From an uncultured Pelagibacteraceae bacterium (GTDB lineage Bacteria; Pseudomonadota; Alphaproteobacteria; Pelagibacterales; Pelagibacteraceae), in contig CABYFA010000006.1 in NCBI GenBank assembly GCA_902518155.1, positions 1 to 64,000 of the forward strand: a stretch of 64,000 nt of DNA. The letters run 5' to 3'. The notes beneath the pieces are model-generated. The model worked only from the letters and a program-made list of their open reading frames with translations, ran no database searches and had not been told where the DNA came from. This document shows, piece after piece, positions 1-64,000 of this stretch (its first letter is position 1; every line of letters begins with the position of its first letter). Made by a program: the position numbers and the translations under genes.

Positions 1-863
1 ATTCTTTATTAATTTCAGCTGCAGTTAATAAGATAAAATCAATTTCATTTCAGGATAGATTAACAAGTTATGTGTATAATAATAAAATTATTTTTGATTA
101 TTATTTTACATGTGGAAGCTATTTTAATAAAATTTTTAAAAAGAAATATTCTGCTGAGAAATTAATATCAATTGGATTGTTAAGATCAAATTTAATTGAC
201 GAAAATTTGATTAGAAATGAAAAGTTTCTTTTAAAGATAAAATCTATTAAAAAGATTAAAAAAGTGATCAGTTTAATTTTGAGTACTTCGTCAAGCAGGT
301 ATAAAAGTGATTTATATGGTGAGGATGGTACTTCAATTAAAAGTTTGTGGAATTTTGAAAATCTTATCTGTAATTTAGAAAAAAAACTTAAAAACAGAAT
401 TCATATTTTAGTTAAATTTAAGGATAAGAATTTCACATATCAAGAAGAGTTTCTTAAATTTGAGGAAAGATTGAAAAAATTTAATAATGTTGAAATAATA
501 AAAAGCGATAATATAAATTCTGCAAACATTATAAGCGTAAGTGATATAGTAATTGGTTCTCAATCAACCATAATTGAAGAAGCCTTAATGAAGAACAAAT
601 ATTCTTTTATTTTAGATTTTGAGAATTTTGCCTCTACGTTAGGCTTTTATAGATATAATAATTTTTACATCCTAAAATCCATAGACAATGTAATAGATTC
701 ACTCATGTTTTTATTTAACGAGGATAAAAAATATATAGATAATTATAATAGAAATAGAAAATTTTTTATTGAGAATTTTTTATCAGATAGAGGTAAGATA
801 AATAATTTTGATACACTTAGATCAAAAATTTTAAATTGTATTAATGAAGAACTTAAAAATTAG
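1..863 (+). CDS. Surface polysaccharide biosynthesis / glycosyltransferase-like protein, 5'-truncated by the window edge
   Basis: ORF track starts at a GTG (72), but the same frame is open to the left edge (…SLLISAAVNKIKSISFQDRLTSYVYNNK). Contains 'VIGSQSTIIEEALMKNKYSFILDF', a motif typical of the C-terminal donor-site region of GT-B-like capsule proteins. Confidence 0.5.
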   Translation, partial: SLLISAAVNKIKSISFQDRLTSYVYNNKIIFDYYFTCGSYFNKIFKKKYSAEKLISIGLLRSNLIDENLIRNEKFLLKIKSIKKIKKVISLILSTSSSRYKSDLYGEDGTSIKSLWNFENLICNLEKKLKNRIHILVKFKDKNFTYQEEFLKFEERLKKFNNVEIIKSDNINSANIISVSDIVIGSQSTIIEEALMKNKYSFILDFENFASTLGFYRYNNFYILKSIDNVIDSLMFLFNEDKKYIDNYNRNRKFFIENFLSDRGKINNFDTLRSKILNCINEELKN

Positions 864-1818
864 AAAATATTATAAAGGCGACGAGAAAGGTTTTTTAGCT
901 TTAGACAGAAAATTAGAGGAGCATAAATATAATAGAAGATCTATTTCAAATTTTTTATGGAAATATAAAAGTAAGAATTTTTTTGGAAAAAGTGTTAATT
1001 ATTTTTCAGAATATAATAATAAAATAATTGCTCATTTTGGAGCTATACCATTGGGTTGGTACTTAAATTCAAAATTTACCTTAGGAAGTTGTTCAATTGC
1101 CATGATGGTAGCCCCTGAGTGGCAAAGCAAAGGTTTGATAAAATTTGTTGGTGATAAAGTTTTCGATGATCTAAAAAAAAATAAAGTTGACTTTGTTTAT
1201 GGGTTTCCTAATGAAAAGGCTTATTTGCTTCATAAAAATATTTGGAATTATAAAGATGCTTTTGATCAAAATTTATATCTTATAAATCGAAAAAAAATAA
1301 TTGAAGAAAACAATAAAGAATTTGTAATTACTCCAACTGATAAATTTGAAAAGTCTTATGATTTATTTTGGTCTAAAAATAGAAAAGATTATAAAAATAT
1401 TTTAGATAGAAGATCAAGTTTTTTAAATTGGCGTTATTTAAAAAGACCCGATGATCAATACAAACCTTTTTTTGTTTATCAAAAAAAAAAATTGTTAGGA
1501 TATTTTATTCTAAAAAAATATTATGATGGTAAAACTCTTACCATACATGTCATTGACTTATTTTTCAAAGATACCTCACAATCGAATTTTAACAAATTAT
1601 TTAAAAATATATTTTCTTATATAAAAAAAAATCAAAAAACATTTGATAATATTTCTCTATGGATTAATGGTTCAAGAAAAATAAACAATTCACTCTTAAA
1701 TTTAGGTTTTAGGATTATTTCATCTAGAAAAATGATTTACAAAAATTTATTAAGTAAAAAAAATTTAAATTTAAATAAAATGTATTTTACCATGGGTGAT
1801 ACATTGGAGATATATTAA
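844..1818 (+). CDS. GNAT-family acetyltransferase-like protein
   Basis: Translation 'GSCSIAMMVAPEWQSKGLIKFVGDKVF…VYGFPNEKAYLLHKNIW' fits a GNAT acetyl-CoA loop/alpha pattern; overlaps the upstream ORF. Confidence 0.6.
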   Translation: MKNLKIRKYYKGDEKGFLALDRKLEEHKYNRRSISNFLWKYKSKNFFGKSVNYFSEYNNKIIAHFGAIPLGWYLNSKFTLGSCSIAMMVAPEWQSKGLIKFVGDKVFDDLKKNKVDFVYGFPNEKAYLLHKNIWNYKDAFDQNLYLINRKKIIEENNKEFVITPTDKFEKSYDLFWSKNRKDYKNILDRRSSFLNWRYLKRPDDQYKPFFVYQKKKLLGYFILKKYYDGKTLTIHVIDLFFKDTSQSNFNKLFKNIFSYIKKNQKTFDNISLWINGSRKINNSLLNLGFRIISSRKMIYKNLLSKKNLNLNKMYFTMGDTLEIY

Positions 1819-2277
1819 ATGAAAATAGATCATATAGGTTATGTAACGAAAGATATAAAAAAAAAATCGAGATATTTTACAAATACTTTAGGTTATAAAG
1901 TTTTAACAAGTAAAATAATTGAACCAGCTCATGATGTTTCGGTTCAGTTTTTTTCCATGGGTAATAATAGCTATCCATTATTAGAATTAATTGAGCCACT
2001 AAATAAAAGATCAAAAATTTTAAATTTTTTAAAAAAATATGGTGAAGGTATTCATCATATTGCTTATGAGGTAATTAACATTAAGAAAAAAATTGAATAT
2101 TTTAGAAAAAAGAATTTCATTGTTTTAAGTGAGATAGTTCCTGGAGCAGGTCATAATAATACCCCAACTGTGTGGCTGTATTCTTATGATGGAGACCTAA
2201 TAGAGTTGATACAAAAGCAGAAAAAAAAAAAATCATTTACAAGATTAACAAAAAAATTTCTGAAAATTAAATATTAA
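1819..2277 (+). CDS. VOC superfamily protein (methylmalonyl-CoA epimerase/glyoxalase-like)
   Basis: 'MKIDHIGYVTKDIKKKSRYF…LGY' and 'GEGIHHIAYEV', plus a C-terminal 'GDLIELIQ' metal-ligand Glu: VOC fold signature. Confidence 0.85.
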   Translation: MKIDHIGYVTKDIKKKSRYFTNTLGYKVLTSKIIEPAHDVSVQFFSMGNNSYPLLELIEPLNKRSKILNFLKKYGEGIHHIAYEVINIKKKIEYFRKKNFIVLSEIVPGAGHNNTPTVWLYSYDGDLIELIQKQKKKKSFTRLTKKFLKIKY

Positions 2278-2289
2278 AAATATAGTAAT

Positions 2290-3762
2290 ATGAAGAATTT
2301 TAATAATATTTCTGACGTGCTTAAATTTTGGGGTACAAAGAAACCTAATAAAATTTTTATAATTGATGGAAAAAAAAAATACTCTTTTTCTGAAATAAAT
2401 CACTTTGTTAATAGTTGTTGTTTTTTTTTTGAAAGTTTGGGATTAAAAGAGAGAGATATAGTAAGTTTCAACCTTAAAAACTCGATTGAATTTGTAATTA
2501 TTTACTTTGCGTGCATAAGATCAAATATTGTTGCTAATCCTTTGCCTCATACTATTTCTGAAACTGAAACTCTAGAAAAAGTGAAATTCTTAAAATCAAA
2601 ATATTTATTTTCTGATAGAAAAATAAAAAAAAAGAAAAATTTTTTTTTAGTGGAAAAAAAAAATAAAACTAGCTTTATTGATATTATATTAAAGTCAAAT
2701 TTAAATAAAAATAATTACTTTACAAAAATAAATAACAAAAATACTGCAGTTTTATATTACTCTTCAGGAACAACTAATAATCCAAAGATTATAGAATACT
2801 CTTATCGTTCAATGATAAATTTACAAATAGCTATGTCTAGAATAAAATTTACTGGCCCAAACACAACTCACTTATGTATTTTGCCAATGGGGCATACTTC
2901 AGTGCTAAGATATTCAATAAAGCAATCTTTATTCATGGGCTCTACTTTTGTTATATTAAACAATTTTTGGGAGATTAAAAATAAATTTTGGAATATTATT
3001 GATAAATACAACATAAATTATGTTCAACTTGTACCTTCAATTGTAACTTCTTTAATCTCTATTAAAACTAAAAATTTAAAAAAAAGAAAAATAAAATTCG
3101 GTTGTGGTTCAGATAAAATAGATTTTAAAGTAAAAAAATTTTTTGAAAAAAAGTTTAAAACAAAATTATTAAACTTATATGGTTTGTCAGAAATTGGAGC
3201 AAGCCATTTTCAAAATAAAGATAATGATAAAGAAAATAGTATTGGAACTCCATTAGATATTTATAAATGTAAAATATTTAAAAAAAAAAATAAAATCGCC
3301 CAAAAAAATAAAATTGGAGAATTGGGTGTTAAAGGAACTGCATTATTTAATGGATATTATAAAAATAAGATTTTAACAAAACAAAGCTTCAATAAATTCG
3401 GTTATTTTTTAACAGGGGATCTTTGTTCAAAAGATGAAAATAATAACTTTTTTTATCACGGAAGAAAAAAAGACCTTATAATAAAAGGAGGTGTTAATAT
3501 AAATCCAAATGAAATTGACGAAGTGGTAAAAGAATATAGTCCTGTAATAGAACGTAGTGCCACAATTGGGATAGATGATGAATTTTTAGGTCAAAAGATC
3601 AAAACTTTTTTAAAGTTAAAAAATAAGAAAATATCAATAAATTTACTGCATAAATATTTGGCCAAAAAATTGGGCCACTTAAAAAAGCCAGATGAGGTTG
3701 TGATTGTTAAAAAATTCCCTACAACATCAACTGGAAAAGTGATTAAAAGATTCTTAAAATGA
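2290..3762 (+). CDS. AMP-dependent synthetase/ligase (acyl-CoA/acyl-ACP ligase family)
   Basis: P-loop-like 'YYSSGTTNNPK', 'YGLSEIG', 'TGDLCSKDENNNFFYHGRKKDLIIKGGVNINPNEID' and C-terminal 'PTTSTGKVIK': ANL superfamily motifs. Confidence 0.93.
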   Translation: MKNFNNISDVLKFWGTKKPNKIFIIDGKKKYSFSEINHFVNSCCFFFESLGLKERDIVSFNLKNSIEFVIIYFACIRSNIVANPLPHTISETETLEKVKFLKSKYLFSDRKIKKKKNFFLVEKKNKTSFIDIILKSNLNKNNYFTKINNKNTAVLYYSSGTTNNPKIIEYSYRSMINLQIAMSRIKFTGPNTTHLCILPMGHTSVLRYSIKQSLFMGSTFVILNNFWEIKNKFWNIIDKYNINYVQLVPSIVTSLISIKTKNLKKRKIKFGCGSDKIDFKVKKFFEKKFKTKLLNLYGLSEIGASHFQNKDNDKENSIGTPLDIYKCKIFKKKNKIAQKNKIGELGVKGTALFNGYYKNKILTKQSFNKFGYFLTGDLCSKDENNNFFYHGRKKDLIIKGGVNINPNEIDEVVKEYSPVIERSATIGIDDEFLGQKIKTFLKLKNKKISINLLHKYLAKKLGHLKKPDEVVIVKKFPTTSTGKVIKRFLK

Positions 3763-4826
3763 AAAAAGTATTAATTATTGGTGCTGGAGCTATTGGCAGA
3801 GGTTTTCTTGCACCCTTGTTGCAGGACTTAAACTTTCAAATAAATTTTTTAGATAAGGATATAAATCTAGTTAAGAGATTAAATAAAAGAGGATCATATT
3901 TGACAGCAATAACAAATAATAAAAATTATATTTTTAAAAAAATTATCTTAAATAAAGCTTATAATTTAAAACAAAAATTAAATTTTAGAGATTATGATAT
4001 TGTTTTTTGTTGCGTTGGTCCCAAACAGTGTGGAAAAGTTGCAAAAAGATTAAAAAATGCAAAAACTATAATCTCATGTGAAAATGATTTTTTTTCTGTA
4101 AAAAAAATAAAGAAAATATCAAAGAACAATAATGTATTTTTTGGTATCCCAGATGTTATCACATCTAGCACCGCTCCAAAACATCTTTTAAAAGCTGATG
4201 GATTGACAATTGTTTCTGAAAAAGGTGAGCTAATTTTAGAAAAAGGTAGATATTTTATTTCAAAGAAAATTAAACAAGTCGGCAGAAAAGAGCTTGATCA
4301 ACATTGGAGAGCTAAATTGTTTATTCACAATGCTCCACATGCTATTTTAGCCTATTTAGGCCATATAAAAAGGTATCATTATATTCATGAAGCTATGATT
4401 GATAAGAAAATAAAAAAAATTGTCATAGGATCTATGAAAGAAGTTACAAACGGAGTTATAAAAGCTAAATATGTTGGTAATAAATTCGCAAAATATTATA
4501 TGAATAAAGAAATTAGAAGATTTTCGAATAAACTACTTTTTGATCCAATAAATAGAGTTGCAAGAGAACCAATTAGAAAACTTGGTAAAGAAAATAGAAT
4601 AGTATTGGCATTGAGAATCGCTCAATGGAATAAAGAGCAACCTAATAACATTGCAACAGGTGTTAAGGCTGCATTAAACTTTTACTCGAAACAAGACGTT
4701 GAGTCTATTTATTTACAAAGACTAAGAAAAAAATTTGACGATGATGAAGTCCTTGAGATGATATCTGGTATAGAAAGAACAGATCCATTAAATTCATTTT
4801 GTTTAGAACAATCACTAAATATATAA
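3759..4826 (+). CDS. Mannitol-1-phosphate 5-dehydrogenase-like NAD-dependent dehydrogenase
   Basis: 'VLIIGAGAIGRGFLAPLL' Rossmann start, 'HNAPHAILAYLGH…YIHEAM' mannitol dehydrogenase C-domain-like motifs. Overlaps the upstream gene by 4 nt. Confidence 0.75.
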   Translation: MKKVLIIGAGAIGRGFLAPLLQDLNFQINFLDKDINLVKRLNKRGSYLTAITNNKNYIFKKIILNKAYNLKQKLNFRDYDIVFCCVGPKQCGKVAKRLKNAKTIISCENDFFSVKKIKKISKNNNVFFGIPDVITSSTAPKHLLKADGLTIVSEKGELILEKGRYFISKKIKQVGRKELDQHWRAKLFIHNAPHAILAYLGHIKRYHYIHEAMIDKKIKKIVIGSMKEVTNGVIKAKYVGNKFAKYYMNKEIRRFSNKLLFDPINRVAREPIRKLGKENRIVLALRIAQWNKEQPNNIATGVKAALNFYSKQDVESIYLQRLRKKFDDDEVLEMISGIERTDPLNSFCLEQSLNI

Positions 4827-4834
4827 ATGATAAT

Positions 4835-6061
4835 ATGATAAGACTTAACAAGAATAAATTATTTCTCAAAGGGTATAAAAATTTAATTCCTGGCACAAAA
4901 ATTTTTGATCGTTTTGATCCTTTTATGATCGGTCAAACTCCATATTTTTTTAAAAAAGGCAAGGGATCTTATTCATGGGATATTGATAATAATAAATATT
5001 TAGATTTTCATATGTCATTAGGTTCAATAATTTTAGGTTATTCACATGAGAAAGTTAATCATTCTGCAAAAAAACAATTGTTAAAGGGCATGACTTTTTC
5101 TTTAATGAATGATTTAGAAATTGAAACTGCAAGAAAAATGATAAAAATGATTCCATCTGCAGAAATGGTCAGATTTGGCAAAAATGGATCAGATGTTTTA
5201 GCCGCAGGTGTAAGACTAGCTAGATATATTACAAAAAGAGATAAAGTAATATCATGCGGATGGCATGGTATACATGATTGGTCTTTAGCTAATACAAGTA
5301 GAAATTATGGAATACCAAATGAAATAAAAAAACTCTCATTAAAATTTGAATTTAACAATATTGAAAGCTTGCATAATTTAATTAAAAAAAATAAAAATGA
5401 GGTTGCATGTATAGTAATGGACTTATGTGCAAAATATTATCCAAAAAAAGGCTTTTTAAATGAAGTAAAAAAAATTGCAAAAAAAAATAAAATTTTACTT
5501 ATATTTGATGAAATAATTACAGGTTTCAGACTACATCCAGGCGGTGCGCAAAAATATTTTGGTGTGACACCCGACCTCTCTTGTTTTGGAAAAGGTCTTG
5601 CTAATGGTTTTCCTTTATCAGCTTTAGTAGGAAAAAAAAGATATATGAGAAAGGCTAATGATTTATTTTATTCATTAACATTTGCAGGTGAAAGTATAAG
5701 TTTAGCCGCTGGTTCCACAGCACTTGATATTTACAACGATTTAAAATTATCAAAAGAACTTGAGAATAAAGGAAATTACTTAATTAATAAACTTCAAAAA
5801 GCAATAGATGAAAATTCTCTGAATGATAATATTAAAATCTATGGTATGCCTTGTAGGCCTATAATTGAGATAAAACATTACTCGAAAAACTTATCGATTA
5901 AAAAAACTCTTAGTTTAAATTTAATAAAGGATTTTGCGAAAAAGAAAATTTTATACAATGGATCAATTTTTATATGCAAAACACATACTTTAAAAGAATT
6001 AAATTACATGAGTTTAATTTTTAACGAGGTTTTAGAAAAAAATAAAAAGTATTTTAAATGA
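4835..6061 (+). CDS. Class III aminotransferase (glutamate-1-semialdehyde aminotransferase-like), paralog 1
   Basis: 'MVRFGKNGSDVLAAGVRLAR', 'LIFDEIITGFR', 'CFGKGLANGFPLSALVGK' (PLP Lys). ORF track begins at 4799; ATG at 4835 avoids most of the overlap. Confidence 0.9.
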   Translation: MIRLNKNKLFLKGYKNLIPGTKIFDRFDPFMIGQTPYFFKKGKGSYSWDIDNNKYLDFHMSLGSIILGYSHEKVNHSAKKQLLKGMTFSLMNDLEIETARKMIKMIPSAEMVRFGKNGSDVLAAGVRLARYITKRDKVISCGWHGIHDWSLANTSRNYGIPNEIKKLSLKFEFNNIESLHNLIKKNKNEVACIVMDLCAKYYPKKGFLNEVKKIAKKNKILLIFDEIITGFRLHPGGAQKYFGVTPDLSCFGKGLANGFPLSALVGKKRYMRKANDLFYSLTFAGESISLAAGSTALDIYNDLKLSKELENKGNYLINKLQKAIDENSLNDNIKIYGMPCRPIIEIKHYSKNLSIKKTLSLNLIKDFAKKKILYNGSIFICKTHTLKELNYMSLIFNEVLEKNKKYFK

Positions 6062-7299
6062 AGTTAGAAAAAAGTAGAAGAATAATCAGAGTTGCAAAAA
6101 AAATTTTGCCTGGAGGGAGTACTTTTAACAAAACTGCTTTCTTTGATGAAGGCAAAACACCTTTTTGTTTAGTAAAAGGCAATAAGTCTGAAGTAACTGA
6201 TATTGATGGGAACAATTATACAGACTTTATGAATGGATTAGGATGTAATCTATTGGGGTATAATATTGGTTTTATAAATAGAGCTGTTGAAAAAGAGATA
6301 AATAATGGTTGTTTATTACCTTTTGCTAGTGATCTAGAAATTCAAGTTGCAAAAAAATTAAAAAAATTAATCCCATCTGCGGAAATGGTTAGATTTGGTA
6401 AAAATGGTTCTGACGTTCTCACGCAGGCAGTAAAACTTTCTAGATATTGTACTAATAAAAAACATGTAATTTTTGGTGGTTATCATGGATGGCATGATTG
6501 GGTTATTGGATCATCTAGTCGATCTGGTGGAATACCAGAAGCTGAGAAAAAAATATCACATAAATTTATATTTAACGATTTTAATAGTATTTTAAAATTA
6601 CACAAAAAATTAAATGGAAATATTGCATGTATAGTAATGGATTTAGTTGCAAGATATTATCCAGAGAAAAATTTTTTAAAAAAAGTTAGAGATTTTTGTT
6701 CAAAAAATAAAATTTTATTAGTTTTTGACGAAATTGTAACTGGCTTTAGAATTAATAAAGGGGGTGCTCAAACTTTTTTTAAAGTTACACCAGATTTGTC
6801 ATGTTTTGGAAAAGCAATGGGTAATGGTATGCCAATTTCCGCATTAGTAGGAAAAAAGCAGTATATGAAAAAATTTAATGATGTTTTTTATGCAATGAAT
6901 TTTGTTGGTGAGAAAGCAAGTTTGGCAGCCGCAAAAGTTACATTAGATTACTATTTAAAAAATGATGTTGCTAAAGAAATAAATAAAAAAGGAAATTTTT
7001 TATCAACTCAGCTAAAAAAAATTATAAAAAAATATAAACTGAATAATTTTATTCAAATACAAGGTATGAGTTCTAGAATAATAATAGGATTTAAAAATAA
7101 TCTAGACTCTGATTTCTTGAAAAAAAAAAGTGCTGATATTGATCAAATAGTACGATTTATGATCCAAACTTTTGCTGAAAATAAAATATTATGTAACCTA
7201 TCTGTTTTTATTAATAAGTCTCATTCAAAAAAAGATTTAACTAAGTTCGCAAAAATTTTTGATCAAATATGTTACAAAATAAGTAATTCAAAAGTATGA
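6058..7299 (+). CDS. Class III aminotransferase (glutamate-1-semialdehyde aminotransferase-like), paralog 2
   Basis: Same motifs as the preceding gene ('MVRFGKNGSDVLTQAVKLSR', 'LVFDEIVTGFR', 'CFGKAMGNGMPISALVGKK'); tandem paralog. Confidence 0.9.
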   Translation: MKLEKSRRIIRVAKKILPGGSTFNKTAFFDEGKTPFCLVKGNKSEVTDIDGNNYTDFMNGLGCNLLGYNIGFINRAVEKEINNGCLLPFASDLEIQVAKKLKKLIPSAEMVRFGKNGSDVLTQAVKLSRYCTNKKHVIFGGYHGWHDWVIGSSSRSGGIPEAEKKISHKFIFNDFNSILKLHKKLNGNIACIVMDLVARYYPEKNFLKKVRDFCSKNKILLVFDEIVTGFRINKGGAQTFFKVTPDLSCFGKAMGNGMPISALVGKKQYMKKFNDVFYAMNFVGEKASLAAAKVTLDYYLKNDVAKEINKKGNFLSTQLKKIIKKYKLNNFIQIQGMSSRIIIGFKNNLDSDFLKKKSADIDQIVRFMIQTFAENKILCNLSVFINKSHSKKDLTKFAKIFDQICYKISNSKV

Positions 7300-9158
7300 T
7301 AATAGCATCATTATATCATTGTCCATTAGATGATACACAAATTGCTCACGACATGAGTTGTGCAATAATTAAAAAAAATCAGATATATGCTTACGAGGAA
7401 GAAAAACTTACATCAATAAAAAATGAATCAACTGTAAAATTTCCAGAAAAAAGCTTATTGTCAGGATTAAAAGAATTAAATATTAGACCTGACCAAGTCA
7501 CAGACTGGGTCTTTCCAAAACCAGGTAAAAAAATCAAAATTGAGGAATATAGAATATTTTTTTGTGATTTAATAAAAGCAACAAGTTATAATTCGAAAAC
7601 AAGCTTTAAAAATTGGTTTAAAAAAAAAGTTCATTTTGTTCCTCATCACTTATCACATGCAAGTTTAGCTTTTTTTACATCAAAATTTAAAAGTGCTGCT
7701 TTTTTGACTAAGGATGGTGGTGGAGATCTTGGTGATAAGAGGGGTTTTGTTTTTGGTGAATTTAACAAAAATAAAATGATAATAAAAAAACAAAGATATA
7801 GTTTTAAAAATCTTTCATTATTTCATGATTATTTAACAGATGCATTAGGCTTTTCATATTTTAATAATGGTAAAACATCAGGTCTTGCTGCTTATGGGAA
7901 AGTAAGAGATGATTTAAAAAAAAAATTTGTATCTCTACTGAAAGTTAAAAACGATGGGATAACTTTTAATTGTAAAAGATTTAAGAAATCTAATGTTGAA
8001 ATTAAAAAATTTAAGATTCATTCTTATGAAAGATATAAAGTTTTTAGATCATATCCAAGTGATACAAATGTTTTCAGATTTTCAAAAGATTATTTGCCAA
8101 TTGATATAGCGGCAACTGGAGAGGCAGTTCTAAAAGAAAAACTATTAGAACTATTAAAGAGATTGAAAAGAAATACCAAAAATACAAATTTAGTTTGTTC
8201 GGGAGGTTTATTCCAAAATGTTTCGCTAAATAATTCTATTGTGAAAAGTAAAATATTTAAAAATTATTTTTTCCCAATGGCAAATTCTGATGCGGGTTTG
8301 TCTCTTGGCGCCGCTCTTTACATAAAACATTTAATAAAAAAAATTCCAAGGAAGTTCTCTGATTTTACTCCATATTTAGGACCATCATTCTCAAATGAGG
8401 AGATTAAATCAGAATTAGACTCTTACAGACTTAATTATAAGTATTTTGCCAATGGTTTAGAAAAATTTGTTGCAATGAAAATATTAAAAGGGTCTGTCGT
8501 GGGCTGGTTTCAAGGAAAAGGAGAATATGGCCCTAGATCATTAGGTAACAGATCAATTTTAGCAGACCCAAGATCTTACAATTCAAAAATAAGAGTTAAT
8601 CAATTATTAAAAAAAAGAGATTGGTTCATGCCATTCGCACCCTCAATTGATTATGAGTATGCAAAAAAAATTACAAACTCAAATTTTTACTCAGCTTACA
8701 TGCAAATCGCATTTAACATAAATGAAAAATTTCATAAATTAATTAAATCATCAATACATTATGATAATACATCTAGGATACATATGGTTAAAAAAAAACA
8801 AAATTATAAATATTGGAAATTATTAATTGAAATAAAAAAAAGAATCGGGGTTCCAGTCGTTTTAAATACAAGTTTCAATCGCCATGGAATCGCAACAATT
8901 TCTACTCCTCGTCAAGCAATAGAACATGCAATGGAGGGCTGTATGGATATTTTAGTTATAGGTAATTACGTCATTGAAGTTAAAAAAAACAGAAAATTTA
9001 ACCAAAAGAGTCAGAAAACATATTCTGAAAAAGAGAGCTTAATCAGAAGTTTAGAAAAAAGGTTTAAAATATTAAAAATTAAAAATATAAAATTTAATCA
9101 AAAAAAGTATAAAAAATTTACCAAAGAATTAAATAATTCTCACAAACTTCTAGTATAA
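7296..9158 (+). CDS. Carbamoyltransferase (NodU/CmcH/TobZ family)
   Basis: 'HHLSHASLAFFTSKFKSAAFLTKDGGGD', 'GLAAYGK', 'GWFQGKGEYGPRSLGNRSILADPR', 'PVVLNTSFNRHG' are hallmark NodU/CmcH motifs. Confidence 0.95.
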   Translation: MIIASLYHCPLDDTQIAHDMSCAIIKKNQIYAYEEEKLTSIKNESTVKFPEKSLLSGLKELNIRPDQVTDWVFPKPGKKIKIEEYRIFFCDLIKATSYNSKTSFKNWFKKKVHFVPHHLSHASLAFFTSKFKSAAFLTKDGGGDLGDKRGFVFGEFNKNKMIIKKQRYSFKNLSLFHDYLTDALGFSYFNNGKTSGLAAYGKVRDDLKKKFVSLLKVKNDGITFNCKRFKKSNVEIKKFKIHSYERYKVFRSYPSDTNVFRFSKDYLPIDIAATGEAVLKEKLLELLKRLKRNTKNTNLVCSGGLFQNVSLNNSIVKSKIFKNYFFPMANSDAGLSLGAALYIKHLIKKIPRKFSDFTPYLGPSFSNEEIKSELDSYRLNYKYFANGLEKFVAMKILKGSVVGWFQGKGEYGPRSLGNRSILADPRSYNSKIRVNQLLKKRDWFMPFAPSIDYEYAKKITNSNFYSAYMQIAFNINEKFHKLIKSSIHYDNTSRIHMVKKKQNYKYWKLLIEIKKRIGVPVVLNTSFNRHGIATISTPRQAIEHAMEGCMDILVIGNYVIEVKKNRKFNQKSQKTYSEKESLIRSLEKRFKILKIKNIKFNQKKYKKFTKELNNSHKLLV

Positions 9159-9165
9159 TTTTAAG

Positions 9166-9393
9166 ATGGAAAAAAAATTAGAAAGTGTTTTTAGAAAGAT
9201 ATTTCCAAAGTTTAAAGGAAAACTTACTGATAAGGTTTCACCTAAAAACTTGAAAGAGTGGGATTCACTAAATCATTTAAATTTGATGACTGCAGTTTCA
9301 AAAAAATTTAAAATAAATTTCGATTTTCAGGAAATAATTGGGGTGAATAATATTGGTGAATTAAAAAAAAGGATAAAAAAAAAAATTGTTTAA
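9166..9393 (+). CDS. Acyl carrier protein
   Basis: 75 aa with phosphopantetheine-site motif 'EWDSLNHLNLM' (DSL) and helical ACP pattern. Confidence 0.9.
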   Translation: MEKKLESVFRKIFPKFKGKLTDKVSPKNLKEWDSLNHLNLMTAVSKKFKINFDFQEIIGVNNIGELKKRIKKKIV

Positions 9394-10450
9394 AAGAATA
9401 ATAAAAATTAGTAAAGATAAATCAATAGGTTTAAACCAACCTTGTTTTATCATAGGTGAAATTGGGTCAAATCATAATAGGGACAAGTTAACAACAAAAA
9501 GATTAATATCTGCTTGCGCCAAGGCTAAATTTGATGCTGTAAAATTTCAATTATATGATCCAGAATTGGCATTCTCAAAAAATTTAAAAGTAAAAGATGT
9601 TGGATTATCAAATCTTTATAATCCAAAGACACCTTGGTGGAAAATAGCAAGAGATAAAATACTTATGCCAAAAAGTTGGTTCAAAGAAATGTATTCATAT
9701 GCACAAAAAAAAAAACTAATTGTATTTTCAACAGTTCATAATATTGAGGATTATAACTTTTTGAAAAAAATAGGAGTGCCAATTATAAAAATTGCCTCAA
9801 TTGATTTGGAGTATAATATTTTGATCGATCAATTATCAAAATTAAATAAACCTACACTTCTTTCCACAGGTATGGCAACTTTTGAAGAGATTAAAAACAC
9901 TGTTAAATATTTTAAAAAAAATAAAAACTCAAATTTGGTTATTTTGCATTGTGTTTCACAATACCCACCAGCAGATTTAGATTTAAACCTAAACAATATC
10001 AAAATGATAGAAAAAAAATTTAAGTGCATTTGTGGATATTCGGATCATAGTTCAGATAATTTAGCTAATTATGCTGCGGTAACTCAAGGAGCAAAAGTTA
10101 TTGAAAAGCATATAACACTTAATAAAAATTATCCTGGCCCAGATCATCCATTTGCGATTGAACCATTAGAAATGATTGAACTTGTAAAAAATATAAGACG
10201 AATAGAAAAAATGCTAGGATCTACTAAAAGAATTTTAAGTAAAGGGGATCTAAAGTCGAAAAAAATTATTAGAAGAAGTATAGTTTTAAAAAAAGATTTA
10301 AATAAAGGAGACAGAATTAATCTTAAAAATGTAAAATTTGCAAGACCACCAGGTGGAATATCACAAAATTTATTTAAAAAGTATAAAGAAAAAAAATTAC
10401 GGAAAAATCTCAAGGCAGAAACAATACTCAAAAAAGATCATTTTTATTAA
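9386..10450 (+). CDS. NeuB-family nonulosonate (sialic/legionaminic/pseudaminic-type) synthase, paralog 1
   Basis: 'GEIGSNHNRDKLTTKRLISACAKAKFDAVKFQLYDPE', 'LLSTGMA', 'CGYSDHSSDN', 'EKHITLNKNYPGPDHPFAIEP', and a C-terminal SAF-like domain. Probable TTG start overlapping the ACP gene. Confidence 0.93.
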   Translation: MFKRIIKISKDKSIGLNQPCFIIGEIGSNHNRDKLTTKRLISACAKAKFDAVKFQLYDPELAFSKNLKVKDVGLSNLYNPKTPWWKIARDKILMPKSWFKEMYSYAQKKKLIVFSTVHNIEDYNFLKKIGVPIIKIASIDLEYNILIDQLSKLNKPTLLSTGMATFEEIKNTVKYFKKNKNSNLVILHCVSQYPPADLDLNLNNIKMIEKKFKCICGYSDHSSDNLANYAAVTQGAKVIEKHITLNKNYPGPDHPFAIEPLEMIELVKNIRRIEKMLGSTKRILSKGDLKSKKIIRRSIVLKKDLNKGDRINLKNVKFARPPGGISQNLFKKYKEKKLRKNLKAETILKKDHFY

Positions 10451-10451
10451 C

Positions 10452-11639
10452 ATGAAAAAACACACATGCCCCTGCTGTAAAAAAAACAAAACATCAAAAT
10501 TTTTGGTCTCTAAAAAATTTCCATATTTTACAACACCGATTAAAGATATTTCAAAAAAAAAGATTAAAAAAAAAAATTATCTAAAATATTTCGATGATCT
10601 TAAATATAGTTTCTGTAAAATTTGTGATCATGTTTTTCTTATTAAATCACCAAATTTTAAAATAATTGATGAATTGTACAAAAAATTTTATTCATACCCA
10701 TCAGCCATGTCTGGTGACTTTTTACCGACAAGAGATGATGCTTTTTTAAATTTTCTTAAAAAATATTTAGGAAAAAATAAAAAAAAAGATTGCTCATTTT
10801 TTGAAATCGGTTGCTACGATGGCTACATACTTTATCAATTAAAAAAGCAGGGTTTCAAAAATGTAGCTGGATGCGATCCAAGTGTTGGTGCAAGAATAGC
10901 GATTAGGCATGGTCTTAATGTTAAAAATGAATTTTTTAATGTAAGTAAAATAAAAAATAAATATGATTTTATTATTGCAAGGCATCTTGTTGAACATTTG
11001 GACAATCCATTACAATTTTTAAAAAGTTTAGAGAATATTATCAATGAAAATACAAAGATTATTATCGAAGTGCCCAATGGGGAATTCTATTTAAAAAAAG
11101 GATTAGTTGAAGTTTTTTCTCATCAACACATTCATTTATTTAATAAATTTTCAATGCAGTCATTAGTTAAAGATACAAACTTTGGTATTGAAAAAATTAA
11201 ACAAGAAGGCGCAAATATTTATTTTATTCTCTCAAAAAAAAAAGAAATAAATAAAATTAAAAAAATTCCATTAGTAAAAAGATTTCTTAAAAAATATCAT
11301 CATAACTTAAAAAAAATTAAATTAATTTTGAAATTTTATAAAGATAAACAGATAATATTTTATGGTGCTGGTGGATTTTGTTGTGCTGCAATCCATTTAT
11401 ATAAAATTGATAAAAAAATCATACATAGAATTTTAGATAGTGATAAAAATAAAATAAATAAGGAATTTTTACACATAGATAAAAAAATACAAAGAAATAA
11501 CATTAATTTGAATAGTGATAATTTAGCCATAATAACGTCTTATTATACTGATGATATTCTTAAATTAATAAAAAAAAAAAATATTTCAAAAAATATTATG
11601 TTAATTCATCCAGAGATAAAACTTAAAAGACTAAAATGA
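10452..11639 (+). CDS. Class I SAM-dependent methyltransferase with N-terminal zinc-binding domain (sugar C-methyltransferase type)
   Basis: 'CPCCKKNKTSKFL…FCKICDHVF' zinc ribbon, 'FFEIGCYDGYILYQLKKQG…GCDPS', 'HLVEHLDNPLQFLKSL'. ORF track begins at 10338; ATG at 10452 places the Zn motif at the N-terminus. Confidence 0.85.
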   Translation: MKKHTCPCCKKNKTSKFLVSKKFPYFTTPIKDISKKKIKKKNYLKYFDDLKYSFCKICDHVFLIKSPNFKIIDELYKKFYSYPSAMSGDFLPTRDDAFLNFLKKYLGKNKKKDCSFFEIGCYDGYILYQLKKQGFKNVAGCDPSVGARIAIRHGLNVKNEFFNVSKIKNKYDFIIARHLVEHLDNPLQFLKSLENIINENTKIIIEVPNGEFYLKKGLVEVFSHQHIHLFNKFSMQSLVKDTNFGIEKIKQEGANIYFILSKKKEINKIKKIPLVKRFLKKYHHNLKKIKLILKFYKDKQIIFYGAGGFCCAAIHLYKIDKKIIHRILDSDKNKINKEFLHIDKKIQRNNINLNSDNLAIITSYYTDDILKLIKKKNISKNIMLIHPEIKLKRLK

Positions 11640-12682
11640 TTAATAAAAAACTTTTTACTAAAAATAAAAAAATTTTTTTTTTAAAAGAAAATTTTTTACT
11701 TAAAAAAGACTTGTCGCTAAAAAACAAGTTTTGTACGAAGAATATTCTAAGTTCATGTAAACATGGTACTGAAAAATGGATAATCAACCAAAAGGCACAT
11801 TGGATCAATAACAAAAGAGATAAAGTCTCTAATTTTTTTACATCAAAAAAACATGAAAATTTTAATAATGCACAACCACTTGGAAATATGATTGTTGGTA
11901 AAATTATATCTTCTCCAAAAGGTGTATCAAGGTTTAAAAATGGGGATATAGTGTTAGCTTACGCAGGTGCAGCAGATTATAGTTTTTTAAATTTTGAAGA
12001 TATTATCTGTAAAGTAAAAAAAGATGTTCCATATGAAAAATATCTATGTTTTGATCCATTGGTCTTCGCAATTGGAGCTTTAAGAGACTCAAAATTTAAA
12101 TATGGTGACAATGTAGGTATTGTTGGTTTAGGTGCGATAGGATTAATCACTTTAAGTATTTTTAAAAAACAGAGTTTGGGTAAGATAGTCGCTGTTGATT
12201 TAGATAGAAGTAGACTTTCTATTGCAAAGAAAATTGGAGCAGACTTAACCCTTGATGTTTCAAAAAAAAAAGAGATTGAACACTTCAGAACAAAGTTAGA
12301 TAAAGTAGGATTAGATGTAGTATTTGATTTTTCTGGCTCGGTTTCAGGCTTAAACACTGCTATTTCTCTATGTAAATATAATGGTAAAGTTGTTGCTGGC
12401 TCGATGTATAATGAAGCTAACTCTGATCTCAAATTAGGCAAAGAATTTCATTGGAATAACATCAAAATTATTTCTTCAAGAGCAGTAAATGAACCTTATA
12501 GCGATTATCCATCTTGGAATAAGAATAGAATTTTTAATATCGCGTTGAAAATTATTAATAGTAAAAATTATCAATTTAAAAAAATAATATTAAAAAAATT
12601 TCTTTTTAAAGACGCAATTAAATTATATAAAAAAAATATAAAGAATAATAAAATATTAAAATTAACTTTTTTGCATAGGTAA
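11636..12682 (+). CDS. Zinc-type/MDR dehydrogenase (alcohol dehydrogenase superfamily)
   Basis: 'GDIVLAYAGAADYSF', 'GDNVGIVGLGAIGLITLSIFKKQSLGKIVAVDLDRSRLSIAKKIGAD' nucleotide-binding region. Confidence 0.85.
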   Translation: MINKKLFTKNKKIFFLKENFLLKKDLSLKNKFCTKNILSSCKHGTEKWIINQKAHWINNKRDKVSNFFTSKKHENFNNAQPLGNMIVGKIISSPKGVSRFKNGDIVLAYAGAADYSFLNFEDIICKVKKDVPYEKYLCFDPLVFAIGALRDSKFKYGDNVGIVGLGAIGLITLSIFKKQSLGKIVAVDLDRSRLSIAKKIGADLTLDVSKKKEIEHFRTKLDKVGLDVVFDFSGSVSGLNTAISLCKYNGKVVAGSMYNEANSDLKLGKEFHWNNIKIISSRAVNEPYSDYPSWNKNRIFNIALKIINSKNYQFKKIILKKFLFKDAIKLYKKNIKNNKILKLTFLHR

Positions 12683-13374
12683 TGATAAATAAAAAAATCA
12701 TGGTGATTGCTGCTCATCCAGATGATGAAATCTTAGGTTGCGGTGGTACGATTAAAAAATTTATTTTAAAAGGTTATAAAGTGAGAACTCTAATTATGAC
12801 TAGAGGAATATCAAGTCGATACTTGAAATCAACTAAAACAACAAGCAAATTGCAATCAAAATTAAACACAATGTCAATTCTTGCTAATAAAGCTATTGGG
12901 GTAAAAGATGTAAAATATTTTGATCTTCCAGATAATCAATTTGATAAAAATTCATTATTATCTTTAGTAAAAATTATTGAAAAAGAAATTAACCTATTCA
13001 AGCCAAAAAAGATATTTACTCACTTTTATAATGATTTAAATATTGACCACCAATATACTTCAAAAGCAGTTTTGACAGCTGCAAGACCACAAGGTCAAGA
13101 TTCTGTAGATGAGGTTCTTTTCTTCGAAATTAATTCAAGCACTGATTATCAAATTAATTCTGATGGATTACAATTTAAGCCCAATTTTTTTGTTGATATA
13201 TCAAAAACTATAAAATTTAAGAAAAAAGCGCTTGATTTTTATAAATCAGAAATGAGAAAATACCCACACTCTAGATCAATTAAAGCAATATTAAATAGGA
13301 ATATTTCACTCGGTAATTCAATGGGTTTAGAATCCTGTGAAGCTTTTCAAATTGCTAGAATTATTGATAAATAA
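12682..13374 (+). CDS. PIG-L family deacetylase
   Basis: 'MVIAAHPDDEILGCGGTI' (HPDD zinc site), 'DNQFD', 'HFYNDLNIDHQYTSKAV'. Confidence 0.93.
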   Translation: MINKKIMVIAAHPDDEILGCGGTIKKFILKGYKVRTLIMTRGISSRYLKSTKTTSKLQSKLNTMSILANKAIGVKDVKYFDLPDNQFDKNSLLSLVKIIEKEINLFKPKKIFTHFYNDLNIDHQYTSKAVLTAARPQGQDSVDEVLFFEINSSTDYQINSDGLQFKPNFFVDISKTIKFKKKALDFYKSEMRKYPHSRSIKAILNRNISLGNSMGLESCEAFQIARIIDK

Positions 13375-14059
13375 ATTGATAAATATTTACATAAAAAAAA
13401 TCAAAAATACTTTTTTGACACCTAAATATTCATTAGAAAATTTAACAAAATTTTATGAAAATGATAATTTATCCTTGAGAATTATTTCGAAAATTTTTTG
13501 GTTTTTGCCAAATAGCTCTCAGTATAGATATTGGGGAAATGCAGAAGAATTAGATCATGGATATAAAAAATTTATTAAAATGGACTCATTATCTGAAAAG
13601 GTATTTGATACTGTTTTAGAGTATTCTAGCAAAGATGATGCTATTTTAGATATTTGTTGTAATATTGGAAGAGTACTTTATGCTTTATCATTAAAAGGTT
13701 ATCACAAACTGTATGGTTTTGACATAAATTCAACAGCTATTGAAAATTCTAAAAAAGAATTTAATTTTAATTGTGACGTAAAATTAGAAACTGATTACGC
13801 TGAAAGTTATTTAACTCAGCAAGAAGATAATAAATTTGATATTACATATTCTCTGGGAGCATCTTTAGAATTAATACCAAGTCATTACAATTTGATATAT
13901 CATATATCTAGGATAACAAAAAAATATCATATTTGTTTAATAAACGAAAATGGACACGCATATCCTAGATTTTGGAGATATGAATTTAAAAAATTTTTCT
14001 CCACGATGGATTGTATAAATGTAGAGAGCAATAGAACATTATTTATATTAAAAAAATGA
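13337..14059 (+). CDS. Class I SAM-dependent methyltransferase
   Basis: 'DDAILDICCNIGRVLYALSLKGYHKLYGFDINSTAIENSKK' SAM motif I; start uncertain because of overlap. Confidence 0.75.
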   Translation: MKLFKLLELLINKLINIYIKKIKNTFLTPKYSLENLTKFYENDNLSLRIISKIFWFLPNSSQYRYWGNAEELDHGYKKFIKMDSLSEKVFDTVLEYSSKDDAILDICCNIGRVLYALSLKGYHKLYGFDINSTAIENSKKEFNFNCDVKLETDYAESYLTQQEDNKFDITYSLGASLELIPSHYNLIYHISRITKKYHICLINENGHAYPRFWRYEFKKFFSTMDCINVESNRTLFILKK

Positions 14060-15051
14060 CAAGAAGATCAATAATATTAATTGGCGGAGAGGGATATATC
14101 GGGACTGTAGTAAGAAACTTTTTTCTAAAAAAAAAATTTAAAGTTAATTCAATTGATAATGTGATCTACAAACAGAGTCTTAAAATTGATAAATCAAACA
14201 AAAATTTTAAATTTATAAAATACGATTTTGCAAATAAGAAAATATTTAATTTTTTAGATAAGTTAGATCATGAAAATCTTATAGTCCTAGGTTCTATTGT
14301 GGGCGATCCAATAACTAAAAAATATCCCGACATAACAAAAAAAATTAATTTAGAAGCAACAGAAAGGTTATTAAAATATGCTTTAAAAAAAGGGTTTAGG
14401 AAAATAATTTTTGTATCAACATGCTCTAATTATGGAATTTTTGATAAAAATAGTTTAGCAAAAGAAAACAGCCGACTTAATCCCAAATCTTTATACGCTA
14501 AAACAAAAGTAAAGATTGAAAAAAAACTACTGAAAATTGTGAAAAAAGGTAATTCAGAGATTACAATATTGAGATTTGCTACTGCCTTTGGCCTTTCTGA
14601 TAGAATGCGGTTTGATCTGACAATAAATCAATTTGTTAGAGAGATTTATCTTAATAAAAAAATTGAGGTTTACGATCCCTATACTTGGCGACCTTATTGC
14701 CATGTAAAAGATTTTGCAAATATTATTTTTCAAATTGTTTCAAAAGAAAACGTTAAAAGAAGTAGATGTGAAATATTTAATGCTGGATCTTCAAAAAATA
14801 ATTTCAATAAAATGATGTTAATTAACAAAATAAAAAAATATATCAAAAATTTTAAAATAGTATTGCAAAATGATAGTGCAGATCAAAGAGATTACAAAGT
14901 GAATTTCTCAAAAATTAAAAAAATTTATGGTTTTAAAAAAATTACCAGTATTGATGAAGGTATTAAAGAAATTTTAAAAGAATTAAAAAAAGGTAAGTTT
15001 AAAAAGTTATCAAACTATAAAGATAGATTGGGAAATTATAGAATTTATTGA
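14056..15051 (+). CDS. NAD-dependent epimerase/dehydratase (extended SDR)
   Basis: 'IILIGGEGYIGTVV', 'VSTCSNYG', 'LYAKTKVKIE' (YxxxK), 'WRPYCHVKDFANII'. Confidence 0.88.
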   Translation: MTRRSIILIGGEGYIGTVVRNFFLKKKFKVNSIDNVIYKQSLKIDKSNKNFKFIKYDFANKKIFNFLDKLDHENLIVLGSIVGDPITKKYPDITKKINLEATERLLKYALKKGFRKIIFVSTCSNYGIFDKNSLAKENSRLNPKSLYAKTKVKIEKKLLKIVKKGNSEITILRFATAFGLSDRMRFDLTINQFVREIYLNKKIEVYDPYTWRPYCHVKDFANIIFQIVSKENVKRSRCEIFNAGSSKNNFNKMMLINKIKKYIKNFKIVLQNDSADQRDYKVNFSKIKKIYGFKKITSIDEGIKEILKELKKGKFKKLSNYKDRLGNYRIY

Positions 15052-15052
15052 A

Positions 15053-16234
15053 ATGTCAAAAAAAATAAATGATATTTACTCTGACTTAACAGAGTTAATT
15101 AAAAAAAGTACTAAATCAAAAAAAAAAAATTTATTTTTGCACAATCCATATTTTGATAACAAAGAACATTATTATTTGAAGCGATGTATAAAATCCACAT
15201 TTGTTGCGTCAGCAGGTGAGTTTATTAGAAAATTCGAAAATAGTTTGAAAAAGATCACCAAATCAAGAGATGTTATCACAGTCATAAACGGTACAGTTGC
15301 TCTTAAAGTTTGTTTGGAGGTTCTTGGTATAAAAAAAAATGATGAAGTTCTAGTACCTTCTTTAACTTTTGTTGGTACTGTTAATGCAATCAAACATGCT
15401 GGCGGGAACCCACATTTTATTGACACTGATAGTGATACCTTGGGTATAGATATTAAAAAACTTGATAGTTATTTAAAAAAAATAACAATTAAAAAAAATG
15501 GCGTTATATTTAATAAGAAAACAGGAAAAAAAATATTTGCAATGATACCCGTTCATGTATTTGGAAAAATTGGTAATATGAATGAATTAATAAAGATTTC
15601 TAAAAGATATAATTTTAAAGTTATTGAGGATGCAGCTGAGGCATTAGGGAGTTTTTATAAAGGTGTCCATGCAGGAAATTTTGGACATCTGGGAATTTTA
15701 AGTTTTAATGGCAATAAAGTGATAACTACTGGAAGTGGGGGGGCAATTTTATGCAATTCAAAAAAATTAAGTATAAAAATTAGACATTTAGTATCAACTG
15801 CAAAAGTAAATCATCCATGGGATTTCTTACACGATGAAATTGGATGGAATTATAAAATGAATAATTTATCTTCTGCGGTAGGTCAAGCTCAAATAGAAAA
15901 ATTTAAAAAAATAAAAAAATATAAAACAAAGTTAAAGGATAGATATAAAAATAATTCTAAAAAATTCAAAAACTTAATTTTTTCTGATGAACCAAAGAAT
16001 TGTGAGTCTAACAATTGGTTAAATGTAATTTTTATAAAAAGAATAAATTTAAATGATAGAAATAAAATTTTAAATTTACTAAATAAAAATGGTATTAATT
16101 GTAGGCCTGTTTGGAAATTAATGCATAAGCTGAAAATGTATAAAAATTCCCCAAAATCGAACTTAAGTAATGCAATAAAATTAGAAAAATCAGTTATTTG
16201 TTTACCTAGCAGTGCAGAATATGGCAAAAATTAA
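15053..16234 (+). CDS. legC: DegT/DnrJ/EryC1/StrS aminotransferase, LegC-like
   Basis: 'VASAGEFIRKFENSLKKITKSRDVITVINGTVALKVCLEVLGI', 'IEDAAEALGSFYKGVHAGNFGHLGILSFNGNKVITTGSGGAIL', matching the LegC subfamily as I recall it; located beside neuD/neuB/neuC homologs. Confidence 0.85.
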   Translation: MSKKINDIYSDLTELIKKSTKSKKKNLFLHNPYFDNKEHYYLKRCIKSTFVASAGEFIRKFENSLKKITKSRDVITVINGTVALKVCLEVLGIKKNDEVLVPSLTFVGTVNAIKHAGGNPHFIDTDSDTLGIDIKKLDSYLKKITIKKNGVIFNKKTGKKIFAMIPVHVFGKIGNMNELIKISKRYNFKVIEDAAEALGSFYKGVHAGNFGHLGILSFNGNKVITTGSGGAILCNSKKLSIKIRHLVSTAKVNHPWDFLHDEIGWNYKMNNLSSAVGQAQIEKFKKIKKYKTKLKDRYKNNSKKFKNLIFSDEPKNCESNNWLNVIFIKRINLNDRNKILNLLNKNGINCRPVWKLMHKLKMYKNSPKSNLSNAIKLEKSVICLPSSAEYGKN

Positions 16235-16817
16235 GAAAAAATTATTTTTATTTGGTTCAGGTGGACATGCAAAGGCTTGTATTGATGTAATTGAGGCTAG
16301 TGGTTTATATAAAATAGCTGCAGTAATTTATAAAAAAAAAAAACCAACTGATCTCTTTTTTTCTAAATATAAACTTATAAATGAAAATAAATTGGTTTCA
16401 AATTATAAAAATTTTCATGCAATTATTGGAGTTGGACAAATTAAATCAAATTTACACAGAAAAAATATTTTAAAATTAATCAAAAAAAAAAAATTTAAAG
16501 TTGCATCAATTTATTCAAAAAAAGCATACATATCTAAAACATCTAAAATTAACAAAGGTACAATTATTATGCACAATTCTTTCATTGGCCCCAATTCATT
16601 GATAGGAGAAAATTGCATAATTAACACTGGTGCGATTATTGAACATGATGTAAAAATTGGTGATCATTGCCACATCTCAACTGGCTGCAAAATTAATGGT
16701 AATGTTAATGTTTCAAATGATTGTTTTATTGGATCAGGCACCATTATAAAAGAAGGTGTTAAAATAAAACCTGGAAGAATAATACCAATGGGTTCAGTAA
16801 TAAAAAAAGATGTCTAA
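16212..16817 (+). CDS. NeuD/PglD-family sugar O/N-acetyltransferase (left-handed beta-helix)
   Basis: 'LFLFGSGGHAKACIDVIEASG' NeuD N-domain; hexapeptide repeats 'IGPNSLIGENCIINTGAIIEHDVKIGDHCHISTGC'. ATG of 'MAKIKK' may be the true start. Confidence 0.88.
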   Translation: MQNMAKIKKKLFLFGSGGHAKACIDVIEASGLYKIAAVIYKKKKPTDLFFSKYKLINENKLVSNYKNFHAIIGVGQIKSNLHRKNILKLIKKKKFKVASIYSKKAYISKTSKINKGTIIMHNSFIGPNSLIGENCIINTGAIIEHDVKIGDHCHISTGCKINGNVNVSNDCFIGSGTIIKEGVKIKPGRIIPMGSVIKKDV

Positions 16818-17814
16818 AAAAAAAACTTTTATAATTGCTGAAGCTGGAGTTAATCATAATGGTAGCCTAAAAATTGCAAAGAAATTAGTGAATGCTGCAA
16901 AAAAAAGCGGCGCCGACTATATTAAATTTCAAACATTTAATCCAAAATTAATGACAACTCCTCAGAGCAATATTGCCCCTTATCAAAAAAAAATTAAATT
17001 GGGTGAAACTAAACAACTACGTATGCTTCAGAAGCTTAGTCTCTCAAAGGATGATTTTTCAAAATTATATTTATACTGCAAAAAGAAAAAAATTAAATTT
17101 TTAAGCTCACCATTTGACTTAGAAAGTATTAAATTTTTAAAAGATAAAATTAAAATGGATTACTATAAGATTCCTTCTGGTGAAATTACAAATTATCCAT
17201 ATTTGAAATATTTAGGAAAATTAAATAAAAAGATACTTCTCTCAACTGGTATGGCGGAGCTTAATGAAATAAATTTTGCAGTAAAAACCTTGGTTAAAAA
17301 TGGCACAAAAAAAAATAATATTACCCTACTTCATTGTATATCTGATTATCCAACTCAAATTGAAAATATAAATTTAAATTTTATTCATACTTTAAAAAAA
17401 ATTTCAAAAAATGTTGGATTTTCTGATCATACTTTAGGAACTCAATCAGCTGTACTAGCCGTCGCTTTAAAAGCAAATATTATTGAGAAACACTTTACTT
17501 TAAATAAAAAAATGAAAGGTCCAGACCATTCTATGAGTTTAAATGTAAATGAATTTAAAAATTTTGTTAAAAATATTAGAGACACAGAACTTATACTTGG
17601 AAAAGATAAGAAGATATTAACAAAAGGTGAGAAAATATTAAAAAAATTTGCGAGAAAATCTCTTATTGCTAAAACTAATATCAAAAAAAACGAAAAATTT
17701 AGTGAATTAAATTTAACTACAAAAAGACCTGGAGATGGTAAAAGCCCAATTTTATGGGATAGTATTTTAGGTAAAAAAGCAAAAAAAAATTATAAAAAAG
17801 ATGAAAAAATTTAA
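16810..17814 (+). CDS. legI: N,N'-diacetyllegionaminate synthase-like (NeuB family), paralog 2
   Basis: 'FIIAEAGVNHNGSLKIAKKLVNAAKKSGADYIKFQTFNPKLMTTPQS', 'LLSTGMAEL', 'GFSDHTLGTQSAVLAVALKANIIEKHFTLNKKMKGPDHSMSL'. Confidence 0.93.
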   Translation: MSKKKTFIIAEAGVNHNGSLKIAKKLVNAAKKSGADYIKFQTFNPKLMTTPQSNIAPYQKKIKLGETKQLRMLQKLSLSKDDFSKLYLYCKKKKIKFLSSPFDLESIKFLKDKIKMDYYKIPSGEITNYPYLKYLGKLNKKILLSTGMAELNEINFAVKTLVKNGTKKNNITLLHCISDYPTQIENINLNFIHTLKKISKNVGFSDHTLGTQSAVLAVALKANIIEKHFTLNKKMKGPDHSMSLNVNEFKNFVKNIRDTELILGKDKKILTKGEKILKKFARKSLIAKTNIKKNEKFSELNLTTKRPGDGKSPILWDSILGKKAKKNYKKDEKI

Positions 17815-18967
17815 TATTCTTTTTTTTTCAAGTGGTAGATCTGATTATGATCTTATTAAGCCAATTATGAATGAATTCAAAAAATTAAATTATTTTAATA
17901 GCTATTTAATTCTGACTGGATCTCATTTGTCTAAACGACATGGACAAACTTTCAAAAATATTGATCAGAAATTAGTTAAAAAATTGTTCAAAATTGATAT
18001 TAATTCTAATTATATAAATTATGAAAATTTCAATTTAAGTTTTATTCTAGCACAAAAAAAATTTGAAAAATTTTTCAAAAAGAAAAAATTTGATTTAGCT
18101 ATTATTTTAGGAGATAGATATGAAGCTTTAGCTTTTGGTCTTTGTTGTTTTTTTAAAAAAATAAAAATTGCTCATATTCATGGCGGTGAAATTACTCAAG
18201 GATCTATTGATGATACTTTCAGACATTTATTAACAAAAATATCAAATATTCACTACGTTACTAACATAGAACATCAAAAAAGAGTTATTCAATTAGGAGA
18301 ACAACCAAAAAGTGTCATAAATGTTGGTTTATTAGGATACGAAAATATTTTGAAAATGAATTTTCTTGATAAAGAGACTCTCTTTAAAAAACTTAAGATT
18401 GATCAAAATAAAAAAAATATACTTGTTAGTTATCACCCAGTGACAAAATTATCTAAAGGAGAAAATATTTACCAATTTAACCAATTATTAATCGCTTTAA
18501 AGAAATTTTCTAATTTTAATATTATTTTTACTAGCCCAAATATAGATCCTGGAAATAAAGATATAGTAGATAGAATAAAAAAATTTTTAAAAAAAAGTAA
18601 AAATTCATATTTTTTCTACTCGTTAGGCCAAAAATATTTTTTTTCACTGGCAAAAACATCAGAGATTTTTATTGGTAATTCATCTAGTGGAATTTTAGAA
18701 ATACCTTTTTTAAAAGTCCCAGTAATAAATATCGGTATAAGACAAAAAAAAAGATATAATTTCTTAAAAATTTCACACGAGCAACCAAATAGTAAAAAAA
18801 TTATAAAAAGAATTGAAATGATACTTAGCAAAAAAGATAGTAAAATTCTTAATATTAAAAGAGTGAACGCAAGTAAAAAAATATCTTTAAGTATTATCAA
18901 TTTTCTTAAAAATACAAAATATATCGACCAAAAAATTTTTTATGATTTGGAAATAAATACAAAATGA
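17801..18967 (+). CDS. UDP/GDP-N-acetyl sugar 2-epimerase (hydrolysing; NeuC/LegG family)
   Basis: 'FFSSGRSDYDLIKPIMNEF', 'ILGDRYEALAFG', 'IAHIHGGEITQGSIDDTFRHLLTKIS', 'GNSSSGILEIPFLKVPVINIGIRQ'. Confidence 0.93.
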   Translation: MKKFNILFFSSGRSDYDLIKPIMNEFKKLNYFNSYLILTGSHLSKRHGQTFKNIDQKLVKKLFKIDINSNYINYENFNLSFILAQKKFEKFFKKKKFDLAIILGDRYEALAFGLCCFFKKIKIAHIHGGEITQGSIDDTFRHLLTKISNIHYVTNIEHQKRVIQLGEQPKSVINVGLLGYENILKMNFLDKETLFKKLKIDQNKKNILVSYHPVTKLSKGENIYQFNQLLIALKKFSNFNIIFTSPNIDPGNKDIVDRIKKFLKKSKNSYFFYSLGQKYFFSLAKTSEIFIGNSSSGILEIPFLKVPVINIGIRQKKRYNFLKISHEQPNSKKIIKRIEMILSKKDSKILNIKRVNASKKISLSIINFLKNTKYIDQKIFYDLEINTK

Positions 18968-20028
18968 GTAATAATTTTTATAAAAACTGGAAAGCTGCAG
19001 TTATAAATGAGAGATATTCTTTAAAAGACACTATAAAAAATTTAAATAAAACTGCCCTTCAAGTATGTTTTGTAACTAAAAAAAAAATATTTATAGGAAC
19101 TATTTCAGATGGAGATATACGCAGAGCCTTATTAAAAGGCTTTAATTTAAATGATAAAATCGATAAAATTATTAATAGAAAACCAAAATTTATTTTAAAA
19201 AAAAATTTAAATAATAAAAATTTATTAAAAAAACTTAAAAAAAATTTTTCATCCCACTTAATCCCAATTTTAAGTCATAAAGGTGAAATGGTTGATATAT
19301 TAATAGATCAAAAAAACTATTTTGATTTTAGCAAGGTTCATTGTGAAATAGCAGTTGTTACAGGTGGAAAAGGTAAAAGATTAATGCCACTTACGAAAAA
19401 AATTCCTAAAGCATTAGTGAAAGTATCAGGCAAGCCTATTTTAGAAAATATAATTCTTAAAGGAAAAAAGGAAGGAATAAAAAATTTTAATCTAATAACA
19501 AATCATTTTCATAATAAGATTAAAAAATATTTTCAAGATGGAAAAAAATTTCAGGTAGAAATAAAGTATTTTAAGGAAAAAGTTCCTTTAGGAACTGCAG
19601 GGGGTTTAAGTTTATTGAAAAGTAAAAATAATAAAACAAAATTACTAATTGTCACAAATTGTGACATTTTAACGAACTTAAATTATTCAGATTTAATTGA
19701 ATTTCATAATAAAAATAAAAATAAAGTAACTGTAGCATCTCGATTTTTTAAAATGGATAATCCTTATGGGGTCATGAAATTAAATAAATATAATAAAGTT
19801 TTTAAAATTGAGGAAAAACCATCAGAAAATCATTTAATTAGCGCAGGCGTTTACGTAATGGATTTTTCTGTTTTAAATTATTTAAAAAAAAATAGAAAAA
19901 TAGATATGACTGATTTTCTCAATACTCTTTTAAAAAAAAAAATTAAAATTGGTACTTGTTTAATACATGAGAACTGGTTAGACATCGGTAGCAAAAGTGA
20001 CTTGAAAAAAATTAATAATTTCTTATGA
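18964..20028 (+). CDS. CBS-domain nucleotidyltransferase (PtmE-like; predicted glucosamine-1-phosphate guanylyltransferase)
   Basis: CBS pair ('GTISDGDIRRALLKGF') followed by NTP_transferase 'AVVTGGKGKRLMPLTKKIPKALVKVSGKPILE'; in a legionaminate gene context. Confidence 0.85.
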   Translation: MSNNFYKNWKAAVINERYSLKDTIKNLNKTALQVCFVTKKKIFIGTISDGDIRRALLKGFNLNDKIDKIINRKPKFILKKNLNNKNLLKKLKKNFSSHLIPILSHKGEMVDILIDQKNYFDFSKVHCEIAVVTGGKGKRLMPLTKKIPKALVKVSGKPILENIILKGKKEGIKNFNLITNHFHNKIKKYFQDGKKFQVEIKYFKEKVPLGTAGGLSLLKSKNNKTKLLIVTNCDILTNLNYSDLIEFHNKNKNKVTVASRFFKMDNPYGVMKLNKYNKVFKIEEKPSENHLISAGVYVMDFSVLNYLKKNRKIDMTDFLNTLLKKKIKIGTCLIHENWLDIGSKSDLKKINNFL

Positions 20029-20786
20029 AAAAAACTGAATTAGATAAATTAAGAAAAGATTATAACAATAATGGATGGGTACTCTATGAGAAAATTTTTA
20101 CGAAAAAAGAAATTAACGATATAAATAACAAAATTGATATTTTTCTAAAAAAAAATTACCAAAAATATTCTGGGAAAACAATTAATTTTGCCGTTAAAAA
20201 TAAAAAATCTAGGAATATAAAAAATATAAATTCATTTCATCAATTATCTGACTCAGCTTATATAAGAAAAAAATCAAAAGATATAAAAATTAGAACTATA
20301 ACTAAATATCTACTGAATTCTAAAGAAAAGTTTATGGCCAGTGAACTTTTCGCAAAGCCAGCACAAAAGGGACTACCATCTCCAATTCATCAAGACAATT
20401 TTTACTGGTGTGTTAAAGGAGGGAATGCGCTGACAGTTTGGATAGCATTAGACGATGTATCTTCTGTAAATGGTGGGATTCAATATTACAATAAGTCACA
20501 AAAATTAGGTGTTGTGAAACATGAACCTTCCTATGCAAAAGGAAGTTCGCAAAAAGTTTCTAATTTAAAAAAATATAATAATTTTAAAAAAGTTTGTCCT
20601 AAATTAAGAGCTGGGGACGCACTTTTTCATCATAGTGAAATTATGCATGGCAGTTCTTCAAATTATAGTGGAAAAAGAAGGAGAGGTTTAACTTTTCAGT
20701 TCAAAGATTTTAATGCAACTTATGACGTCAAATTAAAAAAACAATATTTAAAATCTTTAAATAAACAGATTAAATTAAGAAATTAA
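20025..20786 (+). CDS. Phytanoyl-CoA dioxygenase (PhyH) family, Fe(II)/2OG-type
   Basis: 'PIHQDNFYW' (HxD), 'GDALFHHSEIMHGSSSN' distal His and 'GKRRRGLTFQFK' Arg. Confidence 0.88.
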   Translation: MKKTELDKLRKDYNNNGWVLYEKIFTKKEINDINNKIDIFLKKNYQKYSGKTINFAVKNKKSRNIKNINSFHQLSDSAYIRKKSKDIKIRTITKYLLNSKEKFMASELFAKPAQKGLPSPIHQDNFYWCVKGGNALTVWIALDDVSSVNGGIQYYNKSQKLGVVKHEPSYAKGSSQKVSNLKKYNNFKKVCPKLRAGDALFHHSEIMHGSSSNYSGKRRRGLTFQFKDFNATYDVKLKKQYLKSLNKQIKLRN

Positions 20787-20810
20787 TAATACAAAAAATT
20801 AAAATATTTT

Positions 20811-21941
20811 ATGCCCGGATATGAATTAATTAATTCTTTAGAGAAAAAAGCATTAACAGATATTTTTAAACAAGGCTCTGTTTTTTTTGCGCATGGTTTT
20901 GATAAAATTAGAAAGAAATATCATGTAAGAGAATTCGAAAATTTGTGCGAAAAATACTTTAATGCAAAATATTGCTTAATGGTTTCCTCTGGCACTGCTG
21001 CAATAAAAATTGGTTTAAAGTCACTAGGTATAAAAAATGGAGACGAAGTGATAACTCAATCCTTTAATTTTATAGCTACTATAGAGGCGATTTTAGATGC
21101 AGGTGGAATTCCAAGAATTACCTCGGTCGATGAATCATTAAATATGTGTCCAATAGATTTAAAAAAAAAAATCAACAAAAAAACTAAAGCAATTATTCCG
21201 GTTCATATGCTTGGGTTTTCTGCAGACTTGCAGAATATAAAAAGCTTAGCAAAAAAAAAAAAAATTAAAATTTTAGAGGATAATTGTGAGTCAATAGGTG
21301 CAAAATTTAAAAAAAAATACTTAGGTATTCATGGAAACGTTGGAGTTTTTAGTTTTGATTTTGGAAAGATAATCACAACTGGAGAAGGTGGTTTGATATT
21401 AACTAATGATAAAAAAATATTTAATTATTGTAAACAATATCATGATCATGGACATCTCAATATCCCTACTTTATCAAGAGGAAATGATAAAGTAAAAATG
21501 CATGGGTTTAATTATAGAGCTACTGAGTTACAAGGAGCTATAGGAAAAGTCCAATTAAAAAAATTAAAAATATTATTAAGTGATAATAAAATAAAATATA
21601 ATATATTAAAAAAAATATTAGAAAAAAAATTTTTAATTCGAAAAATTCACAAAGACACATTACCAAATTATGACACTTTTATTTTTTTTGAAAAAAATAA
21701 TCAAAAAAAAAAGAGAATTATAAATCTATTGAAAAGATTCGGGCTAGGCACAAAGAATTTACCTGATGCACTTAAATGGCATTGCTCGTATTACTGGAAA
21801 CATTGTCTTAATAAAAGAGAAATAAAAAACTCGTTATCAACGAAAAAGATGTTAGAGCAAGCTATAGCAATACCTATTAATTATAGAGTAAAAGCTCTTA
21901 AATACGAAAGATTGGCAAAAAACATCTTAAAGTTAAAATGA
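20811..21941 (+). CDS. DegT/DnrJ/EryC1/StrS family aminotransferase
   Basis: 'VSSGTAAIKIGLKSLGIKNGDEVITQSFNFIATIEAIL', 'ILEDNCESIGAKFKKKYLG', 'FSFDFGKIITTGEGGLI' (PLP Lys). Confidence 0.9.
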   Translation: MPGYELINSLEKKALTDIFKQGSVFFAHGFDKIRKKYHVREFENLCEKYFNAKYCLMVSSGTAAIKIGLKSLGIKNGDEVITQSFNFIATIEAILDAGGIPRITSVDESLNMCPIDLKKKINKKTKAIIPVHMLGFSADLQNIKSLAKKKKIKILEDNCESIGAKFKKKYLGIHGNVGVFSFDFGKIITTGEGGLILTNDKKIFNYCKQYHDHGHLNIPTLSRGNDKVKMHGFNYRATELQGAIGKVQLKKLKILLSDNKIKYNILKKILEKKFLIRKIHKDTLPNYDTFIFFEKNNQKKKRIINLLKRFGLGTKNLPDALKWHCSYYWKHCLNKREIKNSLSTKKMLEQAIAIPINYRVKALKYERLAKNILKLK

Positions 21942-22612
21942 AAATATTAGTAATTGTGCCAGCAAGAGCTGGATCTAAAGGTATCAAAAAAAAAAATTTT
22001 ATCAATTTTTTAGGCAAACCATTAATAGAACACACACTGAGTTTTGCAAAAAAGATAGATAAAAAAAAAATCCTAATAAGTTCAGACTTTAAAAATATAA
22101 AAAAATTTGAAAAAAAATTTAATACTATTGGAGGTTATATAAGGCCAAAAAATTTGTCAAAAGACAAAACTAAAATGAGTGATACTTTATATCACGTTAT
22201 TAATTGGGCAATTAAAGAAAAAAAAATAATCTTTGACTATATTTTAATTTTACAACCGACTTCCCCAATCAGGTTTATTAAAGATTTAAAAAAAATGAAA
22301 AAACTTATTAAGACCAAAAAGATTAAAAGTTTGTGCTCTGTTGTGAAGGTAAAACATCATCCAGCAGAATATTTAAAAAAAGAAAAAAATTTCTGGAAAC
22401 TCTTAATCAAGAAAAACAACAACCAAAGGCAGGATTATAAAGATTATTATTTTATTGATGGATCATATTATTTTATTGAAAAAAATTATTTTATGAAACA
22501 AAAAAAGATCATAACAAAAAAAAGTCAATTTTTTCCAATATCTTTAAAATACCCGATTGATCTAGATGATCATCTAGATTTGAAAATCGCAAAGGCAATT
22601 TATAAAAAATAA
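21938..22612 (+). CDS. CMP-nonulosonate cytidylyltransferase (NeuA/LegF/PtmB family)
   Basis: 'ILVIVPARAGSKGIKKKNFINFLGKPLIEHTL', 'LILQPTSPIR', 'DLDDHLDLKIAKAI'. Confidence 0.92.
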   Translation: MKILVIVPARAGSKGIKKKNFINFLGKPLIEHTLSFAKKIDKKKILISSDFKNIKKFEKKFNTIGGYIRPKNLSKDKTKMSDTLYHVINWAIKEKKIIFDYILILQPTSPIRFIKDLKKMKKLIKTKKIKSLCSVVKVKHHPAEYLKKEKNFWKLLIKKNNNQRQDYKDYYFIDGSYYFIEKNYFMKQKKIITKKSQFFPISLKYPIDLDDHLDLKIAKAIYKK

Positions 22613-22613
22613 T

Positions 22614-23579
22614 ATGCAAATAGTTAATAACGAAAACTTTAATAATAATGAGTTATATAAATTAAAAAGTAAAATATTATCTCAAGCAAGTAATATTTAT
22701 CATGAAATGATTTTATTTGAAGAGGTAAAAAATAAGGATAATTTTTTTGTATTAGAAAATGAAAAAGTAATAGCTGTTGTACCATTATTTTTTGAAAAAA
22801 TTTTAAAAACACGAATATTGGTCGGATCATATTTAAATCTATCAATTCCAGGACCAATAATTCTTGAAAATTTAAACGATAAAAAATTTAAAAGATTGAT
22901 AAGCTTAATTCTAGAGGAAATAGATTTGAGATCAATAAAATATGGTATTAAAAACCTTAAAATCAACTTCTCAGATACAATTTCACACCAGGTTGGTTCA
23001 CAAAAATATTTTTCTCTTTTGGAAAAACTATCATTGTATAATTTTAAGAATTCTTTTTCAATTGGCTTGAGAATAGATTTAAAAAAAAGCTTAAAAGAAA
23101 TTCTAAAAAATTTTTCTAAAGGTCATAGATCAGAAATTAAAAAACAATCTAACCAAGAATATTTTTTTTTGAATTATGACAAAAAAAAAATTGAATATGA
23201 AGAATTTAAATCTTTTTTTTATCAATCAAAAAGAAACAATAATGACATTAAAATGTTACATGAACTTTATAAAAAAAATAAAGTATATGCTGTATTTCTC
23301 AAAAGTGAAAAAGAAGATTTTTTTTGTGGTTTATTTACTATTGCTGGAAATACTGTTGAATATTTTTTTTCAAAATCTTCATCAAACCATCATTCGTTAA
23401 TTATTGCTGCAATTAATTTTTTTAAAAAAATTAAATTTTTGGAATTTCTCAATTTTGGAGTTGTAAACACACTTAATAGTTTTGAGTTATTGTCAAAAAA
23501 AAGAAATAATATTGCTTTATTTAAAAAAGGGTTTGGTGGTGAAAAATTTAAATATATGTTTTTTGAGAAAGAATATTAA
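22614..23579 (+). CDS. FemAB/GNAT-like aminoacyl/acyltransferase
   Basis: 'KVIAVVPLFFEK', 'FSKGHRSEIKKQSNQ', 'FFCGLFTIAGNTVEYFFSKSSSNHHSLIIAAINFFKK' resemble FemAB-like GNAT folds. Confidence 0.6.
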   Translation: MQIVNNENFNNNELYKLKSKILSQASNIYHEMILFEEVKNKDNFFVLENEKVIAVVPLFFEKILKTRILVGSYLNLSIPGPIILENLNDKKFKRLISLILEEIDLRSIKYGIKNLKINFSDTISHQVGSQKYFSLLEKLSLYNFKNSFSIGLRIDLKKSLKEILKNFSKGHRSEIKKQSNQEYFFLNYDKKKIEYEEFKSFFYQSKRNNNDIKMLHELYKKNKVYAVFLKSEKEDFFCGLFTIAGNTVEYFFSKSSSNHHSLIIAAINFFKKIKFLEFLNFGVVNTLNSFELLSKKRNNIALFKKGFGGEKFKYMFFEKEY

Positions 23580-23581
23580 TT

Positions 23582-24661
23582 ATGAATTTGGTATGTAATC
23601 AAATTAAAAATCTTACAGAAAAAAAATATGTTTTATTTACCTCTAATTGTTCCACGGCAATTTATTTATTACTTAAATCCTTAAACCTTAAAAATAAAAA
23701 AATCATTGTTCCAGTAAATCTTTGCTATGACGTAATATTAAGTATTATTAGTTCAGGTAACATACCTATAATAATTGATACAAATGATAATTTAGGATTT
23801 AGTCTAAAAGATTTAAAAGATAAATTGGAATATGAGGAAGATATTAAAGTAATAATTTTTCCCTATTTATATGGAAATAGTGACAATTTTAAAAGTGTTT
23901 TAAAGTTAGCAAAAAAAAATCAAATAATTCAAATTGAAGATATTGCTGGGTCTCTTGGGGGTAAAATTAAACAAAAATATTTTGGATCATTTGGAGATTA
24001 TACTGTTGGAAGCTTTGGTAAAGGTAAAATTATAGATATGTCAGGCGGCGGTTTTATAGCAACGGATAATAGGGATGTCTTTCTAAAAGTTCGGAAAAAT
24101 TATAAGTCACTTTCTAAATTTCAACTTAAAAATAAATTAATTTATTTAAAATCAGGTGAATTTTTAGAAAGAATTTTAAAAACAAAAAAAAAAAATTTAT
24201 TTACTCAAAGTAAAATTAAGTATTTTTCTAAAGGATTTATATATTACAAAAGATTTAATAAAAAATTCTATTTTGATTTATTTCAAAAAATAAAAAAAAT
24301 TGATCTTATTAATAGATTAAGAAATAATAATTCAAAATTTTATGAAAAAATTTTTAAGTTTGATTTTTTAAAACCAATAACTCATGAAAAAGGATCAGTT
24401 TATTGGAGAAAAAACTTTATTTTAAAAAAAGGGTCTTCTGAAAAATTAATAGAATATTTAAATCAAAATAATTTTTATTCTCGAAAATATTATCCCCCTT
24501 TGAATCATATTTTTCCTATATATAAAAAAAAGATGGTCAATTATGAAAAAAACTACAAAAAGTTAATTAATTTTTGGGTTGGTGAAGAATTAAATAAAAG
24601 TCATATAATGAGAGCTAGAAACAATATAATTAACTTTTTCAATGAAAAAAATAAAGTTTAA
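23582..24661 (+). CDS. Divergent DegT/DnrJ/EryC1/StrS-like PLP protein
   Basis: 'FTSNCSTAIYLLLKSLNLKNKKIIVPVNLCYDVILSIISSGNIPII', 'IEDIAGSLGGKIKQKYFGSFGDYTVGSFGKGKIIDMSGGGFI'; PLP Lys retained. Confidence 0.8.
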   Translation: MNLVCNQIKNLTEKKYVLFTSNCSTAIYLLLKSLNLKNKKIIVPVNLCYDVILSIISSGNIPIIIDTNDNLGFSLKDLKDKLEYEEDIKVIIFPYLYGNSDNFKSVLKLAKKNQIIQIEDIAGSLGGKIKQKYFGSFGDYTVGSFGKGKIIDMSGGGFIATDNRDVFLKVRKNYKSLSKFQLKNKLIYLKSGEFLERILKTKKKNLFTQSKIKYFSKGFIYYKRFNKKFYFDLFQKIKKIDLINRLRNNNSKFYEKIFKFDFLKPITHEKGSVYWRKNFILKKGSSEKLIEYLNQNNFYSRKYYPPLNHIFPIYKKKMVNYEKNYKKLINFWVGEELNKSHIMRARNNIINFFNEKNKV

Positions 24662-24687
24662 TTCATCGATTAAATACAATCAGTCAA

Positions 24688-25815
24688 ATGTACAATAAAT
24701 TAATAATTATTGTTCCAAGAGAATTTTCAACTAAAGAATATATTAAAAGTTCCTTAAAAGATTTTATTAAAAAAAATATAAAATTAGAAATTTGGGTTGT
24801 AAAAAAAATACTAAATCCTCTGAATCCAATTAATAAAAAATTACTTATCTCAGATAAAAATATACAAATTAGAATTATAGATAATCTAGATGCTCTAAGT
24901 AAAAATTTAACAAAAGAGAAAGCAACAACTCTATTTGATTTAAGAATAAAACCCAATATAAATACAAAAAATTTTTTTTCTATTTTTTTTAACTTTGACT
25001 TTGATTTTATGATTATTTCAGGTTTATTAACTCATGAAATAAATTTGAAATACATATTATTTTATAATTTTAAAAATTTCTTAATTAAGTTATTTTTTTC
25101 TATTAATAATATTAAGATTAAATATTCAAAATATGTTTTTGTTTTAGGTAACAAATGTGACTCAAAATTTAATTTTTTAATAAATTCCAAATCGATTTTA
25201 ATAAGAGGTCATCATGCAGATTATGATCGATTTTTAGAAAGAAAAGAAAATACAACTCAATTTAAAAAAAATTATTTTGTTTTTATAGATCAAAATGCTC
25301 CATTCCATCAAGATTTAATGGAAATGGGTAGAAATGATATGGATGCAGATAATTATTATTTTTCAATTAAAAATTTTTTAGAAATTACAAAAAAAAAATA
25401 TAATATGGATTATCTCATATCACCTCATCCAAGAGCAGATATAAGCAGACTTAAAAAATATTTTGAAAATAAAATATCTGATATGAATACTTTAGAAACA
25501 ATTCGTCAATGTAAATTTGTTTTGTGTCATGATAGTACTGCAGTAAATTTCGCATTTTTATTTTATAAGCCCGTGATAAGTATTTATGATAATGAACTAG
25601 CAAACAGCAAATATAATCATTTAAAAGCTATCAAAAGATTTTGTTACAGAACTAGATCTCCTCTAAAGAATGTTCATAGAGATGAAATTGAAAATAACGA
25701 TTTTCATATTTCAACACAATTCTATTCCGAATTCATAAAAAATTTTGTTAAATGTCATAATGAGAACAAAAAACGAGTAGATATTTTGACTGAATATATT
25801 GATTTTTATGAGTGA
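24688..25815 (+). CDS. Polysaccharide biosynthesis / GT-B-like protein
   Basis: 'YLISPHPRADISRLKKYFENK…TLETIRQCKFVLCHDSTAVNFAFLFYKPVISIYDNE' is like the C-terminal region of sialyltransferase/capsule GT-B proteins. Confidence 0.5.
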   Translation: MYNKLIIIVPREFSTKEYIKSSLKDFIKKNIKLEIWVVKKILNPLNPINKKLLISDKNIQIRIIDNLDALSKNLTKEKATTLFDLRIKPNINTKNFFSIFFNFDFDFMIISGLLTHEINLKYILFYNFKNFLIKLFFSINNIKIKYSKYVFVLGNKCDSKFNFLINSKSILIRGHHADYDRFLERKENTTQFKKNYFVFIDQNAPFHQDLMEMGRNDMDADNYYFSIKNFLEITKKKYNMDYLISPHPRADISRLKKYFENKISDMNTLETIRQCKFVLCHDSTAVNFAFLFYKPVISIYDNELANSKYNHLKAIKRFCYRTRSPLKNVHRDEIENNDFHISTQFYSEFIKNFVKCHNENKKRVDILTEYIDFYE

Positions 25816-26557
25816 AGTATCATTTGAAAATTTTGGACATGTAGCCAAAAAAGTGGGATATGGAAATATTTTTATCTCATCTTCACGTTATAATTTTCAA
25901 GAAAAATTTATTCCAATATTATTAAATGACATTAAAAATAAATTAAGGGTTTCTCACAAAGATACTTTATTAGATGTAGGTTGTGGACTAGGTCTATTTC
26001 TTATTCCTCTGAGTTTTTTTTGTAATACAGTTGTCGGAATTGATCATAAGAACTTTATAAATCAAATAAAATCCAATTTTAAATTTATTATTAAAAAAAA
26101 TTTGATTTCTGGAAATTTTTTAAAAATCAAACTTAATAGAAAGTTTGATAAGATACTCATCTACAGTGTAGTTCATTATTTGTCCTCTGAAAAAGAATTT
26201 CAAAAATTTATTTATAAAGCTATCTCTCTTCTTAAGCACAAAGGTATTTTGTTGATCGGAGATATACCAATCAAAGAATATGAAAAGGCTTTTATTAAAA
26301 GTAACGAAGGTAAAAAATATTATCAAAAAATTGAAAAGATTAAAAAAGCACATAAAAAAAAAAGTAAAGCTTTTGGCATTTCAAACTTTTTGAAAAATAG
26401 AAAAAAAGATAGCCAATTAGTTACTATCGATTTAGAAATGATTCAAAATTTAAAAAAAAGATTAAATTCAATGAAACTTAAAGTAAAATTTTTAAGACAT
26501 AAAAAGTTAACCATGTTTAATAATACAAGAATAGATATAATAATTGAAAGAAAATAA
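25808..26557 (+). CDS. Class I SAM-dependent methyltransferase
   Basis: 'KDTLLDVGCGLGLFLIPLSFFCNTVVGIDHK'; ATG at 25808 preferred over TTG 25799. Confidence 0.85.
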   Translation: MSEVSFENFGHVAKKVGYGNIFISSSRYNFQEKFIPILLNDIKNKLRVSHKDTLLDVGCGLGLFLIPLSFFCNTVVGIDHKNFINQIKSNFKFIIKKNLISGNFLKIKLNRKFDKILIYSVVHYLSSEKEFQKFIYKAISLLKHKGILLIGDIPIKEYEKAFIKSNEGKKYYQKIEKIKKAHKKKSKAFGISNFLKNRKKDSQLVTIDLEMIQNLKKRLNSMKLKVKFLRHKKLTMFNNTRIDIIIERK

Positions 26558-27277
26558 ATGAAAAAAAAAATTGGAACTTGGATAACATCATTTAATCAAC
26601 ATACTTTAGAAGTTATTTCTAATTCTGGTTTTAGTTGGATATGTATAGATTTAGAACATTCTGATATTTCTGATAAAGAAACCAATATATTAATATCATT
26701 AGCAAAAAAAAATAAAATAAAACCATATGTTAGAGTAGCTTCAAAATCAGAGGAAAACTTTAAAAAGGCTCTAGATGGAGGTGCTACTGGTATTATTGTT
26801 CCCATGGTTGAGGCTAAAGAGGATGTGGATGATATAATCAATTTTTCTTATTATTCACCCATTGGTAAGAGAAGTTTTGGCCTTTACTCACATAATCTTT
26901 ATGGAATTGATAAAAATCATCTAGAAATCCAAAGATATAAGCCTGAAATAATTCTTCAAATAGAAAGTTTGAAAGGAATTAATAATCTTGAAAGTATTTT
27001 ATCAAGTAATTTTATATCTGGAACACTTATTGGCAGATATGATCTTTCATTATCACTTAATGAACCAGGAAATTTTAAATCAAAAAAATTTAAAGATTGT
27101 ATAAAAAAATATTTTTCAATTTGTAAAAAGAAAAAAATCAAATCTGGAATTCATTTAGCTGAATTTGATTTAAAGAATATCAAATCAGAAATAAAAAATT
27201 ATGATTTAATTGCAATAGGAACGGACTTTATCTTTTTAAAAAAAATGTGTGACTTATTATTTAAAAATATAAAATGA
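26558..27277 (+). CDS. HpcH/HpaI-family aldolase (2-keto-3-deoxy sugar acid aldolase-like)
   Basis: 'KIGTWITSFNQHTLEVISNSGFSWICIDLEHSD', 'ALDGGATGIIVPMVEAKEDVDDIINFSYYSPIGKRSFG', 'LQIESLKGINNLE'. Confidence 0.9.
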   Translation: MKKKIGTWITSFNQHTLEVISNSGFSWICIDLEHSDISDKETNILISLAKKNKIKPYVRVASKSEENFKKALDGGATGIIVPMVEAKEDVDDIINFSYYSPIGKRSFGLYSHNLYGIDKNHLEIQRYKPEIILQIESLKGINNLESILSSNFISGTLIGRYDLSLSLNEPGNFKSKKFKDCIKKYFSICKKKKIKSGIHLAEFDLKNIKSEIKNYDLIAIGTDFIFLKKMCDLLFKNIK

Positions 27278-28002
27278 GTGTTGCAGCCTATATACCCGTA
27301 AGGTTAAAAAGTAGTAGACTACCCAACAAAGCTATTTTGAAAATTGGCAATAAAACTATGGTAGAGCACGTTTTTGAAAACACATTAAAGTCTAAAATCA
27401 TAAAATATGTTTTTGTAGCTACATGTGATCCTGAGATTTATAATTTGATGAGAGAAAGAGGTGCCAATGTGATCATAACCTCAAGAAAACATAAAAGGGC
27501 TACAGATCGAGTATATGAAGCTTATAAAAAAACTGATCAAAGAATAAAAAAAAAAATAAAAAAAATTGTGATGGTCCAAGGGGATGATCCAATGTTAACT
27601 CCACAAATGATAGAAGCTGTTGTTAAATCTAATAACAATTATAACCAAGTTACTAATATTTGTAATAATATTAAATTAATCGACGCAAAGGACCCCAACA
27701 GAGTAAAAGTTGTAGTCAATAAAAAATTTGAGGCAGTATATTTTTCAAGAGAACCGATTGCAAATTCAAAAAAAAACAAAAAAAAATTTTTTCTTAAACA
27801 GGGAAATATATTCTGTTTTAGCCCTAAAATTTTAAGGAAATACTGTTCTTTACCACAATCAAAATTAGAAATTGTAGAGTCTGTCGATATGAATAGATAC
27901 TTGGAAAATAACGTTAGAATTTCAATGGTGTTATCTAAATACGATACAGTAAATGTAGATACTTTTAATGACTTAAAAAAAGTAAGAAAATTGATGAAAT
28001 AA
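27274..28002 (+). CDS. KdsB-like CMP-ulosonate cytidylyltransferase
   Basis: 'AAYIPVRLKSSRLPNKAILKIGNKTMVEHVF', 'VMVQGDDPMLTPQMIE', 'VYFSREPIA' are KdsB/SpsF-type cytidylyltransferase motifs. Confidence 0.85.
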   Translation: MSVAAYIPVRLKSSRLPNKAILKIGNKTMVEHVFENTLKSKIIKYVFVATCDPEIYNLMRERGANVIITSRKHKRATDRVYEAYKKTDQRIKKKIKKIVMVQGDDPMLTPQMIEAVVKSNNNYNQVTNICNNIKLIDAKDPNRVKVVVNKKFEAVYFSREPIANSKKNKKKFFLKQGNIFCFSPKILRKYCSLPQSKLEIVESVDMNRYLENNVRISMVLSKYDTVNVDTFNDLKKVRKLMK

Positions 28003-28005
28003 TTT

Positions 28006-28995
28006 ATGATTAAAGAAAGTGATATAAGAAGTGATAAAACGTTGAAAGAATATCAAAAATTAGTTGATCAAGATTCAAGAAAATTATTAAAAAGAAAAAA
28101 AAATTTTAAATCCATAAATCTAAAAAAGCTAGGATTAGGAAAAATGACCTATGCTTTCACGAAAAAAGGTTATGATTATTTAGAATGTTCAAAAACAGGA
28201 ACATTAATTGTAAATCCAAGACCTACAAGAAAAGATTTATTTAAATTTTATAAAAGTTCAAAATCTAACGAATTTTGGTATGAAAAATTTTTTTTACCGA
28301 TGCAAAAACAAAGAGTAAATTTTACGATTAAACCAAAAATTGATTATCTAACAAAAAATTTTAAATCTTTTCAAAAAAAAAAAATTATTGATATAGGTTG
28401 TGGTTCTGGTGATTTTTTAATTAATTTAAAAAAAAAGTGGAAACATGCAAAATTGTATGGACTCGAACCTTCTGACAAAATGTCAGAGGAATTCAAAAAA
28501 AAAGATATAGTTATATTTAAAAATGTAATTGAGAAATTTAATCCTAAAAAAAAATTTGATTTAGTGACATGCTTTGAATTATTTGAGCATGTTTATGATC
28601 CCAATATATTCATTAAGTCTTTAAGTAATATTTTATCAAAAAATGGCTTATTATATTTAAGCACATTAAATGCAGTTGGATTTGATATAAAATATTTAAG
28701 AGAAAATTCAAAATCTATATATCCGCCATATCATCTTAATTTTTTTACAACAGAATCTATGTGTAAAATTTTAAGCTTAAATGGGTTTAAAAATATTAAA
28801 ATCATCACACCTGGAATGCTTGATTTTGATATCATTAATAAAAATCAAAAGTATGTGAAGGATCCAGTCATGAAAAAAATTTTACAAATACTTAACAATA
28901 AAAAGATAAATTTTTTGGAAATAAAAGAAATACAAAAAACCATTTATTCAAATAATTTGAGTTCACATATGTTGGTCATGGCAAAAAAGAAATAA
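28006..28995 (+). CDS. Class I SAM-dependent methyltransferase
   Basis: 'KKKIIDIGCGSGDFLINLKKKWKHAKLYGLEPS', 'TCFELFEHVYDPNIFIKSL'. Confidence 0.88.
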   Translation: MIKESDIRSDKTLKEYQKLVDQDSRKLLKRKKNFKSINLKKLGLGKMTYAFTKKGYDYLECSKTGTLIVNPRPTRKDLFKFYKSSKSNEFWYEKFFLPMQKQRVNFTIKPKIDYLTKNFKSFQKKKIIDIGCGSGDFLINLKKKWKHAKLYGLEPSDKMSEEFKKKDIVIFKNVIEKFNPKKKFDLVTCFELFEHVYDPNIFIKSLSNILSKNGLLYLSTLNAVGFDIKYLRENSKSIYPPYHLNFFTTESMCKILSLNGFKNIKIITPGMLDFDIINKNQKYVKDPVMKKILQILNNKKINFLEIKEIQKTIYSNNLSSHMLVMAKKK

Positions 28996-29993
28996 TGAGG
29001 AAAATCAATGTTGCAATTGCTGGATTTGGTGTAGTAGGGAAAAAAAGATATGAAATTTTAAAAAAAATAAAAGAAGTAAATATAGTTGCTATAAGTGATA
29101 TAAATACCAAGAACTCACCAAAAAATAAAGATATCAAATTTTTTTCTAATTATCAAAAATTATTTAATTTTAGATTAGATGCAATATTTATTAGTTTGCC
29201 AAATAAAATTGCGGCTGAGGCAACAATTAATTCTCTTAAAAAAGAAATAAATGTTTTTTGTGAAAAACCACCTGCTAGAAGTTATAAAGATTTTCTAAAA
29301 ATATATAATGTTTATAAAAATCATAAAAATTTAAAAATAAAATACGGTTTTAATCATAGATATCATGACTCAGTTATTATCGCAAAGGATGCAATTAAAA
29401 AAAAAAGGTACGGGAAATTAATAAATATTCGTGGTCTTTATGGTAAAAGTAAAATTATTAATTTTAAAGGTCAATGGCGATCATCAAAAATTTTGGCAGG
29501 CGGTGGTATATTATTGGACCAAGGAATTCATTTACTAGATATTTTGATCTTTTTCTGTGGTGATTTTTTAGCTGTTAAAAGTTTTATATCAAATAAATTT
29601 TGGTCATATAGAGTTGAAGACAATGCTTATTCTTTAATAAAGTTTAAGAATAATGTAGTTGCAATGATTCATTCAACTGCAACACAATGGCAACATAAAT
29701 TTCGTGTGGAAATTATCATGGAAAAAGGTCAAATAAATTTAAATGGAATTTTGTCAGGATCAAAATCATATGGAGATGAAAAAATTGAAATTATTCCTAA
29801 GCTTGTAAAGAAAAGTCATAAAAAAAAATTTTTGTCTTTTAAAAAAGATTTATCTTGGGATAGGGAAACTAACGAGTTTATTGACTCTTTAAAAATGAAT
29901 AAAAAAATAAAAACAGGTAATATTGAAGATGCTAAAAGAGTTATGAACTTAGTTGATAAAATATATAAATCAGATAAATCTTGGAATAGTTAA
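28995..29993 (+). CDS. Gfo/Idh/MocA-family oxidoreductase
   Basis: 'NVAIAGFGVVGKKRYEIL', 'VFCEKPPARS', 'GGGILLDQGIHLLDIL'. Confidence 0.93.
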   Translation: MRKINVAIAGFGVVGKKRYEILKKIKEVNIVAISDINTKNSPKNKDIKFFSNYQKLFNFRLDAIFISLPNKIAAEATINSLKKEINVFCEKPPARSYKDFLKIYNVYKNHKNLKIKYGFNHRYHDSVIIAKDAIKKKRYGKLINIRGLYGKSKIINFKGQWRSSKILAGGGILLDQGIHLLDILIFFCGDFLAVKSFISNKFWSYRVEDNAYSLIKFKNNVVAMIHSTATQWQHKFRVEIIMEKGQINLNGILSGSKSYGDEKIEIIPKLVKKSHKKKFLSFKKDLSWDRETNEFIDSLKMNKKIKTGNIEDAKRVMNLVDKIYKSDKSWNS

Positions 29994-30598
29994 TGCTAAA
30001 AAAATACCTCACTAACAGCAAAAATATCAACTCTTTTTCAAAGAAATACATCAGTTATTTACAAAATGTATTTAATTCTTTGGACTTTAAAAAATTAGAT
30101 GATCTTGAAAGAGAGTTTTTAAAAATAAGAGCCAGGAATTCAACAATTTTTTCTATAGGGAATGGTGGAGCATCCGCTACGTCAATGACATTAGCAAATG
30201 ATGTAGGATTTGACATATTAAAAAAAACAAAAAAAAAAGGGTTTAGGATTGTTAATCTTTGTGACAACAATTCTATAATTACAGCAATCGCAAATGATGT
30301 TGGTTATGAAAAAATATTTATTGAACAACTTAAATTACACTATAAAAAAAATGATGCCTTAATAATCTTTTCTGCTTCAGGAAATTCAAAAAATATTTTA
30401 AATGCAGCAAAATGGATTAGAGAAAAAAAAGGTAAAGTTTTTAGTATTGTTGGATTTGATGGGGGAAAAATTAAGAAATATTCAGACATTTGTTTACATT
30501 TTAAATCTCAAAAAAATGAATATGGCCCAGTTGAGGATTGTCAATTAATAGTAAATCACATACTAGCTCACTGGTTTCAAAAAATATTTAAAAAATAG
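29993..30598 (+). CDS. SIS-domain phosphosugar isomerase (GmhA-like)
   Basis: 'IFSIGNGGASATSMTLANDVG', 'NDALIIFSASGNSKNILNAAKWIREKKGKVFSIVGFDGGK'. Confidence 0.9.
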   Translation: MLKKYLTNSKNINSFSKKYISYLQNVFNSLDFKKLDDLEREFLKIRARNSTIFSIGNGGASATSMTLANDVGFDILKKTKKKGFRIVNLCDNNSIITAIANDVGYEKIFIEQLKLHYKKNDALIIFSASGNSKNILNAAKWIREKKGKVFSIVGFDGGKIKKYSDICLHFKSQKNEYGPVEDCQLIVNHILAHWFQKIFKK

Positions 30599-30604
30599 AT
30601 TTTT

Positions 30605-32235
30605 ATGTTTTTCTCAGATATTAGTGTTTGGGATACATTAAGTCATCCTTATAATTATAATGACTTAATAAGAGATATTTATTTTAAAAAAAAAAAAAAT
30701 TAAGAAAAAATTTTAACGAATGGATTGGAGAAATATCAAAAAGTTTTAAAAATGATATTGATTGGTGGGTAAATATAATTGGGGAAAGAAATAATCTTAA
30801 TTCTGATTTATTTCATTATCTTTGTATTCTTGAAACTTTAAAGGAACTAAAAAAAAAAAAAATTTATATAAAAAATATCGAAATAAATAATGATAATTTT
30901 AGAAAAATTATTTTGAAAAAAAAATTTTTAGTAAAAAATATAGTTATAAAAAATGAGATAAAGAGAAGTATAATAGAAGTCATAGCAATAATTTTTTACA
31001 GAGTTTACATTTTCATTTTAGCGAAAATTTATAAAAAGAGTATTTATCCAAGAATATCAATTGTGGATTATTTTTTAGTTGGAAATAATTTGTCTACTAA
31101 AAGGTATTATGGAGATTTAGAAAATAGAATTAAAAACAAAAATGTCTTTTTTGTTCCAACAATAATAAATACAAATGTTATAGATCTAATTAGTCTAGCT
31201 AAAAAAATAAAACTTAAAAAAAATTCATTTTTAAAAGAGTCTATAATAAGTGTTGATTATTTCTTAAATAGTATTTTCTATTTTTTTAGATTAAAAAAAT
31301 TCAACAGAAAATATAATAATATATTGGAATATGACTTTACCAAAATAATCTTTGATGAAATTAAATGTTTGAAAAATTATAATACTATTATTATAGCTTT
31401 AAATAATTATTTTTTTTTCAAATCTCTAAAAGAAAAAAACTTTGAAATTAAAACTTCTATAAATTGGTTTGAAAACACAGCTGTCGACAAGGGGTGGAAT
31501 TTCGGCTTGAATAAATTTTTTAAAAAAACAAATAGTTTTGGTTATCAAGGTTTTACTTGTTACAAAGATTTTTTGTGTTTAGATCCCGTTAAGCATGAGG
31601 TTAGATATCAATTAATCCCAAAAAAAATAGTAATTATCGGAAAAAAATATTTAAAACCTAAAATTGAATTTTATAAAAAATTAAAAATTTTACAGGGATT
31701 TGCTTACCGGTTTTCTTATTTAAGTGAGACTTATTCTAAGAAAAAAAATTTAATTTTAGTATCTTTAAATTTGGACAATAAAATTAATAAAGATATTGTT
31801 AATATAGTTAATAAATCTCAATTTTTAAAAAAAAAAAGGGTTGTTTTTAAAATTCATCCAGCCTTAAAATTTTGTAAAAAAGATTTAATAGATAAAAATC
31901 ATATTATCTCAAATGAACCATTTAAGGATCTAATCAAAAAAAGTAAAGTTTTTATCACAGCAGGTACTTCTAGCACTATGGTAGAGTCAATTTGCAATGG
32001 TGTGCCAGTTGTAATTCCTTTTAAGGATGATATGACGGAATTTTCATTAAAAAGTATAGATTCACCTAAACAATTATATAAAGTTTGCAAAAATGAAAAA
32101 AATTTCGATAAAACACTTAGTTATCTACTAAAAAAAAATAGTATTTATAGTTTAAAAAAACTTAATAAAATTAAGAATAACTATTTTAATTTGCACAAAA
32201 GTCATAAATTAATTGATTTTAGAAAACTTTTTTAA
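30605..32235 (+). pseudogene. Surface carbohydrate biosynthesis protein interrupted by a -1 shift in a 14-A tract (or slippage-decoded gene)
   Basis: ATG 30605 (6 nt after the previous stop) reads MFFSDISVWDTLSHPYNYNDLIRDIYFKKKKN* and stops at 30701-30703. Adding one A to A14 (30686-30699) joins it to 'LRKNFNEWIGEISKSFKNDIDWWVNIIGERNNLNSDLFHYLCILETLKELKKKK…', the open upstream extension of the 30913 ORF. C-terminal region 'VFITAGTSSTMVESICNGVPVVIPF' is GT-B/capsule-like. Confidence 0.8.
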
Positions 32236-32238
32236 AAT

Positions 32239-33180
32239 ATGAAAAAAATAAAATATAAGATTTTGATTTCTGCTATTCCTTTAGTCCCTATTTTCAAAAA
32301 ATATAAAAAATTTTTTGATACTAAAAGGTATTCTATTGATCTTAAAAAAACAGACCAATATTTAAATGAAAATCAGTTACTAAAGATTATAGATAAATAT
32401 CATGGTGTTATTTGTGGTGATGATGAATTTTCTAGACGTGTACTTATGAAAGCCTCAAATTTAAAAGTAATATCGAAATGGGGTACAGGAATAAACTCTA
32501 TTGACTTAAATTTTGCAAAAATAAAAAAAATTAAAGTTTTAAATACACCATCTGCATTTAGTTATAGCGTAGCTACTATGGCTATAGGTATGATTTTGTC
32601 TTATTTTCGTAAAATAATTGATAATCACAACCTAATAAAAAAAAATAAATGGCCAAAGCTCCAAGGTGAAACTCTACATAATAAAAAAATTGGAGTTATA
32701 GGTGTTGGCAACATAGGAAAAAAAATTTTTGAAATGTTATTAGGATTCGAAACTATTAACTATGCAAATGACTTGAAAATTATCAATCGAAGTTTTTTGA
32801 AAAGATATAAAATAAAACAAGTATCCAAAAAAAAAATTTTTAGAGAGTCTGATATTTTGATTACAGCATCTGACTTAAATAAAAGTTCCTATCATTTATT
32901 AAATAAGAAAACATTAAAACTAATAAAAAAAAATGTGCTAATCGTCAACATTTCAAGAGGAAGTTTAATTGACAATAATGCACTTATAAAATTCCTAAAA
33001 AAAAATCCACATTCTGGAGCGTGTTTAGATGTTTTTGAGGATGAACCGCTGAAAAGAAATAGTAAATTTTTAAGTCTAAAAAACTGTATATTAACCAGTC
33101 ATAATGCATTTAATACATACTATGAAGTAGAAAAAACACATATAAATACTATAAATAATATTTTGAAAATATTACGTTAA
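32239..33180 (+). CDS. D-isomer-specific 2-hydroxyacid dehydrogenase (phosphoglycerate dehydrogenase-like)
   Basis: 'KVISKWGTGINSIDLNFAK', 'KKIGVIGVGNIGKKIFEMLLGFE', 'LIVNISRGSLIDNNALIKFLKKNPHSGACLDVFEDEPL'. Confidence 0.92.
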   Translation: MKKIKYKILISAIPLVPIFKKYKKFFDTKRYSIDLKKTDQYLNENQLLKIIDKYHGVICGDDEFSRRVLMKASNLKVISKWGTGINSIDLNFAKIKKIKVLNTPSAFSYSVATMAIGMILSYFRKIIDNHNLIKKNKWPKLQGETLHNKKIGVIGVGNIGKKIFEMLLGFETINYANDLKIINRSFLKRYKIKQVSKKKIFRESDILITASDLNKSSYHLLNKKTLKLIKKNVLIVNISRGSLIDNNALIKFLKKNPHSGACLDVFEDEPLKRNSKFLSLKNCILTSHNAFNTYYEVEKTHINTINNILKILR

Positions 33181-34247
33181 TGAAAAATTTAAAAATTTTT
33201 AAGAATAAAAGAATATTAATTACAGGTCACACAGGTTTTAAGGGTTCATGGTTATCTTTGTGGTTTAAAAGTTTAGGTGCAGAAGTGTTAGGTATCTCAA
33301 AAGATATTCCTACTAATCCATCTCATTTTAAATTGATAAATTTAGAAAAAAAGATGAAAAACAAGTTTTTTGATATTACAAATTTAAGAAAATTAAAAAA
33401 AACATTCATTAATTACAAGCCTGACTATGTTTTTCACTTAGCGGCTCAATCACTAGTAAAAAAATCATATGAAGATCCTTTGCTAACTTATCAAACTAAT
33501 ACCATTGGAACTCTTAATGTTATGGAATGTTTAAGATCTTTAAAAAACGATTGTATCGCTATCATTATAACAAGTGACAAGAGTTACAAAAATTTAGAAA
33601 TTAAAAGAGGATATAGAGAGGAAGATATTTTAGGAGGCATTGATCCTTATAGTTCTTCAAAAGCATCTGCAGAATTGATTATTCAGACTTATTTCAATTC
33701 ATACTTAATTAAAAAAAAAAATATCAAACTTGGAGTTGCGAGAGCTGGAAATGTTGTTGGGGGTGGAGATTGGTCGAAAGATCGACTAATACCTGATTGT
33801 ATGAAATCATGGTCAAAAAATAAAAAAGTGCTCATCAGAAGCCCTAATTCTACAAGACCCTGGCAGCATGTGTTAGATGCATTATATGGATATATCACTC
33901 TTTCTTTACATTTAAAAAAAAACAACAGATTAAATGGAAACGTATTTAATTTTGGTCCATCATTAAATGCTAATTTTAAAGTTATAGATGTTTTAAATTT
34001 AGCTAAAAAATCTTGGAACAAAGTTTTTTGGAGGATTATTAAGGACAAAAAAATAGTATACGAAAGTAATTTGCTTAAATTAAATTCTTCGAAAGCAAAA
34101 TCAATTTTGAAATGGAGTTGTAATTTAAATTTTAAAGAAACAATTTATTTTGTTACAGACTGGTACAAGTATTATTATATCAATAATAAAAATATGTACG
34201 ATTTTTCTTTAAAACAAATTGATTCTTATTGTAAAAAAATAAGATAG
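33180..34247 (+). CDS. rfbG: CDP-glucose 4,6-dehydratase
   Basis: 'ILITGHTGFKGSWLSLWFKSLGAEVLGIS', 'FHLAAQSLVKKSYEDPLLTYQTNTIGTLNVME', 'ITSDKSYKN…DPYSSSKASAELI', 'RAGNVVGGGDWSKDRLIPD'. Confidence 0.95.
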   Translation: MKNLKIFKNKRILITGHTGFKGSWLSLWFKSLGAEVLGISKDIPTNPSHFKLINLEKKMKNKFFDITNLRKLKKTFINYKPDYVFHLAAQSLVKKSYEDPLLTYQTNTIGTLNVMECLRSLKNDCIAIIITSDKSYKNLEIKRGYREEDILGGIDPYSSSKASAELIIQTYFNSYLIKKKNIKLGVARAGNVVGGGDWSKDRLIPDCMKSWSKNKKVLIRSPNSTRPWQHVLDALYGYITLSLHLKKNNRLNGNVFNFGPSLNANFKVIDVLNLAKKSWNKVFWRIIKDKKIVYESNLLKLNSSKAKSILKWSCNLNFKETIYFVTDWYKYYYINNKNMYDFSLKQIDSYCKKIR

Positions 34248-34255
34248 AAATAATT

Positions 34256-34948
34256 ATGAAAGTTGTAATTTTAGCTGGAGGATTTGGTACTAGAATCTCA
34301 GAATATACAAAAACAATTCCCAAACCTATGATTAAAATAAACGGGAAACCACTAATAATGTATATCATTGATCATTATGTTTCATACGGCCATAAGGAAT
34401 TTTATATTGCTCTTGGCTATAAAGGCAACGTAATAAAAAAATACTTTCAAAACTATAAGAATTCAAAAATTAAAATTAATTTTATTGAAACAGGTTTAAA
34501 GACAATGACAGGTGGGAGAATTAAGAGATTAGGTAAATTTCTTAAAGGTGAAACATTCCTTGCTACCTACGGAGATGGAATATCTAATGTGGACTTGAAA
34601 AAGTTAGTCAAATTTCATCAAAAAAGTAAAAAACTTGTTACATTAACTGCTGTAAGACCACCTGCAAGATTTGGTACTATTAAGTTGAATAGAAATAAAG
34701 TTTCTTATTTTAAAGAAAAATCTAGCCTTGATGAGGGCTGGATTAATGGTGGGTTTTTTGTGATAAATTATAAATTTTTAAGGTTTATAAAAAATGATAA
34801 TACATTTTTAGAGAGAGAACCCTTTGAACTTTTGACAAGAAAAAATCAACTTGCAGGATATAGACATAAAGGATTTTGGCAATGTATGGACACTCTGCGT
34901 GATAAGGAAATTTTAGAAAAAAAAATTAAACAAAAAAATTTTGAGTAA
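34256..34948 (+). CDS. rfbF: Glucose-1-phosphate cytidylyltransferase
   Basis: 'VVILAGGFGTRISEYTKTIPKPMIKINGKPLIMYIIDHYVSYGHKEFYIALGYKG', 'LATYGDGISNVDL', 'GFWQCMDTLRDKEILE'. Confidence 0.95.
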   Translation: MKVVILAGGFGTRISEYTKTIPKPMIKINGKPLIMYIIDHYVSYGHKEFYIALGYKGNVIKKYFQNYKNSKIKINFIETGLKTMTGGRIKRLGKFLKGETFLATYGDGISNVDLKKLVKFHQKSKKLVTLTAVRPPARFGTIKLNRNKVSYFKEKSSLDEGWINGGFFVINYKFLRFIKNDNTFLEREPFELLTRKNQLAGYRHKGFWQCMDTLRDKEILEKKIKQKNFE

Positions 34949-35861
34949 AAAAATTTTAATCACTGGTGGAACTGGTTTCATAGGTTTTCATCTATCAAAA
35001 AAATGTCTAAGTCTTGGGTGGTCTGTCACTAGTTTATCTTCACAAAGTCCTAAACCTCAAAAAAAACTTAAAAGTGTCAAATATTTGAAGATTGATATAA
35101 CAAACAAAAATAAACTATCAAAAATCAACAAAAACTTTGATTATATAGTTAACTTAGCTGGATACGTAGATCATACTAATAAAAAAAAGACCTTAGAAAG
35201 TCATTATATTGGTTGTAAAAATCTTGCATCTATTTTTGTAAATGAAAATATAAAAAAATTTATTCAAGTTGGATCTAGCATAGAGTATGGAAAATTAAAA
35301 TCTCCACAAATTGAAAATAAGAATAATAAACAATCAACATATTCAGTTTATGGAAAGGCAAAGCTTTTAAGCACAAAATTTTTGATAGACTTAAATAAAA
35401 AAAATAATTTTCCCTCATCAATAATTAGACTTTATTTAGTTTATGGTCCAAACCAAGATATAAATCGTGTTATTCCAATAACAATTAAGAATGCTTTAGA
35501 TAACAAGAGATTTGATTGTTCAAATGGTTTACAATATCGTGACTTTACATATATTGATGATGTAGTTGTTGCGATTTTAAAATTATTAAAAAGTAAAAAA
35601 ACAAATGGTGAAATAATAAATATTGGAAGCGGAAAACCTGTAAGAGTTAGAACTTTAATCAAAAAAATTTGTCAAATAGTTGGGTCTGGTAAACCAGTTT
35701 TTGGTAATATTAAAATGAGGAAAGATGAAACAATGGTCTTATACCCAAATATTCATAAAGCTAAAAAAATTTTAAAATGGAAGCCAAAAATTAGTCTTAA
35801 TGCTGGTTTACAGAAAACTATAAAATATTACAAAAATGAAAAATTTATTGATAATTTCTAA
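34941..35861 (+). CDS. NAD-dependent epimerase/dehydratase (CDP-sugar reductase/epimerase candidate)
   Basis: 'ILITGGTGFIGFHLSKKC', 'VGSSIEYGKLKSP', 'YSVYGKAKLLST', 'YRDFTYIDDVV'; TTG start; adjacent to rfbGF. Confidence 0.88.
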   Translation: MSKKILITGGTGFIGFHLSKKCLSLGWSVTSLSSQSPKPQKKLKSVKYLKIDITNKNKLSKINKNFDYIVNLAGYVDHTNKKKTLESHYIGCKNLASIFVNENIKKFIQVGSSIEYGKLKSPQIENKNNKQSTYSVYGKAKLLSTKFLIDLNKKNNFPSSIIRLYLVYGPNQDINRVIPITIKNALDNKRFDCSNGLQYRDFTYIDDVVVAILKLLKSKKTNGEIINIGSGKPVRVRTLIKKICQIVGSGKPVFGNIKMRKDETMVLYPNIHKAKKILKWKPKISLNAGLQKTIKYYKNEKFIDNF

Positions 35862-36834
35862 CGATAAAGTTTTTTTTAATAAAAAAAGAGTGTCCACAAA
35901 ACATAATGATATAATAAACATTTTAGAAGCAACCCAAGCAAAATTTGACACATTTTTATTATCCAGAAGTTCAAAAAGTATTGATAACTTTTCTTTAAAA
36001 AAAAAGAGAATTTTTAAGTTCAATCTAAAAAGATTTTTTTTTTTAAGAAAAAAAAAATTTAAAGTTCTAATTGTTTCAGTAACACCAAGAAATATATTTT
36101 TTTATCTATTGTTAAATTTATTAATTAAAGACTTAAAAGGTTTTGTTTACCTCAGAAGTGATGGATATAAAGAATACGAGTCTAGATTAGGGAAATTAGG
36201 AATATTAATTTTTGCGTTAATGATTAAATGTATAAAGAAAAAATTTAAAATAATTTCTGTAAACAAAAATATTAAGTCTCCTAAAATAGATTATATAATA
36301 TACCCCTCGGAATTGGATAAGTCTTGGTTTGAAAAAAAAAAATCTATAAAAATAAAATTTCCAAAACTTTTATATTTAGGAAGATTTAAAAAAGACAAGG
36401 GTGTTTTTTCATTAATCGAATTATTTAAAGATATGAAATACAAATTTAGATTAACCATAGCTGGTGATAAAAATCATCCTTCAATTAAATTTAAAAATAT
36501 AAAATTCTTAAAAGAAATTTCAAATAAAAAAAAAATTTTAAGTTTATATGACAATCATGATATTTTTATTTTACCATCGTTTACTGAAGGGTCCCCTAAA
36601 GTGATATTAGAGAGTTTAGCTAGAAAAAAACCTATAATTATTTTTAACGAGATAAGACATGTGAAAAAAAATTTTAAGGGTATTTTTACGATTAAAAGAA
36701 ATACTAACGATCTAAAAAATATAATTATCCATATAGTAAAAAACTACTCAAAAATTCAAAATGATATTGAAGAGAATATACTTATTACAAAAAAAAATTT
36801 TCAAAATAAATTTGTTGATATTCTGAATGATTAA
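35836..36834 (+). CDS. Group 1 (GT4-like) glycosyltransferase
   Basis: 'KLLYLGRFKKDKGVFSLIELFKDM', 'HDIFILPSFTEGSPKVILESLARKKPIIIFNEIRHV'. Confidence 0.88.
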   Translation: MKNLLIISNDKVFFNKKRVSTKHNDIINILEATQAKFDTFLLSRSSKSIDNFSLKKKRIFKFNLKRFFFLRKKKFKVLIVSVTPRNIFFYLLLNLLIKDLKGFVYLRSDGYKEYESRLGKLGILIFALMIKCIKKKFKIISVNKNIKSPKIDYIIYPSELDKSWFEKKKSIKIKFPKLLYLGRFKKDKGVFSLIELFKDMKYKFRLTIAGDKNHPSIKFKNIKFLKEISNKKKILSLYDNHDIFILPSFTEGSPKVILESLARKKPIIIFNEIRHVKKNFKGIFTIKRNTNDLKNIIIHIVKNYSKIQNDIEENILITKKNFQNKFVDILND

Positions 36835-38128
36835 TTTGATCAAAAATAATCTAATCTATTATTTATTTATTTCATTACCACTTTCTTATTTGATTGGTAT
36901 TTCTGTAACAGAATTAATTGGATTAAGTTTAATTTTATATTTTTTTATCAGAAATAGAGAAATTAACTTCTTAAAAGACAAAAAAATAATTTTTTTATTT
37001 GTATTATCATTTTTTTTTGGTGTTAATGCCTATTTTCAAATTGATGATAATCTAAAGATTTCTTCAATATTTCATTTTAGATATGTAATTTTAGTTTTAT
37101 CAATTTTATTTTGTTTGAGATATTTCGAAAAAATTGACCTTGAAATTAAAAAAAAAACTTTTTTAATAATTTTCATAATAATGTCTTTAGTTCTTTTTGA
37201 TGCAATTTTTCAATTTTTTACAGGTGAAAATTTATTAGGTTATCAAATTTTGAATAATAGAATCTCAGGAATTTTTCAAGCTGAGTTAATTTTAGGAAGC
37301 TTTTTAATAAAAATTTTACCTTTTCTAACTTGGATTTTATATCATTCAAAAATTAATATAGATGAAAATAAAATACAATTAATAATTTTTTTTAGTCTCT
37401 ACATAATATGTATTTTTTTAAGTGGGGAAAGAACATCCTTTGCATTGAGTTTATTATATTTTATTGGAATAATAATTTTTTTAAATCAGTTTAGAAAAAT
37501 TTTTTCAATTTCTTTTATTTGCCTAATATTTTTTATTATTTTGATATCCACTTTTAAAATTGGCAAATCTGACCCGAGTAACAGAATTTTTATAAAAACT
37601 TTTCACCAATTAACTAATCATTATTTTATAACAAACAATATTACAGAAACCCAAAAAGATGAGGATCAAAAAAAGAAAATAATTAAAAAAAATATCCTTA
37701 TTTTTTCAGAAGACCATACTGGTCATTATAAGCTTGCATTTAAATTATTTAAAGAAAATCCAATATTTGGAGTAGGACCGAAAGGTTTTAGACATTATTG
37801 CAGAAAAGTGAATTATGATCCTGACATCGGTATATGTTCTACTCATCCTCATAATTTTCTAGTTCAAATAGCTACTGAAACTGGTTTAATAGGATTTAGC
37901 TTATACATTTTTGTAATTTTTTTTCTAATTTTTAGGTTAATAAAATGTGTTAATCTTAAAATTTACTCAGATAATAAATCATCTTTAATAATTATTTCTA
38001 TTGGATTATTAGTGAATTTATTCCCTTTATTACCAAGCGGAAATTTTTTTAACAATTGGATAAGTTTAATAAATTATTATTTGCTTGGAATATATTTTTA
38101 TAACTATAATAAAGTTTTCAGTAAATGA
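36827..38128 (+). CDS. O-antigen ligase/polymerase family membrane protein (Wzy/WaaL-like)
   Basis: Polytopic; 'LSGERTSFALSLLYFIG', large loop 'HYKLAFKLFKENPIFGVGPKGFRHYCRK…STHPHNFLVQIATETGLIGFSLY' is the classic Wzy_C signature. Confidence 0.92.
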   Translation: MINLIKNNLIYYLFISLPLSYLIGISVTELIGLSLILYFFIRNREINFLKDKKIIFLFVLSFFFGVNAYFQIDDNLKISSIFHFRYVILVLSILFCLRYFEKIDLEIKKKTFLIIFIIMSLVLFDAIFQFFTGENLLGYQILNNRISGIFQAELILGSFLIKILPFLTWILYHSKINIDENKIQLIIFFSLYIICIFLSGERTSFALSLLYFIGIIIFLNQFRKIFSISFICLIFFIILISTFKIGKSDPSNRIFIKTFHQLTNHYFITNNITETQKDEDQKKKIIKKNILIFSEDHTGHYKLAFKLFKENPIFGVGPKGFRHYCRKVNYDPDIGICSTHPHNFLVQIATETGLIGFSLYIFVIFFLIFRLIKCVNLKIYSDNKSSLIIISIGLLVNLFPLLPSGNFFNNWISLINYYLLGIYFYNYNKVFSK

Positions 38129-39159
38129 ATTTAATATTAATATACTCAGTTTTATTAAATCTAATAACTTTTTTAAATTTTGAAAGATTATCAAAAATTA
38201 TTAATATATATGATTTACCTGATAATAAGTTAAAATTACATAGAAAAAAAACACCAATCATTGGTGGTGTAATTTTAGCAATTAATTTTTGTTTTCTATT
38301 TTTTTACCAAATATTTTTTTTAGGTGATTTTCTATCAATTCAAATAATTCAAGTTTCTTTTATAGAACTTTTATCGAGTTTATTTATAATTTTCGCTTTC
38401 TTTTTGCTTGGTTTATATGATGATAAATATAATTTGTCTCCAAATAAAAAATTTTTTTATTCAATAATTGTTACACTAATTGCAGTTTTTTTGAATGAAA
38501 ATTTAATCATAAAAATGCTTTCAATTTCATTTATCGAAAAAAAAATTTTCTTTGAAAATTTTTCTTATTTATTTACGATTTTTTGTATTTTGATTCTCGT
38601 AAATGCATTAAATTTTTATGATGGAATAAATGGTCAATCATGTGTGATCTTTTTCGTCTTTTTTATTTTTCTATTAATAAAAAGTGAGATGAATTACTTT
38701 TATTTCGTTGTATTAATTTCAATTTTTTTTGTGTTTGTACTTAATATAAGTAATAAGGTTTTCTTAGGTGATGGTGGCGTATATTTTTTATCATTAGTTT
38801 TATCTTTATGTTTAATTTATGAACATAATATTCAAAATAACATTATTTATTCAGATGAAATTTTATTCTTGCTTCTATTACCCGGTATAGATTTATTAAG
38901 ATTGACTATAAGCAGATTATCAAATTCTACAAACCCCTTTTTTGGAGATAGAAACCACATTCATCATTTACTAATAAAAAAAAACACAATATTAGTTTCA
39001 AATTTTATTCTTTTTTTCTTGTCTATCATCCCAATAATACTTTTTTCATACCTAAAATTTAGTTTTTTTTTAGTTTTTTTTATTTTTTTGTTTATATATG
39101 GTCTTTTAATCTATTCACTAAAATCAAATGATAAAAAATATAGTAATAGGAAAAAATAG
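38125..39159 (+). CDS. Undecaprenyl-phosphate sugar-1-phosphate transferase (WecA/MraY family)
   Basis: Polytopic; 'LKLHRKKTPIIGGVILAI', 'LGLYDDKYNLSPNKKF', 'NFYDGINGQ', 'FLGDGGVYFLSLVL', 'FFGDRNHIHHLLI' (HIHH). Confidence 0.93.
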   Translation: MNLILIYSVLLNLITFLNFERLSKIINIYDLPDNKLKLHRKKTPIIGGVILAINFCFLFFYQIFFLGDFLSIQIIQVSFIELLSSLFIIFAFFLLGLYDDKYNLSPNKKFFYSIIVTLIAVFLNENLIIKMLSISFIEKKIFFENFSYLFTIFCILILVNALNFYDGINGQSCVIFFVFFIFLLIKSEMNYFYFVVLISIFFVFVLNISNKVFLGDGGVYFLSLVLSLCLIYEHNIQNNIIYSDEILFLLLLPGIDLLRLTISRLSNSTNPFFGDRNHIHHLLIKKNTILVSNFILFFLSIIPIILFSYLKFSFFLVFFIFLFIYGLLIYSLKSNDKKYSNRKK

Positions 39160-41383
39160 CTCTATATCTCAGTTTGTCAGTAAGTATTTACAAAACTCAT
39201 TAGTTTTATCTGCCAATGATTTAGATGAATTCAATTTAAAAAAACAAATTAAAAAATCTAAAAAAATAAACCTAATTTTTAACAATTTTTATCCTTCAAA
39301 GTATCTGAATACTCTTGATATTTCAAATTTTAGAAAATTTTGTGAACTTTCATTAGAAAAAATTTTCTTTGTTCTTGAAACAATTCCTTCATCTAAAATC
39401 AATAAGATACTTTATACAAGTAGTGCCTCAATATATAGAATTCCTGAAAATTTAAATAATAAGAATAAAGATAATTTTAATCGAGAAATTTATTCTTCAT
39501 TTAAATTAGCTGCAGAAAAAATAATCTTAAATTATGCAAATAAGAAAAAAAAAAACTATTTTATAATGAGATTGTTTAATATCTACGGGAACCAGAATGA
39601 TCAATTTTCATTTATAGAAAAAATAATTAGAGCGAAAAAAGACGATAAAAAAATAAATTTTATTAACAACGGTAATTCTATAAGAGATTTTATTCATGTT
39701 AAAGATGTCGCAGAAATTTATAAACAATTTATTGAAAAAAAAATTGATAGTGGCGTTTATGATTTAGGAACTGGTAGTGGATACTTAATAAAAGATATTG
39801 TTGATTTTTCAAATTTTAAAAAAACAAAAATTATTAAAATAAATAATATTAATGAATTGAATAATTCAATAGCTCAGAACCAAAATTTGATAAAAGTCCT
39901 TAAAAATTTTAGATTTAGAGATTTAGGAAAATATTTAAAAAAAAATTTGAAAATTAATAAAAAACCAATTGAACCTATTTTAAATTACTTAGATGAAACC
40001 AATAGAAATTCGAATAATGGAATAGTCATTTACGGAGCTGGATATGCGGGTAAGCAAATTTTTCAAGAATTAAAAAAGAACAATGAAGATGTTCTTTTTT
40101 TTGTTGACGATGATTTAAAAAAACAAAACACTAATTATTTTGGTACACCAATTATAAGTTATAGAAATTTATTAAGTATTAGAAAAAATTTTAATATTAA
40201 AAGAGTTTATTTTACCATTCCCTCTTTAGATAAAAAATCATTGGACTTAATGTTAAGAAAAATAAGGGTGCATTTTTTTGATGTTCGATACTTACCAGAA
40301 AAAAAGTTTTTAATTTCAGATAAAATTGATGTTCAAGATTTAAATATTAAAGAGGTCAATTCAATCCTTAATAGGAAACAAATTATCTTTAAAAGAATTA
40401 AAAAATTATCGAAGAAAACAATATTAGTGACTGGTGCTGCAGGCACAATTGGTTCAGAAATTTGTAGACAATTAATACAACATAACGTTAAAAAGATTAT
40501 AGCAGTTGATAAATCTGAAATAGGAATTTATAACCAACAAAAAAAAAATAGGAATAACAAAATATCTTACATCTTAATTGATATAAACGATCACTTTTTT
40601 TTAGATAAAATTATCAAAAAGAATAAAGTTGAAGTGATATTTCATGCAGCTGCTTACAAACATGTAAATATTCTTGAAAAGAATATTTATTCAGCAATTA
40701 AAAATAATATTTTTGCGACTTTTAACCTTTGTCAATTGGCAATCAAAAATTCGTGTGATATGATTTTTATATCGACAGATAAGGCAGCTAATCCAGTTTC
40801 GATACTTGGATATACAAAGAGGGTGGCTGAAAAGGTCTGTGAATATTTTAATTCAATTTACAAGTCTTCAAAAAAAATTAAAATTGTCAGATTCGGCAAT
40901 GTGTTTGGAAGTTCAGGTTCTGCCATAAATAATTTTTTGGATAGAATAAATAATGAAGATCCTGTTGAAATTACAAATAAAAAGGCTTCAAGATACTTTA
41001 TGACTGTTTTGGAGGCATGTCACTTAGTATTACAGACTACTGCTATCAATTCTAAAGGTAATATTTTTATACTTAATATGGGAAAATCAATTAATATTTT
41101 AAAATTAGCGAGAAATCTAGGTAAAATAAAAAGAAAATTGAATAATAATTATATATTTAAATATAAAGAAATAGGTCTTCAACCAGGTGAGAAATTAAAA
41201 GAAACATTAAAAGATAAAACTGAAACTTTAAGAAAAATAAATAGTGAAATTTTTATAGTATTAAATAAAAAGAAAAAAGATGATAAGTTTGAATTTTATT
41301 TCGAAAAATTGAAAAAAAATTTTTTTCTATCAAAAAAAGATAAGCTCAAAAAAGAACTAAAAAATATTTCAAGGTTTTGCTAG
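39128..41383 (+). CDS. Two-SDR fusion: N-terminal NAD-dependent epimerase + C-terminal FlaA1/WbpM/CapD-type nucleoside-diphosphate-sugar dehydratase/epimerase
   Basis: N-half 'LYTSSASIYR…YSSFKLAAEKIILNY…RDFIHVKDVAEIY'; middle 'GIVIYGAGYAGKQIFQELKKN'; C-half 'ILVTGAAGTIGSEICRQLI', 'VIFHAAAYKHVNILEKN', 'ISTDKAANPVSILGYTKRVAEKVCEYF', 'VRFGNVFGSSGSAI'. Confidence 0.9.
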   Translation: MIKNIVIGKNSSISQFVSKYLQNSLVLSANDLDEFNLKKQIKKSKKINLIFNNFYPSKYLNTLDISNFRKFCELSLEKIFFVLETIPSSKINKILYTSSASIYRIPENLNNKNKDNFNREIYSSFKLAAEKIILNYANKKKKNYFIMRLFNIYGNQNDQFSFIEKIIRAKKDDKKINFINNGNSIRDFIHVKDVAEIYKQFIEKKIDSGVYDLGTGSGYLIKDIVDFSNFKKTKIIKINNINELNNSIAQNQNLIKVLKNFRFRDLGKYLKKNLKINKKPIEPILNYLDETNRNSNNGIVIYGAGYAGKQIFQELKKNNEDVLFFVDDDLKKQNTNYFGTPIISYRNLLSIRKNFNIKRVYFTIPSLDKKSLDLMLRKIRVHFFDVRYLPEKKFLISDKIDVQDLNIKEVNSILNRKQIIFKRIKKLSKKTILVTGAAGTIGSEICRQLIQHNVKKIIAVDKSEIGIYNQQKKNRNNKISYILIDINDHFFLDKIIKKNKVEVIFHAAAYKHVNILEKNIYSAIKNNIFATFNLCQLAIKNSCDMIFISTDKAANPVSILGYTKRVAEKVCEYFNSIYKSSKKIKIVRFGNVFGSSGSAINNFLDRINNEDPVEITNKKASRYFMTVLEACHLVLQTTAINSKGNIFILNMGKSINILKLARNLGKIKRKLNNNYIFKYKEIGLQPGEKLKETLKDKTETLRKINSEIFIVLNKKKKDDKFEFYFEKLKKNFFLSKKDKLKKELKNISRFC

Positions 41384-41462
41384 ATATATATATGGAAAAA
41401 AATTGTTTAATAGTTAAGATCAAATTTATTTTAAGTATTAATTTACCTAAAAAAAATTCAAC

Positions 41463-42473
41463 ATGATTAAAGGAAAGAAAATTTTAGTAGTGGGAGCAGG
41501 TGGGTTCATTGGTGGTCATTTGACTAATAGACTGCTTAAGGATGGAAATAAAATTGTAGCAGCAGATATAAAACCAAAAGAATATTGGTTCCAAGATTTC
41601 GATAATGTTGAAAATCATTACTCGATGGATATGAAGAATATTGATAATTGTCGATTACTAACAAAAAAAATGGACTTTGTATTCAATATGGCTTGTAATA
41701 TGGGTGGAATGGGTTTTATTGAAAATAATAAAGCCGAATGTATGCAATCAGTATTAATAAATACAAATTTATTAATTGCTTGTAAGGAAAATGAAATTAA
41801 AAAATATTTTTTTTCTTCTAGCGCTTGTGCCTATAATAAAACAAAACAACAAGAAGTTTTTATAGAAGGTTTAAAAGAAGATGATGCTTACCCAGCAGAC
41901 CCTGAAGATGGATATGGATGGGAAAAATTGTTTAGTGAACGAATGTGCAGACATTTTATGGAAGATTATGGAATACCTGTGAGGGTTGCAAGGTATCACA
42001 ATATTTATGGTCCATACGGTACATATGATGGAGGAAGGGAAAAAGCACCTGCAGCTTTGTGTAGAAAAGTCATAATGGCAAATAAAAATAGTGATGACAA
42101 AATTGAGGTTTGGGGTGATGGAATGCAAACCAGAACATTTTTATACATTGATGATTGTATTGAAGGAACTTTAAGATTGTTTGAGTCTGACTATTCAGAC
42201 CCAATAAATATAGGAAGTGATGAACAAGTTTCTATTAATCAAATGATTGAGATAATTGAAGTTGTAACTAAGACTAAAAAATTAAAACGAATTTATCAAT
42301 TAGATAAACCGAAAGGTGTTAGAGGTAGATCCAGCAACAATGATCTAGCAAAGAAAGTTTTAAATTGGAGCTTTAAGATAAAATTGAATGAAGGTTTAAA
42401 AAAAACATATGACTGGATAAAAGAAGAAATGAGCAAACAAGGGTCAAATTTGAGCAGATTTACAAAATCTTAA
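41463..42473 (+). CDS. GDP-mannose 3,5-epimerase-like NAD-dependent epimerase
   Basis: 'ILVVGAGGFIGGHLTNRLL', 'NMACNMGGMGFIENNKAECMQSVLINTNLL', 'FFSSSACAYN', 'GYGWEKLFSERMCRHFMEDYGIPVRVARYHNIYGPYGTYDGGREKAPAALCRKV'. Confidence 0.88.
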   Translation: MIKGKKILVVGAGGFIGGHLTNRLLKDGNKIVAADIKPKEYWFQDFDNVENHYSMDMKNIDNCRLLTKKMDFVFNMACNMGGMGFIENNKAECMQSVLINTNLLIACKENEIKKYFFSSSACAYNKTKQQEVFIEGLKEDDAYPADPEDGYGWEKLFSERMCRHFMEDYGIPVRVARYHNIYGPYGTYDGGREKAPAALCRKVIMANKNSDDKIEVWGDGMQTRTFLYIDDCIEGTLRLFESDYSDPINIGSDEQVSINQMIEIIEVVTKTKKLKRIYQLDKPKGVRGRSSNNDLAKKVLNWSFKIKLNEGLKKTYDWIKEEMSKQGSNLSRFTKS

Positions 42474-42530
42474 AATTTATAAATTTAATAACATTGAGTA
42501 GTTTAAATATAGCATTCAATTTTCGATTTA

Positions 42531-43277
42531 ATGGTAAGTAAAATTATTTTTAAACAGATAAAATTTATCAATATTAATGACCAGAAATTTAAAAGGTTTA
42601 TAATTAAAAAAGGTTTATTTGTTTTTCCAGCGGGACCGGCTTTGGCAACAATTAAAAAATCAAATGAGTATTATAAATCTCTCAAAAAAGCTGATTTTGT
42701 TTTTTTTGATAGCGGTTTTTTTGTTTTACTATTGAGAATCTTTAAAAATATTGATGTACAAAAATTTTCAGGATTTAAATTTTTGGGTATGTTTTTTGCT
42801 TATTTAAAAAACAATAAGAAGAAAAAAATTTTTTGTATTGATCCAAATATAAATTTTTCAAAATCAAATTATAAGTATATTAAAAATTTAGGCATAAATA
42901 ATTTATATAACTATTGCGCACCTAGATACAATTTGAAAAGTCTATCTGATTTAAAACTTCTTAAAAATATAAAAAGATTTAAACCAGATTATATAATTGT
43001 AAATATTGGAGGTGGAGTTCAAGAGGTATTGGGTCTTTATATAAAGAAAAACTTAAAATTCAAAACATCTATTTTATGCACTGGCGCTGCTATTTCTTTT
43101 TTTACAAAGGATCAAGCACCTATAAATAATTTTATTGATAAATACTATTTAGGCTGGTTAATCAGACTAATATTTAACCCAATTATTTTTTTCAAAAAAT
43201 ATATTATTGGACTACGATTAATTCCAATGGTTATTTTTGGTAAGATTAAAATATTGAGAAAAGATAAGATTTATTGA
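42531..43277 (+). CDS. WecG/TagA/CpsF-family glycosyltransferase
   Basis: 'FFDSGFFVLLLRIF', 'KKIFCIDPN', 'FKPDYIIVNIGGGVQEVLGLYIKKNLKFKTSILCTGAAISFFTKDQAPI', 'GWLIRLIFNP'. Confidence 0.85.
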   Translation: MVSKIIFKQIKFININDQKFKRFIIKKGLFVFPAGPALATIKKSNEYYKSLKKADFVFFDSGFFVLLLRIFKNIDVQKFSGFKFLGMFFAYLKNNKKKKIFCIDPNINFSKSNYKYIKNLGINNLYNYCAPRYNLKSLSDLKLLKNIKRFKPDYIIVNIGGGVQEVLGLYIKKNLKFKTSILCTGAAISFFTKDQAPINNFIDKYYLGWLIRLIFNPIIFFKKYIIGLRLIPMVIFGKIKILRKDKIY

Positions 43278-43285
43278 TTTGATAA

Positions 43286-44938
43286 ATGATAGTATTAGAA
43301 CTTATTTTATTTTTTTTAAGCATAGTAATTATCTCTGTCGCTATTGCTGGTTTTGGTAGTCTTTTATCAATTAAAAATGTAAATAATTTTTTCTTGGATA
43401 TTTGTTTTGGGTTAATAATAATTTCCATATTAATTACAACATTTCATTTTTTTTATGAAATTAAATATTTTTTAAAGATTTTAATTTTATTAATTGGACT
43501 TACAATTTTTTTCAAAAAAAAAAATTTAGTTGATTATAAATTATTAATTAAAAAAAAGAATTTTTTCTATTTTGTTATTATTGGACTTTTGATACCAATG
43601 TTTGTATCTCAAAAATATCATGAAGATTTTGGTTACTATCATTTGCCTTATGCTTTAGCATTTCTTGAAGAAAAAATAGTTTTTGGTTTTGCGAATATTG
43701 ATAAAACTTTTGTGTATAATTCGATTTGGTTAAATCTTTATTCTATATTTTTTTTAGAGGACAAAAACTATAATTATTTAACGTTTCCAAGTTTTTTATT
43801 ATTCTTAAGTTTTATCATATTTTCAATCGATAAAATTTTAAAACAAGAATATTCTAAAATTAGCAATTATTACTTGACTATCGTTTTATTTTATTTCTTG
43901 CTGAAATTTACAAGAATTTCTGAATTTGGTGTGGATTTTCCAGCTACAATTTTTGCAATTCTAAGTATTTTTTATTTTATAAAATTTTATGAAACAAATG
44001 AAATTATCGAGAGAAAATCTTTCTTTTACTTTAATTTAGCTTTTTCATTATTCTCAATTCTAATCAAATTGAGTCTTTTACCTATAATAATTTTATCAAT
44101 CTATTTATATTTTTCTAATTTTAAAAAGCTAAAATTTTATATATTTAATTTAAGATTTTTGTGTATTTATTTTTTAGGTTTAGTTTTTTTTATTCAACAA
44201 TTTTTCTATACCGGATGTCTTTTTTTTCCAACTAATTTGACTTGTTTTAGTGTCAGTTGGTTTAATCCAGAACATTTAAAATTATCTAAAGAGCTCGAAC
44301 TTATTAATAAGAGCTATTCTATAGCAAGGGAAATCTATTCGCCAGAGGAATACCTTGAAAATTTTACTTGGTTTTTATTTTGGTTAAAAAGAAATTTAAT
44401 TGAAATATTTGAACATTTAATGACAATTATTTTACCATCATTATTATTCTTTACTCTTTTAAAAAAAGAAAAAAAAAAAAATTACAAAATTAAAAAAGAA
44501 AATTTTATCTACCTTTTTTGTTTTATATTTTTATTGTTTTGGTTAAATTTTTCACCAGTGTTTAGATTTTCAATACCTTTTTTTGTAACTATAATATTTT
44601 TGATTTCTTATAAATTTTATATAAAAAAAAAATTTTCAAGAAACATTTTTATATTTTTTGTTTCAATTTTTTTGATATTTAATTTTTCTAAAAATATTAA
44701 AAGAATAAACGATACAGAGAAAGTATTTGTTGGAATTCAAAAAATTGAAAATCAATATTTGTTAAACGAGGTAAATAGTAACGAATATGTTAATATTTAT
44801 TATCCTGACGTAAAAAAAAATAAAAAAAATGGCTGGCAAGGAAGACTGTGTTGGGATACCCCATTTATTTGTTCATACAATAAGCTAGAGGTTGGTAAAA
44901 ATAATGGATATTTAATTATCAATAGATTAAAAAATTGA
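43286..44938 (+). CDS. Polytopic membrane protein, possible GT-C-type/lipid-linked sugar transferase
   Basis: ~10+ hydrophobic segments; 'QKYHEDFGYYHLPYALAFLEEKIVFGFANID'; C-terminal soluble tail 'GWQGRLCWDTPFICSYN'. Precise family not identifiable by eye. Confidence 0.55.
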   Translation: MIVLELILFFLSIVIISVAIAGFGSLLSIKNVNNFFLDICFGLIIISILITTFHFFYEIKYFLKILILLIGLTIFFKKKNLVDYKLLIKKKNFFYFVIIGLLIPMFVSQKYHEDFGYYHLPYALAFLEEKIVFGFANIDKTFVYNSIWLNLYSIFFLEDKNYNYLTFPSFLLFLSFIIFSIDKILKQEYSKISNYYLTIVLFYFLLKFTRISEFGVDFPATIFAILSIFYFIKFYETNEIIERKSFFYFNLAFSLFSILIKLSLLPIIILSIYLYFSNFKKLKFYIFNLRFLCIYFLGLVFFIQQFFYTGCLFFPTNLTCFSVSWFNPEHLKLSKELELINKSYSIAREIYSPEEYLENFTWFLFWLKRNLIEIFEHLMTIILPSLLFFTLLKKEKKKNYKIKKENFIYLFCFIFLLFWLNFSPVFRFSIPFFVTIIFLISYKFYIKKKFSRNIFIFFVSIFLIFNFSKNIKRINDTEKVFVGIQKIENQYLLNEVNSNEYVNIYYPDVKKNKKNGWQGRLCWDTPFICSYNKLEVGKNNGYLIINRLKN

Positions 44939-45663
44939 TAATGATTAATAAAGAAAATTTCAAACTTTCGATAATTATTCCGTGTTATAACGAAAAAAAT
45001 ACCATTGAGATTATCTTAAAAAAAATAATTCAAAACTTAAATAAATATAAATTTTTAAATTATGAGATATTAATAGTTGATGATTGCTCTACTGATGGAA
45101 CAATTCAAATTTTAAAACAATTAGATAATGATAATAAAATATTTATTCATTTTCATAATAAAAATTTAGGCAAAGGTGCAGCTATTCGTACAGCACTTAA
45201 GCATCTAACTGGAGAAGTTGTTATAATTCAAGATGCAGATTTAGAATATGATCCTTCAGATTATTACAAATTACTAGACCCTTTTTTTGAGGCAAATGCT
45301 GATGTTGTATATGGTTCAAGATTTTTGGGTGGAGGTAAATACTCTCGTGTTCATTTTTTTTGGCATTATTTAGCTAATAAAATTTTAACTTTTATTTGTA
45401 ATCTTTTTACTAATTTGAATTTAACTGATATGGAGACTGGATATAAAGTCTTCAAATCTTCAGCTTTAAAAAGTATATCACTTAAGGAAGAAACTTTTTC
45501 ATTTGAACCTGAAGTGACAATTAAATTGTCAAAAAAAAAATTTAAGTTCTTTGAAGTTCCAATTACTTATAATGGTAGATCATATGATGAAGGAAAAAAA
45601 ATTGGATTGAAAGACGCATTTATTGCACTAAAAACGATAATTTTATATTCTTTAATAGGTTAG
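44935..45663 (+). CDS. Family 2 glycosyltransferase (dolichyl-phosphate mannose synthase-like)
   Basis: 'LSIIIPCYNEKNTIEIILKKII', 'ILIVDDCSTDGT', 'GKGAAIRTALKHLTGEVVIIQDADLEYDPSDY', 'DMETGYKVFK'. Confidence 0.93.
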   Translation: MIMINKENFKLSIIIPCYNEKNTIEIILKKIIQNLNKYKFLNYEILIVDDCSTDGTIQILKQLDNDNKIFIHFHNKNLGKGAAIRTALKHLTGEVVIIQDADLEYDPSDYYKLLDPFFEANADVVYGSRFLGGGKYSRVHFFWHYLANKILTFICNLFTNLNLTDMETGYKVFKSSALKSISLKEETFSFEPEVTIKLSKKKFKFFEVPITYNGRSYDEGKKIGLKDAFIALKTIILYSLIG

Positions 45664-45681
45664 ATATCTGTTAATTTATCT

Positions 45682-45709
45682 TTGACTAAAATGTTTCTTT
45701 AGGTATAAA
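45682..45709 (+). promoter_or_regulatory. Candidate sigma70-type promoter driving the isolated 5S rRNA gene
   Basis: TTGACT (45682-45687), 16-nt spacer, TATAAA (45704-45709), followed ~6-7 nt later by the predicted 5' end of 5S. Located in the gap after the stop at 45663. Confidence 0.65.
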
Positions 45710-45713
45710 TAGC

Positions 45714-45833
45714 CCGCCTGGTGATTATAGCGAAGAGGTAATACCCGATCCCATTCCGAACTCGGAAGTCAAGCTTTTCAGCGCCGATGGTACTTTGTCT
45801 TAAGACATGGAAGAGTAGGACTTTGCCAGGCTA
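45714..45833 (+). rRNA. rrf: 5S ribosomal RNA
   Basis: Terminal helix GCCTGG (45716-45721)/CCAGGC (45826-45831); conserved 'CCCGATCCCATTCCGAACTCGGAAGTCAAGC…GCGCCGATGGTACTTTG' characteristic of 5S rRNA. Confidence 0.96.
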
Positions 45834-45845
45834 AACTCTTAAATT

Positions 45846-45971
45846 ATGAAAATAAAAAGTTCATTAAAGTCTATCAAGAAAAGAGATCTTAATTCAAAAC
45901 TCGTACGAAGGAGAGGTAGAGTTTACATTATTAACAAAACCAATCCAAAATTTAAAGCAAGACAAAAATAA
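45846..45971 (+). CDS. rpmJ: 50S ribosomal protein L36 (41 aa; missed by the ORF track)
   Basis: ATG 45846 translates to [41 protein letters not shown], a C-minus (non-zinc) type L36. Confidence 0.95.
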
Positions 45972-45976
45972 TTTTT

Positions 45977-46087
45977 ATGGATAATGAAAACCATAAAAAA
46001 ACCTGGAATAATTTTACCAAATTTGTGTTGTGGGGAACTGTCGCGGTAGTGTTAGTATTGGTGTTAATGGCGTTATTCTTACTGTAA
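45977..46087 (+). CDS. Small single-TM protein, aa3-type cytochrome c oxidase subunit IV-like (36 aa)
   Basis: ATG 45977: MDNENHKKTWNNFTKFVLWGTVAVVLVLVLMALFLL*; soluble 'W..FTKF' head plus one TM helix, upstream of pnt genes as in other alphaproteobacteria. Confidence 0.75.
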   Translation: MDNENHKKTWNNFTKFVLWGTVAVVLVLVLMALFLL

Positions 46088-46096
46088 GGTTTTTTA

Positions 46097-47185
46097 ATGA
46101 AAATTGGATCAGTTTCAGAAAATCAAAAAATAGAAAAAAGAATTTCCATCACTCCTGAAATTGCAAAAAAATATATTTCGATAGGATTTGAAGTTCATTT
46201 GTCAAAAAATTACGGAGTTCACTTAGGAATTTCTGATGAAGAATTTAAAAATTTAGGTGTCAAATTTTCTGATAATGAAAATGAAGTTATAAATAATTCA
46301 AATATAATCGTCCAATTAGGATTATTGTCTGAGGACAAATGCTCGTTAATCAAAGAGGACAAAACTCTTATAGGTGTATTAAACCCTTTTGATAATAAAG
46401 AAAAATTAGACAAACTAAAACAAAATAAAATAAATCTCTTTTCATTAGAATTATTACCAAGGATAACCAGAGCTCAATCAATGGATATTTTATCTTCTCA
46501 AGCTAACTTAGCTGGATACAAAGCGGTAATAGAGTCATTTGCTTGTTTTGAAAAAGCTATACCTATGATGATGACAGCTGCAGGGACTGTTCCTGCTGCA
46601 AAGATATTAGTTGTAGGCGCAGGTGTTGCTGGATTACAAGCAATTGCTACAGCAAAAAGAATGGGCGGTATAGTTTTTGCAACAGATGTCAGGATGGCGT
46701 CAAAGGAACAGGTTGAAAGTTTAGGTGGAAAATTTTTGACAGTTGAGGGTGCCGAAAATTTAGAAACTGAGGGTGGCTATGCGAAAGAGGCCTCTGATGA
46801 CTTTAAAAAAAAACAAGAAGATTTACTTTCTGAAACTTTAAAAAAAATTGATATTGTTATTTGCACCGCATTGATACCTGGAAAAAAAGCACCTGTGATT
46901 ATTAAAGAGGATATGATTAATAATATGCAAACTGGTTCCGTTATCTATGATTTAGCTGCTGTACAGGGTGGCAACACTGCATTTACTAAAGCAGATGAAA
47001 TTACTGAAAAAAATGGGGTTAAAATTATCGGTGAAACTAATATCTTAAATAAACTACCAGTGTCTGCTTCTAGCTTATACGCAAAAAATATGTTTAATTT
47101 CGTTGAAAATTTATTTGATAAAGAAAATAAAAAATTAAATATTAATTTAGAGGATGAAATAATAGAAAAAACACTAATTAAATAA
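46097..47185 (+). CDS. pntAA: NAD(P) transhydrogenase subunit alpha part 1
   Basis: 'KIGSVSENQKIEKRISITPEIAKKY', 'SMDILSSQANLAGYKAVI', 'AAKILVVGAGVAGLQAIATAKRMG'. Confidence 0.95.
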   Translation: MKIGSVSENQKIEKRISITPEIAKKYISIGFEVHLSKNYGVHLGISDEEFKNLGVKFSDNENEVINNSNIIVQLGLLSEDKCSLIKEDKTLIGVLNPFDNKEKLDKLKQNKINLFSLELLPRITRAQSMDILSSQANLAGYKAVIESFACFEKAIPMMMTAAGTVPAAKILVVGAGVAGLQAIATAKRMGGIVFATDVRMASKEQVESLGGKFLTVEGAENLETEGGYAKEASDDFKKKQEDLLSETLKKIDIVICTALIPGKKAPVIIKEDMINNMQTGSVIYDLAAVQGGNTAFTKADEITEKNGVKIIGETNILNKLPVSASSLYAKNMFNFVENLFDKENKKLNINLEDEIIEKTLIK

Positions 47186-47188
47186 AAT

Positions 47189-47500
47189 ATGGAAATTGAT
47201 CCTTTAATATTCAGACTAAGTATATTTATTCTCTCAATATTTGTAGGGTATTATGTTGTTTGGAGCGTTACTCCATCTTTACATACTCCTTTAATGTCTG
47301 TGACTAACGCAATTTCATCTGTAATTATTGTTGGGGCGATAATTGCAGGATTATCTGGCAATTCAGATAGCGTGTTTAATACTTCCAGCATTTTTGGTTT
47401 TTTAGCAATTGCATTGGCGGCAATTAATATTTTTGGTGGTTTTTTAGTAACTCAAAGAATGCTCGCAATGTATAAAAAAAAGAAAAAGGAAAAAAAATGA
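47189..47500 (+). CDS. pntAB: NAD(P) transhydrogenase subunit alpha part 2
   Basis: 103 aa, 'VTPSLHTPLMSVTNAISSVIIVGAI…GGFLVTQRMLAMYKKK'. Confidence 0.95.
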   Translation: MEIDPLIFRLSIFILSIFVGYYVVWSVTPSLHTPLMSVTNAISSVIIVGAIIAGLSGNSDSVFNTSSIFGFLAIALAAINIFGGFLVTQRMLAMYKKKKKEKK

Positions 47501-48894
47501 TATCGGCTAATTTATCAGCAATATTTTACTTAGTTTCTGGAGTGCTTTTTATTTTAGCTTTAAGAGGCTTATCGTCTCCTGAAACATCAAGACAAGGTAA
47601 CTTTTTTGGTATTCTTGGAATGATAATAGCTGTAACTGTAACTTTTTTATCGACTGGTAATTTTTCAAGTGGATTTGTCTATGTTCTAATATTCATTTTA
47701 GTTGGAGGTTCAATTGGTGCTTTTATTGCTTACAGAATACCAATGACTGCAATGCCAGAATTAGTTGCAGGATTTCATAGTTTAGTTGGTCTTGCAGCAG
47801 TTTTTGTTGCAATTTCTGCCTTTTTAAATCCTGAGGCATTTAATCTTGGAAAACCAGGAAGCATAAAGCTTGGTAGTTTAATTGAGATGTCGATTGGAGC
47901 TGCGGTTGGAGCTATCACATTTTCAGGTTCAGTAATTGCATTTTTAAAATTACAAGGAATTATGTCAGGTTCACCGATCACATTTAAAGGTCAACACCCT
48001 TTAAATGCCATAATATTAATTTCAATAATTATTCTAATTTATTTACTGTGTTCAACACAATCATCAAATTTATTTTGGATATTATTAGCAGTCTCATTTT
48101 TAATTGGTTTTCTTTTAATAATCCCAATTGGCGGAGCAGATATGCCGGTTGTGATTTCTATGCTTAACTCGTACTCTGGTTGGGCAGCTGCAGGTATAGG
48201 TTTTACTTTAGAAAATACAGCATTAATAATTACAGGTGCGCTTGTAGGATCATCTGGTGCTATATTATCTTACATAATGTGTAAAGGGATGAATCGTTCA
48301 TTCTTTAATGTAATTTTGGGTGGCTTTGGTGCAACTGATGAAAAGTCAAGTAGTTCATCTAAAGAACAGAGACCAGTTAAAAGTGGGAATGCAGATGATG
48401 CAGCCTTTTTAATGAAAAATGCTTCCTCAGTAATAATTGTTCCTGGTTATGGAATGGCTGTAGCTCAAGCTCAACATGCTTTAAGAGAAATGGTTGATAC
48501 TTTAAAAAAAAATGACATCAAGGTATCTTATGCAATTCATCCTGTTGCAGGTAGAATGCCAGGTCATATGAACGTACTATTAGCAGAGGCAAATGTACCT
48601 TATGATGAGGTTTTTGAATTAGAAGAAATTAATAATGATTTTGCAAATGCAGATGTCGCTTTTGTAATTGGTGCTAATGATGTAACAAATCCTGTTGCGA
48701 AAACTGATCCACAAAGTCCGATATATGGAATGCCAGTGCTAGATGTTGAAAAATGTAAATCTGTTCTATTTGTTAAAAGAAGTCTTTCACCTGGATATGC
48801 GGGTATTGATAATGATCTTTTTTATAAAGAAAATACACTTATGTTATTTGCTGATGCAAAAAAAATGACAGAGGATATTACAAAAAATTTATAG
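47497..48894 (+). CDS. pntB: NAD(P) transhydrogenase subunit beta
   Basis: 'ALRGLSSPETSRQGN', 'IGGADMPVVISMLNSYSGWAAAGIGF', 'IVPGYGMAVAQAQHALREMVD', 'HPVAGRMPGHMNVLLAEANVPYDEVFELEEIN'. Confidence 0.97.
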   Translation: MISANLSAIFYLVSGVLFILALRGLSSPETSRQGNFFGILGMIIAVTVTFLSTGNFSSGFVYVLIFILVGGSIGAFIAYRIPMTAMPELVAGFHSLVGLAAVFVAISAFLNPEAFNLGKPGSIKLGSLIEMSIGAAVGAITFSGSVIAFLKLQGIMSGSPITFKGQHPLNAIILISIIILIYLLCSTQSSNLFWILLAVSFLIGFLLIIPIGGADMPVVISMLNSYSGWAAAGIGFTLENTALIITGALVGSSGAILSYIMCKGMNRSFFNVILGGFGATDEKSSSSSKEQRPVKSGNADDAAFLMKNASSVIIVPGYGMAVAQAQHALREMVDTLKKNDIKVSYAIHPVAGRMPGHMNVLLAEANVPYDEVFELEEINNDFANADVAFVIGANDVTNPVAKTDPQSPIYGMPVLDVEKCKSVLFVKRSLSPGYAGIDNDLFYKENTLMLFADAKKMTEDITKNL

Positions 48895-48898
48895 ATAA

Positions 48899-49597
48899 AT
48901 GAGTATAAAAGTTTTTTGTGATATAGCTGATATAAAGAATATTAAAAAATTTAACAACAATAATTTTGTGAAAGGATTTACAACAAATCCTAGTTTAATG
49001 CGTAAAGCAGGGGCAAAGAATTATAGATCTTATTCAAAACAAATACTTAAAATTTGTAATAAAAAACCAATTTCTTTTGAAGTTTTTGCTGACAATCCTA
49101 AATTAATGATTGATCAAGGAGTCAAGATTAATAGATGGGGTAAAAATGTTTATGTGAAGGTTCCTGTAATTAACTCAAAAAAAAAATTTACAGGTAAAGT
49201 TATAAGTGAATTAAATAGTAGAAATATAAAACTTAATATTACCGCTGTTTATACTGCTAAACAAACAGCTAAAATTTTAAAGGTCATAAATAAAAAAACA
49301 AAAGTAATTATCTCTATTTTTGCTGGTAGGGCAGCGGATACAGGTAAAGACCCTGTGCCCGAATTTATTAAAAGCATAAGAATTGCAAAAAGTTTTAAAA
49401 ATGTTGAAATTTTATGGGCAAGTGTCAGGGAACCATATAACTATACTCAAGCAAAGCAATTAGGTTGTCATATTATAACTATACCACCATCGATTATTGA
49501 AAAAATACAAAAATTTGGAAAATCTTTTGACCAACTTACTCAAGAAACAGTCAGGAATTTTTTAATTGATAGCAGAAAGTCTAAATTTAATCTTTAG
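48899..49597 (+). CDS. Transaldolase family protein (short TalC/FSA-type or transaldolase)
   Basis: 'VFCDIADIKNIKKF…VKGFTTNPSLMRKAG', 'VYVKVPVIN' (Schiff-base Lys), 'LNITAVYTAKQT', 'ISIFAGRAADTG'. Confidence 0.92.
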   Translation: MSIKVFCDIADIKNIKKFNNNNFVKGFTTNPSLMRKAGAKNYRSYSKQILKICNKKPISFEVFADNPKLMIDQGVKINRWGKNVYVKVPVINSKKKFTGKVISELNSRNIKLNITAVYTAKQTAKILKVINKKTKVIISIFAGRAADTGKDPVPEFIKSIRIAKSFKNVEILWASVREPYNYTQAKQLGCHIITIPPSIIEKIQKFGKSFDQLTQETVRNFLIDSRKSKFNL

Positions 49598-49603
49598 GAT
49601 ATT

Positions 49604-49680
<77 letters not shown>

Positions 49681-49686
49681 ATATAC

Positions 49687-49893
49687 TTAAATTCTATTTT
49701 TTAATTTGTTAAGTTTTTTAACTCTCTTAATATTTTCTTGAAGTATTCTTTTTTTTTTCTCAGATGGTTTTTCATAAGTATTTTTTAACTTTATAACCTT
49801 AAAAAAACCATCTCTCTGAAGTTTTCTTTTTAAAACTCTAAGAGCCTGTTCTACATTGTTATCTTTAACTTCTATTTTAATAAATACCTCCAA
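49687..49893 (-). CDS. rpsU: 30S ribosomal protein S21
   Basis: 'VEVFIKIEVKDNNVEQALRVLKRKLQRDGFF' pattern; TTG start. Confidence 0.93.
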   Translation of the reverse strand: MEVFIKIEVKDNNVEQALRVLKRKLQRDGFFKVIKLKNTYEKPSEKKKRILQENIKRVKKLNKLKNRI

Positions 49894-49955
49894 AAAAAAT
49901 GTGTAGTTAACATTTTTATATTTTTATGTCTATCTAATTTATTCACAATAAAGTA

Positions 49956-50525
49956 TTATATTGATTGGTTTTGTCTCTCTTTTTGTTTTTTTTCTCTTTT
50001 AATTCGTCTTTCAGCTTTTTCTAATGCTTGAACTAAATCTTTTTGAGTAAATAAATTTAAAGCAACGGGGTCTTTTGGGTTTAAATTATTATAATTCCAA
50101 TAACTTTTATTTCTTATTGAAGTTACAGAATTTTTAGTAACACCAACGAGTTTTGCAATTTGTGAATCTTTTAAAATATTGTGATTTTTTATCAGCCATA
50201 ATGCTGAGTCTGGTTTGTCTTGCCTTTTTGAAAGAGGAACATATTTTTTAATTTTTTTCTCTGAATTTGATATTTCAATGTCAGTATTCTTTATTTCCAA
50301 AGGTCTTGATTGATCTTTTGAAGATAATTCAATTTCCTCTCTTGAGAGTTGTCCTGAGATTATTGGATTATAAGCTTTAATTCCTTTCGCGACCTCACCA
50401 TCAGCTATCCCTTGCACCTCTACTTCATGTAATTTACAAAAATCAGCTATCTGTTTGAAAGTGAGTGTTGTATTTTCTACCAGCCATACAGCTGTTGCCA
50501 TAGGCATTAAGGGAGCGTTTGTCAT
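49956..50525 (-). CDS. DUF1013 family cell-cycle transcriptional regulator (TrcR-like)
   Basis: 'PLMPMATAVWLVENTTLTFKQIADFCKLHEVEVQGIADGEVAKGIKAYNPI…PDSALWLIKNHNILKDSQIAKLVGVTKNSVTSIR'. Confidence 0.88.
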   Translation of the reverse strand: MTNAPLMPMATAVWLVENTTLTFKQIADFCKLHEVEVQGIADGEVAKGIKAYNPIISGQLSREEIELSSKDQSRPLEIKNTDIEISNSEKKIKKYVPLSKRQDKPDSALWLIKNHNILKDSQIAKLVGVTKNSVTSIRNKSYWNYNNLNPKDPVALNLFTQKDLVQALEKAERRIKREKKQKERQNQSI

Positions 50526-50758
50526 TAGCTTTTATTTTCTGATCTAAAATTTTGGAATTTTTTATTGAATTTACTTATTCGACCTTTATCTAATAATTTC
50601 TGCTTTCCACCCGTCCAAGCAGAATGTGATTTTGGATCAATTTCTAGTTTAAGAATATCACCCTCGGCGCCCCAAGTAGATCTTGTCTCAAATTGAGACC
50701 CATCTGTCATTTCAACTTTTATAGTGTGGTAGTTCGGATGTATTTTTTTTTTCATCAC
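50525..50758 (-). CDS. rpmE: 50S ribosomal protein L31
   Basis: '[28 protein letters not shown]…[30 protein letters not shown]'. Confidence 0.95.
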
Positions 50759-50790
50759 GAGACTTATAACAAAAGAAATTTTTAAAACAA

Positions 50791-51528
50791 TTAAAAGTTG
50801 CCCAGTTTTTCTTTAAATTTAGCGTTAATTTCTGCTGATGAAGCCAAAACTTTTATATTTTTAATATTATTTAGATCAATATCATTAATCATTCCACCAG
50901 CTTCTTTTATTAAAATGATACCTGCTGCTATGTCCCATAAATTTAGGTTACTTTGTGCGTATCCATCTAGTCTTCCAGATGCTACGTATGCAATATCAAG
51001 TGCAGCACATCCGGATCTTCTATAAGTAAAGCTTGGCTCATTCTTTAATTTTCCAACTGCAAATAAACATTCATCCAAATTATTTTTTTTTGAGACACGT
51101 ATTCGCTGATTATTAAAAAAAGCTCCATTATTCTTTTCAGCATAAAACATTTCATCTTTAATAGGATCAAAAATCAATCCACATATAATCTCATCGTCTG
51201 ATTTCAAGGCAATGGATATTGCAAAATGTGGTATTCCATGTAAAAAATTAATTGTTCCATCAATAGGATCAATTATCCATGAATTAGAAGTATCTTTATT
51301 ATTTTCAACACCATTCTCTTCACTAACTATTGAATAGTTTGGTCTTGCCTTTTTAAGTTCCTCTATTATTATTTTTTCTGCTTTAACATCAGAATTAGTT
51401 ACAAAATCTCTTGGCCCTTTTTTGGAAACTTGTAACTTCTCTAATTCACCAAAATCTCTTATCAAAATTTTAGATGCTTTTTCACATGCCTTTATCATCA
51501 CATTGAGATTTGCTGATATCGAATTCAT
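50791..51528 (-). CDS. suhB: Inositol monophosphatase family protein
   Basis: '[16 protein letters not shown]', 'IVSEENG', '[25 protein letters not shown]', '[18 protein letters not shown]'. Confidence 0.93.
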
Positions 51529-51531
51529 GAA

Positions 51532-52092
51532 TTAAATCTTCTTAATGTATTCCAAATTTCTGGTGTCTATGACAACATTATCTCCCGCCTCAATAAATGG
51601 TGGTACCTGAATATTTAATCCATTGTCTAAAACTGCAGGTTTATAAGATGATGAAACAGTTTGACCTTTTAATGCAGCATCTGTAGTTTCAATTTTACAA
51701 GTTACTTGGTTTGGTAAGTTTACAGAAATTGGGTTATCATTATAAAAACTTATTGTTACTTCAAGATTTTCAGTCAATAATTTCCCTTTTTCACCTATTA
51801 GACTTTTTTGAATTTCTATTTGTTCAAAAGTTTTTGGATTGATAAAAAAGTACTTTTCCTGGTCCTCATATGAAAATGTAAAATTAGTTTCTTCTAATGA
51901 GGCTTTTTCAATTGTTTCACTGGATCTAAATCTTTCATTAAGTTTAGTATTTTTGTTTACACTCTTCATCTCCACTTGTGCAAATGCTCCACCTTTTCCA
52001 GGTTTGACATGCTGTGTTTTCAACACCTGCCACAAATCATTTTTATATTCTAGCAACATGCCCACTCTAATTTCACCTGCATTAATTTTCAT
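51532..52092 (-). CDS. efp: Elongation factor P
   Basis: 'LLEYKNDLWQVLKTQHVKPGKGGAFAQVEMKSVNKNTKLNERFRSSETIEKA'. Confidence 0.97.
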   Translation of the reverse strand: MKINAGEIRVGMLLEYKNDLWQVLKTQHVKPGKGGAFAQVEMKSVNKNTKLNERFRSSETIEKASLEETNFTFSYEDQEKYFFINPKTFEQIEIQKSLIGEKGKLLTENLEVTISFYNDNPISVNLPNQVTCKIETTDAALKGQTVSSSYKPAVLDNGLNIQVPPFIEAGDNVVIDTRNLEYIKKI

Positions 52093-52703
52093 ATTAATTT
52101 TTTTATCGCGTTCTTTGGTTTGAGTTTTTTATTTTTCCAAATGTAGCCTGAAATAGCTAAAAAGTTTGCCTTATTCAACAAAAGATTTTTATAATTATTA
52201 AAGTTAATACCACCGATTACAACAATTGGGGTATTTGTAATCTTTTGAGCTTTTTTAAGTAAACTTATGGATGCTTTATATTTAACTTTTTTTGTTTTAG
52301 ATAAATTAAAAGCTCCAAAAGCTAAATAGTCAGCTTTATTTTTTATTGCAATTTTTGCGAGTTTAATTGAATTATGACATGTAATTCCAATTATTTTATC
52401 TCCAATTAATTTTCTTGCTTCTCTAATTTTCATATCACTTTGACCAAGATGGCATCCATCGGCATTTAATTTTTTTGCAAGGTATACATCATCGTTAATT
52501 ATAAATTTTACCTTAAATTTTTTACATATCTTTTGAATTTTACGTCCAATTATTAATTTTTTTTTGAAACTATTTTTTTTAAGTCGTAGTTGAAAAAAAC
52601 TTGTTTTTTTTTGTTTTAATACTTCCTTTAAATTTTTAAGAAAATTTTCTTCGATTTTAGGTGGTGATATTAGGTAAATAAATCTTTTTTTATTATATCT
52701 CAA
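52089..52703 (-). CDS. thiE: Thiamine-phosphate synthase (ThiE-like)
   Basis: 'FFQLRLKK', 'KFIINDDVYLAKKLNADGCHLGQSDMKIREARKLIGDKIIGITCHN', 'YLAFGAF', 'IVVIGGIN'. Confidence 0.85.
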   Translation of the reverse strand: MRYNKKRFIYLISPPKIEENFLKNLKEVLKQKKTSFFQLRLKKNSFKKKLIIGRKIQKICKKFKVKFIINDDVYLAKKLNADGCHLGQSDMKIREARKLIGDKIIGITCHNSIKLAKIAIKNKADYLAFGAFNLSKTKKVKYKASISLLKKAQKITNTPIVVIGGINFNNYKNLLLNKANFLAISGYIWKNKKLKPKNAIKKLI

Positions 52704-53700
52704 GATCTTTTGACCATTTACCTTGAGCAGCTAATGTATTCATTTTAGCTCGGTGGTTAAAAATCTGCTGAGTACCTTCAATATTCTTAATATCTTTTGA
52801 CCAATACTTTAAGGCACCTTGTTGTAAAGCTCTACCATAAGAATAACTCATTATAAAGCTGCTATCATTAAATTTGTTAATTAAATTCAAGTTTTCTGTC
52901 GCTTCTATTTCGGTTTGACCTCCAGACAGGAAAGCTATTCCCGGAACTTCTGAGGGTACTGAGGATTTTAAACATTCTAAAGTTAATTTTGCCACTTCCT
53001 CATTAGTAATTTTTTCTTTAGATCTGTTTCCTGCTAAAACCATATTAGGTTTTAGTATAATTCCCTTCAAATCTACTTTATGTATTATTAGTTCTTCAAA
53101 GCATTTTTTTATAACTTCAGAAGTTTTTTCTAAACACTCTTTAGCAGAATGATCACCATTCATTAAAACCTCAGGCTCAACTATTGGAACCATATTGCAC
53201 TCTTGAACTAGAGCAGAATATCTCGCTAATGCATGTGCATTAGAGTGTATTGAGAGTTTGCTTGGATAACTTTTAGTTATATTATAAACACCTCTCCATT
53301 TAGTAAATTTTGCACCTAATTTGTAATATTCTTTTAATCTTTCCCTTAATCCATCAAGACCCTCAGTAATTTTTTCATCTGGAGAACCAGCTAAAATTTT
53401 TGCTCCTGTGTCTACTTTAATACCTGGCAATGAGCCTGTATCTGATATTAATTCTGGAATTGTATTTTTTTTGGATGATGTTTGTTTAATTGTTTCATCG
53501 TAAAGAATTACACCTCCAATACAATCTTTCATTGAAGATGAGCTAAAAAGCGTTTCTCTGAACAACAATCTGTTTTCTGGGGTTGAGGGAACATTTACAC
53601 TATCTAATCTTTTTGTCATTGTTGCAGTACTTTCATCTGCAGCTAAAATTCCTTTACCGTTTCCTAAAATTTTTAATGCTGTATTATTTAGTTCTGACAT
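52693..53700 (-). CDS. Class I fructose-bisphosphate aldolase
   Basis: 'GKGILAADESTATMTKRL', 'CIGGVILYDETIKQ', 'FTKWRGVYNI', 'ILKPNMVLAG', 'GIAFLSGGQTEIEATENLNLIN', 'SYSYGRALQQGALKYW'. Confidence 0.96.
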   Translation of the reverse strand: MSELNNTALKILGNGKGILAADESTATMTKRLDSVNVPSTPENRLLFRETLFSSSSMKDCIGGVILYDETIKQTSSKKNTIPELISDTGSLPGIKVDTGAKILAGSPDEKITEGLDGLRERLKEYYKLGAKFTKWRGVYNITKSYPSKLSIHSNAHALARYSALVQECNMVPIVEPEVLMNGDHSAKECLEKTSEVIKKCFEELIIHKVDLKGIILKPNMVLAGNRSKEKITNEEVAKLTLECLKSSVPSEVPGIAFLSGGQTEIEATENLNLINKFNDSSFIMSYSYGRALQQGALKYWSKDIKNIEGTQQIFNHRAKMNTLAAQGKWSKDLEI

Positions 53701-53701
53701 T

Positions 53702-54880
53702 TTATTTTAGGGCTTTTATACCAGGAAGTTCTTTTCCTTCAAGATATTCTAAAAAAGCACCACCAGCAGTTGAAACAAAATTAAAATCTTTAATTGCATT
53801 TAGCTGATTTACAACCGCTACAGTATCTCCTCCACCAACTACAGAAAAAATTGAATCATTTTTATTTTTTTTAATAATTGTTTTTGCGATCTCAATGCTA
53901 CCTTTAGCAAAATTAGGGTTTTCAAAATAACCAGCAGGACCATTCCAAAGAACTGTTTCGCTATTTTCAATTATATTTTTTATTCTTTTAAGTGTTTTAG
54001 GTCCCACGTCTAAGATTAAATCATCATCTGTTATGTCCTTGAGATCTTTTATCTGAGCATCGTCATCTGCACTTTTGCCTATTAGAACATCTTCTGGATA
54101 AGTAACTTCACAGAGTACATTTTTTGAAATTTCAAAAATTTCTTGTATTATACTTTCACAATTTTCCTCACTAATTGATTTTCCAATTTTATTACCTTTG
54201 AAGCTCAGAATATTGTTAGCCATACCTCCCACAAAGATTATGTTATTAAATTTAGGTATTAAATTTTTGATTATGTCTATTTTTGTTGAAATTTTTGATC
54301 CACCAATAATACAAGTAATTGGTTTTTTGATTTCAATAGTAACTTTTTTTAAAGCATTTACCTCAGTCTCAAATTGTAATCCAGCAAATGATGGCAGAAA
54401 TTCTGTAATTTTGCATACTGAGGCATGTGTCCTATGTGAGCAAGAAAAAGCATCATTTACGAACAAATCTGCAAAACTAGCTAGGTGTTTTGAAAAATTT
54501 GATTCATTGTTTTCCTCTGCTGCATAAAATCTTATGTTTTCAAAAAAGACAACTTTCTCCTCAGGTTCTTTAAATAAATCATCTCTTTCGATTTTTAAAA
54601 TGTCCTCACTTATAAAGTTGACTTTAGTTTGTATCTTTTTTTCTAAGTAATCACAAATTGGTTTAAGAGAGAGATCTTTATTAAATTTACCTTTAGGGCG
54701 TCCGACATGAGAAATTATTAAAATTTTTGCATTTCTTTTTATTAGAAATTCAATAACAGGTATAATTTTAATTATTCTGGTTTCGTCGACAATGTCACCA
54801 TTTTTCAAAGGGACGTTTAGGTCTAATCTTAATAAAACTCTCTTACTACTAAGATTTTCACAATCTTTAATATTGTTCAT
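53702..54880 (-). CDS. pgk: Phosphoglycerate kinase
   Basis: 'VLLRLDLNVPLKNGDIVDETRI', 'ISHVGRPKGK', 'FVNDAFSCSHRTHAS', 'GPAGYFENPNFAKG', 'VVGGGDTVAVVN'. Confidence 0.97.
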   Translation of the reverse strand: MNNIKDCENLSSKRVLLRLDLNVPLKNGDIVDETRIIKIIPVIEFLIKRNAKILIISHVGRPKGKFNKDLSLKPICDYLEKKIQTKVNFISEDILKIERDDLFKEPEEKVVFFENIRFYAAEENNESNFSKHLASFADLFVNDAFSCSHRTHASVCKITEFLPSFAGLQFETEVNALKKVTIEIKKPITCIIGGSKISTKIDIIKNLIPKFNNIIFVGGMANNILSFKGNKIGKSISEENCESIIQEIFEISKNVLCEVTYPEDVLIGKSADDDAQIKDLKDITDDDLILDVGPKTLKRIKNIIENSETVLWNGPAGYFENPNFAKGSIEIAKTIIKKNKNDSIFSVVGGGDTVAVVNQLNAIKDFNFVSTAGGAFLEYLEGKELPGIKALK

Positions 54881-55881
54881 TAAGAATTCTTATGAAGATA
54901 TTCTACAATATCACACATTCTATTTGAGAAACCCCATTCGTTATCATACCAGGCTGAAATTTTACCCATATTTTTACTCACCACTTTTGTCAAGCTTTCG
55001 TCTACTATTGAAGAAGCAGGATTATGATTAAAGTCGATTGAAACAAGTTTTTCTTTTGTAGTTTCAAGAATTTTATTTTTTTTGCTAAAATTTTGAAATG
55101 CTAAATTAATTTTATCAATTGTAATGTCTTTTTTTGTGCAAAAGACTAGTTCAATCAATGAAACATTAGGCGTAGGGACTCTCATAGCCACACCTTCTAA
55201 TTTACCTTTAAGGGAAGGTATAATCTCACCAATTGCTTTTGATGCACCTGTTGAGGTTGGCACAATAGACTGGCTTGCCGATCTAGCTCTTCTTAGGTCT
55301 TTATGAGAATTATCTAATATTCTTTGGTCACTTGTAAAGGAGTGAATTGTGGTCATGAACCCTTTTTCAATTTCGAAATTTTCGTTTAAAACATGGGCCA
55401 CAGGGGCAAGACAATTTGTTGTGCAAGAAGCAGCAGATATAATCTTATCCTCTTTTTTCAATTCAGTCTCATTTACTCCATATACAATAGTTTTGTCAGC
55501 ATCTTTACACGGAGCGGAGACAATAACTCTTTTTGCACCATTATTAATATGTGCTAGTAATTTTTCTTTAGAGTTAAATTTACCTGTACACTCTAAAACA
55601 TAATCCACTCCATATTTATTCCAATTAATATCATTTAAATTTGTTTCTTGGCCAAATAAAATTTTATCTTTGTTGATAATAATATGATTTTCATCAAAAT
55701 CTATTTCTGCATTAAATTTTCCGTGAATAGAGTCATATTTTAATAGAGATGAACATGTTTCAGAATTAGTTCTATTATTGATGTATTTAATTTCTATATT
55801 TTTATTTTTATTCTCGATAATTGATCGAACAATCATTCTTCCAATTCTACCCATTCCATTTATTCCAATTTTGACTGTCAT
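54880..55881 (-). CDS. gap: Glyceraldehyde-3-phosphate dehydrogenase
   Basis: '[19 protein letters not shown]', '[22 protein letters not shown]', '[11 protein letters not shown]', '[19 protein letters not shown]'. Confidence 0.97.
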
Positions 55882-57809
55882 AATCTTTTTTTAATCTTTT
55901 TTACTATTATCTCTGAGCTTAATCCAAAGTGATTATATATATCTTTATAAGGCGCACTTTTTCCAAAATCGTCAATTCCAAAATTAAGTCCTTTGCTGCC
56001 AGTATATTTTTTCCAATAACCAGTTTCAGAGGCCTCTATAGAAACTACAAGTTTAGTTTCATTTAAAATTTTATTTTTGTAGATTTCACTTTGTTGATCA
56101 AATAATTCCTGGCAAGGCATTGATATTACCTTTGAGTAAATCCCATCTGTGGCTAATTTATGACTAACGTCTATTGCAAGACTAGTTTCAGATCCTGTTG
56201 CTATAATAGTTGCACTTACTTTATTATTTGTTCTTAAAACTTCATAAGCGCCAGCTAAAGACAAATTTTTTGATGATTTTTTTGTACGAACTGGATTTAA
56301 GCTTTGTCTTGTTAGGGCTATTATGCTTGGAGAACTTTTGCTATTTAATGCTAATTGCCAACACTCAAAAGTTTCTATTAAATCAGAGGGTCTAAAAACA
56401 TTCAAATTTGGTATAGATCGTAAACTTGTCAATTGTTCTATTGGTTGATGGGTTGGTCCATCTTCTCCAAGACCAATCGAATCATGTGTAAAAACATAAA
56501 CAACTTTTTGTTTCATCATAGCAGCTAGTCTTATTGATGGTTTACAATAGTCACTAAATATTAAAAAGGTTCCACCATAAGGAACAAGCTCACTATGAAG
56601 TGAGATACCATTCATAATACCACACATCGCATGTTCTCTAACTCCAAAATGGATATAATTTCCGGAAAAATCATTTGATTGAATAATTTTATGATTTTTG
56701 GTTTTGGTATTATTGGATCCTGCTAAATCTGCTGATCCACCAATTATGTTTGGAATTTTGGATGCAATTTCCAAAAATTTTTCTGAACATTTTCTAGTAG
56801 CTATTGGTTGTAATTTTTTTAAGTAGTCTGATTTTGCTTTTTCTATTTCTGCATTGATAGTATTTTTATTAAATTTTAGTGAAAATTTTTTTTTATTCTT
56901 ATTAGCTTTTATTGATGCTTTTTTACCGATTGATCTCCATTGATCCATTAAGTTTTTTGGAATTTCAAAAGTATTGTGTGGCCAGTTCAATTTTTTTCTG
57001 ACTAATCTTATTTCATCTTCACCTAATGGACTGCCATGAGATGAGGATTTACCACCCTTATTTGGGGATCCGTATCCAATCGTAGTTTTACAAGAGATTG
57101 CTATAGGTTTTTTTGATTTTTGTGCTTTTTCAAGAGCCTTTGTTATTTCTTTAAAATTATGTCCATTAATTTTTAAATAGTTCCAACCATAGCTTTTAAA
57201 CCTTTTTTCATGATCATCAGAGACTGCTAAGCTAGTTGGACCATCTATTGAAATTGAATTGTTATCAAAAAGTAATATCAGGTTTTTAAGTTTTAGGTGT
57301 CCAGCAAGACTTAAAGCTTCATGGCTTATTCCCTCCATCAAGCAGCCATCACCCGCTAAAACGTAAGTTTTATGATTGATAATTTTTTTTCCCAATCTTT
57401 TTTTTAAAATTTCTTCTGAGATTGCAAAACCAACTGCATTTGAAATTCCCTGTCCTAAAGGACCAGTTGTAGTCTCAATGCCAGTGCTTGGATGATATTC
57501 GGGGTGACCTGCACATATTGAATTTAGTTGTCTAAATTTTTTAATTTCTTTTAAAGAAATACTTTTATAACCTGTCAGATAGAGGAGCGAGTAAAGTAGC
57601 ATAGAACCATGTCCTGCTGACAGAACAAATCTATCTCTATTAATCCAATTTGGATTTTTTGGATTAAAGTTTAAGAAATCCTTAAAAAGAACAGTTGCAA
57701 CATCAGCCATCCCCATTGGCATGCCTGGATGCCCAGAATTAGCTTTTTGGACAGCATCTATAGACAAAAATCTGATACAATTCGCTAATTCTTTATAAAG
57801 TTTACTCAA
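55878..57809 (-). CDS. tkt: Transketolase
   Basis: '[23 protein letters not shown]', '[15 protein letters not shown]', '[13 protein letters not shown]', '[21 protein letters not shown]'. Confidence 0.97.
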
Positions 57810-57864
57810 GTAATTATCCTGCCTAGACTAAGAAGATTCTATTTAATAATATAATTATATATAT

Positions 57865-58188
57865 ATGAATTCTCTGATCGAAAAAGAAAAAAAATTAAAT
57901 TTAGCTCTAGCAAAATTAAAAAATTTAAACTTAAAAAACCCTGACGTTAAAAAAAATATAGAGAATTTAAGTAGTCAAAAAAATCAATTAGAAATTGAAA
58001 AGCAAGAAATAGAAGAAAAATATAAAAGTTTAATTAATGATTATAATAGTTTAAGTAAAAAATTAGACGAATTACAAAATCAAGAAAAAGCTGAACAAAA
58101 AAAACAAATTGAGTTTTCTGAAAAAATTGATGAATTAAATCAAGAAACAGATATTTTGTTAGATGAGATAGATAAATGGCAAACGTAA
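57865..58188 (+). CDS. Coiled-coil protein upstream of zapA (ZauP/ZapB-like candidate)
   Basis: 107 aa, almost entirely charged heptad-like sequence; overlaps the zapA start by 13 nt. Confidence 0.6.
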   Translation: MNSLIEKEKKLNLALAKLKNLNLKNPDVKKNIENLSSQKNQLEIEKQEIEEKYKSLINDYNSLSKKLDELQNQEKAEQKKQIEFSEKIDELNQETDILLDEIDKWQT

Positions 58189-58622
58189 GTATTAAGTTTA
58201 ACGGGAAAGAATTTTTGTTGTCTTGTGAGGACGGCCAGGAAGAGCATCTTGAAGAATTATTAATTCAAATCAATCAGAAATTTAATAATCTTAAAAATGA
58301 GCTTGGAAATCTTGGAGAGAATAAACTTCTGCTAATCACAGCTGTTAAAGTAATGGATGAATATTATGAAACTAAAAAAAAAGTAGATCAAAAAAAGAAT
58401 GAGTTGAGAGATCTCTCAAATAAATTTAAAGAGCTTAAAACTTTAATTTATGAGTATAGAGATAAGAAAGAGCTGGAAATAAACTCACTTAATAAAGATC
58501 ACCTTAAATTAAAAAATGAAATTGAAATAAATCAAAAGAGTTATGAGAAGTTAATTGACGAAGCTGCTGATGAAATTTCAAGTTTTGTTGAAAAAGCAAA
58601 TTTAGAAAATATTTCTAAGTAA
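58176..58622 (+). CDS. zapA: Cell division protein ZapA
   Basis: 'VSIKFNGKEFLLSCEDGQEEHLEELLIQINQKFNNLKNELGNLGENKLLLITAVKVMDEYYE' ZapA N-domain plus coiled coil. Confidence 0.9.
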   Translation: MANVSIKFNGKEFLLSCEDGQEEHLEELLIQINQKFNNLKNELGNLGENKLLLITAVKVMDEYYETKKKVDQKKNELRDLSNKFKELKTLIYEYRDKKELEINSLNKDHLKLKNEIEINQKSYEKLIDEAADEISSFVEKANLENISK

Positions 58623-58629
58623 AATTCTA

Positions 58630-59172
58630 GTGAATAAATCTGAGATTAGAAAAAAATTATTAAAAGCAAGAAAACTAAATAACAATAAAAATTTAGTCAT
58701 AAAATTTAGTAATATTGTAAAAATTTTAAAAAAAGAAAAAGTAAATAGAAAAATAATTGGTGGTTATTATCCATATAATCATGAAGTTGATTCAATTCAA
58801 ATTCTAAATAAACTTGAAAAACTTGGTTATCAAATATCATTGCCAAAAATTAAAAAAAATAATCAAATGGATTTTTTATACTGGTCAACAAAAGAGCCTC
58901 TATCAATAAATAAATATGGAATACCTGAACCTTCATCAGATCAAATTGTCTACCCAAGTATTCTTTTAGTACCACTTGTAGCTTTTGATAATCATTTAAA
59001 TAGAATAGGTTACGGTGGTGGTTATTACGATAGGTATATTAAGAAGGTAAAAAAAAACAAAAAAATTATATTAATAGGGCTAGCTTATTCTTTTCAAAAA
59101 GTAAAAAAGATACCAGCTAACAAATATGATATGAAACTCGATTTTATTGTAACAGATAAAAATTTTATATGA
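58630..59172 (+). CDS. 5-formyltetrahydrofolate cyclo-ligase
   Basis: 'IGGYYPYNHEVDSIQIL', 'VPLVAFDNHLNRIGYGGGYYDRYI', 'GLAYSFQ'. Confidence 0.93.
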   Translation: MNKSEIRKKLLKARKLNNNKNLVIKFSNIVKILKKEKVNRKIIGGYYPYNHEVDSIQILNKLEKLGYQISLPKIKKNNQMDFLYWSTKEPLSINKYGIPEPSSDQIVYPSILLVPLVAFDNHLNRIGYGGGYYDRYIKKVKKNKKIILIGLAYSFQKVKKIPANKYDMKLDFIVTDKNFI

Positions 59173-59972
59173 GAATTTTATTTTTAGGAGATGTGGTAGG
59201 GAACTCAGGTTGTTCGAAAATTTTGAATAATCTTTTAAGCCAAAAAGAATTGAATAAAATTGATTTTGTAATCGTCAATGGAGAAAATGCAGCTGAGGCA
59301 GGAGTTGGATTAACAAAAGAAATCTGTGAGGATTTTTTTAAATGTGGTGTTGATGTCATCACTACTGGTAATCATGTTTGGGATCAAAAAGATATTATGA
59401 AGTTTATCGATAATGAAAATAGGTTACTTCGCCCAAAAAATTTATTTGAGCCAGCACCAGGTAAAGGATTTGAAGTTTTTCAAAATGAAAAAAATATAAA
59501 AATTGGTGTCTTAAATTTAATGGGCAATGTTTTTATGAAAAAATGTGATGACGTATTTGAGATTTCAGAAAAATTTTTAAAAGAGCATAAACTAAAAGAG
59601 GATTATGATTTTCTAGTTGTTGACTTTCATGGAGAAATTACTAGCGAAAAAAATGCGATAGGATATTTTTTTGATGGAAAAGCTACTCTAGTAGTTGGAA
59701 CACATACACACATTCCAACAAATGATGCGAGAATTTTGAAAAATGGGACAGCTTATCAAACAGATGCAGGTATGTGTGGTGATTATGACTCAGTTATTGG
59801 AATGAATAAAGATAACTCTTTAAACAGATTTATGAAAAAAGAGTCTACAAAACATTATCCAGCAACTGGTGATGCTACTTTAAGTGGAGTAATTGTTGAT
59901 TGTGATATAAAAACTGGTTTAGCAAATAAAATTGAAAGCTATGTTTTTGGAGGTCAGCTAAAGAATACTTAA
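59169..59972 (+). CDS. YmdB-family metallophosphoesterase
   Basis: 'ILFLGDVVGNSGCSKIL', 'VIVNGENAAEAGVGLTKEICEDFFKCGVDVITTGNHVWDQKDI', 'VDFHGEITSEKNAIGYFFDGKATLVVGTHTHIPTND'. Confidence 0.95.
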   Translation: MRILFLGDVVGNSGCSKILNNLLSQKELNKIDFVIVNGENAAEAGVGLTKEICEDFFKCGVDVITTGNHVWDQKDIMKFIDNENRLLRPKNLFEPAPGKGFEVFQNEKNIKIGVLNLMGNVFMKKCDDVFEISEKFLKEHKLKEDYDFLVVDFHGEITSEKNAIGYFFDGKATLVVGTHTHIPTNDARILKNGTAYQTDAGMCGDYDSVIGMNKDNSLNRFMKKESTKHYPATGDATLSGVIVDCDIKTGLANKIESYVFGGQLKNT

Positions 59973-59979
59973 TTAATTT

Positions 59980-60702
59980 ATGGCAGGACATTCTCATTGG
60001 GCAGGAATAAAACATAAAAAAGGTAAAGCCGATAAGCAAAGATCTAAAATTTTTTCAAAGTTGTCGAAAGAAATTACTGTTGCAGCAAAACTTGGGGACA
60101 AAGATCCAGCAATGAATCCAAGATTAAGATCCGCGATTCAAGCTGCAAGATCAGCAAATATGCCCAAAGAAAATATAGAAAGAGCGATTGATAAATCTTC
60201 AGTTAATACCGAGTCAAATTTTGAAAATTTAAGATACGAGGGCTTTGGACCAGAAAAAGTAGCAGTGATAATAGAAGCATTAACAGATAATAAAAATAGA
60301 ACAGCGTCCAGCATTAGAACAATTTTTCAAAAAGCAGGTGGCAGTCTAGGAACCCAAGGTTCTGCTTCTCATAATTTTAATCAATTAGGAATAATAAAGA
60401 TCGATAAAAAAGAGGTTTCTGATGATCAAATTTTTGAGCTAGCTACCAATGCTGGAGCTGATGAATGTAAATCGGAAAATGATTTTCACGAAATACAATG
60501 TCCTGTCAGTGAAATTTATAATGTTAAGAAAGAATTAGAAAAAGAAATTGCTAATTTCATCTCAACAGAAATTGAATGGGTGCCACTCAATAGTGTAAAA
60601 ATTTCTAAAGAAAAAAATGAAGATTTAATAAATTTCTTTGAATTACTTGAAGACAATGATGATGTACAAAATGTTTATTCTAACGCTGAATTTGTAAATT
60701 AA
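59980..60702 (+). CDS. YebC/PmpR family protein
   Basis: 'AGHSHWAGIKHKKGKADKQRSKIFSKLSKEITVAAKLGDKDPAMNPRLRSAIQAARSANMPKENIERAI'. Confidence 0.97.
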   Translation: MAGHSHWAGIKHKKGKADKQRSKIFSKLSKEITVAAKLGDKDPAMNPRLRSAIQAARSANMPKENIERAIDKSSVNTESNFENLRYEGFGPEKVAVIIEALTDNKNRTASSIRTIFQKAGGSLGTQGSASHNFNQLGIIKIDKKEVSDDQIFELATNAGADECKSENDFHEIQCPVSEIYNVKKELEKEIANFISTEIEWVPLNSVKISKEKNEDLINFFELLEDNDDVQNVYSNAEFVN

Positions 60703-60705
60703 ATT

Positions 60706-61200
60706 ATGTTAATAATAGGTATAGATCCTGGAATTTCTGGTTCAATTTGTTTTTTAGATAATGGAAAAATCCTAGACGTTATTGAAATGCCCATAATGAC
60801 AGACGGAAAAAAAAATAAAAAACAAGTAAATGGTTCGCAAGTTTATAATGAAGTTACCAAACGAATTAAACAATTTGAAAAAAATCAAATTAGAGTTGTT
60901 ATTGAACACGTTTCTGCAATGCCTGGTCAAGGCGTTACTAGTATGTTTAATTTTGGACAATCATTTGGAATTTTAAAGGGTATTTGTACCGCGATGCAAT
61001 TACCAATGTACTTTGTAAGGCCCGCAAAATGGAAAAAATATTTTAACCTTTTAAATTCTGAAAAAGATGCCAGCAGGACAAGAGCAATAGAAATATTTCC
61101 TTATTTTTCATCTCAATTATCTAGAAAGAAAGACTCAAATAAAGCTGATGCGATTTTGATAGCAAGTTTTTATCATGAAACTTACAAAATTGATGAATAG
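60706..61200 (+). CDS. RuvC-like Holliday-junction resolvase/nuclease
   Basis: 'IIGIDPGISGSICFLDNGK', 'VVIEHVSAMPGQGVTSMFNFGQSFGILKGI', 'DSNKADAILIASF': RNase H-fold acidic residues conserved; adjacent to yebC. Confidence 0.85.
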   Translation: MLIIGIDPGISGSICFLDNGKILDVIEMPIMTDGKKNKKQVNGSQVYNEVTKRIKQFEKNQIRVVIEHVSAMPGQGVTSMFNFGQSFGILKGICTAMQLPMYFVRPAKWKKYFNLLNSEKDASRTRAIEIFPYFSSQLSRKKDSNKADAILIASFYHETYKIDE

Positions 61201-61250
61201 CTTTAATTATTCAGACAAAATCATGACACATTTAAGTGTGAGAAGACGAT

Positions 61251-61925
61251 ATGGAAGCTGATATCACGTCTCAAGCAGTTGGGCTGGCCTCAAGTGCTGA
61301 TTTTTCTTTAATAAGTTTATTTATTAGAGCTGACATAGTTGTCAAGTCAGTTATCATAATGTTAATAGCTTGTTCTATATATTCATGGGCAGTAATAATT
61401 GAAAAATATAGATTGTTTAAAAAAATAAATCAATCTACAGAAGAGTTTGAAACAAAGTTTTGGAATTCTAAATCTGCAGAAACTTTTTATAATAATCTAC
61501 CAGCCAACGTTCAAGACCCGATGGCTTTAATTTTTAAAGATGCGATGCAAAACTTATTGAAGAGAAGATCTAGAACAGATTTAAACAATAAGATGACTAC
61601 AATGTTAGAGACGGGTATTGAAAAACAAATAACAAAAATCACTAAAGGTTTTACTTTTTTAGCAACAGTAGGATCAACAGCTCCATTCATAGGTTTATTC
61701 GGAACAGTTTGGGGAATTATGAACTCTTTTCAATCTATAGCAATTTCAAGAAATACGAGTCTGGCAATTGTTGCACCTGGAATAGCTGAAGCACTATTTG
61801 CAACTGCTTTAGGTCTACTAGCAGCAATACCTGCGGTTGTTGCATATAATAAATTTAATAATGACTCGATTAAGTATTCCCAAAAATTAGAAAATTTCTC
61901 AAAAAGATTTTTAACGATTATCTAA
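61251..61925 (+). CDS. tolQ: TolQ (MotA/TolQ/ExbB proton channel family)
   Basis: 'LFIRADIVVKSVIIMLIACSIYSWAVIIEK', 'LATVGSTAPFIGLFGTVWGIMNSFQSIAISRNTSLAIVAPGIAEALFATALGLLAAIPAVVAYNKF'. Confidence 0.96.
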   Translation: MEADITSQAVGLASSADFSLISLFIRADIVVKSVIIMLIACSIYSWAVIIEKYRLFKKINQSTEEFETKFWNSKSAETFYNNLPANVQDPMALIFKDAMQNLLKRRSRTDLNNKMTTMLETGIEKQITKITKGFTFLATVGSTAPFIGLFGTVWGIMNSFQSIAISRNTSLAIVAPGIAEALFATALGLLAAIPAVVAYNKFNNDSIKYSQKLENFSKRFLTII

Positions 61926-61926
61926 A

Positions 61927-62343
61927 ATGGCTTTTAAATTAAATCGTTCATTAAAAGAACCAATGAGTGAAATAAATGTAACACCATTTGTAGATGTAAT
62001 GTTGGTGCTTTTAATTATTTTTATGGTGACTGCACCTTTGTTAACTGTTGGAGTTCAGGTTGATTTACCAGAAAGTTCTGCCGACTCTCTTCCCGAAGAA
62101 GCTGAACCACTGACTTTAACAATAAACTCTAAGGGTGAAATTTATATTCAAGAATCAAAAGTTGAATATGAAAAAATAATAGCAAAAGTCTTAGCGGTTT
62201 CAAAAAATAGAACTGATACAAGAATTTACGTGAGGGGTGATAAAACAATTAATTATGGAAGAGTATTAGAAATTATGGGCCTACTATCTGGTTCTGGTTT
62301 TACTAAAGTAGCACTTATATCCGAACCATATAAAGAAAGGTAA
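61927..62343 (+). CDS. tolR: TolR (ExbD/TolR)
   Basis: 'MSEINVTPFVDVMLVLLIIFMVTAPLLTVGVQVDLPES', 'VYVRGDKTINYGRVLEIMGLLSGSGFTKVALISEP'-type sequence. Confidence 0.96.
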   Translation: MAFKLNRSLKEPMSEINVTPFVDVMLVLLIIFMVTAPLLTVGVQVDLPESSADSLPEEAEPLTLTINSKGEIYIQESKVEYEKIIAKVLAVSKNRTDTRIYVRGDKTINYGRVLEIMGLLSGSGFTKVALISEPYKER

Positions 62344-62346
62344 AAA

Positions 62347-63156
62347 GTGAATAGAAGTATAATTATATCTTCTGTATCACATCTGGTTTTAATAATGATT
62401 ACAGCTTTTAGTTTACCTTTCTTAGCTAAAAAACCAATTGATCTTCCCCCGATTGTATCTGTAGAATTAATACAGATTACAGATAAAACGAATATTCCAT
62501 ACGCACCTAAAGCAAAAAAAATTATTGAAAAAATTAAAGAGAAAGAAAAAAAGTTGGTATCTGAACAAGCTCCCCCAAAAAAAGTAAAAAAAATTAAACC
62601 AGACGCGGTTCCAATGCCAGATGATAAGCCTAAAAAGGTTGAGAAAATAAAAGAGGATAAACAAAATCCAGAAAAAATTGATAATGAAGTTAAACAAGTT
62701 TCTGAATTTGAAAAAAAAGAGTTATTCGATCCAAATAATATTGCAGCCTTAATTGATAAATCTAAAGTTGAAAGTGCTGAAACGATAAAAAAAAATAACA
62801 AAATTACGCAAGATCAAAAAAAGATTGTTGAAAATGCAGGTTTATCTTTAAGCGAAGAGGATGCTTTAAAAGCTCAAATATTTGGTTGTTGGAGTATTCC
62901 TTTAGGTCTGCCTTACAATGAAAATTTATTAGTAAGAATTAAACTTCAACTGAATCCAGATGGAACAATTCAAGAGTCAGAGATTTTGGATCATGCAAGA
63001 ATGAATAAACCTGGTCAGGGTTTTTATAAGGTTTTGGCGGAAAGTGCTCTAAGAGCAATAAAATTATGCCAGCCCTTAAGAGTTCCAACAACTGGTTATG
63101 AAAGATGGAAAGAATTACAATTAAATTTTGATGCAAGAGAAATGTTAGAGGGATAG
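62347..63156 (+). CDS. tolA: TolA-like cell envelope protein
   Basis: N-terminal TM, long KP/E-rich linker, C-terminal TonB/TolA-like domain 'CWSIPLGLPYNENLLVRIKLQLNPDGTIQESEI…'; between tolR and tolB; GTG start. Confidence 0.88.
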   Translation: MNRSIIISSVSHLVLIMITAFSLPFLAKKPIDLPPIVSVELIQITDKTNIPYAPKAKKIIEKIKEKEKKLVSEQAPPKKVKKIKPDAVPMPDDKPKKVEKIKEDKQNPEKIDNEVKQVSEFEKKELFDPNNIAALIDKSKVESAETIKKNNKITQDQKKIVENAGLSLSEEDALKAQIFGCWSIPLGLPYNENLLVRIKLQLNPDGTIQESEILDHARMNKPGQGFYKVLAESALRAIKLCQPLRVPTTGYERWKELQLNFDAREMLEG

Positions 63157-63165
63157 AATATTTTA

Positions 63166-64000
63166 ATGAGAAATCTAATTATTTTATTTTTAATATTTAT
63201 AATACCTACTAAAGCATTAGGTCTAATTGAGGTAGATATTACACGAGGAAACTTGAATCCACTGCCTATTGCAGTGTCACCATTATCAATTGATGACGAG
63301 TCAAAAAAGAGTTTTGAGAAAACTTTAAAGAAAAAAGATATTGGGTCAGAAATTTCTAAAGTTATCGAAAAAAATTTGAAAACTTCAGGTCTTTTTAATC
63401 CGTTAGATAAAAATGCTTTTCTTCAAGCACCTGATATCGCTCACCTAAAACCACGTTTTGAGGATTGGAATTTGATTAAAGCTCAAGCTTTAATAACAGG
63501 TAAAGTTAAAAATGTTGATGATAAACTTAGAGTTGAGTTTAGATTATGGGATGTGCTTGCTGGAAAAGAAATGATGGCTCTAGCATTTACTACAGTGCCA
63601 AACAACTGGAGACGTGTTGGTCATATAATAACAGATAAAGTTTACGAGAGATTAACTGGAGAAAAAGGTTATTTTGATACGAGAATAATCTATGTTGCTG
63701 AAGAGGGTCCAAAAACAAACAGAATTAAAAAATTAGCCATAATGGATCAAGATGGTGCAAATAACAAATTTTTAACTTTAGGAAATGAACTTGTTTTGAC
63801 ACCAAGGTTTAATCCTACAAGTCAAATGGTAACATATCTATCTTATTTTAGAAATTTACCTAGAGTTTATCTTCTTGATATAGAAACAGGTATTCAAGAA
63901 GTGGTGGGAGATTTTCCAGGAATGACTTTTGCTCCTAGATTTTCCCCAGATGGAAAAAAAATTATAATGAGTTTTGCTAAGGATGGAAATTCAGATATTT
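63166..64000 (+). CDS. tolB: TolB, truncated by the right window edge (missed by ORF track)
   Basis: ATG 63166: MRNLIILFLIFIIPTKALGLIEVDITRGNLNPLPIAVSPL…; 'DGANNKFLTLGNELVLTPRFNPTSQMVTYLSYFRNLPRVYLLDIETG…GMTFAPRFSPDGKKIIMSFAKDGNSDI' beta-propeller repeats; open to the window end. Confidence 0.95.
   Translation, partial: MRNLIILFLIFIIPTKALGLIEVDITRGNLNPLPIAVSPLSIDDESKKSFEKTLKKKDIGSEISKVIEKNLKTSGLFNPLDKNAFLQAPDIAHLKPRFEDWNLIKAQALITGKVKNVDDKLRVEFRLWDVLAGKEMMALAFTTVPNNWRRVGHIITDKVYERLTGEKGYFDTRIIYVAEEGPKTNRIKKLAIMDQDGANNKFLTLGNELVLTPRFNPTSQMVTYLSYFRNLPRVYLLDIETGIQEVVGDFPGMTFAPRFSPDGKKIIMSFAKDGNSDI

Follow-up and report, generated by a model that had tools for sequence, protein, structure and literature searches.

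We propose that, in Pelagibacteraceae, a glycan island cut the 5S rRNA gene off from the 16S and 23S genes, and that the 5S very likely now stands under a sigma-70 promoter of its own, whose transcript would start at the first 5S helix and run on into the rpmJ-pntAB genes. According to this proposal, which is built from sequence comparison, RNA polymerase would begin on the base that opens that helix or no more than two bases from it, so that little or no 5′ trimming would be needed. Transcription would then continue through rpmJ to a gene for an oxidase subunit and to pntAB, with an rmlB-like gene preceding rpmJ in some lineages. One cut in the roughly 14 nt that follow the 5S would release both a free 5S and a nearly leaderless rpmJ mRNA.

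The window, by which we mean the whole 64,000-nt stretch that was analyzed, comes from a 1.14 Mb assembly in 30 contigs that is 92% complete; judged by pntA, it is most closely related to Pelagibacteraceae genomes, with amino-acid identities of up to 96%. We searched the whole window with Rfam and found a single 5S rRNA gene (RF00001, 92 bits, E value 1.6 × 10−18) and no match to the 16S or 23S families, in agreement with the original prediction of a 5S without 16S or 23S beside it. Surface-polysaccharide genes lie directly upstream; the last of these, a glycosyltransferase gene (PF00535), stops 53 nt short of the 5S match, and the other glycan genes were judged from translations of their open reading frames (ORFs). 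Between the glycosyltransferase and the 5S stand TTGACT and TATAAA, separated by a 16-nt spacer and located exactly where the original prediction had placed them (Table 1). A generic sigma-70 scan did not list the two boxes because it demands T as the final base of the −10 box. Taken alone, the window's boxes are a weak match in A+T-rich DNA; it is their conservation that lifts them above chance.

Table 1. Positions of the 5S rRNA gene, its predicted promoter, and neighboring genes in the window
Feature	Position	Strand	Basis
Family 2 glycosyltransferase, last gene of the glycan island	44935-45663	+	PF00535, 128 bits; ORF
−35 box of the predicted 5S promoter, TTGACT	45682-45687	+	Sequence; position conserved in 113 relatives
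−10 box, TATAAA; last base (−7) not T	45704-45709	+	Sequence; conserved position
Predicted transcription start, G opening helix I of the 5S	45716	+	Inferred from −10 spacing
5S rRNA gene; helix I pairing also includes G45716	45717-45831	+	RF00001
rpmJ, ribosomal protein bL36 (type B)	45846-45971	+	PF00444, NF002021; usual neighbor in relatives
36-aa aa3-type cytochrome oxidase subunit IV-like protein	45977-46087	+	PF07835, 46 bits (cut-off 22)
pntA, NAD(P) transhydrogenase alpha part 1	46097-47185	+	ORF; sequence and place after rpmJ
Transhydrogenase alpha part 2, beta, and transaldolase-like genes (inferred names)	47189-49597	+	ORFs; gaps ≤4 nt

We collected 113 non-redundant 5S upstream sites from 11 genera, 87 of them assigned to the window's genus (some loci by pntA identity alone) and 26 from ten others, and trained a two-box model on the 87. 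All 26 sites from the other genera scored above 4; the figure was 2.6% for shuffles and 2.1% for slid positions, and none of 20 sites from the sister family reached it. Low model scores were found for g6 and one g12 site. Per-column information, calculated over 77 sites, peaked at both boxes and at the start region, while most flanking columns held 0.0–0.3 bits. Among the 113 sites, the commonest −35 boxes were TTTACA (71) and TTGACT (15), and the commonest −10 boxes were TATAAA, TATAAC, and TATAAG (81 together). T was found at the last −10 position, which was left unscored, in only one of the 113 sites against a background of 37% T. The spacer ranged from 15 to 18 nt, and the distance to the 5S varied slightly between genera. 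We rejected a chance match of the boxes, as their near-fixed position is conserved and they are absent in the sister family. The original prediction had proposed, as a check, asking whether relatives with different islands keep the promoter, and across 113 sites and 11 genera they do; this conservation test is the new part of the present work, the split itself being known.

In 103 of the 113 sites, the −10 hexamer begins 12 or 11 nt upstream of the base that opens helix I. Standard sigma-70 geometry gives the start site from the position of the −10 box, which would place the predicted start at the mature 5S end or no more than one base from it. A literature search found no transcription start-site data for SAR11. 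Across the family (loci L002-L203), the terminal helix of the 5S takes one of two forms, GCCTGG...CCAGGC or GCCGG...CCGGC, and the place of the −35 and −10 boxes is kept most strictly with the GCCGG form. Reading by eye the 16S promoters of the same genomes, we found mostly TTGAYT-N16-TATAA[G/C] about 230 nt before the 16S. Read in this way, these 16S promoters, most of which a regular expression missed, appear to share the layout of the 5S boxes.

As a control we used the sister family, which belongs to the same order. There, 23S lies adjacent to 5S in all 20 loci (L144-L163), and the 5S flanks pair with a median of −13.2 kcal/mol (shuffled, −4.6 kcal/mol), as expected of a processing stem. 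The 5S flanks of the window's family do not pair (−2.0 kcal/mol, against −2.3 kcal/mol when shuffled). Both features of a linked operon, a 23S before the 5S and a processing stem, are thus present in the sister family and missing from the window and its family, where the boxes are found instead. This distribution suggests that the 5S of the window's family lost its linked, processed form and gained a promoter in its place, and the linkage kept in the sister family indicates that the split arose within the order.

To locate the 23S in relatives, we used a 17-base motif of its sarcin-ricin loop and worked out distances from coordinates. In 13 relatives the 23S lies 21–62 kb upstream of the 5S on the same contig and strand (for example, 62 kb in G003, 56 kb in G022, 46.5 kb in G017, and 21 kb in G140); the motif missed several closed genomes, and masked stretches of N, seen in two fetched loci, are one possible cause. 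Because the contig begins where the window does, the window's own island is cut off before its far end. That the island separates 23S from 5S, which the original prediction took as established, therefore holds in relatives but is not new: passages on SAR11 have described a surface-glycan island splitting 23S from 5S since 2007 (Wilhelm 2007, PMC2217521), and a split rRNA operon at HVR2 or the O-chain cluster also appears in passages of PMC4053759, PMC3815206, and PMC11898729. Relocations are on record as well. In a passage on genomospecies Ib.4, the island has moved by about 330 kb and the 5S lies apart from it (PMC11898729), and a translocated 5S is mentioned for an Arctic isolate (PMC12421898); both fit a free-standing 5S unit. 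At the island edge, four loci (L007, L009, L012, and L015) carry an inverted gene for a membrane protein of about 550 aa directly before the 5S, a sign of rearrangement there; by eye, the N-termini of these proteins resemble that of the protein encoded at 43286-44938 in the window.

Could the 5S instead be made by read-through, either out of the glycan genes or starting at the distant 16S-23S promoter, with the boxes present by chance? We consider this very improbable. The short gap between the glycosyltransferase stop and the 5S contains no terminator pattern, and in 67 of 76 loci the gene before the 5S shares its strand, both of which are compatible with read-through. However, the boxes stay near-fixed while their flanks diverge and are missing where the 5S is linked to 23S, and the distance to the 23S in relatives is long. 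In addition, an automatic ORF call places an opposite-strand gene directly upstream in 7 of the 76 loci, making read-through from that gene impossible. Island read-through may still add to 5S transcription, and with a 53-nt gap in which no terminator was found, the stronger statement of the original prediction, that the 5S is not transcribed by read-through, is unproven.

A second alternative is that a complete 16S-23S-5S operon lies elsewhere in the genome and that the window's 5S is an extra one. Some room for this reading is left by the incomplete assembly (92% complete), which yielded no 23S; however, it contains exactly one 5S, as does every single-contig genome of the family. More broadly, a 5S match was found in 108 of 147 family genomes, one in each except G010, which has 8% contamination, and G048, whose second match is weak. 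We therefore rejected a surplus copy, which is extremely unlikely.

Downstream, rpmJ follows the 5S after 14 nt, and the block from the 5S to the transaldolase-like gene is carried on one strand with gaps of at most 14 nt until it ends at an opposite-strand tRNA-Met. We found no terminator pattern between 45400 and 49700, although Rho-dependent termination is invisible in sequence. A same-strand gene follows the 5S within 7–38 nt in 114 of 115 loci; across the 115, the first gene after the 5S encodes bL36 in 83 (14 of these by eye) and an rmlB-like epimerase in 31. In three loci the stop of the epimerase gene overlaps the start of rpmJ by 4 nt, so that the two look like one operon. The epimerase gene lies just after the 5S in L023, L072, L073, and others and ends just before it in L019, L027, L035, and others, indicating that the 5S and its promoter change place relative to this gene. 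The arrangement suggests that the 5S promoter probably drives the protein operon too. The original description of the promoter as dedicated to the 5S is thus probably too narrow: rpmJ lies immediately downstream with no terminator pattern between them, in an apparent operon that extends to pntAB.

This packing also raises the possibility that the boxes are the true promoter of the rpmJ-pntAB operon, with the 5S as a passenger in its 5′ leader. At most loci the 5S is indeed followed by the same tightly packed operon. In the sister family, moreover, the genes for the oxidase subunit IV-like protein and pntA are adjacent with no 5S or rpmJ directly upstream, so the 5S and rpmJ were probably placed before a pre-existing pair. 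We nevertheless regard a passenger 5S as unlikely. As the sole 5S gene, it must be made at the level of ribosomes; the position of the boxes fits a start on its first base; and where the rmlB-like gene intervenes between the 5S and rpmJ, the boxes stay at the 5S. The idea is in any case largely compatible with our favored explanation, a 5S promoter whose transcript would extend into the operon. A more specific version, that the 5S arises with its 5′ end already mature, as the leader of rpmJ-coxIV-pntAB, and that 3′ processing frees the mRNA and couples ribosome supply to energy genes, is one that we put forward tentatively, somewhat short of an even chance.

Previous work bears on this neighborhood. 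The gene order rpmJ-pntA in HTCC1062 appears in a passage of PMC2704228, which notes the 5S neighborhood and proposes a pntA-linked RNA element instead. That element, RF01810 ("pntA sRNA"), matches the window at 45973-46034, almost wholly within the PF07835 frame. Across 87 unique sequences, the third codon positions of this 36-aa frame are the most variable and pN/pS is 0.12; a conserved version of the protein also precedes pntA in the sister family. RF01810 is probably a missed protein gene and not an RNA family.

SAR11 bacteria, which rank with the ocean's most abundant cells, carry one set of rRNA genes. As far as we found, how the 5S keeps pace with the 16S and 23S had been left open, and a conserved promoter of the rRNA type would answer this in outline. 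If the proposal is true, a separate promoter would account for an island that can be exchanged, grow, or move without harming ribosome supply, and a protein operon headed by a 5S would be an unusual tie between rRNA processing and mRNA production. We found no earlier account of a 5S promoter or a 5S-rpmJ operon in the open-access literature.

The closest known system is the SAR11 HVR2 split operon itself, in which a single 5S likewise lies beyond a surface-polysaccharide island in the passages of PMC2217521, PMC4053759, and PMC11898729 that concern it. Those passages describe neither a 5S promoter nor a 5S-rpmJ operon, and the word "promoter" is absent from PMC2217521 and PMC11898729. With respect to promoter class, the sites reported here have two boxes, 15–18 nt spacing, a near-fixed place, and A, C, or G as the last −10 base. 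A class of alphaproteobacterial sigma-70 promoters that lacks T at −7 has been described; it includes the rRNA promoters of Rhodobacter, which are helped by CarD (PMC8407463). Like that class, the SAR11 5S sites combine a −35 box with a −10 box whose last base is A, C, or G, but they differ in a spacer that is mostly 16 nt; SAR11 is absent from the text of PMC8407463. We found the CarD family (PF02559) in 17 of 21 genomes searched, including 11 of the 12 high-quality ones, and did not find it in the 92% complete assembly. Finally, unlinked rRNA genes are known elsewhere (Wolbachia, Buchnera, Thermoplasma, and others), and a passage of PMC7761764 likewise has the parts lying apart and needing their own promoters. 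The cases cited in that passage are mostly splits of 16S from 23S, whereas in SAR11 the 5S alone is split off, a hypervariable island does the splitting, and the 5S appears to head a protein operon.
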